DNA from: Sipunculus nudus
Taxonomy: Eukaryota > Annelida > Sipuncula > Golfingiida > Sipunculidae
Length of the DNA stretch: 64,000 bases
Assembly: GCA_026874595.1 (NCBI GenBank)
Contig: CM049310.1
Span: 30,629,558-30,693,557, forward strand
Direction of reading: 5' to 3'
Below, in pieces: positions 1 to 64,000 of the stretch. The notes beneath the pieces are model-generated. The model was given only the letters and a program-made list of their open reading frames with translations, made no database searches and was not told where the DNA came from. Each line of letters begins with the position of its first letter. The stretch's first letter is position 1. The position numbers and the translations under genes were made by a program.

Positions 1-1955
1 ATGACGGCTTATCCAGTTTGGGCATCTTTATCAGAGTGCCCTGTTTATTGATTGATCGAAAGAAGAAATATTCCCGGAATCGTTATAACCGAAAACAATC
101 ATGAAAACATTGCCCGAGTACCGCACTGGAAACATGTCTTTAATGAAGTGCAATATTAAAGTGTTTATAATATTGTTTATTTTAAATAATTGAATTTATT
201 GTTTGGAGAAGTGCGTCACGCCATCTTTAATCTGTAATTTGTTTCATAACGCATCAAAGTTTGAGGAAGGTGTTTCTCCAGGATGAGGGACGATTTGTCA
301 ATATTTGCAGAAATGAGCACAAACTATAAACAAGTATATGTTCTTTTTGTCAATAGTCTCATTTTTCTGCATCAATGTTTCATTCTGATTACAATTAACC
401 AAACACACTGAATATTCATCGCATATTTGATTCGCTTTCCTAAAAGCTCTCATGATTGATATCATAATTAAAGTATCTCAAAACAATAACTTGACAAAAC
501 ATGTACAGTTAGCATAAATGTTTAACACAAAAGTGTTCATGTAGTGCTGGTCACGCGCCAAACCAAGAACCAAAAAGGTATTCGTCCGGTGACCGTGGCC
601 AAGACAAAAAGGACAAATTGATCCACGTTGTGTCTCGTTACTGGATACACACGCACAGGGCAGTTAACAGAATATGCCGAACCGAATAACAACCCTGAAA
701 GCCTCGACTAGGCACACGTTCGTGTGGAGGTGAATACGTCTTTGTATTTACGGAGCTTCCTGTGAGGAACATGAAACATCATAATCTGTTTGAGTAGAAC
801 TGTTGCCATGCCGACGAGTGGATTAGCGACTGAAGGTCACACAGGACGTTGACACGATTCTCACAGTATCAGTAACAATACAGAAAGAGCGGGGCAGGAC
901 GGAACGCGAATACTTTTTTTTATCTTTTATCTCCTGCACGTTAAATTTTCCCTTATTCCTATGTACACCTTTTTCCTTCAGTGAATCCCAATGGTATAAT
1001 CCAGTCAGGGTTTTTTATGATAACTATCAGGGGTTTTTAGAAGCCACTCATCATTCTTAGTAAACTCTGGTGTTGCTCCCTCCAAACATTCCTGTGCTAC
1101 TTACTGGTATATATTGGAAGGGGATCCAACCTCTTGAAAAACATAGTTATTCTTTTGTATAGAGTAGCCTTCAGTTTGGGATCAGATTATCATCCAACAA
1201 CATTCTGTAGTTAACCCTTTAACTTTGGCTCACTCAGTGTCAATGAAATGAATGTTTGCCACCCAGGAACCTCCAGCTTAATTCATTGTATAAAAAACCG
1301 GGAAGTCTTGTGATAGAGGTCTGATGATTAGATGATTTCAGATTTTCGTTTACCATAGATCTGATCGTCTTGATGAGTTTTCGCAGTTTCTACAGTTAAG
1401 TCCTTCTCCTCCGTGAAGATGACTCCCCTAACAGCTGGCATTAAGTCATTTAAATTTCCACATCTAGTTTTTTCTTTTCACGCGCACATTGGTCACTCCT
1501 TGAAATCCTTATTTCTTTGAATTGTTTTACTTCGAGATTAAATTTTACCATTCTTCACACCAGTTGCTCACTTGCAAGTCACTGGCAATTACTCTGAAAG
1601 GGTTATGACTGAATCAGATCCTCCACTCAGACAGTTATCTATTCAGAGGCATAGAGCAAAACTCTGATATTGTATTCTTCCATATACTATTTTTATTTTA
1701 GCGATACTCGCATACTAAATGATATTGGTACATTTACCACCAAGATATTATCATGTCAAAAAGCAGGATATATATATATATATATATATATTCCAATTAG
1801 TAAATATTGTCTACTTTATCATTGTTCAGTTAATCGGGAGTATTTTTTTTTTCACTGTATGCTTTTGTTTTTGTATGTTAGATAATAAAATAACAGTTAA
1901 TATTTTTAAATTGTTTTGATGTATTGTTGCTTCAAGTTGTTGAGATTAATTTCAG
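1..1955. other. non-coding, presumed intron of the mucin-like gene
   Basis: No exon with convincing splice borders or coding character was found here. Since the exon at 1956 begins with a clear acceptor in phase 1, this stretch is most simply its upstream intron, possibly with unrecognised exons. A TA microsatellite lies at about 1769-1791. Confidence 0.5.
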
Positions 1956-2563
1956 ATGTTACCACTGGTACGTCTTTAACAACTGGTGTGTTCGGACTGA
2001 CATCATCTCAGAGCGTCCCGTCAACCGACATGTCCAATACGGTAACTGATGCCACGACCATTGAAGACGCAAGTTCCAATGCTCAAACGACAGTGACATC
2101 TCCCGAGACAATCTTCACTACGACTTCGTCCTCATCTTTCAGTAGCACAGCCCAGAGCACTGCTGAGTCTAGCAGCACTGGTTTTTCTATGACGACCAGT
2201 AACGATAATCCAGAGACGACTCCTGGTACAGCAGGGCAGAGTGTCGTCACTTCCGATGATCCTGATCCTAAGATCATTACATCGGGTGAATCAGGTGATA
2301 CTTATGTCACTTCCGGTACGCCAGTTCATGATGTCGTTACTTCCGGTACACAGAGTCATATTGCCGCCACTTCTGATTTACCTCGTTCCAGACTTGAACT
2401 GATCGATCCTGATTCTCGAGCAAGTGCCAAAGTCTTGGGAATTATTGGCATGCTCCTCTGTGCCATATTTTTAGGCTTTATCATGATCATGGACTTGACG
2501 GACTGCAGGAAGCAGATAAACTACCTAAAGCGGAACCTGAGAGACTGCCCATGTGGAAGATGA
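1956..2563 (+). CDS. Mucin-like single-pass membrane protein, last exon (5' part outside window)
   Basis: An acceptor (TTTCAG) ends at 1955. From there the frame stays open for 201 codons to TGA at 2561-2563, entering in phase 1. The first ~155 residues are very rich in Ser and Thr, with repeated TTS, VTSG and TSD-type motifs typical of an O-glycosylated mucin stalk. Toward the end there are spaced VVTS/ITSG/VTSG repeats. A hydrophobic segment (VLGIIGMLLCAIFLGFIMIM) follows, then a short basic, Cys-containing tail ending CPCGR. This is the layout of a type I surface protein with a ~20-residue cytoplasmic tail. The ligand or adhesive domains would be in exons left of the window, so the family cannot be named. 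It could be related to the PA/EB gene at 41 kb, which also needs a distal end, but nothing here proves that. A poly(A) signal follows at 2716. Confidence 0.75.
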
Positions 2564-2715
2564 AATGTATTGTTTTGCTATTGATTCGTCTCCGTGTTGC
2601 TTTGTAAAGATATTGTCAGGAACTGCACCCTGCGAATACAAGGATGTTAATTGTCAATTGTTTAGAGAAATTAACAACTGTGCTGCGTCTACTGCTCAGT
2701 TACCGTAATTGTTGT

Positions 2716-2721
2716 AATAAA
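2716..2721 (+). promoter_or_regulatory. poly(A) signal AATAAA for the mucin-like gene
   Basis: A canonical AATAAA lies about 150 nt after the stop codon at 2561-2563. This agrees with 1956-2563 being the terminal exon. Confidence 0.6.
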
Positions 2722-4308
2722 CGGATGATACCAGACGGCGTACAGATGGCCAGAGACACAGATTAATCATTCAAACATCGTAAAACCTGTATAAGCCCTA
2801 CCTTAGAGAAAGATACTAAGACCATGTATAAAGCATGTATCAGAAAATATAAACTATTATTGGTATCCTGAGCGCTGATTACAGGGATCGCAGGGGCACA
2901 TGACAATCCTGGAAACGCATATTTTTTGGCAAAATACTTCAATAAATGAGTTACCTGACCAAAGTGTCATCCCTTATATAATATGTGGATAGTCTATGGT
3001 TACTGTGAGACATCACCGCCACAGATAAAGGACAAATGATACACCGGCAGTACATACCTAGTTAACAAACCTCTGCATAAAGAAAAAAAATCTATGGCCT
3101 CTCTGCCAGTTGATGTAAATGATACAACACGGAATGATACAGCATGTAACATTAATACAGAAATAGCAGAAGTATCCACTTTAACTATCGTGGTTGACCT
3201 GTGCATAGCCTGTGTGTTTTACACTTTACAGGTATCTGTTCTGGACTCACTGCAACTGTTTATGTTATTTCTATCGAACAGAAGGATACTTTATTTTACC
3301 ATGAATTCAGTGAAAAAAAAAATGAATGTTTATATCCTCGTTCCCAGGCCCCTGACAGGAAAATGTGGCCCGGAATGAGGATGACAGGTCTATTTTCGTT
3401 GCACTGTACATTTGGCATAATGTTAAATGAAAGAATATCGTTATAAAGTGAACAACAAAGGATGAATCGGTAAAACATTTTTTTAAATGACAAGTCACCA
3501 CTGCACCAGTCATTATTTTGCTTGTCATTTTAGCCCACTCGGTGTCACTGGGCAGCAGTTTTCATGTGACGTCATCACTAGGCATGGCCTATACAGTAAT
3601 CGGCTACTTCGTAGATGGTCTGTTATTTTACTGCTACATTTACAATGACCATGTTCAGACAAAATAGGCTAATCAGGCTTCTTGCAAGATTGAAACGTGT
3701 TTAAACTCTCCAAATATGAATACATTTAAAAGCTGATTGTACTTTGTATTGTAATATATTTGTACTTGCATAAATATATTTTTGGACTTTAGCCTCATTA
3801 AAGTATATACAGGTATAACGTTTTGACGTCTAATATTTAACTTTACCTTTTTTCCAAATCATCAAACGCATTCTTTTTCCCTTTTTTCTTTGACTTTCTT
3901 CCGCCCGTGTTTGTGCTGGATCCAAAATTTGGCTGATTTTATAAAAACTGGCCTTGGACACAATATTAGTCATAGGTGACAGCGTGAGCGTGATATTGTT
4001 GCTTGACCTTGACCTTATTTCAATGATCGTACACTTATGGCTGATTCCCAATTATCGCTCGGTTGTGGGCGTCAAGGAGGCAGGGATGCTTCCTGTGATC
4101 ACACAGCGACTGCAAATATTATTTTTCTTATTCATGGACATGTTAACCACCTTACTCATTATATATTTACATGAAATGCATTCATAGAGTTGATATTACA
4201 TTGTTGTTCAATATTTTTGTTTGTAACCAAATTTTATTCAAGAAAAGCATATTTTTGGCAGAATCGAAAAAAATGCATGTAAGGTAATAATATGAAAACA
4301 TAATAATC
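2722..4308. other. intergenic, nothing recognised
   Basis: AT-rich, with only short ORFs that lack codon bias or family resemblance. No repeat array or RNA gene was seen. Confidence 0.5.
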
Positions 4309-4890
4309 AGGATTTAAAATCAGTAACATAATCGAGATTTAAGATCAGTACTGTTATCGAGATTTAAGATCAGAAACGTTTTCGAGGTTTAAATCAGTAA
4401 CATTTTCGAGGTGTTAGATCAGAAATATCGAGGTTGAAGATTAGTAACGATATCGAGGTTTAAGATAAGTAACGTAATCGAGATTTAAGATCAGTAACGT
4501 TCGAGATATAAGATCAGTCACGTTATCGAGATATAAGTCCAGAAACGTTATCCAGATTTAAGATCATTAATGTTTTTGAGATTTAAGATTAGTAACGTTA
4601 TCGAGATTTATGATCAGTAATGTAATTGAGATTTAAGATAGTACTGTATAGATTTAAGATCAGTAACGTTATCGAGATATCAGATCAGTAACGTTATCGA
4701 GATTTAAGATCAGTAACGTTATCGAGATTTAAGATCCGTAACGTTTTTGATATTTAAGATCAGTAACGTTATCGAGCTTAAAGATCAGTATTTAATATGA
4801 GTAACCTTATCGAGATTTATGATAAGTAAAGTAATTGAGATGAAAGATCAGTAACTTCACCAGATTTGAGATCAGTAACGTCTTATCAAC
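4309..4890. repeat. ~25-bp minisatellite (GATCAGTAACGTTATCGAGA type)
   Basis: About 23 degenerate tandem units. Each contains a GATCAGTAACG core followed by TTATCGAG and ATTTAA. Units vary in length by a few bases and some are truncated. The GATCAGTAA core also occurs in the ~36-bp satellite that starts at 5664. Confidence 0.9.
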
Positions 4891-5663
4891 ATGAAGCTAA
4901 CAGTTACATTTTAGTAATAAATGCCATAATACCTTTCTAACAACAAAACTACCTTGATATTTTAAATTCACATTTTAGGCAATTCTCAGGTCATACACGA
5001 AATATCACCGTGAACATCTGATACATCAGCATCAACAACTGTAGATTTTTCAGCAACTTTAAACGGTTTTAAATCCCTAATTAGAAGGAGTTGAAGAATC
5101 CATGAAGAAACTGAAAAAAAAGGTATTTTTATGTTTTATGATGCAAACTTCAGAGGGGATGTATAGGTAACCCTTGAAAGAAAAAAAAATCTATGGTTTT
5201 ACATGCTGGACCATCAGTTCAGGATGGATTCCTAAATTTCCTTTGAACAAAGAATACCCACTCCCACTTAAAGTTCTATTTCCGTTTGAACATTTAATTC
5301 TTAACAAGGCAGGCAGATGGCCGTTCCATCGTTTTACCTCTGTTCTGTTGCCACGTGTACGCGTGATTCTTTATTCCTCCCAAAATCGGACATTGATTAT
5401 TCAAAAATTATTTTTCCATTCATATTAAAACAAAAGTAGGTGCTTCATCCCTGTCCCGCCTAGCGTCATGACTATTATTATTATTGTTATAATTATCAAC
5501 TTTCTTTCCTTTCCTGATGGGGTTTTCTGTCTGAATGCATATGCCCCGTCTGATTGCCCCTATCTTGTCTACACCCGATCAGCCAGGTACACTGGGTCAG
5601 TCAACCTTCACGAAGACCCCTTTAGGTGGAGCCTTGGTGGAACTAATATTAATTAGCAAACAT
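4891..5663. other. spacer between two arrays, nothing recognised
   Basis: The open frames here (for example 5174-5428) show no recognisable domain and no splice context. Confidence 0.5.
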
Positions 5664-8600
5664 CAGGAGGGGGCGAAATAACTAACCACACGGCCACATC
5701 ACGAGGATCAGTAATTCCGCCCCCTCGTGATGTGGCACTGTGATATGTTATTTCGCCCCCTCCTGAAGTGGCCCTATAATCAGTAACGGTTATTTCGCCC
5801 CTTCGTGATGAGGCCCTGTGATCAGTTATTTCGCCTCCTATTGATGTGATCCAGTGTTCAGGAATCTCGTGATGTGACCCTGTGATCTCTGATCAGTAAT
5901 TTCGCCCCCTCGTGATGTGGCCCTGTGATCAGTAATTTCGCCCCTTCGTTATGTAACCCTGTGATCAGTTATTTCGCCCCTTCGTGATGTGACCCTGTGA
6001 TCAGTAATTTTGCCCCTTCGTGATGTGGCCTGTGATCAGTGAGTCCGCCCCCTCGTAATGTGACCCTGTGATAAGTAATTTTGCCCCTTCGTGATGTGGC
6101 CTGTGATCAGTGAGTCCGCCCCCTCGTGAAGTGACCCTGTGAATAGTTATTTCGCCCCTTCGTGATGTGGCCTGTGATCAGTGAGTCCGCCCCCTCGTGA
6201 AGTGACCCTGTGAATAGTTATTTCGCCCCTTCGTGATGTGGTCCTGTGATCAGTTATTTCGCCCCCTCGTGATGTGGCCCTGTGATCAGTAATTTCGCCC
6301 CTTCGTTATGTAACCCTGTGATCAGTTATTTCGCCCCCTCGTAATGTGACCCTGTGATAAGTAATTTTGCCCCTTCGTGATGTGGCCTGTGATCAGTGAG
6401 TCCGCCCCCTCGTGAAGTGACCCTGTGAATAGTTATTTCGCCCCTTCGTGATGTGGTCCTGTGATCAGTTATTTCGCCCCCTCGTGATGTGGCCCTGTGA
6501 TCAGTGATTCCGCCCCCTCGTGAAGTGGCCCTGTGATCAGTAATATTCCCCCTCATGATGTAAACCTGTGATCAGTAAATCGCCCCTACGTGATGTGGCC
6601 CTGTGATCAGTAATATTCCCCCTCTTGATGTAACCTTGTGAATAGTTATTTCGCCCCTTCGTGATGTGGCCCTGTGAACAGTTATTTCGCCCCTTGTGAT
6701 GTGGCCCTGTGATCAGTTATTTCGCCCCTTCGTGATGTGGCCCTGTGATCAGTAATATTCCTCCTCTTGATGTAACCCTGTGAACAGTTATTTCGCCTCT
6801 TGTGATGTGGCCCTGTGATCAGTTATTTCGCCCCTTCGTGATGTGGCCCTGTGATCAGTAATATTCCCCCTCTTGATGTAACCCTTTGATCAGTTATTTC
6901 GCCCCTTCGTGATGTGGCTCTGTGATCAGTTATTTCGCCCCTCGTTATATGGCCCTGTGATCAGTTATTTCGCCCCCTCTTAATGTAACCCTGTGAATAG
7001 TTATTTCGCCCCCTCTTGATGTGATCCAGTGATCAGTAATCTCGTGATGTGACCCTGTGATCAGTAATATTCCACCTCTTGATGTAGGCCTGTGGTCAGT
7101 TATTTTCGCCCCCTCTTGATGTAACCCTGTGATCAATTATTTCGCCCCTTGGAGATGTGGCCCTGTGGTCAGTAATTTTGCCCCTTCGTGATGTGGCCCT
7201 GTGATCAGTAATATTCCCCCTCTTGATGTAACCCTGTGATCAGTTATTTCGCCCCCTCTTGATGTAACCCTGTGATCAATTATTTCGCCCCTTCGAGATG
7301 TGGCCCTGTGGTCAGTTATTTCGCCCCTTCATGATGTGGCCCTGTGATCAGCAATATTCCCCCTCTTGATATAACCCTGTGAATAGTTATTTCTCCCAAT
7401 TCGTGATGTGGTCCTGTGATCAGTTATTTCGCCCCGCCTCGTGAAGTGGCCCTGTGATCAGTAATATTCCCCCTTTTGATGTAACCGTGTGATCAGTTAT
7501 TTCGCCCCATTCATGATGTGATCCAGTGATCAGTAATCTCGTGATGTAACCCTGTAATCAGTTATTTCGCCCCCTCGTTATGTGGACCTGTGATCATTTA
7601 TTTTCCCCCTCTTGATGTAACCATGTGATCAGTTATTTCGCCCCTTCGTGATGTGACCCTGTGATCAGTTATTTCGCCCCTTGGAGATGTGGCCCTGTGG
7701 TCAGTAATTTTGCCCCTTCGTGATGTGGCCCTGTGATCAGTAATATTCCCCCTCTTGATGTAACCCTGTGATCAGTTATTTCGCCCCCTCTTGATGTAAC
7801 CCTGTGATCAATTATTTCGCCCCTTCGAGATGTGGCCCTGTGGTCAGTTATTTCGCCCCTTCATGATGTGGCCCTGTGATCAGCAATATTCCCCCTCTTG
7901 ATATAACCCTGTGAATAGTTATTTCTCCCAATTCGTGATGTGGTCCTGTGATCAGTTATTTCGCCCCGCCTCGTGAAGTGGCCCTGTGATCAGTAATATT
8001 CCCCCTTTTGATGTAACCGTGTGATCAGTTATTTCGCCCCATTCATGATGTGATCCAGTGATCAGTAATCTCGTGATGTAACCCTGTAATCAGTTATTTC
8101 GCCCCCTCGTTATGTGGACCTGTGATCATTTATTTTCCCCCTCTTGATGTAACCATGTGATCAGTTATTTCGCCCCTTCGTGATGTGACCCTGTGATCAG
8201 TTATTTCGCCCCTCGTGATGTGGCCCTGTGATCAGTTATTTCGCCCCCTCTTGATATGATCCAGTGATCAGTAATCTCGTGATGTGACCCTGTGATCAGT
8301 TTTTTCGCCCCCTAGTTATGTAACCCTGTGATCAGTTATTTCGCCCCTCTTGATATAACCCTGTGATCAGTTATTTCGCCCCCTCTTGATATGATCCAGT
8401 GATCAGTAATCTCGTGATGTGACCCTGTGATCAGTTATTTCGCCCCCTCGTGATGTGGCCCTGTGATCAGTTATTTCGCCCCCTCTTGATATGGTCCAGT
8501 GATCAGTAATCTCGTGATGTGACCCTGTGATCAGTTATTTAGCCCCCTAGTTATGTAACCCTGTGATCAGTTGTTTCGCCCCCTCTTGATGTAACCCTGT

Positions 8601-8970
8601 GAATAGTTATTTCGCCCCATCTTGATGTAACCCTGTGAATAGTTATTTCGCCCCCTCTTGATGTGATCCAGTGATCAGTAATCTCGTCGTGGTGTGACCC
8701 TGTGATCAGATTTTTCGCACCCTCGTTATGTGGCCCTGTGATCAGTTTTTTCGCCCCCTCTTGATGTAACCATGTGAATAGTTATTTCGCCCCCTCTTGA
8801 TGTGATCCAGTGATCAGTAATCTCGCGATGTGGCCCTATGATCAATTATTTGGCCCCTTCGTTATGTGGCCCTTTTATCAGTTATTTCGCCCCCCTCGTG
8901 ATACGGCCCTGTGATCAGTCATGTGGAGCCCTTGTAATGTGGCTCTGCGACCAGTTATTTCAGTTATTTC
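5664..8970. repeat. ~36-bp satellite array, ~3.3 kb
   Basis: About 90 tandem units built from GATCAGTTATTTCGCCCC followed by YTCGTGATGTGGCCCTGT. Variant classes recur: CTTGATGTAACC, GATCCAGTGATCAGTAATCT and GTAATATTCCCCC. Every unit carries TGATCA. The first unit (5664-5710) is inverted relative to the rest. A 532-bp block (7151-7682) is repeated immediately at 7683-8214. Reverse-frame ORFs across it (6326-6556, 6945-7136) are simply the repeat read through. Confidence 0.95.
7151..8214. repeat. 532-bp higher-order tandem duplication inside the satellite
   Basis: The succession of unit variants from GGAGATGTGG at 7151 recurs in the same order from 7683, a shift of 532 bp. Shared private variants include TTTCTCCCAATTCG, GCCCCGCCTCG and CATTTATTTTCC. 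The two blocks look nearly identical by eye, which means a recent duplication of about 15 units. Confidence 0.9.
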
Positions 8971-9513
8971 GTTATCCTCATTATTTTTAAGGCGAACCTA
9001 CAGCCCCCCCCCCCCCCCAGGGTTCGAGGAACATTCAGGGAATTTGTCACTAGGTTTAAACATTACACTGTTTCTCATCCCATTCACGGATCCGCCCCTG
9101 CTGTATCTTCCTGCTGACCTTCCTTGACCTACATCATCAAACATACCTTGGTCATGACCCAGTGGATGGGCACCAATCAACGTGACCTCTCCTGCGGGGT
9201 CAGATGCCACGCCCTAGTAGCAGCCTACCACACTGCACACACCAAGTCACTGGTTACCCCAGACAGATCGAGTCGGTGCTACGATACTTTCATAGGCGTG
9301 AATTCTGATATATATGATAAAAACAGAAGGCATGGCTTCGGGTATGTAATATATATTCAGTTATGTCATTGTTACAGCACATGTATACTTATATCTGTAA
9401 GTACCAGCATGCATGCACACATGTACATATACATACATGCACACATGCACGTAAAAATTGCACAACAAAATCATGTTTACTGTGTCAGTAAGTCAAAAAC
9501 CATATATAAGCTA

Positions 9514-9612
<99 letters not shown>

Positions 9613-11669
9613 AAACGTTTTCAAATTTGAAGACATATATGCTCGTATGTTCGCATGCTCTTCAAGTAGTCAGGCCTACTAGCTATTGTGTTACATGCAC
9701 ACGCAGGTCTCAGATTCCGGTGTCGCTTCGCGTCATTAACGTTCAACATCTACCTCTGGATGTGAATGATCGTTCATATCTTATCAGTTTTATCGATCAT
9801 ATTGCATATCACAACACAATATCATGCCTTCCGGCCCGCGGGGGGGGGGGGGGGGGGGGGGCGACCAGGTCCAAGGGTCCAATATGTTTCTTCTTATTTT
9901 ATATTTTGCGTGTTACAGCTTATATATTTATTCGTTTTATTGGGGACCTAAGGAGACAATACCGGTAAAATAACTTTATGTTAAATGCCCGTCCCGATCA
10001 TGTTTTTTCCTTTGGCCAAATCAAATTCATTGAAATGCAGACGTTACATTTTTTTGTTGCGTTAGCTTGTATATGGTTTTTAACCGGGATGCAATTTGGT
10101 GGAGGGTAAGGGACATGTCACCCCATCTTTTCAACCAGAGGGACATACCATATAATATCCCCCACATTTTGCCATATTAAGTGATTTCACCATCTAACTA
10201 GGCTCTTTATTCAAAATGTAAAAACTGAGTTATTAACAGAACGTGTCATGGTTTTGCAAAGTTCCTCAAACCTCAATGGAATGTCGACTTATAGTAATGA
10301 AATACCAAATGACCAGTAACGTGACATGAATTGCCAGTTTCCTCGACATTGTCGAACACAGCCATTAAATGCACAATTTCAAGAATTCATGCAAAGTTTG
10401 ATTAAAACCAGAATTTAATGGTTATTATAAAGTAACCATCTTAGAGGATCCAGGGGAAGCGAGGGGTTGTTACCTCTGCTTACTGTGGGTCATATGAGCT
10501 ACAGCGATAGCCCTTGGTCCGTCGTCCGTCCGTTAACACGGCAAAAAAAAAAAAAAAAAAAAAAAAAAAACAGTTATCCGTTCAGATCTTAAATTGTGCA
10601 AATATTAGTCAGGGGCATGAACTATTACCATACCTGAAACTAGATCAATGTGACCTCATTCCTCTGTGAAACTAAGCAAAGTCCCTCCATTTTCTTTTGT
10701 AAACCTACTGTTACACTTCAAGATGGCCTAATATCATAATATCAGTACCGCCTTTTACATCCTTCATAGTTTACATTATGTTCTTCAGTATGTTTTCTGT
10801 GCACCTGCTTGGAGTTAGATCAATATTGCCTAATTTGTAGGAGATGCAGACTTGGACATACTTACTTGGTCAGAACAGAAAAGATATGTATTCACCTATA
10901 ATATGTAAACCGTTGAATCTGATTTTTATTCCAGAATATGACTACATTTAATTTATATTTAAATGAACATCAGAAATTAGATGAGAATATTTTAATGATT
11001 TAAAGTTAAAAGCTTAAAGCTATATGAAAGGGGCGGGGAGCAGGCATCAGGCGTTCTACCGCACGAAAGATGCAGACGATATATGATAAAATCCTTCACC
11101 CACGTTGGAAATTTAGATTATTGTCAAAAATTCGAAAACCTCATTCCAAATATAATCAAATGAAATTTTTGGTCGTTAAATATATTTGGTGAAACCTTTG
11201 GATCTTATTTGCAGTGTAATAAATATGATTTAACATATTTGACGAAACCTTTGGGTCTAATTTGCAGTGTAATATGATATCGGAGACGTGTAAACATAAA
11301 GGAGAAACCTGCTTACTCACATTGGTGATTTTAATCGTTAAAGCAACTGTCCCAAGAATTGTTCAGTATTATTATGCAATGTGATCGTGTAAACATCATG
11401 TAAATAAAATCACCCGGATAAATGGGGAGGGGTACCATCATAGCATGCCGTTACAGCACGTCAACTTGAGATCGAAGATCACATGATATTCAAAGGGCTA
11501 AAAAACGAATGTCGTTCAGAAACTGAGTCAAAGGTTGAGTTAAGCACGTACACTTAGTTAAGCACGTTCAGCTTGACCCTTCGAATGTCACAGAAGAGCT
11601 GACTCTGCGCGGAGGTTGACACAACAAGCGAGCAGACGATACGACACTCGACAAGCAGACGACCACAAA
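8971..11669. other. intergenic or upstream region with simple repeats
   Basis: It contains a C run (9004-9018), a long TA tract (about 9519-9609), a G run (9840-9861) and an A run of 28 (10543-10570). The A run is preceded by GTCCGTCGTCCGTCCGTT, which resembles the end of a dispersed element. The 90 bases before 11670 are purine- and AC-rich and would be the 5' UTR of the NTF2-like gene. No TATA box was identified with confidence. Confidence 0.5.
9519..9609. repeat. (TA)n microsatellite
   Basis: About 90 bases of alternating TA, with one interruption. Confidence 0.95.
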
Positions 11670-11679
11670 ATGAGCTCTG
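11670..11679 (+). CDS. NTF2-like gene, exon 1 (start codon, MSS)
   Basis: This is a proposed ten-base coding exon: ATG AGC TCT G, then a GTATGC donor at 11680. It was chosen because exon 2 opens in phase 1 with TG, so the split codon becomes GTG (Val) and the protein begins MSSVDKVKTALVKRN. The sequence before ATG is CACAAA, a reasonable initiation context. The 9.4-kb distance and tiny size make this an inference. Another upstream exon ending in one base could also serve, including one ending in A, which would create ATG across the junction. Confidence 0.5.
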
Positions 11680-12959
11680 GTATGCATGTGTTAGTTTCCA
11701 TTATTTCGGGAGGTCAGGAGGGCTTACGCATTTTAAAAATTCCTTTTCTAAAGAATTATTGAAAGTAATCCCTTAATCTCTATTGGAACAAGCTTGCTCT
11801 TTGCTAATCATAAAGGCACTGTAAGACACAAAGGAATAACGGTCTATCCAATCCATTTATAATTTAACAAGATAGCAAACGTATTTTGGTCAGGGACAAG
11901 TATTATATGAAGATTGACTAGTGGCATAAAGACCAATATAGGAAATGAAGTGATGGCCATCAAGATTAGGAACAACAGCAGAGATATACAGATTAATAAC
12001 AGTAAGGTACTAGAGTGGGCGTTACTCGTTTCGCAAAGATCGACTGACTGGTTTCGTGGATTATGCAAGTACTGCATGTGACCATACATATTTATAGATA
12101 CGTATTACATATATAACCAAGCCGTGTTGACCTCTGCGCCCTACCTCTGGTTAGTGTATTGAGGTATAAGCATCACTGGAATATGATGACCAAGAAAGGG
12201 CAAACTCCGTACGACTGCCTACTGTCCTTTTAAATGAGGCACCATTCACTGCCAACAATTGTTTACACGGCACGTTCAAGCATTCATTAATTATGTTTTA
12301 TTGAAATCATAGATTAGGATTGAAATAGGTTAGAGCTAATACCGGGGAGAAACGACCAAATAAATATAAGTCTACTCCGTATGCTGTATATTTTCAAACA
12401 AACTATATGATCGGTAAAACTTAAGGATTAAAACAATGGCTTAATTGTCAGGTTACGCCGCTCTGTTCAGTATAAACCTTTAAAATTTGCCATGATAATG
12501 TGAGAGCGTTGCGGTTAAAGTTAAGAAAATGTCAGTGAGATAGCACAAGAGACTCTGGGTAGTCTCCACTAGATTGGATATGCTGGTGAGCATCATATAG
12601 TAGCGACACCTGTCACAAATGATTGTAATTATTCTCACGCTTCGAAAGGCCTATGTGAGACATGAGTCGGCTTCTTTTCCGAGGGCTGAAAATATCATGC
12701 TGACAATTTGACTTAAATTTTCTCTTTGAGTACAACATTTCCTAAGATACATTATGTTTTGAAATAATAAAATAATAATAACAGTGATTTATATTTATAT
12801 AATAAGTTTTTTAAATGGTCCGTCGGTGAAAAAAAAGTGCAGAGATATACTGTTTATACCGGCCGTATTATATGTCAGTACATATATGTCATACGCCGAA
12901 TAGTTTCAGGCATGCATATAAAGCATAATTTAACGAAAAACTAAACTGGTTTACAGAAC
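11680..12959 (+). other. intron 1, proximal part, nothing recognised
   Basis: AT-rich sequence without recognisable coding segments, RNA genes or tandem arrays. Confidence 0.45.
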
Positions 12960-13262
12960 GTGACTTTAATCATAATCATTTACAAGTGTCCTTTACTAAG
13001 CTGCCTAAGGACGTCTGTATAAAGACGTCTGATTCCGTAGCTGCAATTTTCTCGGGCGCATCAGAACCAGTGTCATATGCGGACTCTATCAGTCTGAGTC
13101 AACAGCAGCCCGTAGATCCCGTAGATCTAGATTTGACGCGTATCAATAACCGTGATTGGATCCATGAACAAGCGAATGATCCGGTGATTGTCGATTGTGA
13201 TAATCGACGCGTTAAAACACCAATGGTCTGATTCTAAACTCGGTAACGAGGCCAACTATTAT
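12960..13262 (+). pseudogene. Ty3/gypsy pol remnant, RNase H-integrase linker
   Basis: The translated stretch contains LPKDV, TSDSV-AIFSG, VDLDLTRINNRDW and QANDPVI. These are the characteristic linker residues between RNase H and integrase in a widespread gypsy lineage. After VDCDNRRVKTPMV the frame shifts and continues as SDSKLGNEANYY, then homology stops. Reverse transcriptase is missing upstream, so this is a 5'-truncated dead copy. It appears to continue at 18.2 kb. Confidence 0.75.
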
Positions 13263-16200
13263 TCAAACATAAACTCTGCTTCAGACATTGAGTACTGTAT
13301 CGGTCGCGGTTATAGTACAGTCATTTGTAACATGACCTCACACAAATGGCAACGAAAACTATCCCGTTTGTTTTGTATCCCAGAGGTATCCTTTGAACAT
13401 ATTTAAGGTTCTAAGATATTCTGCCAGGGGAACGTAGTAAAATTCGGGAATATCCAAAATGGCTGCCAGAAGTTTAAGAATCCATCAAGTTTAATTAATC
13501 AAAAGGGTACAACTATATGGAATACACCATTTTCAGGGGGTTTGGGGTCGCAGAATCCAAATATGGTCTTTATTTGCTTATTTAAGGACTCCCAAGGTCC
13601 ATATGTGGGGGTTGATGTGGAAACTGTCTTTAACATGGGGTGCGGTGTGGGATGGTGGTGGTTGCACGACTCAGTAGGAATTTATATTGAGCAGGTAACC
13701 CTAACTTGGAAATGTGCATACTCATCTATCCTGTTGTTCTGATATCGTAGTAATTAGATATTCAACAAACATGCAGAGGGATTGACCGATATGCTGGGTT
13801 AATACGAATGTTTCTCGTACATGGTAGGTGTTGTTAGAAAGTATACTAAAACAGCCACGTTGGTCTGGTTTATGTCAAGTGATGAGGGGCCTGCTTCTGA
13901 AACGCTCCAACAGGTTATTAGATATAGATGCAACTGTCAGACTAATTGCAGCAACTTCAGATGCACGTACAAAGATAATCACATAGCGTGCATCCTGGCT
14001 TGTTGAAACTGCGGGGGCTCTAGCTGCATACAGGGTTGCCAGCAGTCATGAAAAGGCAGGGAAAATATTATGTTTTTAGGGCAGGGAAAAGTAAGGGAAT
14101 TTCATAAAAAGTCAGGAAATTTTAAAATAATTATGTTAGTCAGAGAAAAGTCAGGAAATTTTTAATAGCTATGGCGACTGAAGAAGATTATCAGGTAGGC
14201 AGGCATTTTCATCTTAAGAGCCAGCATTTAATGATTTCATACTACATTTTCATTTTCCTTTCAATTAAAGTTGTGTTGTCTCTGTAGGTATAATCTTATT
14301 TCCCTAGATTTTTGTACAAGCATGTAAGTTGATAATGCATACCATGGATACACAAAATGTATACACGTAGCACCAAGCATTAATGAAAGGCCATCTGTTT
14401 CTTTGAAGTAATACACAATTCATAAATGTTACTGATAACACATTTTACACAAGGACATGAATCTGCAGGGGTATCAAAGCACAAAGACAGAATAGAGTGC
14501 AGTTACTTTGATCCACATGATAAATGCTTGATAAAAGAGTGTATGGTTCTTTGAATATTACATTGTCAATTCTAAATTTCTAGTTTCATTTTGCTTTGCT
14601 TTTAAGTTATAATTTTTTAAATAAAAATTTGGTTTGTGGTAGAATGACGTTTTGGAGAAGACATTTAATTTGGTGGGTAAATTTTTTCCTGAAAACCATC
14701 TAAAAGTCTGGGAATAGTCAGGCAAAAAAGCGTTTGCTGATCGATTTTCAACATGTGGACCCTCTCTCTGGAATGAACGTCCTAATAATGGTAAATGCAG
14801 CTAAATTATAAACGAATTTAAAAGAAAATTTAAAACTAATCTTTTTTACTAAGTTTTTATTAAATTTTATCTCTTGTGTCATAATATATTTTATCAATTT
14901 TGAAAAGCGCCACTGAGTATATTTGTATAGAAGTAGGCGCTATATGAAATGAATAAAGTTTAAGTTTCAAATTCAGAGATTTTTTTCTGAGTTGACTGCT
15001 GTCAACCCTGTGTAACTCACATCAGACACGTTTTGATGAGGATGGAAAAGATGACGTCTCATTTAACATGTGATCATTACATATCTACATGATTTATTGA
15101 TATGGTGATTAAAACAAGGGATCCGTGGGTCATAGTGATCAGTTAAAGTTTATCTTGACGGTAAATATGCAAGGTGGGGGCGGGGTTTGGAGGCGCTGGA
15201 TGGTGGGAGTTCAACATCTCTGCATATACATGTTGGATATGGAATTTAATTGAACAGTTTGTGAAGTAAACAGTAGATGCATACCTACTGCATATTTAGA
15301 AATGGACAGACGGACAGGTAGACGAACAAGGCGGATCCCTTTATTTCCCATTCTCTTGATGCAGGAAAATATTGAACTTAAAGTTTGCATGAGAACCTCA
15401 CTTTTTATTTTATCATTTTTTTTAAGTTTATAATTTTCATACATTTGCAATATAAGTTATATGCTAGTGTCTGGATAAACATGTTAAAGTCCATTCAAAA
15501 TTACAAATATCTACATCATTAATCGCTTATTTTGCTCATTTAATATCACATTATGCACACTGATTGATTTAATTTTATTTCGAATCATAACTTGATTAAA
15601 ATTATTCAAAAGGAAATTAGATTCTTAAAAAGTGCCTCAATAACACAACATGGCATCTTATAGATTACATTGAAGATAAAACAGCTTTTCATTTTGGAAA
15701 TCCAGTTCAAACAATAACAGTAATTCCATAACACTTGATGTATATTGCTGAGGGAGTGGGATGGGGAGCGATTTGAGAGCACCTTTGACAACAGGGGTGC
15801 TCCTGAGTGATGCATTTCTAATCAGATATGCAGGAAATGCTGTATAAAGTGACCTTCATTGACAAGCAGTGGGCAGTTTGGATATAGACAATGCGAGTGA
15901 ATACAAAAGAGCCCTCCCCCCAAATATAAACTTCAATATCAAGCCTTGTTTGTGAGCTTTTATTTTCAAATTTTAAATTTTAACAGATTAAATCCTAATG
16001 TGTATATGCTGTGAAAATCAAATCAGCAGTGCTTACAGAAATAAAATGTGCCATTGTAAAACATTTAAGGTACTGATTTTACACTTATGTTAATAATTTT
16101 AAGAATTTACAATAGTTTGATCTAATTTCTTTTATACAAGTAAATCTTGATTAAATAGTTGCATCCTTGAAAGAAAATCTCCAACTATAGCAGTTACCAT

Positions 16201-18200
16201 GTTAAGACAGAAAATATATTTCTTGCTATTTTGATAAGGTACCTAATTAATGTTTCGGTGCATAACTTTTACAAATCATGAAATATTTACCTAATCTTTG
16301 GCCCATTCATAGGAAATATATAACAGAAATTTATGAATGTTTATAAATATGAACAAGCACAGATGAGTGGTTTTGATATTAGGCAGTCATAAAGTGTAAC
16401 AGCAGGTTTTTCATTATTTCTCGAAGGACCGAAGTCGCATAGGCCAGATTTTGGGCTAGGAATAAGAAGTAAGAGAACTTATAGACATCTAACTGTTTGT
16501 CAAATTATTGATTTGTAGGTCTAATGGTTTCAAAACGTGCCAGTCTAACGGACAGACAGACGGACGGACGGATGAGAGACAATGGATCATAATTATAGCT
16601 CAAATGACTTATAGTCAGCTGAACTAAACATTGTAATATTTGTCAACAGTTTGGACAGTGATAAGGTTTTCCGGAGATCTTTGGTTATTGTTGCAATTTT
16701 CAGATAGTGTTGCTCATGATGTCTCTTTAATTTATAGTCTGCTGATTTTTTTAGTATCTATACCATAGTGTCTTATAGTTCATGAAATACATTTTATTTC
16801 AAAACTACTTGAACAAGAATAAGCATGACGATAACCAAGAGATCATTCATACAACACCGTTTGAACGCTGGTGTATCTTCTAATACTTATAAAAGGAATT
16901 CAGTTCACGTTTGTTCGCAATGTTCTCTAAAACCGCGCTGTGTACAATATTGTGCCATACATCATTTTAAAGGTTATTAACCCCGCAGTGACATGGGCGA
17001 TATGAAAATAAATAATTTTTAATATACGTATAATTTTGAGTGATTTTTCCGTTTTTTTACCGAGCACAGCCGAACTGCCTTCGGCAATCACCGGAATGCG
17101 TGCATCCTGATCACTTAACCACTAACACTAAGGACTATTGTTCATATGAATAACGCTTGCTTTCAATGAGGGATTTGGCCCACGTGCGTGGTCAGTAAAA
17201 GATAAAAACACATGTTTCTCGCTTTATGAAATGGAGAGTTCAACCCAGGAGGATTAATGACAAAACCTAATTCAAGGTCCCAATTTCAGGAACAGGCGTG
17301 GGGTGGGGTGGGGTTGAGTGGTGTCTGGGGTTTCAGGCCTCAAAATTTGTCTGATACAATGAAAAAAAAACATTGCGGCTGTTGAAAATGAATACGGACC
17401 CTCTGCATGCATGGAGTCCCGTTGGGTCCGCTTCTGCTACTTACGAGGTATGCATATTTCTGTTTCTTTCTTCAGGAACAGTTTCCTTGTAACGTACATT
17501 TAATAAATTTTTCATGTGTTCCTCACATCAACCTAATCTTTATACGTGCACCGATAGAATCCAGTCAAATATCATCGAAAACCTGAATGCCCCCGCGTCT
17601 CACTCCATTTCGCAATGTCAACACCATCACTGGCCAAGTCATCAATGTAAACATACCGGGGTATAAATTTCTTGCCAACAGGACAGAACCACAAAATAAA
17701 TGTTTAAAATTTTGGAGCGACTGCAATATCACTCACGCACTGTCTCCACCAGATTATGAGTTTATACGGACGGACGGTATGATGTTAAGGATTCATGTAA
17801 TTTAAAAGTGGCAAAATTAAGATACAAGCACCTGTACATAGAAACGTTTTCTGTTCACAGAAGTGTTGTGCCTCAGAGAGGTGCATGAGTTATTCTGCAG
17901 TCGTGCCAAAATGTTTATACATATCTTATGAAGACAGTTTCCCACTGAAAACCTATATTTTCTGTTAACTTTTAGAATAAGAAAAAATGAGAAAACATTT
18001 CACATCTCAGTTAATATATCTCCCTAACCCCGGTAATAAGCCCGGTATACCGGGTCTATCAGCTATAGTGGTAAAATAAAAGGTATTTTCTGCCTTGTCA
18101 AGTTTGATGATTTTCAAATTTTCCCCCACACAATTGCTTAGGACTTTAAGGACATTAAGGCCACATTAAGGAATCAAAATCAGGTAATTTGCTTTTGTTG
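13263..18200. other. ~5 kb separating two halves of a gypsy copy; mostly unrecognised
   Basis: Apart from a LINE 3' end at 14.73-14.98 kb and a GGACGGACGG-type motif near 16.56 kb, I recognise nothing in it. The motifs AGGGAAAA and AGTCAGG recur several times at 14.05-14.16 kb. It may be an insertion that split the gypsy element, or the gap may be secondary sequence decay. Confidence 0.5.
14730..14980 (+). mobile_element. non-LTR retrotransposon (LINE) 3' end, decayed
   Basis: Translation gives RFSTCGPSLWNE, then FKRKFKTNLF. This matches the WN...LP...FK..LK..LF pattern at the C terminus of CR1/jockey-type reverse transcriptases. It is followed by an AGCGCC...GGCGCTATATGAAAT hairpin-like tail and AATAAAGTTTAAGTTT. 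Only the last part of the element is present. Confidence 0.6.
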
Positions 18201-19868
18201 CAATTTGTGTGCGGTTGACCACTAATTTAGGTAAAATGCCTGTACTATTACTCCATGGTACTAAAGAGCTTCAACTAGTATTGCCGAAACATTTGATGAA
18301 AAAAGGCTTTTTTTTTATTACACGACCAGGTAGGTCATACGGGGCGTTAGCCCAAGAACGGTTTTTCTGGGTACACATGGGCCGCGATGTCCAAGCTTAT
18401 GTGCGATCCTTTATTCGTTGTACGCGGAGAAAAGCTTTAAAACCAAAAGCTCCACTACCAACTATTCATAAAACGCAGCCACTGGAACTCCCTTGTCTAG
18501 ATAACACTTGAGGCGTCCAAAGGCGGCTTTGAAAGCAAACTGGTGATGAAAGATCACTTCACTCGCCATTCAGTGGCCGTTCCAACCAAAAATCAGACCG
18601 CAAATACAACAGCATTACCTCTCTCAATAATTTCATTGTTGAGTTTGGTTTTCCCCAGCGTCTGCACAGCGATCAAGGTAGATCTTTTGAAAACACTATT
18701 ATAAGAGAGCTATGTAATATTTTTGAATGCAGAAATCACGCACTTCACCATACTCATCAATGGGTAATGGCGCCTGTGAACACAGGAACCAAGTTCTACT
18801 TAACACGCTTGGTATCTTCAATCCGTCACAGAAAAGTGATTGCAAAGCGCATGTAGCTCCTTCTGTCCACACTTACAAGTGTACAAAGCATGAAAGCACA
18901 GGGTATTTTCAATACTTTTTGTTTCGTAGACGGCCAAGATTGCCAGTAGATTTAGTACAAATTACTAATCTAGATTCAAAGCCAAAAGGGCACTTACACA
19001 GAATTCACTTCCGACTTAAAAGATAAATTAGAAGATGCTTATAAGACTGCGTTAAACCAAGTGGCTGATAAAAAGAACAAGCAGCGCGCAGCTTATAACG
19101 AATTTTTTAAGAGGAGCCAGGTTACAAAAAGGAGACCGAGATTTGGTCAGAAATCTCCACATGAAAGGTAAAGCGAAACCGCTGACAAGTGGAAATCGGA
19201 AATATATGTGGTGGTGGATCAGAAAAATCCTGATAAGCCAGTAAATTCTGTAAAGAAAGAAAATTCAAACGGGTCCGCCAGAGTGTTACACAGAAATCAC
19301 ATCCTGCCTGTTAGTGAATTAAGACCTGAATTATTAACCGAGTATCGAAGTGAAACCACTAAGAGAATACCCACTAGAATCACAAGAGCCAGCAGAAATG
19401 TTATAAATACCCCTGATTCCCAATTTTCAGATTCTGATTCAAAAAATGAAATGTATATGTATGATGGGACGCATTCCACTGTACCTGCTGAGCAGCGTGA
19501 TTTTGAAAATGATCCGGGAGTTTCGAGCGTTGGCCTTCCTCTGAAGTCTGAAAGTCACAGAATTAGAAGCCTCCGATTCCCCCTTAAATACTTCGATTGA
19601 CTTGGCTGTATCTCCTCGATGTTTAACTTTTGACGAATCTGTCCCACCTACAGTTTATGATCAGTCAACCGTAATACCACTTGATCAAAAAATGAGTCCC
19701 TCCGAAGACATAAGGCGCGAACTTTACACTGTGACGTCACCATGTCAATTTTCGATGCGGTCCACACGCGCCAAAAGAGCACCTGCATGGTTCTGCACGG
19801 GTAAAAATTGGGTGTTCTCTAAACCAAAGAATCATAAAACCCATGTATATCATTTTTTGACGAAATAA
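18200..19868 (+). pseudogene. Ty3/gypsy integrase region, broken
   Basis: Segments in order: KELQLVLPKHL; LAQERFFWVHMGRDVQAYVR with C..C (RCTRRK), the end of the H2C2 zinc module; a QPLELPCLDNT segment where the core should start, with a stop; an RTSPYSSMGNG segment of the core; an integrase C-terminal KNKQRAAYNE piece near 19.08 kb; ARVLHRNHILPV; and finally RSTRAKRAPAWF near the pol end. Several stops and frame changes separate these, and the HxxxH part of the zinc module is garbled (RPGRSYG). It is a dead copy in intron 1 of the NTF2-like gene. No LTR was identified. Confidence 0.85.
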
Positions 19869-21084
19869 AAACCCCAATAAGCTGTACGTGTTTGTTGCTT
19901 GCCGGAAATCTTCGATTTCGGCAAGCATGTTTGTACATAACCTGTTTGGAAAACCGCAACCTGTAAACGACTGAAAAAAAGTTGAAAAGACGCATCGTAA
20001 AAAGGGTGACCAGCAAAGGAAAAATGAAACAAATGAATGTAATGACCCCTGGTGGCAAACCGAGACAATATTGTATTTTGTGACTGAGACCAACTGCCAC
20101 ATATATTCAGCACGTGGAAATATTCATTCATCACTCGTGACTCAGCACTCATTATCAGTACTTACTACTAAAAATCACACATCACATTCCCTTTTCACAT
20201 CTACTGCTCACTACTCAAAGTTCAAAAATAGCCTGGCCGAAAATAAACACTTACTGATCAAAGCGCTACCCTGAATTAGTCACAACCCACGTCAGTTACT
20301 GTCTTTAATATCTTTTGATATTTGTTTAGAAATGGACTGGGCTTCTTTTATTACTCTTAGTCGTACTCAGCAAAAAACTATATGAGAGTTAAACTGCTGT
20401 ATTATACGGTATTAACATACATCAAATATAAGAGTAAAGAGAAGTGAACTTCTGTTCAGATGTCTGGATCTCTGTCTAACTGAAGATGAGTTTTTTTTTT
20501 TACTGTAATACGGTATATATAAGGTATAAGGTATAATCTGTGATGAACTACAGGTGCACTAAGTACAATGCTCATATGACCCTTGCACTGGTTATCCAAA
20601 ACAATAAAAAAGATGCCTACCAAAATGAATTACATGACTAAACTCAACTGAACAGATAAGCCATATATAGTTTTTATTATAACGTGACTATATTATCTGT
20701 CCTATGGTTCGGAGGGTCTCTAACAAAACCTCACACACCCGAAAGTATGTAAGGGAATTGTCTCCAAGTCAGTGCAAAACAAGCCATAACCATCAGGTTT
20801 TTTTTTCTTTAAGCACATAAAAATGCAGAATAAAAAAACTCACGATTCGCAATCAAATTGCGCTAAAGAACAACCGAAGCTTACTACTTGCTACCCCCTA
20901 CACAGAACCCATTACTCATTTATCACAAAGAAACAATCACTTCTCGCTTATCACAGGATTCGTCAGAATTAACCCTTCTTCTACTTCATACCAAAACACC
21001 AATACCTTAGTTTTTCCTTCTCAAAATAATAGCACTCTCCTGAAACTCGTTAACCCACTTTTAAACAATTTATTTTTATTTCAG
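19869..21084 (+). other. intron 1, distal part
   Basis: Probably includes 3' sequence of the gypsy copy, but LTR borders could not be identified. The intron ends with a pyrimidine-rich TTTATTTTTATTTCAG acceptor at 21084. Confidence 0.5.
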
Positions 21085-21228
21085 TGGACAAAGTGAAGAC
21101 AGCCCTTGTGAAACGCAATGAAGAATTCTCTGCATTTTTTGCTGCCAAAGACTTCGACGGGTTGGTTGGCTTATACCTTCCGAACGCGCAGCTGATGCCG
21201 CCAGGGTCTCCGTGTGTACCAGTGTCAG
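21085..21228 (+). CDS. NTF2-like gene, exon 2
   Basis: A 144-nt exon that enters and leaves in phase 1. It encodes DKVKTALVKRNEEFSAFF, AAKDFDGLVGLYLPNAQLM and PPGSPCVPVS, the first helix and first strand of the NTF2-like fold. The donor is CAG|GTAAGTAT. The exon's last ~25 bases plus the donor are copied five more times downstream (see the repeat at 21193-21540). Only this first donor joins exon 3 in frame without a stop. Confidence 0.85.
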
Positions 21229-21540
21229 GTAAGTATGTACCTCCACAACGTCCAGCTGATGTCCCCGTGTGTACCAGTGTCAGGTAAGTATGTACCTCCA
21301 CAACGTCCAGCTGATGTCCCCGTGTGTACCAGTGTCAGGTAAGTATGTACCTCCACAACGTCCAGCTGATGTCCCCGTGTGTACCAGTGTCAGGTAAGTA
21401 TGTACCTCCACAACGCCCAGCTGATGTCCCCGTGTGTACCAGTGTCAGGTAAGTATTTACCTCCACATCGCCTAGCTGGTTTTTCCGGAGTTCTCGTGTG
21501 TACCAGTGTCAGGTAGGTATGTACATCAACAACGCCCAGT
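21193..21540 (+). repeat. 55-bp minisatellite carrying a 5' splice site in each unit
   Basis: Donor GT dinucleotides occur at 21229, 21284, 21339, 21394, 21449 and 21513. The first five are exactly 55 bp apart and the last is 64 bp on. Each is preceded by GTACCAGTGTCAG and followed by GTAAGTAT or GTAGGTAT. The unit is made of the 3' tail of exon 2, the donor and about 15 nt of intron. Because 55 is not a multiple of three, use of donor 2 shifts exon 3 into a frame that meets TGA. Donors 3-6 include the in-frame TAA at 21285-21287. Confidence 0.95.
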
Positions 21541-21654
21541 GCTTCATATATAACAATTCGTTTTCACATAAAATTCCAAACGCATTTTTACTTTATATTT
21601 TACATTTATAGATAGTTTATCTAATTAGGTCTTCTTACACGACCTTTGAGTAAA

Positions 21655-22796
21655 TATTCCGTTCCTTGTATATGTCAATGACTTTCCTGAATTTGTTACC
21701 TGCAAAAGTATAATCTGTGTGGATGGTTCAATCCTCTACTTTAGTCAGGCCTGGACAAAGCGAATGAATGGTTTACTAGGAACCGATAAGTGATCAATCT
21801 AGACAATTGCAACGGTTGCTTTTAAACAATAATGAGGTAAGGTTCAGCTTAAGATTAAATGGACTGATTATGCCATACAAAGCATACTTAAACTACTTAG
21901 TGCTATCAAAGATGGCGACCTCGATTGGAACAACCACGTGAGTATTTTGCAGAATAAAACTTATGCCGGGAGTAGCAAGACGTTTATATCGCTAAAGCAA
22001 GTTTTAACCACAACCAACTTAATGAACGTTATACAATCTTTTAATACAAAGTCACACTGATTACTCTCTGTGTGCGGCCAGAATTGTAACAAAAATTTAT
22101 GGTAAATGGATTTCTACAACTGATCTTATAGCACAGTTGAACTAGATGACATATGATACACGTTACCGTTACTTTCTGTTACTACTCGTATTCAAATGAA
22201 ATTTTGGAAAAGCGCTATTCTCTTTAACTGAATCCCTAAATTTAACTTAATATGGTCATAGAGATGTAACTAGAAATGCCCGCAGAGGTAATTTTGTACT
22301 CCCCAGTCCAAGAACAGAACAACACAAAATTGCATTGTCACACTCAGGAGTTTTTCACTGGAACAGTCTTGCTACTTCTCTCCGTAACGCCTAGTCTTAT
22401 CTGTCTTTCAAGATATTATTGAAACGCACACTCCGGCAAAAGTAAATTCCTTTATGTTTAAAACCTTGTTTACCCCTTCTAAGGTTTCACATAATATTCA
22501 TGTCAAAGTCGTTCTTGTATAGAGATACAATTATTCCATGTTATATTTTAGCTTTTAGCAAAGACCCTTGTGGTCATTAGATATATTTGATTGTTTCCAT
22601 ATTTAGTGCACTCGATTAAGCTTAAATAATCTTGTGGAAATACAACTGGATTGTCACAATATGTCAACTACCCTCCTATTATACTCGTGCTATGTCATTT
22701 GTATTTATTGTATCTCATGTTTTAAATTGTAGCAGCATTTGCTGAATGAGCTATCATGTTGAAATATATGAAATAAATAATAAATAAATAAATTTA
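21655..22796 (+). mobile_element. LINE (non-LTR retrotransposon) 3' fragment, decayed
   Basis: The 5' edge reads YVNDFPEF-like, then a degenerate catalytic box (VDGSILYF where YADDT.LY is expected). Further on come RRGNFVLPSPRTEQHK, HSGVFHWNSLATSLRNA and SFKILLKRTL, the reverse transcriptase C terminus. It is followed by ~300 bp of 3' UTR and an (AAATAAATA)-type tail ending at about 22794. Frameshifts and stops show it is inactive. It lies in intron 2, same strand as the gene. Confidence 0.75.
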
Positions 22797-22894
22797 GAAA
22801 GCTATGACACACAGTCTCGACTTTGAAGTTTTCCAGGTTAATCGGAAATATTAGAAAATTTAAGAGTTTTTTTTTATATGTGCTATGTCTGCAG

Positions 22895-23045
22895 GAATCA
22901 AGCAGTTCTTCGAGAACTTTGCCGGAAGCGGTGTCGCCAATATAGACCTTCCAAATGAGGAGGTGGTGGTTCACGGGGACATGGCGGTCACGAGGGACCG
23001 CGTCATTTGTTCTAAAGAAGATGGTACCGTCACCTTCAAGGGAAA
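22895..23045 (+). CDS. NTF2-like gene, exon 3
   Basis: The acceptor is TGTCTGCAG at 22894 and the donor is AAA|GTATGT at 23046. The exon is 151 nt, phase 1 in and phase 2 out. It encodes IKQFFENFAGSGVANIDL, PNEEVVVHGDMAVTRDRV and ICSKEDGTVTFKGK. The GDMAVTRD...TFKGK strand pair is the signature part of SnoaL/DUF4440-type proteins. Confidence 0.88.
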
Positions 23046-25670
23046 GTATGTGCTTTCGCATTCTCATTCTTTGTTTTCTTATTTTTTTCCGGTGAGAATT
23101 CTCATAGTAAACTTTGTGTTGTTCTCCTCGAAATGAATATGTGTATCTCCCTCATAACATAAAGCTTACAGAATTAACGAGCCTGTGAAATATAATGAAA
23201 AAAGTGAAAGAATTAAAAAATGATTTAAATAACTTGTACATGTATGCATGTATCTAGACAGGCTGTCTTTTAAATAAGATGGGACTTTATATCAGCTGGC
23301 GTTATATAAAAAACTTCAATCACCTGATAATTTTAATAAACTTAGTTGTGTTAGTCGATCAAATCGGATATTTTATACTTGTTTGGTTTGATGACTTACT
23401 TGGAGAGTGCTTTTTCCCCCTGAATTACTTACAGAGTACCTCCTTTCGAAATCCTCTGTTGTTTCAGGCCAAAATGATTTTTCTTCTGTTAAGGGAGTGC
23501 GGAAAAACAGAGTATTATCCTACTTCTAATGTCCATTGGCATTCTTTAAGGAAGAAACAAGAGCTGTTGCATAATAGTCAAACATTTTCAATTTTATTCC
23601 AATATAACCTAAAGAAATGTTAAGAGAAGTGAAGGAACCAATCAAATGGGAACACTAGTGGTATGTATACACCCCCTTATAATATTCATGCATTAAACGT
23701 CCCCTAGGTCAGACCCTTTGTGGATAAACATGCACGTTATATGTACCCATGCAGGAGCGGACCCAGTGGGTATTTAAACCCCGTCGTAGCGAGGCAAAGT
23801 ATATTTTTGCAGAGTCTATCCTGAGTTTTAAGTCTACTCGGCCTCTTTCTCTTCATATCTATTTGTTCCTCGGTGGAAATGGTTAATCCATGGCATACAG
23901 TTGGATCACCCCAAAATATAATCCACGCCATTTTCCCGAGAGACATCAGTCATTTTATTCAGTACCAAATATGCTTACTAGAGGCCAGCATCAGAAACTT
24001 GTTGGAGATAGATATACAAACGGTATCTTGCAGGTACACGTCCATCTTTATCAACTTCAGATTGAAATAACTATTCCATTAACAAGTAATCTATAACCAC
24101 CAATCTTTTTACAAAAGGCACAAACAGATATGGCTCAGTGCATAACCCTATGTCCAACGATAGAGTTTTTATACAGGAACAAACAAGTACCCATATCAAA
24201 GCACTATTCAAAGAAATAATAAATAGAAAACATTTTGAGGGGTTTGCTGTCTTTTCCCCGAGCAACGCCCGGTACCTCTGTTAGTTATTTCATAACGTTG
24301 AAAATGTGAAAGTCAATAATGTATAAACTGGCTGAGTTATAAAATCCATCGTCGTGTACACAAGGAGAAAAGCTGAACGCATTGTCACAAAAATTGTTAA
24401 AGGCAGCAAAATTAACTTCCCAGTATTGAAGCCCATCAGTCTTTTTCATAGAGTTTTTCTACCTTTTTCAATAAGTTTGATTAACCAAGATACGGTTTTC
24501 GTTTCGTGTGGAAGAGACCGTGCTGGCACGTCGGCGCCTCAGCACGACTAGATTTAATTAATTAAAAGCTTACACGAACAATATTAGAAACTGCAAACCA
24601 AACTGTGGCTGGATTAAAAAGCCTGTTGAGAACCAAGACATTACGCTAGCAGCAGATTACATTTAGACAAGAAAATGATGTATATATGAGGATTTATTTT
24701 CATAAGATGGATTTCCAAAAGAAAGTCAAATTTTACTTTTTTTCCTCAACGGGTGCCACACTCTGACCTGACTGATTATTATACGGTATACATACACGAT
24801 TCGTGACCAGACCCGCCGTCTATAAATGTTCTAGCCATATCGCTGTGGCGAAACTCTGCCCTCTAACAGAAAAAGACAGACATGTTTTTTTGTCAAAGCT
24901 TCATTTTACGACTGTTATATTACCTTGTTTGGCGGATACGTATTTTTTAGTCTTTTTTAACATGAAATTCTAACTTGGTCCAACTTATGTAGCTGGTTAA
25001 TAATTCCCGCTATACTCCCACTATGACGTGCATTCTTCGAAGGTCCTGGAACTCTGCTGTTTAACGTAGGCATAATGACGCCATTACTGACGTTCATACT
25101 GCTGGGTCATGGGTTTTAATGACAAGGAAAGGTTAAGGTTCTGGCGGGTGTGCGTGTCATATACAGCTCTTGCTTTTCAGGGTCACATAATTTCAAGCTG
25201 GAATTTGTTTTCTAGTTTTTTTCTGAAGAAAAAATAAAACTATCAAAATCAAGTCAACAATAATGTTGTCCTTGACCGTATGCCTCCGTAATTTTTTTTC
25301 CAAGATGATAATTTAATTTCTGATATACAGTAAAGCCTCGCTTTAGCGACCAGATCTGAATTATGACAACTCGTACATTAATATTATAATATATTAATAT
25401 TTAAGTTAAAACCTTTCATCCAGAAACCTAATAAAGAAGTAAATTAATTCCAAAGTCTATAACCGAGAACATAAGTCAATCAATTACATAACACACTGTC
25501 ACTATTGCCACTACTACTACTACAAATACTACCACCACCATTGATAATTCTTATAAGTAGTAGTAGTAGTAGTAGTAAGAGTAAGAGTAGTAGTAGTAGT
25601 GGAAATAGTGGTAAAGTAGTATTAGTCATGGTATTTTTGTCACAGTTACTGTCAAGTTTTGATAACAAAG

Positions 25671-25714
<44 letters not shown>

Positions 25715-25758
25715 TATTAATGATATTATTAATATAATAATAATAATTTTTATTGAAG
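23046..25758 (+). other. intron 3 of the NTF2-like gene
   Basis: It contains TACAGTAAAGCCTCGCTTTA at 25326, which looks like one terminal inverted repeat of a mariner-type element; no partner was found. Compound microsatellites (ACT, TAG and ATT units, 25500-25745) come directly before the acceptor. Confidence 0.5.
25500..25745. repeat. compound trinucleotide microsatellite
   Basis: ACT/ACC units, then TAG units, then a (TTA)n run from 25674 to 25710 and degenerate ATT/AAT. The array ends only 13 bases before exon 4, so it supplies the local pyrimidine/AT context of that acceptor. Confidence 0.95.
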
Positions 25759-25831
25759 AGTAATCGTGGTCTGGATGAAGAAGGATGGCCAGTGGTACAT
25801 GCTTTTTGACACGTTCAACGAGGGCTGCTGA
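25759..25831 (+). CDS. NTF2-like gene, exon 4 and stop
   Basis: The acceptor is TTTTTATTGAAG at 25758. The first base completes an AAA codon (phase 2). It encodes VIVVWMKKDGQWYMLFDTFN and then EGC followed by TGA at 25829-25831. The VVW.K.DG.W....D.FN pattern is the last strand pair of NTF2-like proteins. No clear AATAAA was found within 500 nt. Confidence 0.88.
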
Positions 25832-26545
25832 AGATTAACGACAGAAAAATCATCACCAGATAAAAGGCAACACTGAAGGCTTCAAAAGACAATGAACTTA
25901 CCATGAATGAAACTACCAAGAGTCACAGACAATGCAAATTACTGTGAAACCATCCCCACGCAATGTGTGGTTTTGCCGACAAAAACTGTGGCGCAATTGT
26001 CCCCCGGCATCAGTGCAGATAGGCCCTTATTTCATTTTCTGGTACGCAAGCAGTATTTTATACCATCATTTTTAGAGATAAATAGGAAATGCTTTCACCG
26101 TAATGAGCAAAACGTTGCAAGACGAATGATATGCTTAAATTACTAACACGACACGACACATTTTTCCCTGGATTTTTACTAATTTTGCTTTTTCCTTCTG
26201 AAGTGCTGAAAAGGATTTGGCATGTTTTTTTACAATATAAAATCATATTATCACTGCAGTATGTACTTCTTTCATCACTTAGCTTGACGAGGCAGATAAT
26301 AGCAATATTTCTAATCTGACGCCACGTCAAACGTATCATTTTCAATCCAAATTTCATCGCCCCCTACAGGGCAGTGACCTTGCTTTAAAAACAGGGATAA
26401 CAAATATTTCATCATGTAATGTTCAGGCGCCCCGTATCGGTCACTATCCCTTGTTAACTTTGTTATTAATGTGATATACATAGCATTGCTTTCTTTTAGA
26501 GAGCATAAGCCGAATTGCCATGATAAGGACTTTCATTATATATGT
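25832..26545. other. 3' UTR and intergenic, nothing recognised
   Basis: AT-rich sequence following the stop of the NTF2-like gene. No confident poly(A) signal, RNA gene or repeat was seen. Confidence 0.45.
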
Positions 26546-26547
26546 AA

Positions 26548-26762
26548 ACTTTATTTATTGTACATGGATTGTACATCTAGGTATTATAACTAACACGAGG
26601 CACTCTCCGTGGCCGGATGTTAGCGCTCGGTAGTTGGTAAGGGTGGAGGAAACCAACCAACCTTGGACGGGCCACTACAACCCACTGTCATAGCCACGCC
26701 GGGACTCGAACCCGGGTCGCCAGGGTCGAGCGTTTTACCACTCAGCAGCCCAAGCCTCATTT
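26548..26762 (-). mobile_element. tRNA-derived SINE, apparently full length
   Basis: Read on the minus strand, it starts with a tRNA-like head: an A-box-like GCTGCTGAGTGGTAAAACG (rc of 26731-26752) and a perfect B box GGTTCGAGTCC (rc of 26702-26712) spaced as in tRNA. A ~130-bp body then ends in GAGTGCCTCGTGTTAGTT and an AATAAATAAAG tail. A second copy of the 3' part lies at 30895-30990 on the other strand. Confidence 0.82.
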
Positions 26763-28164
26763 TATAAAATTTTATATTCAAAGTTGTAAGTTAACAAAAT
26801 ATAAGAATACATATTGATGAGGCCACGGAACAAGGGCGCAGTGGTCCTTTTGGCCGTGATTCACCACTCGGAGGACATATCAATTTGGGACACAAGGTCT
26901 ACTTGGTGAAGTGAAGACTGTTCAACAAAGACAGTGAATAATTTTTTAACCCTTGCACATCAAAGAATTGCAATCAGACCAATGACACAATAGAAACACA
27001 TTGTGCATCCAGATCCAAATTTTAAACATTCGAAATCCGCTATCGTTGGACTGATTTCAGCGGTTCTTATAGCGTCATTTCGACCCCCTGGTATTACGAC
27101 CAGATTACTGGCGCCAGAGTGTCTTTACATCTAAGTCTGAGGAACACATTATAAGGCCTTATGAAGATGCAAACAGTTTTTTAACGCTTCTTGGTCTACA
27201 GGTACACTGCCAATCAACATAAATCAGACCAATCGTAAGCATGATTTGTGTACTTTCAAATAATACGAAATATGAGCGAGAAAAGTTCCGTTTTAATCCA
27301 GCACATTTGTAAATCCCTCGGCATGTTTGTTGAACTTATGAGCGCATGAACACAAGCATAGCTGGCACGGGTTACAGGACGCAGGCAGCTTGCAGGCGAT
27401 ACAGGAAATGACCCGTGTCCATGTAAACGGTGTTGTGAGCTCACATGTATTCTATTGTGTTAATTCATCATTCTTAGCATAATGTTGAGATTATGGGCCG
27501 TTTACCATAATATGAATGCAACCTGATGCAAGACCATTGCGATACATTCCTCAATATAACTTGTATCACGACTCGAGTAGGCTTACCAGCCTAATCACCC
27601 GATTGCCTACTGAGACGGGTTGACACGGCTACGGTTCTGGCACAGGGTTAAGAATCTGATTAAATCAGGTACAACCACAGTGTATAACCACTGCGTGAGG
27701 AGCGCACGTACAATCGCTAATCTGAAATTTTGTTTCCTTAAGGATATACTGTTAGTTTTCTGGTCTCCGAGTGTATTATAAACTTTCAGGACCTTAGGCT
27801 TGCTCTGATTCCTAATTACTGCCTTAATTTTCAGAATAATTCAAGCCGTCAAGCCTTGTGATCACCGTAAGTCTTAAGAATAACGCTTGAAGCTACGTTT
27901 AGTTGGCATTTGATATGCGGATTGATCGAGTGGCATGCGGTATTCAGATTGCGGTATAAAAATACGTGGGTTATTTCCTTGGAGGGTGATAAAATAATGC
28001 GGTTTGCGGTCGGGGAGGTTACACCCGTAACCTGAATTCGTAGATGAAAAATACGTTAACCAGGCACATGGTTGCGATACCGCGAGGTCTGCGGACCAAA
28101 TGTCCATATAGGTAATTTCATTTTCCCCAGTGTCTCTTATCCCGAAATCTGCACACTGCACGGC
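26763..28164. other. intergenic, nothing firm
   Basis: A minus-strand open frame at 27874-28179 (101 codons, beginning MNILLAVQCADFG) has reasonable amino acid composition but no recognised family or splice context, so it is not called. Confidence 0.4.
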
Positions 28165-28241
28165 AAGCAAAATATTCAATACAATAGGTAATGCCCAACA
28201 AGATATTCAGTAAAACGGGTAATTCCCAACAAAATATTCAA
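28165..28241. repeat. ~31-bp tandem repeat, left part (interrupted array)
   Basis: Units of AATATTCAATACAATAGG followed by TAATTCCCAACAA. The array stops at the transposon end at 28242 and resumes at 32599. Confidence 0.85.
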
Positions 28242-28773
28242 TAGGGGACTGCATCGTTGTTGTTTTCATCCGGGCTACTGCTGGCCTGGTCAGAGGCTGG
28301 TAGGCAAAAGCCAATACCTATTATAAGTAGGTCATCCTTTGTGTACTAGATACATTTGTTATCAGTATCTCTCCATTACTTGTTCCAGTAATTTTATGCC
28401 CTATTCAGTTTGTTTGCAAATTAGTTAATGCATCAAAGTATATTGTATGCATCAAAGTATACACAATGTTAGTGATTATATAGTGGTCAGCTTTCAATTC
28501 TGGACCCTCACAGCATGACAAATGGTTGAACAGATGATGTAAAAGTATAGCTAGACACCAAAAGAGGCCATGTCATTAAATCCTCATCTGTTTCATTAGC
28601 CTGTACAATACACCAACCAAAGACAGCTTACTGGTGAGTCTCTGGTGGGCTACAATAATATTAAATCTGAATGTGCAGGCCTTATGGTACCACCCAATAG
28701 AGAAATGTAGCCGAGTTCGTTTTATGCACAATCTCCTGTCTTAGGTTTCAGAAGTTTTGTCTCATGCAGGAAA

Positions 28774-29027
28774 GTGTGTAAACATTTTCTCATATTTCAT
28801 TATTGATCTCAAAACTACTGCTCTTGGACCCCTTAAACATACCCCCCCCCCCACCCAAATATTTGTATTGGGTTGGTAATTATATCTTTTAAAATTATGG
28901 ATTTTTTTGTTTTCAAATATGAAATGTAAAAAGAAGTTTAAGTTATCAATAATAAAAAAATGTGTGTAAACATTTTCTCATATTTCAATATTGATCTCAA
29001 AACTACTGCTCTGGGACCCCTTAAACA
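28774..29027. repeat. internal direct duplication in the TIR element
   Basis: GTGTGTAAACATTTTCTCAT...CTCAAAACTACTGCTC...ACCCCTTAAACA occurs at 28774-28840 and again at 28960-29027. Confidence 0.85.
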
Positions 29028-30894
29028 AAAATATTCTGAAAGCTGAGAATAATATATGCACTCTTTCAAAGGTCGACGTTATATAGATTTTAGAATGTGT
29101 TTCATATAATTCCTTAAAATATATATATATATTATATACATAAATAAATATAAACCTATAGGTGACACACTTAATAAACAGGTGTTGACTTTCTAAATTA
29201 CAGTTTTCTTTCTTATAATAATATGATATGAACAAATAAAAAATAATTAAAAAAATAAAAAGTAGTTATATTTAAATATGAAACAAAAATACAATATTTA
29301 TCTTAAATAAAAAAGTAAAAATGTTTGAATTTTAAATGAGAAAATTAGGATGGTAATTATAACTTTTAAAATTATGAATTTATTCTATATTTAAATATGA
29401 AATGTAAAATAATAATTACATGTATCATCAATTATGGGCATACATGTTAGGTAAAATAAAAAAAAATTTAAGGCATTATTTTTTAGGTACTGTTGAAATG
29501 AAATCTTTTTTATATTTAATGGCGGAAAAAAATGATCTTAATGTAAACAGTTTAAAGTATATAAAATCAATAAAAGTTAAATAATTCTACACATGAACTG
29601 TCTTTGTATATAAATAAATTCTAATAATACTGAAACAAATAAACCATATCATGAGCCATGACGCTACAAACCCTGTCATTCAGGTGAAAAGAGCCTTTTG
29701 AAGGCAAGCCGTTATAATGATTTCCTAATAAACAGATGACTGAAATGATTTTTGTTGTTATCAGTGCAAGTATTAGAAGGCTTTGATTGCAAATATTAAA
29801 CGTATTAACATTAAATGTGCTTTGTGACTGAACATATAAGCTTTCAGAGTATGCGTATATAGAAGGGTGGAAGTCCCCCCACCTGACCTGACTTTGTTTC
29901 AGTTTTTCCTTTGCATGGAACAATCTAATGCTTTAATACCCCCTAAAGTATACATTTTCTAAAAGCTAAGAAAATTCTCTATTGTTTGGTGATAATAAAC
30001 TTTATTTCCGAGGAACAGGTTTGAATTTGTAAGAATTTTAATTTAATTTTAATTTTTAACAAAAAATCGTTTATTCCAGCACAACTAAAGCAGATACAGA
30101 AAAGCTTCTTAAATAAATCGAGAATTTAGATAATAATCCCCTGGCATTTTTTTGTTTTGAGAGTTAAGTTTAAAAATTACGATTTTACAGAGTATTTAAT
30201 TTTGAAATCTTCACAAATCATTTCATTTTTCACTTTTACCTTAATTAAATCCTTCAAATTTAGTATAGGCGTAACATAAAAAAAATGCTTTTTAGAAGAC
30301 ATATTAACAATTATATATCTCAAAGATGGTATGTTTCGAACAAGTGATTACTGAGAAATAACGCTCTAAAGATAAGGTGTTCAGGTGAAATGATGTTTCG
30401 AGAAAATGGCCAAAAACTATATTCGTAGAGATCATTCGTCCTACACATGTAACTAACCACAACTACATGTTGACAGTCACATGAATTTGGTCAAGACGGT
30501 GGTTCTTATCAAACCATGCTATAATAACATGGATTAATTGACTATTTTGCTTTAAAAACGTATTAAAACGATAAAAGTTTGTCATGTCACACCAGCGACT
30601 TGTCAAACACCACGTACATGGACTTCAGTTCCTGGAGCCTACAGTTTTGGCCGAGTGCCAAGGTGCGCTGAGCACTCGACAACTGGGACCTATGGCTGAA
30701 AAGGTGCATAGCCGGGCATTATAGGTGACCGCGTGTTTACACAGGAACAAGGGGAGCGGGATCTATGGCCATTCAAGGAGAACGAAGATTGATTTACTTA
30801 TCACGGTTTACATACATTATAGGTATTTGGGAGTTGACAATAGAGACGAGTTTATAACGATCATACAAAACTCGTATAAAATAAATTATATATT

Positions 30895-30990
30895 TACCGA
30901 CTACCGAGCGCAAACATCCGTGTCATGGAGAGTGCCTCGTATTAGTTATTATAAATAGTTGTACAATCCATGTAAAATAAATCAACTTTA
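30895..30990 (+). mobile_element. SINE 3' fragment
   Basis: ACCGAGCGCAAACATCCG, GAGAGTGCCTCGTATTAGTT, TACAATCCATGTAAAATAAA: the same order as the 3' half of the SINE at 26.55-26.76 kb, on the opposite strand. The tRNA-like head is missing. It sits inside the 28.2-32.6 kb element. Confidence 0.75.
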
Positions 30991-31081
30991 TATTTAAATC
31001 TCGCATACACATACGTCATATGTGAAATCTGGACTTATTGTTTATTGGAGGGAAGTACAACAGCGGCTGAAAATAGCGCAT

Positions 31082-31290
31082 TTAGTTGATAACACTGCCA
31101 AATGGATAGGTGTCGGCCTCCGCTTTTCCTTCATGCGTAAACGTAGAGATGCCGTCATCTGACGATTCATCGTTGCCGCCCATCAGTTTGATCAAGGAAG
31201 TAGGTTCGGCCCGCTGAGACTTCTTGATATCATTCAACTGCTGCTGTTTTAAAGTGGCATTCGGGATTTGCGTCATCGGCCCCTCGTAGT
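31082..31290 (-). CDS. possible terminal exon, unknown protein
   Basis: An open frame of ~65 codons on the minus strand, including TQIPNATLKQQQLNDIKK, TSLIKLMGGNDESSDDG and EGKAEADTYPFGSVIN, then a stop at 31082-31084. AATAAA follows 36 nt later (rc of 31041-31046). The composition is protein-like and hydrophilic, with an acidic stretch. There is a possible weak acceptor near 31290. No family was recognised, and it may be chance or a fragment of the surrounding transposon. Confidence 0.22.
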
Positions 31291-32291
31291 TTCGTTTGGT
31301 ATTGGCTTAATATTTATTTGTTGCGGTGTTGACAGTATGAATATCATAAACGTTATGGTTGGGATATGAAGCAGCTTTTTATAAAGTAATTTTACGTATC
31401 TGTCGATAGTCTCAGGATATAGCAGAAATAACATGATGTCAAGTAATTTTTGTTTCGACGTAACATACCCAACAAAAGACAGAAAGGCCAATGACACTAA
31501 CAGATCATTCACAAGGACGGGTTTGTTGGCACACTAATTAGCTAGAGTTAGGGTTGCTCTCCAACGCTTTTCAGATGTATGCTCAGCTAATTAGATTGGG
31601 CAAACAAACGTCGACCGTCAGTACTTGCCAACTCCTGCACGGAGGTACTTGGCCCATGCATTAATTAAATTCTTGCACCTCGCGATTGGCTGAATGATCC
31701 AGGTGAGGGCTGGGTGCAGAGTGATTGACAGGCCTGTGGCAGGGCTGGAGTTAGTTTACAAACACCCTGTCAACACATCACGGTGTTTACTGAATAGAAA
31801 TTACCCTTTCCCACAAAACGCAACCGGCGACCCAAAATGTGCTCAGCTGCATTAGATCCGCCCAGTATCCAATATTACGTATACCTTTTATTGAAAAAAA
31901 AACACATCAATTTTTAGGGTTTTGACCAGTCCTGCTACCTTAATTAAGTAAAGATTCACAAAATATTACAATTAATGAATATAACTTTATATACGTTAAC
32001 ACATTGACTATCATTGGTTTGCAGTTTGTTTGGCAGTAATAACTTGGTACTATATTAAGAGTTATGCAGGGGCACTTTGAAACTTTTGACAGAAGGCTGA
32101 CAATTTGGCTACAAAGGGGTGAAAATATAGATATGCCATTACAACACCTGTATCAGGCTTGATCATACTCCATGTGGTGTAGCATAAAGATATCAGTTAC
32201 AGGATATAAGGCAATTAACTAGTGATTCTCTGATGAAGCATTTTTAGGGTCAATTAAGAAAATTGAGGCTGTAATAAGTGTGTGTCTGCAG

Positions 32292-32402
32292 GTGGATCTA
32301 TTTGGCCCTTTGTAAATATAGACCCAGCAGGCAGCCTAAAGAAGCTTGGACTAAGTCCCTTTTGCTGCGGACTCTCAAATCCTACAGCTGTACAGCTCAT
32401 TG
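32292..32402 (+). CDS. possible internal exon near the right end of the TIR element
   Basis: Flanked by TGTGTCTGCAG and G|GTAAAT. It is 111 nt, open in one frame with phase 1 on both sides, encoding GSIWPFVNIDPAGSLKKLGL then SPFCCGLSNPTAVQLI. It could be a transposase exon or a captured host exon. No family was recognised. Confidence 0.22.
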
Positions 32403-32598
32403 GTAAATTATCTTGCAATTAATTTGATAAGACTGACATATTAAATGTAGAATGCAAACAATATAGTTATAGAACATAGAATAAGCCCACAGAGGAAGAA
32501 GTGCAACTGATACAGTCAACATCCCTAAGTGTTTTGCCTACCAGCACTGCACGTGCTGCTAAATCACGTGGTCTCTGACGTCACGATGCAGTCCCCTA

Positions 32599-32785
32599 TA
32601 CAATAGGTAATTCCTAACAAAATATTCAATACAATAAGAAATTTCCAACAAAATATATAAATCAATAGGTAATTCCCGATTAAATATTAAATACAATAGG
32701 TAAATCCCAACAAAATATTCAATAAATAGGAAAATCTAAAAAAAAAATATTCAATAAATTAAGTAATTCCAACAAAATATTCAGA
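32599..32785. repeat. ~31-bp tandem repeat, right part
   Basis: Five to six units with CAATAGGTAATTCC and AACAAAATATTCAA, continuous with the array left of 28242 once the TIR element is removed. Confidence 0.88.
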
Positions 32786-35700
32786 ATAACCCTACGAACG
32801 GCCTTCTTGACAGAGATGTTTCAATTGTTTTCTGGCCTTTTCCATCCAAAACAAGCATACGATATTTAGGCGCATTGCGCATGCTCGTAAAAGGTGGATT
32901 AAGAAAAAATAAAGGTTCATAATTTTGTTGAATTGGTCTAGTCATTGAAATGCTTCAAGCAGATGGGACAAAAAGATGATAAGGCACTAGAAAAAAACAA
33001 CCCACACTTCCGCCAAAATAATCAATTGGTTTGTTTTGGTTTTAGGAAAATTTCCTTTTTGTGATCGTAAGTAAAATAAAATAGGATAAAACAGATAGAA
33101 ATCTTTTATGTCTACATCTTCAAGAATTTAATTATGGGATGGTCCCTGGCTGTGACGCAACCCTGCTAAAGCTGAGGACTTAGTAATTGGCTAATAAACG
33201 CAACGCTGTAAAGATTATGATTGAAGATAAGCTAAATAAACGAGTAAATTTTTTCCTGGTGCTTTTGGGGTATTCAGTCTCTTCTCAAAATGAACAACAT
33301 ATCTTGAGGGAAAATACAACAAGACTTGTAAGTATTGCAGGCAGAACTACTGTAACTGAAATTCCTGTGTATCTATGCACTGAGAAGATTAGCCTGGATT
33401 TTGCATAATCTTTAAAGTGTAGTATGAATTATGCATGTATCATACATTTTACCACCTGAATAAAAAACCTTTAGCACTTGAAATTTTAACTTGAGAGACA
33501 AAGGCAGTACTTAGATTTTGTAATCACAAAGGTAGTTGTCCGAAACTTATGATAGCTTTGATACTCCCCGGAAAGGAAAGTGATCAGTCTGACAGGATAC
33601 ACTTCAGAACCGGAACAGGAAACAGATCAGGTCAGTGCTGTTTTGTGGGCATCGTCATGTGATCAATATCATGCGAGTGAGGCAGATCATATTTATAGTA
33701 TAGGGATCTAACATTCACTCACATAAGACTAAAAGCTTTCACTATTTTTCAAACATTGAGCTCAAATCAGACTGTAATCTTCAAGTAGCTTTCAAACTTT
33801 GAGTAATACCTTCGAATGTAAACAATATTGTTTCTTAGTTTTCTGATAGAGTCATCAAATATTGGAAATTTAGTAAAAGATGCTTTCCGGGAACGTTCAT
33901 GTTGCAGAAGTACACTCCCTGACTATAACATAATCTTTATCACTTTATAATGTAAGGCGTCACCATGTCTGTTCTTCCTCTGGCATATATTACCGTTTCT
34001 CTTGTGGTCTACACTCTAAGAAAAATGGGTTCCAGCTAGAACCTAAAAGGGTTCTGCAGAGTGGACTGAGTGGGGAACCTTTTTTTTATTAAGTTGTAAA
34101 GATCCACACGTGAAACATGTGCAAAAGCCAAAAAAAAGCACTGACATATGTATGCACCTAAATAATATAACTGGGCATTTGCGATACGGAGTTCATGAAC
34201 ACCTCACAGCATAAAATGAAATATAAATGCTTAAAATAAGGATTTTGGTGAGGAAAACAAGCATCAAAATTATGAATAATATCCATTTAGAATGTAACAA
34301 ATTCGATGTAGGGAAAATTGAACTGGTCATTCTTGTGCTAATATGCCTGTCGAATGGAAACATATTGATACCTTCCGTAATCGTTGGTAAACATTAGAAA
34401 CCTCAGTATAGGCCTAATATTAAAACATAATTTGACACCTTCAGATAAATTATTAATGTCTTTTTACGTAACATTTGAGACATGGAAGATCTGGTATGAA
34501 GGTCATATTCATTTGTACCTTGAGACAAATACTCTCACAAACAGGTAAAAAACATAAATATATGTTACATTTTTTTTTTAATATCATTTGTTATAATACT
34601 GTAAATGTTCAGACTGATTGAAAAACCATGTCATCCAAGTGCCATAGTGGACCCGATACCTTTTCAATACTATTACAGTCAGTCTCAGGTATCAACTAAA
34701 GACTGAAGACTGTTAAAGTATCACTGAAAACTATTACAGTATCACTGAAAGCTGTAACAGTATCACTGAAAGCAGCCCTTTCCAGAAAATATCGAATCCC
34801 AACAGTTAGTCCTTTCAGAGTAGGGCCGCGTCTTTTAAAGGGTAATGGACACACAAGCAATTGTTTATTTTGGGTTACACTAATATCTGGATCAACACCC
34901 AGGTTCCGCAGACATGATAACGACTGTTTGCTAATACACCTCATACAAACGATGAGGGTAAGATGCATTGTGCCTAGAGATATATATAGCGTATACCGGA
35001 TAAACATACCTAGCCTTGGTCGTTAACTCATTTCCAGGAATTATTTATTTGACTAATTGATATGATATGACGTAGTTCAGTAGCCTAGAGTTTAGAGTGA
35101 AGGGATCAACTGGTTCAAGCCCTTGGTTACTACCACCCTGAATAAGAAACCCCCTTGCTTGCAGAAATATATACACCCCTTAGGACCTAAGGCCGCGTGA
35201 ATGTCCCTAGTCCTGTTAATGCATCTTTTAAGGCTGTCACGTAATGACGCGAGGCTGGTGGTTTTTGAAGTTTTATTTTTTCTACCGTGTTTGCACGGCT
35301 GACTTCAAAATAAAGACTTTTGGTCAAAGTAAAAAGTAAAAGTTACAGGGATCAGGTCTGTATCACGTCTCTCGGAGGATAACATTTGTACTCTTGTACC
35401 TGCGATATTTGACACTTCTTCAAAGAGGGGCCATTGAAGCGCTATTTATCGGGGACTATTTGAACTACACAGGGACCGGTTATATGATAGTAATACCACA
35501 GCCTAGATAAAGGTATTCAGGCACGGTGTTTGGTGATATATTACTTTAAAAATGATGAAATCCATGGCTAAAAAATGAGAATTTTTATACAAGGGACACC
35601 TTATGTATAACTTATTCGGGAAAGTTAAAAAAGTTTTTAAAATTAAAAAAGGAACCGGTTTTGAGGTTTCTGTTGATACTTAAATAAAACATAGCTTTGT

Positions 35701-36016
35701 TTTCATGTGCACGAATATGCGTTTGTGTGGATATTCATTAAAAATAGCTGTGTTTCGGTTCATGTGTATGCGTATATGCATGAACTGGTAGAAGTATACC
35801 GTGGTACAGTGAATATTGCAGGCCATCCCCCCTACAGCCACCTCCCCCCCCCCCCCCCCGAAAAAAAACCTTTAAAAACGTCCTTTTACGCTACCCGAGT
35901 CATGCAGATCATATCCTTAAAAATTACTCTCGCATTTATAGGCGCACATGAAAACACAGCTTTAAGATTTTACTGTCACGTTTATTGTGACATTCAACAG
36001 CTCGGTGAGCGCTTCA
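32786..36016. other. intergenic, minor repeats only
   Basis: A short ~23-bp tandem (ACTGAAAGCTGTAACAGTATC type) lies at 34690-34775. At 34020-34085 there is a GGTTCCAGCTAGAACC/GGGTTCT/GGGAACC motif that resembles one end of a MITE. A C run sits at 35844-35859. No gene was recognised. Confidence 0.5.
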
Positions 36017-36019
36017 TTA

Positions 36020-36307
36020 GGCCAAAAAGGTATGGTTCTCAGGCACTTTTTTCAGCAAAACCAGTGCGGGTGGGCGATATTGTTAATTTCTTTTATTTTA
36101 TGTTTCGATAAAAATGTCATATCATCAGGGAAAAGCATGAAAATAACAGAATTGTTTTGCTCAACAGGCGAAAGCACTACATAACAAAGGAAATCTTATT
36201 AAAATTGTATTATTTTATCTTGTTGAAAAAATAAAATATTTGATGCGGGGGGTTAAAACTGACGCGGGCGATACCTGAGAACCATACCTTTAATTTTTAT
36301 TTTGGCC
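36020..36307. mobile_element. MITE, 288 bp, TTA target duplication (PIF/Harbinger-like)
   Basis: The left end is GGCCAAAAAGGTATGGTTCT and the right end is its near-inverse, CCTTTAATTTTTATTTTGGCC without strict identity; AGGTATGGTTCTCAGG is shared exactly. Both are flanked by TTA (36017-36019, 36308-36310). GGGCGATA recurs inward of both arms. A 3-bp TTA duplication is typical of PIF/Harbinger elements. Confidence 0.82.
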
Positions 36308-36310
36308 TTA

Positions 36311-37250
36311 TGTATTAATTTTGTGTCAGTTCTGTCCTCAGGGAATTAGTTCAATAGCCGCGTGCTCTGTCCTCGTGTTTCACATGCACAGAAAACAAGC
36401 ATTTAAGCACAATAGGCGTCATTTATAACATTTATACTCTATTGTTATCCCTGTTCTCTTAGACACAATAGATCTTGGTAACTTGAGTAATTTTATTCTG
36501 GAAGAAACACTACAAGATCACCTCTTGCTGCCTGTTGTTCAGCCTGAATGCCTACAGGATTTCCCTTAAGCAAAAAGGAGACTCTGCCCGCCTCAAAATG
36601 TAGTTGTCCTTTTACAACCAACATATCTCAGTGTTTGTTATGTGCTATTGGACACCTGCAATCGTTTCCAATAATACAAGTTGTCAGAAAGAATAACCCA
36701 TTGATAAAGCTAGGAGTCGTCTTTTTCAGACATGTCACGTCAGTGCTCGAGTAATCAAAGTTGTGACGCCATCTGTTGTGTTTCACATGCTTTCAGCTCT
36801 ACATTAAGACATGAACGTTCACTAGCACACGGCTGACAGGGTCACGTGATATGGTACTGATATCTGGTGGTATAAATTTTATATGAACGTTAATATTTTG
36901 CTTACCCTCCAGCAAGAGAAATTTCAAATCCCCGAGATGTATTAACAAATTCAATTTTGTTTGTTAGGGATAAGGGAGGGCGCGGTGATAGAAGAGGACT
37001 GGGACCATGGTTCAAAAGGAGGGGGGGGGGGGGGGAGGGTCGGCAGCCTTACGTTATGAACAAATCATATTAGTAACTAGAATGTATTAAAATATAGCAC
37101 TTACGTTAGCCTTTATTTAATTATAAGTATAGTTTGAATGCTCAGCTGCAAAAGTTTTATCTGATATTTATATTATGGAGGCGATAACTCCCTCTGCCCC
37201 CTGCTTTCTTCACCAATCTGCTTCCTGCTTCCTAAAGCCTGAGTAAAATA
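36311..37250. other. intergenic, nothing recognised
   Basis: Only a G run (37021-37035) stands out. Confidence 0.5.
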
Positions 37251-39740
37251 CATCGCAGAACACATATACGACATGTCCACGCAAGAAATTGGAGATTCCT
37301 AGGATAGTCGTGGGTGTGTCGTACGAAATTAAGGTGTTTTGCGACGGAAAAAAATGTCGTAGACCCTTGAATTTTTTTTCTGCGTCTTAGGTTATTCTTT
37401 ACGTCAGGCCGATCTCGTTGGTCTGTTGTACCATGCCTTACGACTATGATACAATTATCTATGACTTTCGTACGGTTTTTTTGGTTACCGTATTTCCTTG
37501 ATCAGGCGCCCGGGCGTTAATTTTTTTCAGACCCTGCTTTGACCCGGCGTCTAAACAAAGCCGGCTTCTATTTAAGGCCGGCGTTTATTAAAAATAATAC
37601 ATTATGAGGCTCGTCAGACAAAACTAAAAGAGGAACACGTCGAAACAAAAAATAATCCCGCCAGTCAAAATACTTGGGGACTCAATTGAAAAATCGCGGT
37701 ACACGAATTTGTTTACGAGGTATCCGTAGATGGCATAGGGATATGGGACACGCGCCGTCTCCAAAATCACGCACCATAATATGAATTTACGCGGATTTGC
37801 AATGAGAGATTTTGTAGTTGCCCACAAGAATCCGTCCGCCCGAGCCTCTTGAAACAAAGTACCCCGGCGTTTCATGTGGCTGTTCCATTTATTTTTCACC
37901 GCGTGCAGTTGATCACACTGTTTCCCCTCTAAACAGGGAGTGGCTATTCCATCAGCTGTGCACCACGTTCAGTTGGTAATATTGGTTCCATCGAAATACG
38001 GGGGGCTTGTACTTATAATGGAACAGCGTAATTCATTCTCATGACACTTTCTCTCGTCTCTTTAACTGATTCAGCTTGACACAGCCTATTCAAGCTTTTC
38101 TGGCCCGGTTTATACTGAACACGGGGTGGCTCTTCTGTTAACCGCGCATCCCGTTCAAATGGTAAAATTAGTTCCATCCATTTACGGAGGGTTGGTACTT
38201 ATAACGGCACTGCATAATTCATTTTCATTACACTTTCCTTCCGACTTTTAACTGTTTCAGCTTGACACACAGCGTATTCAAAGGTTTCCGACGTGGTATA
38301 TACTGCTAGGTGACATTTACTGCAGGTAATATGCCACTGAATGAATGGTTGTCGACAAGACTTAATACTGTTAAGATTATCTCAGAAGAGTGGTTTCGTT
38401 AACACTTGGAACGCTCTTAAAAGCGATTAAAAATGAAAGCAAGGAGCGTAATTTGGCTAGACAGGCGCTACAAAATGTACCGCTTGACATCATCATTTGG
38501 TGTCTTTATGCTTCAAAAGGTATATGTGCCAAACTTATTTGAACAGTTCTTTTCAATCATCCATGAGGTAGACTCTCACCGTTCCAAATTGTACCGCTGA
38601 TTACTTTTACCTAGATTGATAGCAGTGATTTGACTGGGTTCGGTGCGAATATTTAATGTCCCTAATGGAAACAGGCATGCAGGTAAGAAAGAATAAAGAT
38701 TTATAGAGGAATTAAGCATATTAATAACTCGGGCACAAACCGCCATTCATGCATCAATCTCCTGTCAATTAGACCGGTAAATGCATCATTTATAGTGACA
38801 GAAAAAAGACATCTAGCGCCAAATATGGAAACTTCTCTAACACCCGGCCTCTGAACAAGACCAGCGTCTATTGTAGGCCGGCGTTTATTTCTCGGGGACA
38901 TTGTTTTTCCCCGGCGACTAAATAAGGCAGGCGACTATTTAAGGCCCGGCGTCTGATCAAGGAAATACGGTATCTGAGGCCCTACGAATGGTAGGACTTT
39001 CCTACAGCCTGGGTCACAACCGGCCGTATGGGCTCCTACAGCCTGTTTGCGTCCAACCTGAACGAAGGCTTATGAACATGTCCTACAGATTCTACGAATT
39101 CTCTGCGAACAACGAGGCGCAAGTGTAACTTGCTCCACCCGCAAGGAGTACGTAGGAAATTCGCAAGTGACACGTGCAATTTTTAAGGTACCATGGGAAA
39201 ATAATTCTCGGTCTAAACAGCAACGTCGCACGCAATGAAGACGCATGTGCAACGTCCTACATACGTGCCTACGGACTGTCTACGACCTCGAAAATCGCAA
39301 GACGGACTTGCGTGGCACGTGAGATTCTTTACAAAATTTGGACGCACACATGCCGCAGCAGCCCGTACGGCCGGTTGTGACCTCGGCTTATCCTCTACTT
39401 CTACAGCTACACGGCCTTCATGACACCCAAAATTCGCAGGGGACGTACGATTCCAAAATTCGACCGGCTTGGGTTTGTCTTAAGCCAATGTCACATAAAT
39501 CGCGAAACACATATACGACAGGTCTACGACAGAAAATATTATAGAAATTTTTCTCTTGTATTACAACCATCGTCAGGACTCGAGCAGAAGAGCGTACAAA
39601 TAGACAGCCCTGACAATATTTTCCACGACCGTCGTACGACATTTTTTTATATGTGAACGCTTCCAGGAAGTTAAAAAAAAACTCCCGAACCTACGACGTT
39701 TTCATCTGTCGTAGCCCTGCTGAAATCATACGACAGTCAA
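37250..39740. mobile_element. TACGAC-rich repeat, interrupted by another transposon
   Basis: TACGAC/GTCGTA motifs are scattered densely through 37250-37485 and 38975-39740 but not between. ACACATATACGACA occurs on both sides (37259, 39507). Inverted arms GGTCACAACCGGCCGTA and TACGGCCGGTTGTGACC-like (39011-39034, 39360-39382) lie in the right part. It looks like an older element with internal repeats split by the TIR element at 37488. The ends of the outer element were not found. Confidence 0.5.
37488..38970. mobile_element. 1.48-kb TIR element with TA target duplication
   Basis: The left end CCGTATTTCCTTGATCAGGC matches the inverted right end (GCCTGATCAAGGAAATACGG with one difference, ending at 38970). 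TA lies on both sides. Subterminal GGCCGGCGTTTATT and CCGGCGTCTA motifs recur at both ends. The interior has no recognised transposase; a minus-strand open frame at 37624-37899 is unrecognised. The TA duplication fits mariner-like or other TA-targeting superfamilies. Confidence 0.82.
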
Positions 39741-40267
39741 AACTGGAGGTTGTTCGTGACTTAGGCTTAACTCACTGAATCATGAATATTCATATAAATA
39801 AATAGGGATGTGTTGGTCACCTCTCAAATCATGTTAAATATAATTTTGTTTTACGCTTGACATGGCAGCTAGGTACTTTTTTTTGTAAAATCTAGGTCCA
39901 CTTTCCTCTCCGTTTCGTAGATCTGAAATAACAAAGAACTCCTGGGTCACTCAAAACCATGAATATTCATATAAAACTTCAGGAAAGTTCCCGTAGCAGT
40001 TGTAGTTTTCTTTCGGGAAGATATGATAGCCAGTATCATGATCCCTTTTCTGGTCAAAATTTTACTCCCGATTTCCTGCATCACTTCAGACCATGGTTAT
40101 AAAAAAAATTGGAAAAGATCACGTGATATCGATGACAGCAATTAGTTATTTTATTCAATTATTAAAAAAAAATGATTTCAGTAATATTAAGGAGTTTCTT
40201 TATAGAGGTGGATGATGAAGGACTTTGATTTAGACAAATTTAGGAAATACTTTATTAATATCAAGAT
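39741..40267. other. intergenic, nothing recognised
   Basis: CATGAATATTCATATAAA occurs twice (39781, 39959), otherwise plain AT-rich sequence. Confidence 0.5.
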
Positions 40268-40697
40268 GTTATTTCGAGATCTCGAGATAACTATCTTCAG
40301 ATCTCGAAAAATACTGGCCGATTCTCTGTTGTAGCAACCATTCAATGCTTAAATGGCGGAAAGCGAAAGAAAGTTAAGTATATCTACATGTCAATCACTT
40401 GGGGGATTGGGGGGGGGGGGGGGGTAAAAAAGGCTCCGGTAGTAATCGGAACACTTCCGACAATGACATCGTTCAAACAAAACATTTTTTTAAAGATAAG
40501 AGATTGCGCTGCTTCATATATTCCCACCACCAACAACTAAGGATCTTTCAATTTAATCACCTTCGGTTACATATCTTTCAGTGTGTCAGCATTGTTTCAT
40601 GTACCTTGTGAAACAGCCTGTAGGTAAAATGCTTATACAACAGTCACAGGGGCGTTGCAGTGTTATAAAATAAATTATCTCGAGATCTCGGAATAAA
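40268..40697. mobile_element. MITE-like element with CGAGATCTCGAGATAA ends
   Basis: TTATTTCGAGATCTCGAGAT at 40268 is matched in inverse by ATCTCGAGATCTCGGAATAA at about 40678-40697. A further AGATCTCG lies just inside the left arm. A 16-base G run (40409-40424) is inside. The target duplication is not clear. Confidence 0.5.
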
Positions 40698-41250
40698 TAG
40701 AAAATTTTCTGGGTAATAAATTGGCTCCAAAAGTAGTAAAAAAAGAATAAATCAGTCAAATGAAGATTATTGCGTCCGAGATATAAAACCACTGGTGACT
40801 TATTTCCTTTTTAAGAGTTTTTAAGGTGATCATTCCGGCAAATCCCCACCCCCTACCGGCACTTTCTGTGCTTCAGAAATTAATACCATCAGTGTATACA
40901 CCCTTGACATGGTTGACCCGATAATGACTTACTCACTAAAAGCACTCAAGCGATGTCAGAGAAGACGTGTATTGATTTCATTACTTCCCAACAAAGCTGT
41001 AAATTGCACCTTTGTTTGTAAACCATATTCCCGGTGGGTAACGTCATCGCTCTATCGTCGATACTGTTTTTAAGCGCCGGCCGTTTGTTTTACTACCAGT
41101 ATTTAACCAGTCACTGTCACCGTGGAAATTAACAAGACTTGGAATAACTTACCACCAGTTTCTCTGTTAGAATACATGCAAGCACTAAGAAGTTTTCTTA
41201 CGTCTATTACGTGGTTTGAAGGATAAATCGTGTGCCTGTCTTGTGCAGTT
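40698..41250. other. region upstream of the PA/EB gene
   Basis: Would hold the promoter and 5' UTR of the gene starting at 41251. No TATA box was identified with confidence. Confidence 0.4.
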
Positions 41251-41278
41251 ATGAGGGCGCTGGTCGGATACATTACAG
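41251..41278 (+). CDS. PA/EB gene, exon 1 (start, signal peptide)
   Basis: ATG AGG GCG CTG GTC GGA TAC ATT ACA G, then GTATTA. Joined to exon 2 it gives MRALVGYITGFILLAVTVED followed by TEAQ: a short basic start, a hydrophobic core and a plausible signal-peptidase site after TEA. The matching phase (1) and the completed hydrophobic core support this start, although an alternative upstream exon cannot be excluded. Confidence 0.72.
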
Positions 41279-42179
41279 GTATTAAGTTATTAACATTTTT
41301 TGCATCTCTAACTTATAAATCACATTTTAGCACATTTTTTTGCGGATGTTAAATGTTTGACTCTTTTTTTGGATCAGCATTTCCCCTTAGTTTCGAGACC
41401 ACTTAGACATAAGATTTCTAGTGCTAGCTGTGTACATTCATCCTTTTTCCTGGGGGCCCGGGAACTATATTGCAGTTACGGAAAAAAATTAATTGGTCAT
41501 TTGAAAATATGGTGGAGTGTATTCATGCGCACGGTGCGGCAACGAAATTGCGGTACGACCATCAGGCTACTTTATGATTGGTCTGTAAGCGATTCTTTGC
41601 CGTCGCCGGACATGTTCGTACGGCGACATTCTCATAAGATGACGTCACTTGTATCATGAACGGGCACCCCTTGCCAGCACTGTAGTTTTAAGACCACTGA
41701 GGTGCGCCAAAAAGGCATTATTCTGAATATAGGGGTAAAAAGTTGTATAGAGAATTGTTGTGAAGATACATTATAAGAAAATCTAAATAACCTTTAACTT
41801 CCATAAGACGTATGAAAAGCATTCCACTCTGTTCCATTCTGTCTTCGTCTTTGATAAATCTATTGGACCTACTATATTTCTTTACTTCTTCATCTTGTCG
41901 ACACGGAAATATGAGTCACAGACGATATTAAGAAGTGGAATCGTAACCTTTAAGTTCATTGTGATGAACAAAACAAGTGCCATTTGGCCTCCGATTATTG
42001 ATCATGTCGGATCAATGTGTACACCATAAACGCATTGCCGTTCCCATTGCCGGTTAATATGCGATTGAGTAAATAGTTTTGACTGTGCATTAAAAATAGC
42101 AACCGATTCATAAAAAAATTATTTAAAAAACTTTTAATTCTTCGATATTTAATAGAAAATACGATTGATAATAATAATT

Positions 42180-42241
<62 letters not shown>

Positions 42242-42467
42242 TTTAATAGAAATAAAAAAAAGCATTAATCTAATTATAATGTTATCATATTTTTATTATT
42301 AAAGCTCGTATAATAAAGGATTTAAGCACGGTTGGTAAATAAATATACAAATACTACAAATACCGGCATGTTTATTATCATAATTATTATTATCCATTAT
42401 TATAACATTCTTTGCTTCTTGTTCTTATTAGTTTTAGTATTAGTGTTTTATTATTATTTTCTTGCAG
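41279..42467 (+). other. intron 1 of PA/EB gene
   Basis: It contains a (TTA)n microsatellite at 42180-42240. Open frames such as 41357-41659 are not coding by appearance. Confidence 0.55.
42180..42240. repeat. (TTA)n microsatellite
   Basis: About 19 uninterrupted TTA units. Confidence 0.95.
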
Positions 42468-42641
42468 GTTTTATACTGCTGGCTGTGACAGTGGAGGATA
42501 CAGAAGCTCAGCTTCTCTGTGGTATTCCTGGCACAGCTTGCTGTTCGTCCGATGTATGTATAAGGAAGGGGTCTTCTTGTGTGGGCGGGGTCTGTGTATG
42601 TGACATCGGTCTGAGAAAGGTTGATACCCATTGCCTCACTG
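42468..42641 (+). CDS. PA/EB gene, exon 2 (first Cys-rich module)
   Basis: The acceptor is TTCTTGCAG at 42467 and the donor is ACTG|GTAAGT. It is 174 nt, phase 1 on both sides. It encodes the rest of the signal peptide, then LLCGIPGTACCSSDVC, IRKGSSCVGGVCVCDIGLRK and VDTHC. The eight cysteines end in the C-x4-C-x-C pattern shared with exon 8, as in EB/EGF-like modules of invertebrate surface proteins. Confidence 0.88.
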
Positions 42642-42744
42642 GTAAGTTGGAATACTAACATATCTAATGTAATGTGATATAATAGAGCTAAAGGTAGGGT
42701 TTAATAACAGAAAGAGTAGCTTTGCCCATCCATTCATTTATATA

Positions 42745-43190
42745 GTCAGTGTCTGGAGACCCATTTTTCACTGTCCGAAACACGGTGTCAAGTTTCTGGA
42801 CATCTGATGTCTATTATCTTAAAAAGTAGTCATTTTCTGTACACCTGATGTTCAATATCTAAAATGTATCATTTCTCTAGACATCTGATGTTTATTATCT
42901 AAAAAGTAGTCATTTTCTGGACACCTGATGTTCAAAATCTAAAAAGTAGTCATTTCTTTTGACGCTTGATGTTCATTATCTAAAAAAGTAGTCACTTCTC
43001 TTGACACCTGATGAGCATTATACAAAAACATAGCAAATGCTCTGGTCATCTGATGTTCCTCATCTAAAATTAATAATTTCTCTGGACACCTGATGTTCAT
43101 TATTAGAACAGTAGTCACTTCTCTGGACACCTGATGTTCATTATCTAAAAAAGTGGTCATGTCTCTGATAACCTGATGTCCATAAAGAAA
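42745..43190. repeat. ~43-bp minisatellite in intron 2
   Basis: About ten degenerate units with TCTGGACACCTGATGTTCAT followed by TATCTAAAAAGTAGTCA. It starts about 100 bp after exon 2. The minus-strand ORF at 42939-43160 is the repeat read through. Confidence 0.92.
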
Positions 43191-43224
43191 AATCCGTCGT
43201 TACATCAAAGATGATGCTTGCAAG

Positions 43225-43475
43225 ACACTTAGATATGCCCTTGTCACTCTTTGGTAAGACTAGGGAAATGCGTTACTGTATGAAGTGCCAGGTACTCTCA
43301 ATAGTAGAATACAGCGTTTTCAAAATGGCCGCCACGATTGTAACTCGAACGTCGAAATCCGCCAATATTACCCCAATACTGAAATAACTGCAGTGGCTAC
43401 CGGTGGAATGTCGGATTCGGTTTAAGATTCTTATTTTTACTTAGAAAGCATTAAAAGGATTACAAAAAAGTAGCC
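43225..43475 (+). mobile_element. LINE reverse transcriptase C-terminal remnant
   Basis: Translation reads ANITPILK*LQWLPVECRI followed by RFKILIFT*KALKGL. This is the HITP.LK.LHWLPV..RI.FK.LL.TYKAL.GL block near the end of CR1/jockey-type reverse transcriptases, with stops. Confidence 0.7.
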
Positions 43476-44828
43476 ATGTCTCTTGGCACCCAAACCGACA
43501 CCAATGTTCTTTGTCGAAAACATGAAATCAAGCGTCAGTTTTGATAATGCTGAATCGTCGTAAGATCACCCGTTGTTCATTACCAGAATAACGTAATTAA
43601 GCGTGTGAATACTCACTGTTTATTATTTCCAAAGTGCTGTGAAAAGTCTGCATACACGACGTCAGAATTAAGAATACAAGGCATAGTCGAGACTGTTAGC
43701 AAAAATATATATTAATAGTGCTCAGATTTAAAAATTGAGCTGGCGCTTGGACATATCAGTTAAGACGAATATAATATATAGATTATACGTCGAGAATTAT
43801 CGCAAGACATGTAAAGCAAGGATGCGCGTTTAGGTCCAGACCATATAGTCACCTACGTGTGGACTGGGTATACGGCATGTGTGGACATCCATTTAAGTCT
43901 TTGGCCAAACTTTTACAATGTAACTTCATTTAGGAATATCCTGAAAAAAAAAAAACAAGAACATAATATACACTCCTCAGTTATTGCATCTTCAGAGGAC
44001 GGACGTGCAGTGTACAGTATTAAACATAACGCACTACCTTTTTAATTAAGATAATGGACAAGACGTATTGTTCTCGTCACGCGGCTCGGAGTCGTGTTGT
44101 GTTCGTGTCCTGATAAAGGATATTGTTCTCAGCAGGCTGCTATTTCTGCACTGCCGTAGAATGTTGCATTGGGATTAATCTTTGTAATGGAAGAAATGAC
44201 TCCGGGGTCTATTTTTTCGAGAGGAAAAATCAGCGTTGTCCGTTCTGGGATAAATATATTTCAGTCACTTTGTTTATGAAGCTAGTACATACATTTTTTT
44301 TGTGTACATTTATTCCGGTATCACCTTTATACTAGAGATGTTACCCCGTTCGCACACATTTACTAATTTTACAAGGACACGTGGCTGTATTTATTTTTCC
44401 TATTAAACACCTACAAAAACCTGAAGTTTGGGCCAAATATTTTTCAAAATAAATTCTAATATCAAATTTTTTTTATTTCTGAGAATTTATTGTTTCTACA
44501 GTCAAACAAGGCGAAGAAAATCTGGGCTTGTGTATCTCATTTTCCCACCATCCTGGTCCGAATGCAGTGACGCCTAAAATACCCCTCCAAGCAGTCCTAA
44601 ACAACCATTTGGACATCATGTCTTCGATTGGCCACAGATTAAAAATATTTGACTGATACCATTATTATTTTCGTGAGATTATGCTAAACATACATAAAAA
44701 TCAAACAATAGAATTCTGTTTACGCCTTGGGCCAACCAGAGCAGGCCAAACCAAATCACTGACCCCAGGTCAAATAAACAAAGAAGACCACGTGCCCACA
44801 AGAATGAGGTATATTACTGAACAGCTCA

Positions 44829-45365
44829 TAGACTGGTACCCTGCTCTATTATAGCCCTCAGCCAAGTATAGAGACAGGCGTACAACGGTATCTTAAGTAC
44901 TCCCAGTTGCAACTCCTGACTTACCTGTAGTCTGGTTTTAACTCCAGTCTGCACGCTCATACCGATTGTCATGGACGTTCACGCGATACTGGCTGGTTAT
45001 CCGTGAAGATTTCTTATAAAATTACTTTCTTTAGTTATTTAAAGTTTCCAAATATTGAAAATGAGTTGTTGCACAAAATTGACTGATGGATGTATAGATG
45101 ACACGATATACTGAATCTTTGATATTCAACTGTACGTGGCATTGGTTTATTATTATTATCTATTAATCTAATCATAAATGTCACACGAAATGTACAGCGA
45201 ACTTTTGACAACTCCTCTGAGCAAAGGAAATGCTTATTTTTTTTCATATGTAATACATACTGGAGTTGGAACCAGTCTGCCGGGAGAACTGAAGATGGCG
45301 TTGTACGCCCGTCTCTATGATTGGCCTAGAGCAGCGGTGCCATAATAGAGCGGGGTACCAGACTA
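44829..45365. mobile_element. MITE, 537 bp, 9-bp target duplication (Mutator-like)
   Basis: The left arm is TAGACTGGTACCCTGCTCTA and the right arm, inverted, is TAGTCTGGTACCCCGCTCTA. Similarity continues for ~100 bp (TAGAGACRGGCGTACAAC in both). AACAGCTCA flanks both ends (44820-44828, 45366-45374). A 9-bp duplication with long TIRs is typical of Mutator-like elements. No transposase is present. Confidence 0.87.
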
Positions 45366-46679
45366 AACAGCTCATTGAATGCCGCACATTTAGCTAGATA
45401 TCGACATGCTCTAAAAATAATCCGTCATTTACGAGATATCGCAATGCTCTGATCATACTCCAACATACACAAAACTAATGACTCCTCAGATACATCATTA
45501 CAGAAACTGTCTGGCTTTAAACTAGAACTGATTCTCATATTTTCGTCCTCACTCAAACCCACATATTGTGAAACATATGCATTCTTTTTAACACTTTCAG
45601 GCAATGTTGAAAAATTATTTATATTTATTGTTTGCTTTAAACAGAGCGGCAGAGATGAGGAGGATATTTGACATACCTCCGCAAATTAGCAAGTATCATG
45701 TTTTCATTGTCATTGGTTGCTTAATTGGTTTGTCTGTTAGAAACCTTACTCAAAAGGTAAAGAGTGGATTATGATGAAATTGTGAGGATGGTCAGTGTAA
45801 TGCCCTGGGAGCGATCCTTGATCACCATAAAACTGTTTTTGATTTCAAGGATTCAGTGTTAATATATGGCAATGTCTTTACCCTGGCCGAGGGTCAGAGC
45901 CGTTCACTGGTATCAGAGTCCGCCTGTAGTATTACAGCTCACCTGTGATTCAATCATGGAGGTGGTGAACCGTGACACCAATTTTCCCGCGTAGTACACA
46001 GCAAGGTTTGATTTGGATTCTTACAGAAGTGTACTTTGTTATATGCCCTCTTTCACTCCTTTATGTGAGCGAAATCTCACAGAGTCGCTTTAACAGTCTA
46101 CCGATACCTTGGATTATTAATTTTCAGCGCTCAGTGTTAGCTGCACTGTGTGACTCGCCTTGTTGATAATTTTCTTTCTTTTGGAATTTGCTTGTGAATA
46201 TTTCCATTTAGATCTCCTTGGGCAATGCCTAAAATAACATTTAGAATGTTTTATAAAGGCACGAACAGGTTAACACATCGCCCTCCTGTTGGCCAAAGAG
46301 GATGCCCGGTAAAGCTTTCCTATCAATGATCCCTTCATTTCGACTCTTCCTTCTACGCTAAAACTGATGTTCATGACATGTCAGGCAATTCTTTGTACAG
46401 TACACAATGCAAAAGGTTTTGAACAAAAAATTGTGGCCCTGAAACAAAGCTGTTGCTGATTTACAATTTTGTTGTAATGCTGCTCATGGGAAAATATGTG
46501 ACTCTCCTTTTTCATGTATCCTAATTTCGAAATATTCACTCCCACAATCGTCCATCTGAGAACGACTGAGATAAGAAAAAAAGTTGTGCAATTATGTTGC
46601 AGTGATAGAGGGAGGGTCTCCCAAAAGAGGGAGAGTGTTCTTGTTACTGCTTGTCTGTTGCCTTAAATTATAACATAAA

Positions 46680-46812
46680 ATAGAGTACATCCGCAAAGTA
46701 TCAAATAGAATACATCCGCGAGCTATCAATTAGAAAACACCCGCAAGGTATCAAATAAAATACATCCGCAATGGATCAATTCGAATACTTCCGCAAAGTA
46801 TCATTTGTACAC
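46680..46812. repeat. ~26-bp minisatellite, about five units
   Basis: Units with ATACATCCGCAAAGTATCAA and ATAGA. It lies in intron 2 of the PA/EB gene. Confidence 0.88.
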
Positions 46813-48416
46813 CTGTTTGGCTTTTTTTCCGGAGTTCATACTTGCATTTGAACTGGTATGCTTGTTGAGTTGTAACAATCACTCCTATAGGTAACACCCT
46901 AGATCCTCCCATGATTATACTGAAGCTTTGTCGGTGGGCATAGTGATTGTCGTTTGTGACGTTTGATTTGTGACGAACGTTGAAACTGGCAAGACAAGAT
47001 CAATTTAACGGACGATCCGAGATTTCGTGGATATGTGTGAATCACTTCGTGTTATTAAATTGTTAATAGTTCGTACCAATATTGAAATTTGAGCCTATTG
47101 TATTACAAAATTAAATTTTATCAACTGGCAAAATGTGGATAGGGATATAAGATGGTTGAAAATGTGCCCCTGAATATAGGAAATTAAATCTGATATTTCC
47201 GCATGGATCGGAGATGTCCAAACTCGTGCACTGTGTGGAACGACTTTGTTCAACGAAGTTTGTTTATGTAAAACATTGTTCTCGTCATTCTCCTGTTTTG
47301 AAGGTAAGAGTAAAATCAATCAGTGGTTGAGTTCATTCTCCCGTTTGAAGGTAAAAAAATCAATCAAGTTCATTAGTGGTCGTGTCGCCAACGACGAATG
47401 TATATAAATAGTCCTCAGAACGCACTTGTCTTCTTGGGCTAAGTGCTGCCTATTGACGGGCTTAGTCCCGCATGTGGCCTTCCTTGGCCTAGCTATATAC
47501 AGACAAAAAGGAACACTTACAAAGAAGTTATTTGTGGGTCAGTGTTTCAATTTATCACTCTATATCAGCACTAACCTCTCATATAGACTATGTTAGTACA
47601 TTATATAGGATGACCGCAAAAATTCTAGAACACTCAATACAGTCTCAGATGGTTCCTCTCCAAGGGATGTAAAGGGATCCCCAACACTCACTTAGTTAAC
47701 CACTCAGTATACATTAATTTACAACGTATATTGTCACTTTGCATTGCTTTACATGGTAAGCATACTCAGAATTAAAGGGAAAAGATTCAAATGAAGTCGC
47801 AAGGTATTTCTGACTTGAAGTTCAGAATTAAACACACGCTTCTACAAGAACCTTTCTTAAGTTCATAGAAACCCCCTGGAATTTTAATAACGCAGCTAAT
47901 TGGACCAAAGCTGGTTTCCCCAAAAATCCCTTTGATAAAGTGGGTTCTCGTGAGCACATTCTCCATGTCTTTCATTTTTAATCTCAAAATTTGAGTGTCA
48001 TAACTATAAAATTAAACCAGAACACAGCTCAGCTAATGAAAAGCACAAAATGCGAGATGAAATCACATGGTTGAAACAATGGCTGTGCAGTGAGATTAGG
48101 CTGAATAGTCCAGAAGCAATGGAACCATTCATGTAGGGTGGCCTGTTTAATTTCAGGTCACCCAACCCTCCACTTTCCCTCGAGAATGTCACTGATACAT
48201 AGACAATTCATAAATCATAATATAATATGAATAAGCCAATGTATAATATCACAAAAATGAAAAGAATTCTACCAAAAACTAAAACTTAAATAAAAACGTG
48301 GAAATTTGATCACTCTCGTCATAAACAATTTACATATGTTAAGTTCATGGATTTATACTCCAAGTAAAGTAAGTGAAGTCGTACAAAATGAAATTATTCT
48401 GGTCTTTTATTTTTAG

Positions 48417-48520
48417 ACATGATATACAGCAGGTATGTGAACCTGACCATTGGAAGTCGGACCGTCCAGTTGACCGCTATACCAGCTTATTTTGGAGACT
48501 ACTTCGAAAACGACCACAAG
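48417..48520 (+). CDS. PA/EB gene, exon 3
   Basis: The acceptor is TTTATTTTTAG and the donor is AAG|GTGAGG. It is 104 nt, phase 1 in and 0 out. It encodes DMIYSRYVNLTIGSRTVQLT and AIPAYFGDYFENDHK, the first strands of the PA domain. NLT is a possible N-glycosylation site. Confidence 0.82.
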
Positions 48521-49409
48521 GTGAGGAAATTACCACGGTTTGTACAGCTTTGTTTACTGATAGGGTAAAAGTTTAGGGTTAAAGTGAACGTTTAGGTTTA
48601 CGGTTAGGGTTAAAGATTAGGGTTTTGCGGTTAGGGTTTAAGGGTGAGTGATAGGGTCACACAATCCATTGGATGCAGCAAATGTAAAACATGTACTTTA
48701 ATCTTTACATTTTTTTATGATAAGGTTAATGTTTAGGGTGATATAATCCTTGTTATACCGAACATGTAAAAAATTGCTTTGTCTAATGTATTCAGGGTCA
48801 AACCTTGCAACAAAAGTGTCAGTCATGACAGCACTTTGTACGTTATCATGAACCCCCGTTTTATAGTATATATAGACAACATGGCGCCATAAGGTATACA
48901 TTCATTTTGATACCATGTAAAAATAATTTATGACCAGCACATCCAGAGTAGGGCTCCATATTATTGAGGTGTTTTTTTTAATGAATATCAATACTTCAAG
49001 CAATATTGCAATATTGCAATATTGCGCATTAAGCTCGCTCGCTATATATATAAATGCAAATAAAACGGCTGATTATCTGCCTAAAGTTACATGTTGCCTT
49101 AAAGATTCAAAGATTCTTTTTGTCTTTCTATAATTATCAGGCGCGTAAAATGGCGCGAGTAGACGAAAAAAAGCTATTTTATACGAAACACCTTGGAAGT
49201 CGTGTTAAAGAAAAATCATAAATATGCTGTTAGAATTTATGTATCTGTAATATTTGTAATATCTTACATACGCAGTGGGAAATAACATATATGTAGAATA
49301 AAATCGTAAATCTACTGCAATATTAGGTTTTTATTACGGAAAGAAATAATCAAACAAAATCTTCAATTAGCTGTTTGAAAGTATGTCTCCTGTTGAATAT
49401 ATTTATAAA

Positions 49410-49451
<42 letters not shown>

Positions 49452-51200
49452 TAAATAAATAAATAAATCTAATGCGGGTTTAGTATACGAGTAGAATAAA
49501 AGTATCCGTATGCCATAGAAAAGTAACTTTGAATCATAATTGATACAGGATTTTTTTTTTAAATGAACGGTAAAAAAAGCCTAATTTAAATTATTCCTTA
49601 TATATTTTGAAATAAAACACTGTTTTGGTTATCGCCAAATTATGGAATCGAGGACTAAATTAACCGCGTGAATATTTTCAACTTAATTTATGGCTTTTTC
49701 ATTAAAATTACATTTCTACTGATATTTTCAAGTTATTAACGATATTTTCAACTTTCTTTGCCCTGTTTCCAGCCTTATGGTATTTTCAGTTTGCGTATAT
49801 GATATTTTCTACATTGACCTTCTTGATAATTTTTTCAACTTTTTAAAATATTTCAAACTTTGCTATATAATATTATGAACTCATTTCAACCTTTCATCTT
49901 TGTATTTCTAGCCTTATGATGTTTTTTTTTTATTTTCTTTTTGACATTCTCCTCTTTCAGTACAATATTTGCAGCTGTCTGTGTGAAATCCTAAAATGTG
50001 GCTTGATGGATGTATATGAACTATTTTCAGTCATATATTCTCATAGAAGTCGCGTAGTCATGAAAATTCACAGTCACGCCTAATGTGCAATAAAACGGCA
50101 CTTGAAGGATGTCCGCACGCATTATGCATAATATCAGTCGCCGATATTACGCGTATGGTCACAATGTGTAGGACTTGATTTATGTGTACGAACGGGTCTG
50201 CCATACAGATATTCCATTTTTGTTCCCCATATGAAGCCAATGCAAACATAATTTCTGTTGCACGTTTATAGTTTACGTTAAAACTGCCTTCAGGGAAAAT
50301 AAACCGAAACCACTTAATGGTTGATTCATCTATGAAGGACAACAGGTAAGGTGTGTCAACGGGCCATCAAGACAGGATGTACGTCATTATTGATTGTACT
50401 CAGAAGTTTATAGGGGATTGTGTTCTGTGGTGTATACATCAATTAATGTTCACAAAAACCAGGCCTGGTACCTGTGACGCTGAATAGGAAACGATTATGC
50501 TATTTTGCACACAGATCAGATTACAGAAGAAAACCCTGAAGATTTCATGAAGAAAAATTCAAAACCTTTCAAGAGAAAAAAATGAATTACCGCAACAATA
50601 GCTTAATATGTGTTTAATCTACAAAATCAGTGTAATCCCAAAATTGATGTGCAGATTACTGAGTGTAGATTACTGAATTCGGAATATTGTATATATTAAC
50701 CCGTATGCCAGTTTACTACTGATACCTGAGACCTTTTTATGAGTAAAACAAAAAAAAATTAAAAACTTTATTTTTTCACATTTAAATAAATCTCTGAATA
50801 TTTGTCTTTTAATGATTCCTTTGAATGAATATAGCAGACACATGATTAAAATTGTTTATAATACGTGTAAAAATGAATATACCATAGTTTTAATATAGAA
50901 GGGAAACATACATACGAAATTAGAATCATCCTTAATATCTTTATCGACAAAATAAGTTTACTGTAAACGCGAGAATAAAATAAAGTGTTGTAAAAGCATT
51001 TTGAAAAAATCACGTAAAATAATCTTTCACAATGGTCTGGATACATAAAATGCGTGTGCTAGAACCCGTTTATTTAGTTCTTTATTATTTTTTCTACAAA
51101 TTAAATATATATATACCCAGCCTATTTATGTAGATATACTCTTTATCAGTTTTCTGCCCGTGACATAACATAACAGTATTACCTGTTTGTGTTATTGTAG
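48521..51200 (+). other. intron 3 of PA/EB gene
   Basis: It starts with telomere-like repeats (48560-48655). A TA/AATA microsatellite lies at about 49417-49470, and a loose GATATTTTCAAC-type degenerate repeat at 49700-49960. Confidence 0.65.
48560..48655. repeat. degenerate interstitial telomere-like repeat
   Basis: GTTAGGGTT, TTTAGGGTTA and ATTAGGGTTTTGCGG recur about nine times in 95 bp, a decayed TTAGGG array 40 bp after exon 3. Confidence 0.75.
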
Positions 51201-51320
51201 TTTACGGGTCCTGCCGAGAGGGCTCTCCCCGTCACCGGGTGTTACGGTCCACACAATATGAACATCGCCAAAGATGCAATTATATTCGCAGAAAGAGGGG
51301 ACTGCAAGTTTGAAGATAAA
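51201..51320 (+). CDS. PA/EB gene, exon 4 (PA domain core)
   Basis: The acceptor is GTTATTGTAG and the donor is AAA|GTAAGA. It is 120 nt, phase 0 on both sides. It encodes FTGPAERALPVTGCYGPHNM and NIAKDAIIFAERGDCKFEDK. The GC...I...RG.C.F..K sequence is the PA-domain hallmark. An RGD triplet is present but lies at the conserved RG-x-C position, so it need not be an integrin site. Confidence 0.9.
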
Positions 51321-51858
51321 GTAAGATATAAGTTATTTTAATTAACTCCGACTTTATTGACCTAAAGGTACTCGACCTAAACTTTAAGTGCCTTCTAGGG
51401 GGGAAAGGAATTCTAATTCTTATTACGGAAAGATTTATAATCAATAAGACAATTAAAACAGGTTTATAATGCTGTAAAACAATCAATTGAAAGAGAATTT
51501 CAATGTGTAGACTTGGATTTCAAACGCCATTTTAGAGTAGATGAAGATTAAAATAATAAAACTGTATTGAGCATAAAACAGTTAATAACGATGAAAATAG
51601 TTAAGACATGTATCGTAAAATTACTTCGTCATATACATGCAAATTTGGCCTATTAGGGGTGGTAACCAAAAGTCAATGACTGACCGGGTAACATTCATTG
51701 TAGACACAATACAACTAAAATCAGTATTCAATTATTCGATATCCCTTACTTCAGCGATAATTAAAAGTGTTATCTTTACGCGATCGGATAGCTTATTCCT
51801 ATCATCAAGCTAAGATGTATGATTATATATGATGTCTTATTGTTTCTCCTTGTCTCAG

Positions 51859-51904
51859 GGCGTGATGCAGGCCAGGGTTGATGCCGAGGCCGTCGTCATA
51901 CTAG
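51859..51904 (+). CDS. PA/EB gene, exon 5
   Basis: The acceptor is TTGTCTCAG and the donor is CTAG|GTTTGT (weaker). It is 46 nt, phase 0 in and 1 out. It encodes GVMQARVDAEAVVIL, the A...GA.AVII-type helix-strand that follows the hallmark in PA domains. Confidence 0.85.
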
Positions 51905-52999
51905 GTTTGTAAACTCAATATTATTATCAAAGGTTTTAATATTCTGTTTATATCTAATCATTGTTCGTAACGCGTTATTTCAGCCATTCTGATATTTTTT
52001 TAAACCCCTTCGGTTCATGTCTGCCTTTATTCTGCAAATATAAGTGCCTACACTGAGTAAGAAATATGCCTGCCAAGTGACACTGGTTGGCCAACTTGGC
52101 TGGAAAATTACACCAGCTATTGTTATTGAAATTAGAATACGAAACAGGTTTTTCAATTTAGAGCCTAACGAAAAATTAATCCCGCTTATCGTAAAGATAA
52201 TATAATAAAATACATTCAAAGACATAAGTGATGCATTATTACCTTAATAATGCAATAAATCTAATAATAAAACTTTACTTAGGTCTCTGTCAAAGGTCAG
52301 ATGTTTCAGATGTTCGGCGCGATATATTATGCTTAACATAATTAAGGCCAAGTTAAAGGTCGATGTTCCCAGAAAGTCGGCGCCAAGAATACGGAATACA
52401 CACTTGAATATTGAAATGGGTCTCACGTCACTCGTCATACCCAATGAGAATAAGGCTTACAGACTCAGTCTCTCACATTCAGCCTCCTTCAAACAAAATA
52501 TCGTCCCGGCATTACCTATATCACATCTTTAAACGGGAAGGCTCAAGACCTTAGAAATCCCCTAGAAATGTGTCACAAACAGTGATTAACATAATCCGAT
52601 ATCGGAAGAAGAACCGATACCCCCGTATGAACTGTTAGATTCGGAAATGACGGATATGCAGTACTTACTCCAGTAGTACTCACTCAACCCACTACAAATG
52701 AGGTTATAAAACCTAAGCTGAATAGAAGTACTGCACCAAAGACCACCATACGAGTAAAATAACCTGACAAGTGTTATTTTTCAATTAAACCTATATCCCT
52801 ACAACTCAAACAATCAAGGGGAGACATTTAACAAGACCTGCAGTTGGTATACATATTATAGAAAGAAATTAGTGAAATGTTACCTGAGAGTACCATAAAC
52901 GAAAAACTTAATAAAAACTTTACAAAACGCCTGTCAGAAAATCAACCATATTCTTGATATCAGCTGCTCGATTATTAATGATACTGGGTCCTTTATATC

Positions 53000-55900
53000 G
53001 TTTCCTTTCATGGCAATAACACAGTTGCTGATAATCACAGGGGTCATACCAGATTGATGTCCTACGAGCACGTTAGGACCGTCTAGGTGGCACGGATGGC
53101 ACGGAATCTAAATGATCTGCTTCAGATTCCAGTCTTGCAGTCCTCTCAGCATTATCGATAGGAAAAACTTCGTCCACCGCGACATGAATTCGTGGTTCAG
53201 TCGTTTGAGATCGTAAGGGAATGATCATCCATCTCGGACTCGATGTTTAATTGCTCCGAAGTTCTTAACGTGCCCTGTGTCTCAGTGAGTTGAAGGTTTG
53301 GTGTGTTTGACGTATGTTCAACTTGTGCCTCTATCTCAGTTATTATGTCACTGCTATTGCTGAAGTTCGGGAGATCAAGAGGGTGAATCGTGTTCGATGT
53401 GTCCCTGGCCAATGGAAATCGACGTGGGAGAGGTACTGATTTAGTGCTCACTCGCGTCGGCATAGGACGGGATACAACTGGGATTACATCTTCATCAGAC
53501 TCAGCAGACTCCTCCAGCTCTATGTCTCATGATGCTTTGCCACCCAGATCTGCCATTTAATTGTGTGAAGTAGGTAAGACATTTTTTGACTTAGATAAAT
53601 CGCAATTTACGATTCCATCAATGAGGGAGAAAAGCTTCCTATTGGCAAAAGTCATTTTCGATGCAGGGTTCTCGTTGGTCATTTTCCATCCTCTGCCTCA
53701 TGTTCATAAACAAGAATATCTAGATTTAACTCTTACACCACAATATAGACGTTTCCTTGCCATCAATCTGCTAGTTTCTGGTTACCTGAAGGCTATGCTT
53801 CTTAAAAGCATCCGGTACCCCTTTTGTAGAGTAGCTCCTCTTGTGCGTGATTCATAATATCTTTTTTTCTGTTGTGCTTGGGAAATATTTTTCGAAGCAA
53901 GATCATAGGCGAAACGTAGACATTTCCTTAGATTTATAACCCTGACGCTGCATGTCGGTACGAGTACTACATTCGACATCAATTAGTAGTCGCTGATTCC
54001 TCCCAAACGTAAGGTAGAACGGAAGACAATTTTGTGGTTTCATGCGGTGTGCAGCTGAATGCATGAACTATAGGTGCTATAGTTTCTTCCAATCTGCTTT
54101 CTCCGATAGTTCAAAGATACCGAGCATATCCAGTAATGTTCCATTGAATCGCTCACAATGACCATTTTCACTTGGGTGACAGGGCGAGGTTCTGGACTTG
54201 GTAATACCGGTCAACTCGCATAGATGATTGACGGTGGAATTCTCTAACTGACGACCCTGGTCACTACGTAGTTGTGAACAATGAAAATTTTTAAATTGCG
54301 TCATGGCGGTGACGAGGGCTGTTTGATTCTTTTTTGGATAGGCTTTTGAGTACTAGTGAAATGATCTGTAATTACAAGAACATTTTCATAGCCGCCATAG
54401 TCGCGGTTTTCAATGTTAAATAATCCATACATACCAACTCCATCGGGTGACTTGTGGTGATATTAACGAGAGGAGCACTCCGGGTTTGGAGGGGTTTCCT
54501 ACGTATGTAACGTTCACAAGCTGCTACATAGTCCTCTAGGTCCTTGGACATAATTGCCAATAAAACCGGTCTATAATCTTGATTGTATTACTAGCTGAAA
54601 AACCAGTTCATTCGCTTGTTGTCGCTGATGATATAAAACACCGTCTCGTAGACACAATTCCTGCCTTACTTTATAAAAGAAGCGCAGTTCCTTTGAATCT
54701 TACCCTTTTGCGTTGGACGCACCCTCCTGTTTCCGATGATTGGATCTTCTCTTTGCAGTATATTCCAGTCCTGTGTTAACTTTTGACTTAGTACAGTGTA
54801 ATCCTGAAATGGAACGGCACTATGTGATAGTGACAGGATGTCTACAAACCCTCAAGGTGGGTTAGCAGCTTCCAGAATGACCGACACTGTTTGACAGGCG
54901 ATTGTGTTGAACTCTTATGGCAGGAATATAGGTGAAAGTGCACATGCATCTACTATTTTCGACCAGATTAATACTCAATGGACAAATTGTAGTTCGCGAA
55001 TGAGCAACCCGTCTGTGACTAGTGGCATTTAGTTGTACGTAAGTTCATGGATATGTCAAAGGATTGTTATCTGTCTTAACAGTGAATGTGTTCCATACAA
55101 ATAATTATGGAATTTGTCTGTAACTGCCCATTTTAACACTGAGAATGTTAATTTTATGGGCTGAATAATTATTTTCTGATTTGCTGAGTCCTCTACTAGC
55201 ACGGTGAGTCTATCAGTTCCATCGGAGTGTGTCAGGTATAATGCTGCACCCAAAGATTATGAAATAACATATGTATGGAGCAAAAATGGTTGAAAAAATT
55301 CTGCAAAAGCTAATACTGGTGTTGTGCAGTAATGGACCTTTATTTCCTCAAACGTTACTTGACGATGTTTATCCCTCCTGAGTTTTTTCAGTTGCTTGAC
55401 CCTTGCGAATCCTTAGGTTACTACATGTCCCAAATACTTTATGGATTTCTAAAAAAAATGCATTTGGACGCCTCCAGCTTTACAAGCAGCTCGCCATCGT
55501 TCAAAAACAAATTCCAGTTTTTCTAACTACTCCTTATATGATTTACTGAGTACCACTATGCCGTCTAAATAGAGAAGACAGTAATTCAAATGAACATTCC
55601 CCATACATTGCTCCATTAGCCTTTTGAATATTGCAGGTGCATTCGTTAAACCAAACAACATCTGTTCACCCTCGAAGAAACTGACCTGACCTACAACAAA
55701 AGCTGTTTTGGCCTTGTTCTCTTCGCTCTGCTCAACCTGCCAATAGGCACTCTTAAGGTCCAAAGTACTAAACCATTTTGCCCCTTGTAAGTTGTCAAAC
55801 GTCTCAGCTGCGTTCATTAACATAAGTGGATTCAGTCGTCGTAGATCAATGCAGAATCCTGAACTGCCACCTTTATTCCGAAATTATACCACGTTTGACA

Positions 55901-56400
55901 TGTATGTACTCTCGGACTGGCGAATTACCTCTAGTTCAAGTTTCCCGACCTCATCAAATAATGCTTTGGGGTTATGCGATGACTCTCTTTAAACGGTTGC
56001 TTGTCAATCAGTTTGATTTTATGTTTGACGATGGACATGTGTCCAAGGTCCAGATCATTTAACGAATATACGTCCCGTGACATTGATAGTAACTGCTTGA
56101 CGTTATGTACCTGTGACATAAATTTACAGACAACATCTCATTAAATTCGTTTGGAAACGAGTTTTCATGGGAAACCTCCTGACTACCTACATCAATTTCC
56201 ACTGGTTCAAAGTTAACCTGAAGTGAATCAAATATTTTAAGTTTGGCTGGGAGAGTAATTTTATACGGGAGTATTGGTTCTTATTCAGAAACGGATTTTG
56301 TCAATGTCAGGACAAACCATCTTAATATCAAAGACCAAACTACGCAGACTCGGACTCACATGAGTACGACCCTGCTGTCTAATAAGGGTTTATGGGCTTC
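53000..56400 (-). pseudogene. Ty3/gypsy pol remnant, antisense in intron 5
   Basis: In minus-strand order: 56119-55931 has DLDLGHMSIVKHKIKL upstream of RT. 55823-55527 is RT with STLDLKSAYWQV and FGLTNAPA; its catalytic box reads YLDG instead of YxDD, so a key aspartate is lost. 55253-55056 is RNase H-like (KWAVTDKFHNYLYG). 54560-54372 is the integrase zinc-module end and the first core Asp (MELVCMDYLTL). 54304-54077 is core with SRTSPCHPSENGHCERFN. 53982-53782 is the integrase C-terminal part (ASKNISQAQQKKRYYESRTR). 53463-53197 is the pol tail. Frames change between segments. No LTR or gag was recognised. Confidence 0.87.
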
Positions 56401-57754
56401 ACAATCTGACCACATCTAGGCAGCGCGGCTTTTATATATACACCAGCACAGGTAAAAATGTAGTGAAGAGGTTAATGTTGTCCGTTCAAATATGCTTAAT
56501 CGGAACGGTGTCAAGGCAAATTACAAAAACATGTCTGTTTAAGTGGGAATGCCTTGACGGAATTAGTTATAATTTGTCAACTTGCGCATGTTAAATATAA
56601 ACAGAAGATGTTTCCTTTAAAGGTAACATATTTTATTTTGAGGTTTGACATTTGAGACAAGTAGTCCCGGCCAATCCATAGTACCTACACGGAAGAGGTT
56701 CATTTCAAGCAGAAAAGTCATCTGGCGGAAGACAGATCAGGGCACGTGTTGAGAGCGGGTGCAACATGACTGTCCCTATAACCTTGTCAATGGATTTAAG
56801 AGGGGATCAGTTTCATAACACGTCCATGCGGTATTTAAGACATTTGAAATAAGCTGTAAATCCCCTGATTCTGAACGATTCCTGAAACAAACCAGGGCCA
56901 TACGCTCTGTTTGAAATTACTTGTCATGCACACTCTGTAACAAATACCGACCTTTTTTGTGAATACTCTAAACTTTTGAACCACTCAGTATTTTGTCATG
57001 AAATTTAATAGTAAAAAAAAAGTCAACTGTATCAACCAAATGCTCAGACAAATTAAAAAGCTGTTGACCTTGACCTTCGTCTTCAAGGTCGAGGATTTTT
57101 GTAAACATGCACCATAACCTGGATTGAGGACAACATATTTTTGTTACACTTAATGTTTCAACCAAGTGCCCGGAGGGTTTGAAAAACAGATTGTTTGATT
57201 ATTTGAACTCAGATTTTAAAATCACATCTGAGGAAATATATGAATTATGTTAAGACCATAATTTTTGAAGTAGTGCATATTTTCCCCTCAAATTTAGGGA
57301 TAAGGGACCCAAGGGAAGGAAGATATGTCTGTTTTTGCAGTCGCAAATACAAACTCTAATTCGCACGTTGAACTTGTCCTCGGCTTAATTTCCTGTTGTA
57401 TTATTATTACCGTGATTTTATTAAACCCTGGCCTCGCAGAATAAATCTAAACCACTCATGCGCCTGGAAATTTGCGAATAAAGTGTATACCGCTTGTATC
57501 AAAAGTCACACATGTCATATTTCGCGTATTATTTAATTACCGTTCTAAGTTCTCCATAGAAAGAGATAATTTTATAGTGAAATAAAAGTCTCTCATATTC
57601 TATACCATTTAGATATGCTGTAGTTTCATTCTTCGTATCCTGTAGCTTGAAACGTATATTTGATTTATCATACATAGTTCATTATATTTACTGTATTTTG
57701 TTATTGACACAGGAACCTCATCCAAGCTTCTATGCAAGTTGTACAAAATATAAA

Positions 57755-58505
57755 TGAAAAAATAAACTGCTGATACCAGGCCCAATGTGTGAAAATATAA
57801 TGTATAGCAGACTATGTTAAAGGCGGACAGTGCGTCATCACGGTCACCAGGTAACGTGTACCTTAGCTTAGCGTATGATTTATGCTTGCGTGTCATGCCA
57901 GCGAAAAGGCCATCCACAAGAACGGTCATGTTTGCGGGAAAATGGCAATAACCTGTGGTGTAAATTTTTCATTTGACAGTAAACTCTGTGAAAACGACAA
58001 GATGTTCCTCGACACGAAAATTATGACGGTCCTGGTAGTTATCCAACTACATTAACCAGCTCCCTGATCGGTGTCATTTATTTATTCTAAAACATCGCCA
58101 ATATATTTTCATATACATAGAAGTAACCCGAAACCTAGATAGATCACGTGATCAAGAGCTCCTGACCCTGGTCCATTCTAGCCAAAACAAAAGGTTTTGT
58201 TTGGAATTGTAACTATGTACAAACGTGCTCAACTTCCTGTCGACCGATTTTCCATATTCTTGTTTTAGACGCTACTCCCTCAGAACTATAGACCTACTTT
58301 AAACAGGACTAATTCAATGAACTTTGTTTTATACTCTTAGCATTGTTCGTAGATTTTCCCATTAAATGTTGAAAAACTTGTGTATCGTGGTTAATGGGCG
58401 TGATATTTGCATCAATTAAGTGCTGTTCAAATTCAGTTCATGTGTCACGGATTTATCAATCTTGATTCATGTAGATCAGACTGTGTTGGAAATACTTTAG
58501 AACCA
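57755..58505. repeat. intronic duplicated segment, copy 1
   Basis: From TGATACCAGGCCCAATGTGT (57771) through TCACGTGATCAAG to CAGACTGTGTTGGAAATA. It is repeated from 58613 with an 842-bp offset and moderate divergence. AACCACTCAGTATTTT occurs at the junction (58500) and also at 56980, so the original unit may have been longer. Confidence 0.88.
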
Positions 58506-58596
58506 CTCAGTATTTTTTTTTCGAGAAATTCAGTATTAAAACAGTCAATAGGTCATTATGCATGTTGTAATAAAAACATGCTCTAATAAAAATAAA

Positions 58597-59340
58597 AATA
58601 TATATAAACTACTGATACCAGGCCCAATGTGTGAAAAGATAAAGTATAGCAGACTATGTTAAAGGCGGACAGCGCGTCATCACTGTCACCAGGTAACGTG
58701 TACCTTAGCTTAGCGTATGAGTTATGCTTGCGTGTCATGCCAGCGAAAAGGCCATTCACAAGAACGGCCATGTTTGCACGACAATGGCAATAACCTGTGG
58801 TGTAAATTTCCATTTGACAGTAAACTTTGTGAGAAGGACAAGTTGCTCCTCGACACGAAAATAATGACCGACCGGACAGACCTCGCGAGTGAAACATTAA
58901 CCAGCTCCCTGATCGGTGTCATTTATTTATTCTAAAACATCGCCATTATATTCTCATCGACATAGAAGTAACCCGAAACCTGGATAGGTCACGTGATCAA
59001 GGCTCCTGACCCTGGTCAACCCTAGCCAAAATAAAAGGTTTTGTTTTGAATTGTAACTGTGTACAAACGTGCTCAACTTCCTGTCGACCGATTTTCCACG
59101 TTCTTATTTTAGACGCCAATTCCTCAGAAATATAGACCTTGTTCAAACACAACTGATTCAATAACCTTTGCTTTATTCTCTTAGCATTGTTTGTAGATTT
59201 TCCCATTAAATGTTTAAAAACTTGTGTATCGTGGTTAATGAGCGTGATATTTGCATCAGTCACGGTTTAAATTCAATTGATGTGTTTTGGTTTCATCAAT
59301 CTTGATTCATGTGGGTCAGACTGCGTTGGAAATATTAAGC
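58597..59340. repeat. intronic duplicated segment, copy 2
   Basis: Second copy of the segment at 57755. Small indels and substitutions are spread along it, and it ends just before the exon 6 acceptor region. Confidence 0.88.
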
Positions 59341-59363
59341 TGTGTCTTATATGCCAGTTACAG

Positions 59364-59438
59364 GAAAAGACACTGCAACAGCTGTTTCTAACATGTACCC
59401 TGTAAATACAATCGCCTACGAACACAGTTTGGTAAATT
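59364..59438 (+). CDS. PA/EB gene, exon 6
   Basis: The acceptor is CCAGTTACAG and the donor is AATT|GTAAGT. It is 75 nt, phase 1 on both sides. It encodes (G)KDTATAVSNMYPVNTIAYEH and SLVN, the variable loop region of the PA domain. Confidence 0.8.
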
Positions 59439-59889
59439 GTAAGTACTTCTTTTATAATATAATTATTTTTGGGGATATATAATTTCTCCTTTTTTCTCCT
59501 TCTTATTTTTATTCTGTCATTTGTTTTATCCGATACCGTTCATTCTTACCTTAGATGTGCCTTATTATGAAGCAATTACTTTGACCTAGTTCCAGTAAAC
59601 ATAGCCTGTCTTTCAAGGTCACAGGGCTTAAAAAGTGTGAATTTTTCAGATTTTCAGAAAATTACTGAAAGCGTCAAATTTCTACTGCTGTGCGTGTACC
59701 TGTGCAGCCTTCGATTCTAGAATTTAAAACACAAGAAAACTAAAACCCTCCTACTTAACTCTTAAATACGTGTGTGTATTGGACTTAAATACTTAATGTC
59801 AACGTTTTAATAGACTTGTGTGCAAATGAATTAATAAACTGTAAAAAAATTATGAACGAATATTTTTTATCTCCCCCAGGTCACGATTA

Positions 59890-60440
59890 ACGTGTTATTA
59901 TGACCTATGGTGTTATATGTGCTGTTATATATTTTCATTTCACATGCGCTGCTATATGTTTTCATTTCACCTATTGTGTTATTTGTTTTCATTTGTGGGC
60001 TCTTGCTTTTTCATATCCCCTGAAGTTTTATATTTTTTCATTTCATCTGTGGTGTCAGTGTTTTCATTTCACCTGTGGTGATATATGTTTTCATTCACCT
60101 GAACTGTTATATATTTTCATTTCACCTTGTGGTGTTATATGTTTTCATTCACCTGAACTGTTATATGTTTTCATATCACCTGAACTGTTATATGTTTTCA
60201 TATCACCTGAACTGTTATATGTTTTCATTTCACCTTGTGGTGTTATATGTTTTCATTTCACCTTAGGTGTTATATTTTTTCTTTTTACCTATGATGTTAT
60301 ATGTTGTCCATTTCACCTGTGGTGTTATTTGTTTTCATATTACCTGTGGTGTTATATGTTTTCATTTCACCTGAACTGTTATATGTTTTCTTTTCACCTG
60401 AGCTGTTATATGTTTTTATTTTACATGTGATGTAATATAT
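59890..60440. repeat. 27-bp minisatellite abutting the exon 7 acceptor
   Basis: About 20 units of TGTTATATGTTTTCATTTCA followed by CCTGAAC, T-rich on the coding strand and ending 6-10 bases before the acceptor TTTGCAG. The 176-codon open frame across it is a by-product of a 27-bp (nine-codon) period with no stop in that frame. Confidence 0.93.
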
Positions 60441-60446
60441 TTGCAG

Positions 60447-60611
60447 ATCAGGATGATCTAGGTCTTTCTGGTGGCATTATGTATGGACATCCTTGCATTC
60501 CGTGGACATATTTGAAACTGCCGGTCGTAATGCTGATGAAGCACGAATCTGACTACGTCATAGAGAAACTTGACGCCGGACTCATCCAAAGTGCTACCGT
60601 CGGTCGATATG
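60447..60611 (+). CDS. PA/EB gene, exon 7 (end of PA domain)
   Basis: The acceptor is ATTTGCAG and the donor is TATG|GTAAGT. It is 165 nt, phase 1 on both sides. It encodes QDDLGLSGGIMYGHPCIPWT, YLKLPVVMLMKHESDYVIEK and LDAGLIQSATVGRY. The LPVVM...E....L..G..... pattern is the closing strand and helix of a PA domain. Confidence 0.88.
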
Positions 60612-62600
60612 GTAAGTTCATTCTTTATTTATTCTTTTTATGTTACTTATATTAAGTCTTATATGGAATATACAGGGAAATTTGAGTACTTATTTAACAA
60701 GAGTAATGCTTAAACTTTCTTCATTACATGCATACTTTTAAAAAAGAATATGTAAAATGCGGTCACTTTCTCCCAATTTTTCAAACGGTAGTCCTCTCTA
60801 TATATTTAAGGTAGGATCCCTCGAATAAAATTTGGCCTAAAAGTCATTTTAAATTAATATTAGATCCATGACGTATATATCATTTTAAACCAGGATGTAA
60901 TAATCTTTCTGATTGTAAACGTATTCATGAAATAAATAGATTCCTTGTCGCATCAGCTGTGTGTCGCATATCGGGCATTGTTTACACGCAGTCAAGAGTA
61001 CCACAAATATTCATACACAATGGCATCTTCAACCCCTAAAAAGATTTTGCCAACAGCATTAATATTTGTTATTCATTAATCATGTGACCATTTCAGCCAA
61101 TTATAGAGGTCGTGTCTTCCAGCACCGGGTCTCATCTAATTGGACCAAAATACAGTGCTCCCCTCTGGTGTACGAGGTCAAAACAAACAGCGCTTACGAT
61201 ACAGGTAGTAGCCTATAGGCAAAGCGCTATGTAAAGAGCGTAGGAATCAACATAATTATCAGGTCGTGTTGCCAGCAAAACGGTTTACCAGCCAAGCGAG
61301 GAATACACGGGGTCAATGTTGTTACATTTCGTATTTAGTGACAGCTCACCGCCCCGGAAACCGTTTGAAAAGGCTACAGGCTAAGAGAGAATGGCCTGAC
61401 AGGTGGTTTGCACAGGTCCTTGTGCAAATAGTATGCCCGGCCGGTGAGCTGTAATTCAAACGAAATGTAACAAGATTGGCTCCGTGCATACCTCGCTAGC
61501 TTGTTTCCGTTTTGCTGGAAACGGATTCATGGCTACGCTAACATAGTCGTCATGTCATAATCGAATCGGTCGATGATGCGAGAACGCTGAGGGAGCAATT
61601 AAAATTCGACTTTATTTTTACTTAGAGTAACCATAAAACTGTCATCAAGCGGCGCTTGAAGCGCAGCTATGGGCGGAGCCATAGTGCCTGTCGAGTGTTT
61701 GTTAACTGGCATTTGGTTGGCTGCTAGTCACATCATACGCACAATGTTTTTCAGCAGACAAGGACCCACCACCTGGTGTCTAAGTGTATCATGAACGGTC
61801 AATCCAGGCAGCGGGAAAATCAGTAGCTTCTTTAGAAGCGCAAGACTTCAGCTGCCTCGGGAGCTATAGGTAGCCGAGTTTCGTGGCTTGCAAAATGTCA
61901 GCTGGCTTAAATTGACCTGAATATGGTTATCTATATTACATGTGACATATTGCATCCATTTAGCATTTAACTGTTTTTTTATTGAATCTGTCCTTGTGGT
62001 TTCATAAGCGAGCAATTCCGTAATTTACAAAATCACACCGTTTCCTTTCAGCGACACTTGAGAAACGAAATATAACAAAACTTGATCATTTTTATAAATG
62101 TTATTCTTCAGTTAAGCCCCTTGAAATACAGAATAAAAGTACAAAGCAGGAGATCTTTACTTTATGAAATCAATTTATAATGCGGAGAACTGCAACTTAG
62201 CCAGTCATCATCAAAATCAACTAAACTAACTCTGTATTAGTCTGTATATGTTTCGGTCATTTTTAATTTTAAAGAATTTATCATCTTTTTTTTCTCAAGC
62301 CAGACTGAGCTGCATGAAATCGGCTCACTTCGGCTTAATGAAATATCGGCGGTGTCTTCTGATAAACTCGGCTGGGCTGGGCTTGATCTTAACTCGGCTG
62401 GCGGCGACGCAAAATGGCGGCGGCGCCTGGCTCAAAATAAAGGAACAGGAAAGCCAAATCATCGAAGTATTTTGTGATCCGGCATTATTATTAATTCATA
62501 ATTATGACTTGTACAGAAAATCAAGTTCATCTGAGTCTGCTTTTTGAAGATTCATATATGTTTGTATTTTAGTAAATATGTGTTGTTGTTTTTTTTATAG
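60612..62600 (+). other. intron 7 of PA/EB gene
   Basis: It contains a near-palindromic element at 61271-61518. The open frame at 62248-62547 is not recognised. The intron ends in TTTTTTTATAG. Confidence 0.6.
61271..61518. mobile_element. ~250-bp palindromic MITE-like element
   Basis: The left arm (CCAGCAAAACGG...GTTACATTTCG...ACAGCTCACCG, 61272-61357) and right arm (CGGTGAGCTGT...CGAAATGTAAC...CCGTTTTGCTGG, 61436-61518) are inverted copies of ~85 bp. A hairpin TTTGCACAGG/CTTGTGCAAA sits at the centre. Confidence 0.75.
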
Positions 62601-62747
62601 GGAAGAATCTCACAGAGTCGTGTTCCGTAAGCAGTGACTGCGCCGGCTATCCTGTCGGCCACGCATGTTCAAGCGGTGTCTGCGTATGTCATCCAGACTA
62701 TTACAACACTGAATCGTCAACTGACTTTGGCAGCTCATGTGTTAGCC
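62601..62747 (+). CDS. PA/EB gene, exon 8 (second Cys-rich module)
   Basis: The acceptor is TTTTTTATAG and the donor is AGCC|GTGAGT. It is 147 nt, phase 1 on both sides. It encodes KNLTESCSVSSDCAGYPVGH, ACSSGVCVCHPDYYNTESST and DFGSSCVS. Its six cysteines are spaced C-5-C-8-C-4-C-1-C-16-C, an EB-like module. Being phase 1-1, it is a shuffling unit like exon 2. Confidence 0.88.
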
Positions 62748-64000
62748 GTGAGTTTATTGTTCTCAATTTCGACTTCATATTGAAAATCTGGTTTTTGTAC
62801 AAGTGAAAGGTTGCAGTTATTTATAGGTGGACAGAAGCACATTTTCTTCGCTGTGATGACAACCACCCTTCTAGGGTGACCACCAAGGTAAAGGGACCAC
62901 TCTGATATGACGACCGTTAAGATTAAGCGACCTCGCTGCTGTGACAGCCACAGTAGTAGAGCAACGTGTCAATGGACGCGGTGGGGATACGTTATTGTGT
63001 ATGTCCGTACCTACGTTTGTCAGTACGGTTTAAGATTGTTCACCACTTCAAAATAGCACCCAGCCCATGGCGATAACAACTCCTGCACCATCAGGGAGAG
63101 ATTTTCATAATCGCTGCAGTTTAAACTTGCATAGTTAATACAAAGATAAAATTAAAGAACTAAAAAGAAAACAATGGTGGTGTGTGCATAACACTTATAG
63201 GAAACGACATTATGTGGAAATGCAGAACCTTACTTGCCGTAAAGATATTTCCCTCCAATGACATCAGCAGGTTTTTCAGAGTTTTATAAATGCCCAGAAA
63301 GACTTGCAATTTCTCTTCATCTAATTGCAATTTCCTTACGAGATTGTGGTAGGGCCTTGCCCCTGTCTTCGCTTTTTATTTCGTGCACCCACCATCACTG
63401 TTTTTTTTTTTACTGTTTTTCATCACCATGTAACGTGCAGCAGTTATGACGATCTGTTCATGATGGTGCAGAGGTCCTCATGTCGATGTACTTCGTGGCC
63501 TTTTGAACGAATATAATGGTATATAATGGACATACACGAAAACGTATTCGCATCCGTATTCGTACAAGTGGTCAGGTAGCTAAATCCGCAAAAACATAAA
63601 TCCGCAAGCCGGACCGCATCCCATGCCGCAAAATCTTTCAACTGGACACAGTCCTTCTTATTTATTTAGGCAAGTTTTCATATGCGTCCAAGACAAAAGT
63701 GCCATAATGACCACTAAGGTAACTTGGACCCTGTTTTGACATAAACAAAGATAACGACCACATTGCTATGACAATCACCCAGAAAACGCGACCATACTGC
63801 AATAACAACAACATAGGTGGCGCAATCACACTACTATGAAAAACACCAGGGTAACGCTACCACACTGTATGAAAACCAACAATGTAACGCGACCACATTG
63901 CTATGACAACTACTCATGTAACGCGACCACACTGCTATGACAACCACCCAGGTAACGCGTCCACGCTGCTATAACGATCAACCTGACAACGCGACCACAC
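62748..64000 (+). other. intron 8 of PA/EB gene, continuing past the window
   Basis: It contains the beginning of a ~35-bp minisatellite. No ninth exon was recognised. Confidence 0.55.
63690..64000. repeat. ~35-bp minisatellite running off the window end
   Basis: Units with AACGCGACCACACTGCTATG followed by ACAACCACCCAGGT. Related degenerate units already appear at 62850-62960 (GCTGTGATGACAACCACCC), suggesting an older and larger array. Confidence 0.9.

Follow-up and report, generated by a model that had tools for sequence, protein, structure and literature searches.

The second exon of a DUF4440/SnoaL-like gene in Sipunculus nudus ends in a tandem array in which the exon end and its splice donor occur six times, and the question raised by this locus is which of the donors is spliced and what accounts for the others. 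Six donors were located by direct reading and by script in the window (the whole 64,000-nt stretch analysed), with intron starts at 21229, 21284, 21339, 21394, 21449, and 21513, that is, at spacings of 55, 55, 55, 55, and 64 bp, while Tandem Repeats Finder reported a 55-bp array with 97% matches at 21206–21478. The claim of the earlier note that the exon end and its donor had been multiplied to six copies, five at a 55-bp period and the sixth 64 bp on, was thereby confirmed. The array that it had described from 21193 is also real, but the in-register start is further upstream (Table 1). The repeated stretch takes in the final 46 nt of exon 2 and runs on into the start of intron 2. Its units are recognizable by the mark AACG..CAG, which reads ATCGCCTAG in the sixth unit, at 21183, 21247, 21302, 21357, 21412, 21467, and 21531. 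A 9-bp stretch is kept by both outer units and is absent from the four inner ones, and it is this difference that makes the last step an odd 64 bp. Three of the four inner 55-bp units are identical and the fourth is two differences away. Units 1 and 6 are identical across 21 bp around the donor, yet of their first 22 aligned positions 11 are different (scan P 0.002; longest-run P 0.017), a pattern that could result from gene conversion or from constraint in this region.

When donors were scored with a simple position matrix, five of the six top-scoring ones in the window belonged to the array. Donors 1–5 are exact copies of CAG/GTAAGTAT (the slash marks the exon–intron boundary), scoring 12.63, whereas donor 6 scores 10.06, thus of the six strong and nearly equal donors proposed earlier five are equal and the last is weaker. 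On its + strand the window contains the exact 11-mer CAGGTAAGTAT five times, always within the array, and on the other strand not at all, against an expectation of 0.018 per strand from the window dinucleotides. With one mismatch allowed, the window had seven hits (1.17 expected), six of them in the array, and a count of seven was not reached in 100 shuffles (largest 6). An exact search for a core 24-mer returned four places in the 1.43-Gb genome, all four in this array.

Table 1. Positions of the exons, the array, its flanking short repeats, and the six donors in the window
Feature	Position	Strand	Basis
Exon 2 (144 bp) of the DUF4440/SnoaL-like gene, ends TCA G at donor 1	21085–21228	+	acceptor TTTTTATTTCAG, open frame, protein match
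Tandem array, six units (64, 55, 55, 55, 55, 64 bp) plus closing AACGCCCAG	21183–21539	+	Tandem Repeats Finder, script, register alignment
Left short repeat AACGCGCAG, exonic	21183–21191	+	register alignment
Right short repeat AACGCCCAG, intronic, near-copy of AACGCGCAG	21531–21539	+	register alignment
Donor 1, CAG/GTAAGTAT, coding donor	21226–21236	+	sequence; intron position common to paralogue L011
Donor 2, CAG/GTAAGTAT, contains TAA 21285–21287 read from donor 1	21281–21291	+	sequence, script
Donor 3, CAG/GTAAGTAT	21336–21346	+	exact 11-mer
Donor 4, CAG/GTAAGTAT	21391–21401	+	exact 11-mer
Donor 5, CAG/GTAAGTAT	21446–21456	+	exact 11-mer
Donor 6, CAG/GTAGGTAT, weaker, in the most diverged unit (21467–21530)	21510–21520	+	script, matrix score
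Exon 3 (151 bp), contains TGA 22956–22958 reached via donor 2	22895–23045	+	script
Exon 4, coding part, to stop TGA 25829–25831	25759–25831	+	

Joining exons 2, 3, and 4 at donor 1 gave a product of 121 residues, which matched DUF4440 (profile 7–106 of 107, E 4.7e-10) and the solved putative ketosteroid isomerase 3hx8 (E 1e-06), the alignments running across the donor 1 junction with only a one-residue gap near it. The gene is intact-looking, its exon 1 was not found, and a peptide-pattern search for prokaryotic relatives of the protein yielded 110 stretches that fit the pattern, none of which was confirmed. By our own reading, a paralogue on contig 15 (L011) shares all three intron positions and lacks the array at the corresponding place; the donor of its exon 2 is a weak G/GTCATA. 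A second, distant match on contig 3 (L010) covers exon 3 only. Given the DUF4440/ketosteroid isomerase match and the intron positions of the paralogue, donor 1 is very probably the original splice site.

According to the script, the protein is preserved by donor 1 alone, and each of the other five donors leads to a premature stop. As had been predicted, use of donor 2 adds 55 nt and brings a TGA of exon 3 into frame, 87 nt before the exon 3/4 junction, and transcripts cut at donors 3–6 include the in-frame TAA of donor 2, which then lies 51, 106, 161, and 225 nt, respectively, ahead of the exon 2/3 junction, so that for each of the five downstream donors the stop precedes a later junction by over 50 nt. 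This TAA belongs to the donor word itself, and since 55 and 64 both leave a remainder of 1 when divided by three, the TAA of the next donor is in frame when reading continues past donor 1. The claim that only the first donor keeps the frame holds in effect, as the others run into stops, but not arithmetically, because donor 4 (+165 nt) regains the frame behind the TAA.

The genome (1,426,538,692 bases in 153 contigs) was also searched for arrays of the same kind. Three CAGGTAAGT at 39–69-bp steps were matched 118 times in forward and 207 times in reverse orientation, and the reversed pattern 103 and 25 times; the forward-strand excess over the reversed pattern is little, and because most of the matches overlap one another within a few long arrays, the comparison is a poor test of enrichment. 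For the CAGGTAAGTT class, 36 and 10 matches were obtained against 0 and 3 in the control. Taken together, these counts leave an enrichment no more than possible. The CAGGTAAGT class included at least 15 separate arrays among the matches listed, all 15 of which were fetched (L042–L056), and the six arrays counted in the CAGGTAAGTT class were all fetched as well (L057–L062); the far end was cut in L047, L056, and L060, and both ends in L057. For 18 of the 21 arrays (all but L049, L057, and L058), one or more open frames that end at the first donor were compared with Pfam or solved structures. Nine of the 21 fetched arrays had a clear protein or domain match ahead of the first donor, the names being those of the best matches: XPD (L053, E 3e-8), importin-13 (L055, E 4.3e-8), ABCC2/MRP (L046, E 8.7e-10), HADH (L047, E 1.6e-8), TXNDC5 (L056, E 1.7e-39), NUP58 (L059, E 1.2e-13), STRAD alpha (L061, E 1.3e-6), MROH-like HEAT repeats (L060, E 1.8e-7), and TPR (L042, E 5.9e-9). 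A PH match in L045 (E 0.023) was a weak tenth. In seven of the nine, all but TPR and STRAD alpha, the match extends to two or fewer residues from the donor. No exon match in Pfam or solved structures was found for the eight compared arrays L043, L044, L048, L050, L051, L052, L054, and L062. As a control, protein matches were sought downstream of the 13 arrays whose end is known; in 5 of these, at least 20 residues could be searched, with one weak hit below the cut-off (E 0.0074).

The copy number across the sister arrays ranged from 2–3 up to at least 117. In the TXNDC5-like array (L056, 4857–9001 on the donor strand, end cut), the exon end is followed by at least 86 tandem 48-bp units, 62 of them with the exact consensus donor; its unit length is a multiple of three, but reading on passes only two more exact donors before an in-frame stop is met. 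The 47-bp array of L057 (1–5501, both ends cut) has at least 117 copies, 44 with the exact donor word.

Tandem arrays are common in the window, where we counted ten minisatellites per 64 kb, covering 9% of it; scaling this figure gives a rough estimate of approximately 220,000 in the genome. With donor numbers and donor-word frequencies typical of animals, chance seeding could yield tens of CAGGTAAGT exon-end arrays, therefore a donor-targeted mechanism is unnecessary. Elsewhere in the window, a 36-bp minisatellite of approximately 92 copies lies at 5706–8961 (unit GATCAGTTATTTCGCCCCCTCGTGATGTGGCCCTGT); a 21-base part of this repeat was not found in viral contigs, nor was the donor core. Two separate arrays, at 28168–28243 and 32598–32783, have similar 31-bp units, hence the unit has seemingly moved or been carried within the window. 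An open frame with a weak EB-module match (42326–42658) precedes a donor-like site at 42642, and the 40-bp array at 42795–43192 was considered as a second boundary array and rejected, as it starts approximately 150 bp past that site and never reaches it. Fragments with integrase and reverse-transcriptase matches at 18188–18856 and 54077–55883 are likely decayed retrotransposons, and searches of the window for Rfam families (gathering score) and tRNAs found none.

Conservation of the donors was then compared within the sister arrays, the ends of which were set by Tandem Repeats Finder. Of 19 arrays, 18 had an exact first donor (12.84 expected, P 0.003), L058 having given no unit and L057, whose start was cut, having been dropped; with L057 retained the figure was 18 of 20 (P 0.009), and in arrays of at least eight copies, L057 included, 13 of 15 (P 0.017). 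In L049 and L050 an exact donor stands just ahead of the start called by Tandem Repeats Finder, which makes the genuine first donor exact in these two arrays as well. The donor of the second copy was exact in 14 of 18 arrays (11.84 expected, P 0.18); among the 16 arrays that were not cut, 8 had an exact donor in the last copy (10.85 expected). Changes against the consensus in downstream copies were counted in all 15 arrays, from both fetches, in which five or more copies beyond the first were usable, with copies aligned to the unit and first copies excluded. Donor letters were changed at 334 of 4959 positions (6.7%) and other letters at 1221 of 20231 (6.0%; Wilcoxon P 0.64), the donor rate being above that of the rest of the unit in 8 of the 15. 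As the arrays had been chosen for three CAGGTAAGT, donor conservation is biased upwards in these numbers; only in a count of 11 arrays from the first 15 was a stretch of three exact donors left out of each array that had one. In that count donor letters changed at 203 of 2790 positions (7.3%) and others at 683 of 10973 (6.2%; Wilcoxon P 0.64), and in 4 of the 11 arrays the donor rate was the lower one. In the nine exon-matched arrays the counts were 129/2763 for the donor versus 711/12908 for other letters (P 0.16); the GT letters by themselves, pooled, gave 36/614 versus 711/12908 (P 0.82; higher in five arrays, lower in four). Single arrays differ, for example, in L055 the GT letters change at 9.1% against 2.9% for the rest of the unit, and given these differences selection may act against some downstream donors. 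Overall, there was no sign of preservation or removal of the downstream donors, whereas the first donor looks as if selection protects it.

As far as sequence can tell, these counts speak for a passive growth of the repeat in which the first donor is the one spliced. We consider it probable that the locus is an exon-end minisatellite of the kind known as mirages in amphioxus, in which the first donor is spliced and the other five are drifting by-products. The genome produces many tandem arrays, some of which by chance start at exon ends. The first duplication may have arisen by slippage or unequal exchange between the near-repeats AACGCGCAG and AACGCCCAG, whose position on both sides of the array fits such an origin, and the inner unit would have been amplified later. 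Extra copies would be tolerated so long as the first donor works. The protein and the sister arrays suggest that splicing takes place at this first, exon-defining donor, while the five later ones would drift without detectable selection, any use of them resulting in a premature stop. In vitro, when two donors are equal, the preference often falls on the intron-proximal one, which would instead predict the use of donor 5 or 6. Exon definition and transcription order are the likely grounds for a choice of the first among many equal donors. Masking of the downstream donors by RNA hairpins was rejected, as the fold of the array was within the range of shuffles (z 0.60; 69 of 100 at least as stable). 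Splicing between the copies, or recursive splicing, seems less likely, as the AG sites of the inner units have weak pyrimidine tracts (0.44–0.62), and a new intron formed by tandem duplication of the boundary is, with the same weak tracts upstream of the inner AG sites, not evident here.

The earlier note had suggested that the array could be regulatory, the extra donors diverting splicing to NMD products so that copy number sets the protein level. A premature stop follows from the use of any of the five downstream donors, four of which repeat donor 1 exactly, and this would suit such a role, but in the 15 sister arrays the downstream donors are preserved no better than the rest of the unit, and copies vary from a few to more than a hundred. 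We regard this explanation as unlikely: while the first donor is kept, the downstream ones drift, leaving a tuning of productive against NMD-targeted mRNA by copy number, and more generally a regulatory role, unsupported on present sequence comparisons, and the selection on downstream donors that had been envisaged was not detectable, since in the sister arrays they change like the rest of the unit.

It is quite unlikely, in our estimation, that several donors are used at some level to generate transcript or protein variety. A precedent exists in human IFI6, which employs two downstream repeat units as donors (PMC4526556), and some downstream exact donors of the sister arrays keep an open frame, five in the ABCC2-like and two in the TXNDC5-like array. 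These seven, however, are the only open ones among 202 downstream exact donors in ten exon-matched arrays (the weak PH one included), and at the present locus the 55-bp unit is not a multiple of three and donor 2 has a TAA inside it. The downstream donors could also act as uncut U1 sites that aid exon definition or suppress early intronic polyadenylation, as five donors match the 5′-end of U1 over 11 nt; this we hold to be very unlikely, for the donor letters are not preserved over the rest of the unit in the sister arrays. That the six-unit copy number is an assembly artefact, as the identity of three inner units might suggest, is scarcely credible in a short array with distinct outer units and many similar arrays in the same assembly.

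Genes in which from a handful to dozens of identical donors compete provide a ready-made test of 5′ splice site choice, and exon-end arrays may be raw material for new introns or isoforms. A broader generalization, that in this genome exon ends repeatedly become long donor arrays and that its spliceosome dependably settles on the first when dozens of equal donors are on offer, is possible but doubtful; if true, nature would here have demonstrated a first-donor, exon-definition rule across a whole genome, perhaps with a tolerance special to the lineage.

An exon-end minisatellite carrying donors is a kind of array already known. Mirages are reported as boundary minisatellites of amphioxus Adh3 and of the globins BflGb6 and BflGb9 (PMC3087553), and PMC3902484 likens splice-site tandem repeats of lancelet PGBD5 to them, mentioning TnC as well. 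Mirages have many units with AG/GT signals (the Adh3 unit measuring 10–72 bp), their edge units escape homogenisation, and regular splicing is reportedly undisturbed (PMC3087553, PMC3902484). The present array resembles them in that its tandem units span the exon–intron boundary, but differs in its host genome, which at 1.43 Gb is approximately three times as large as that of Branchiostoma (approximately 0.5 Gb), and in its gene, DUF4440/SnoaL not being among the mirage genes named in the relevant passages of the two papers. The intact first donors of the sister arrays would be in keeping with undisturbed splicing here as well. The set of arrays suggests that boundary-spanning minisatellites may extend beyond lancelets and can occupy conserved genes. 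The second known case is human IFI6 (G1P3, 6-16), where a minisatellite supplies several donors (PMC4526556; Turri et al. 1995, by its title) and the two downstream units used encode different isoforms (PMC4526556). Both are exon-end minisatellites, and the units described here likewise carry a consensus donor, five of the six exact and one weaker; unlike in IFI6, none of the downstream donors of the Sipunculus nudus array keeps an open frame, and all five lead to a premature stop.
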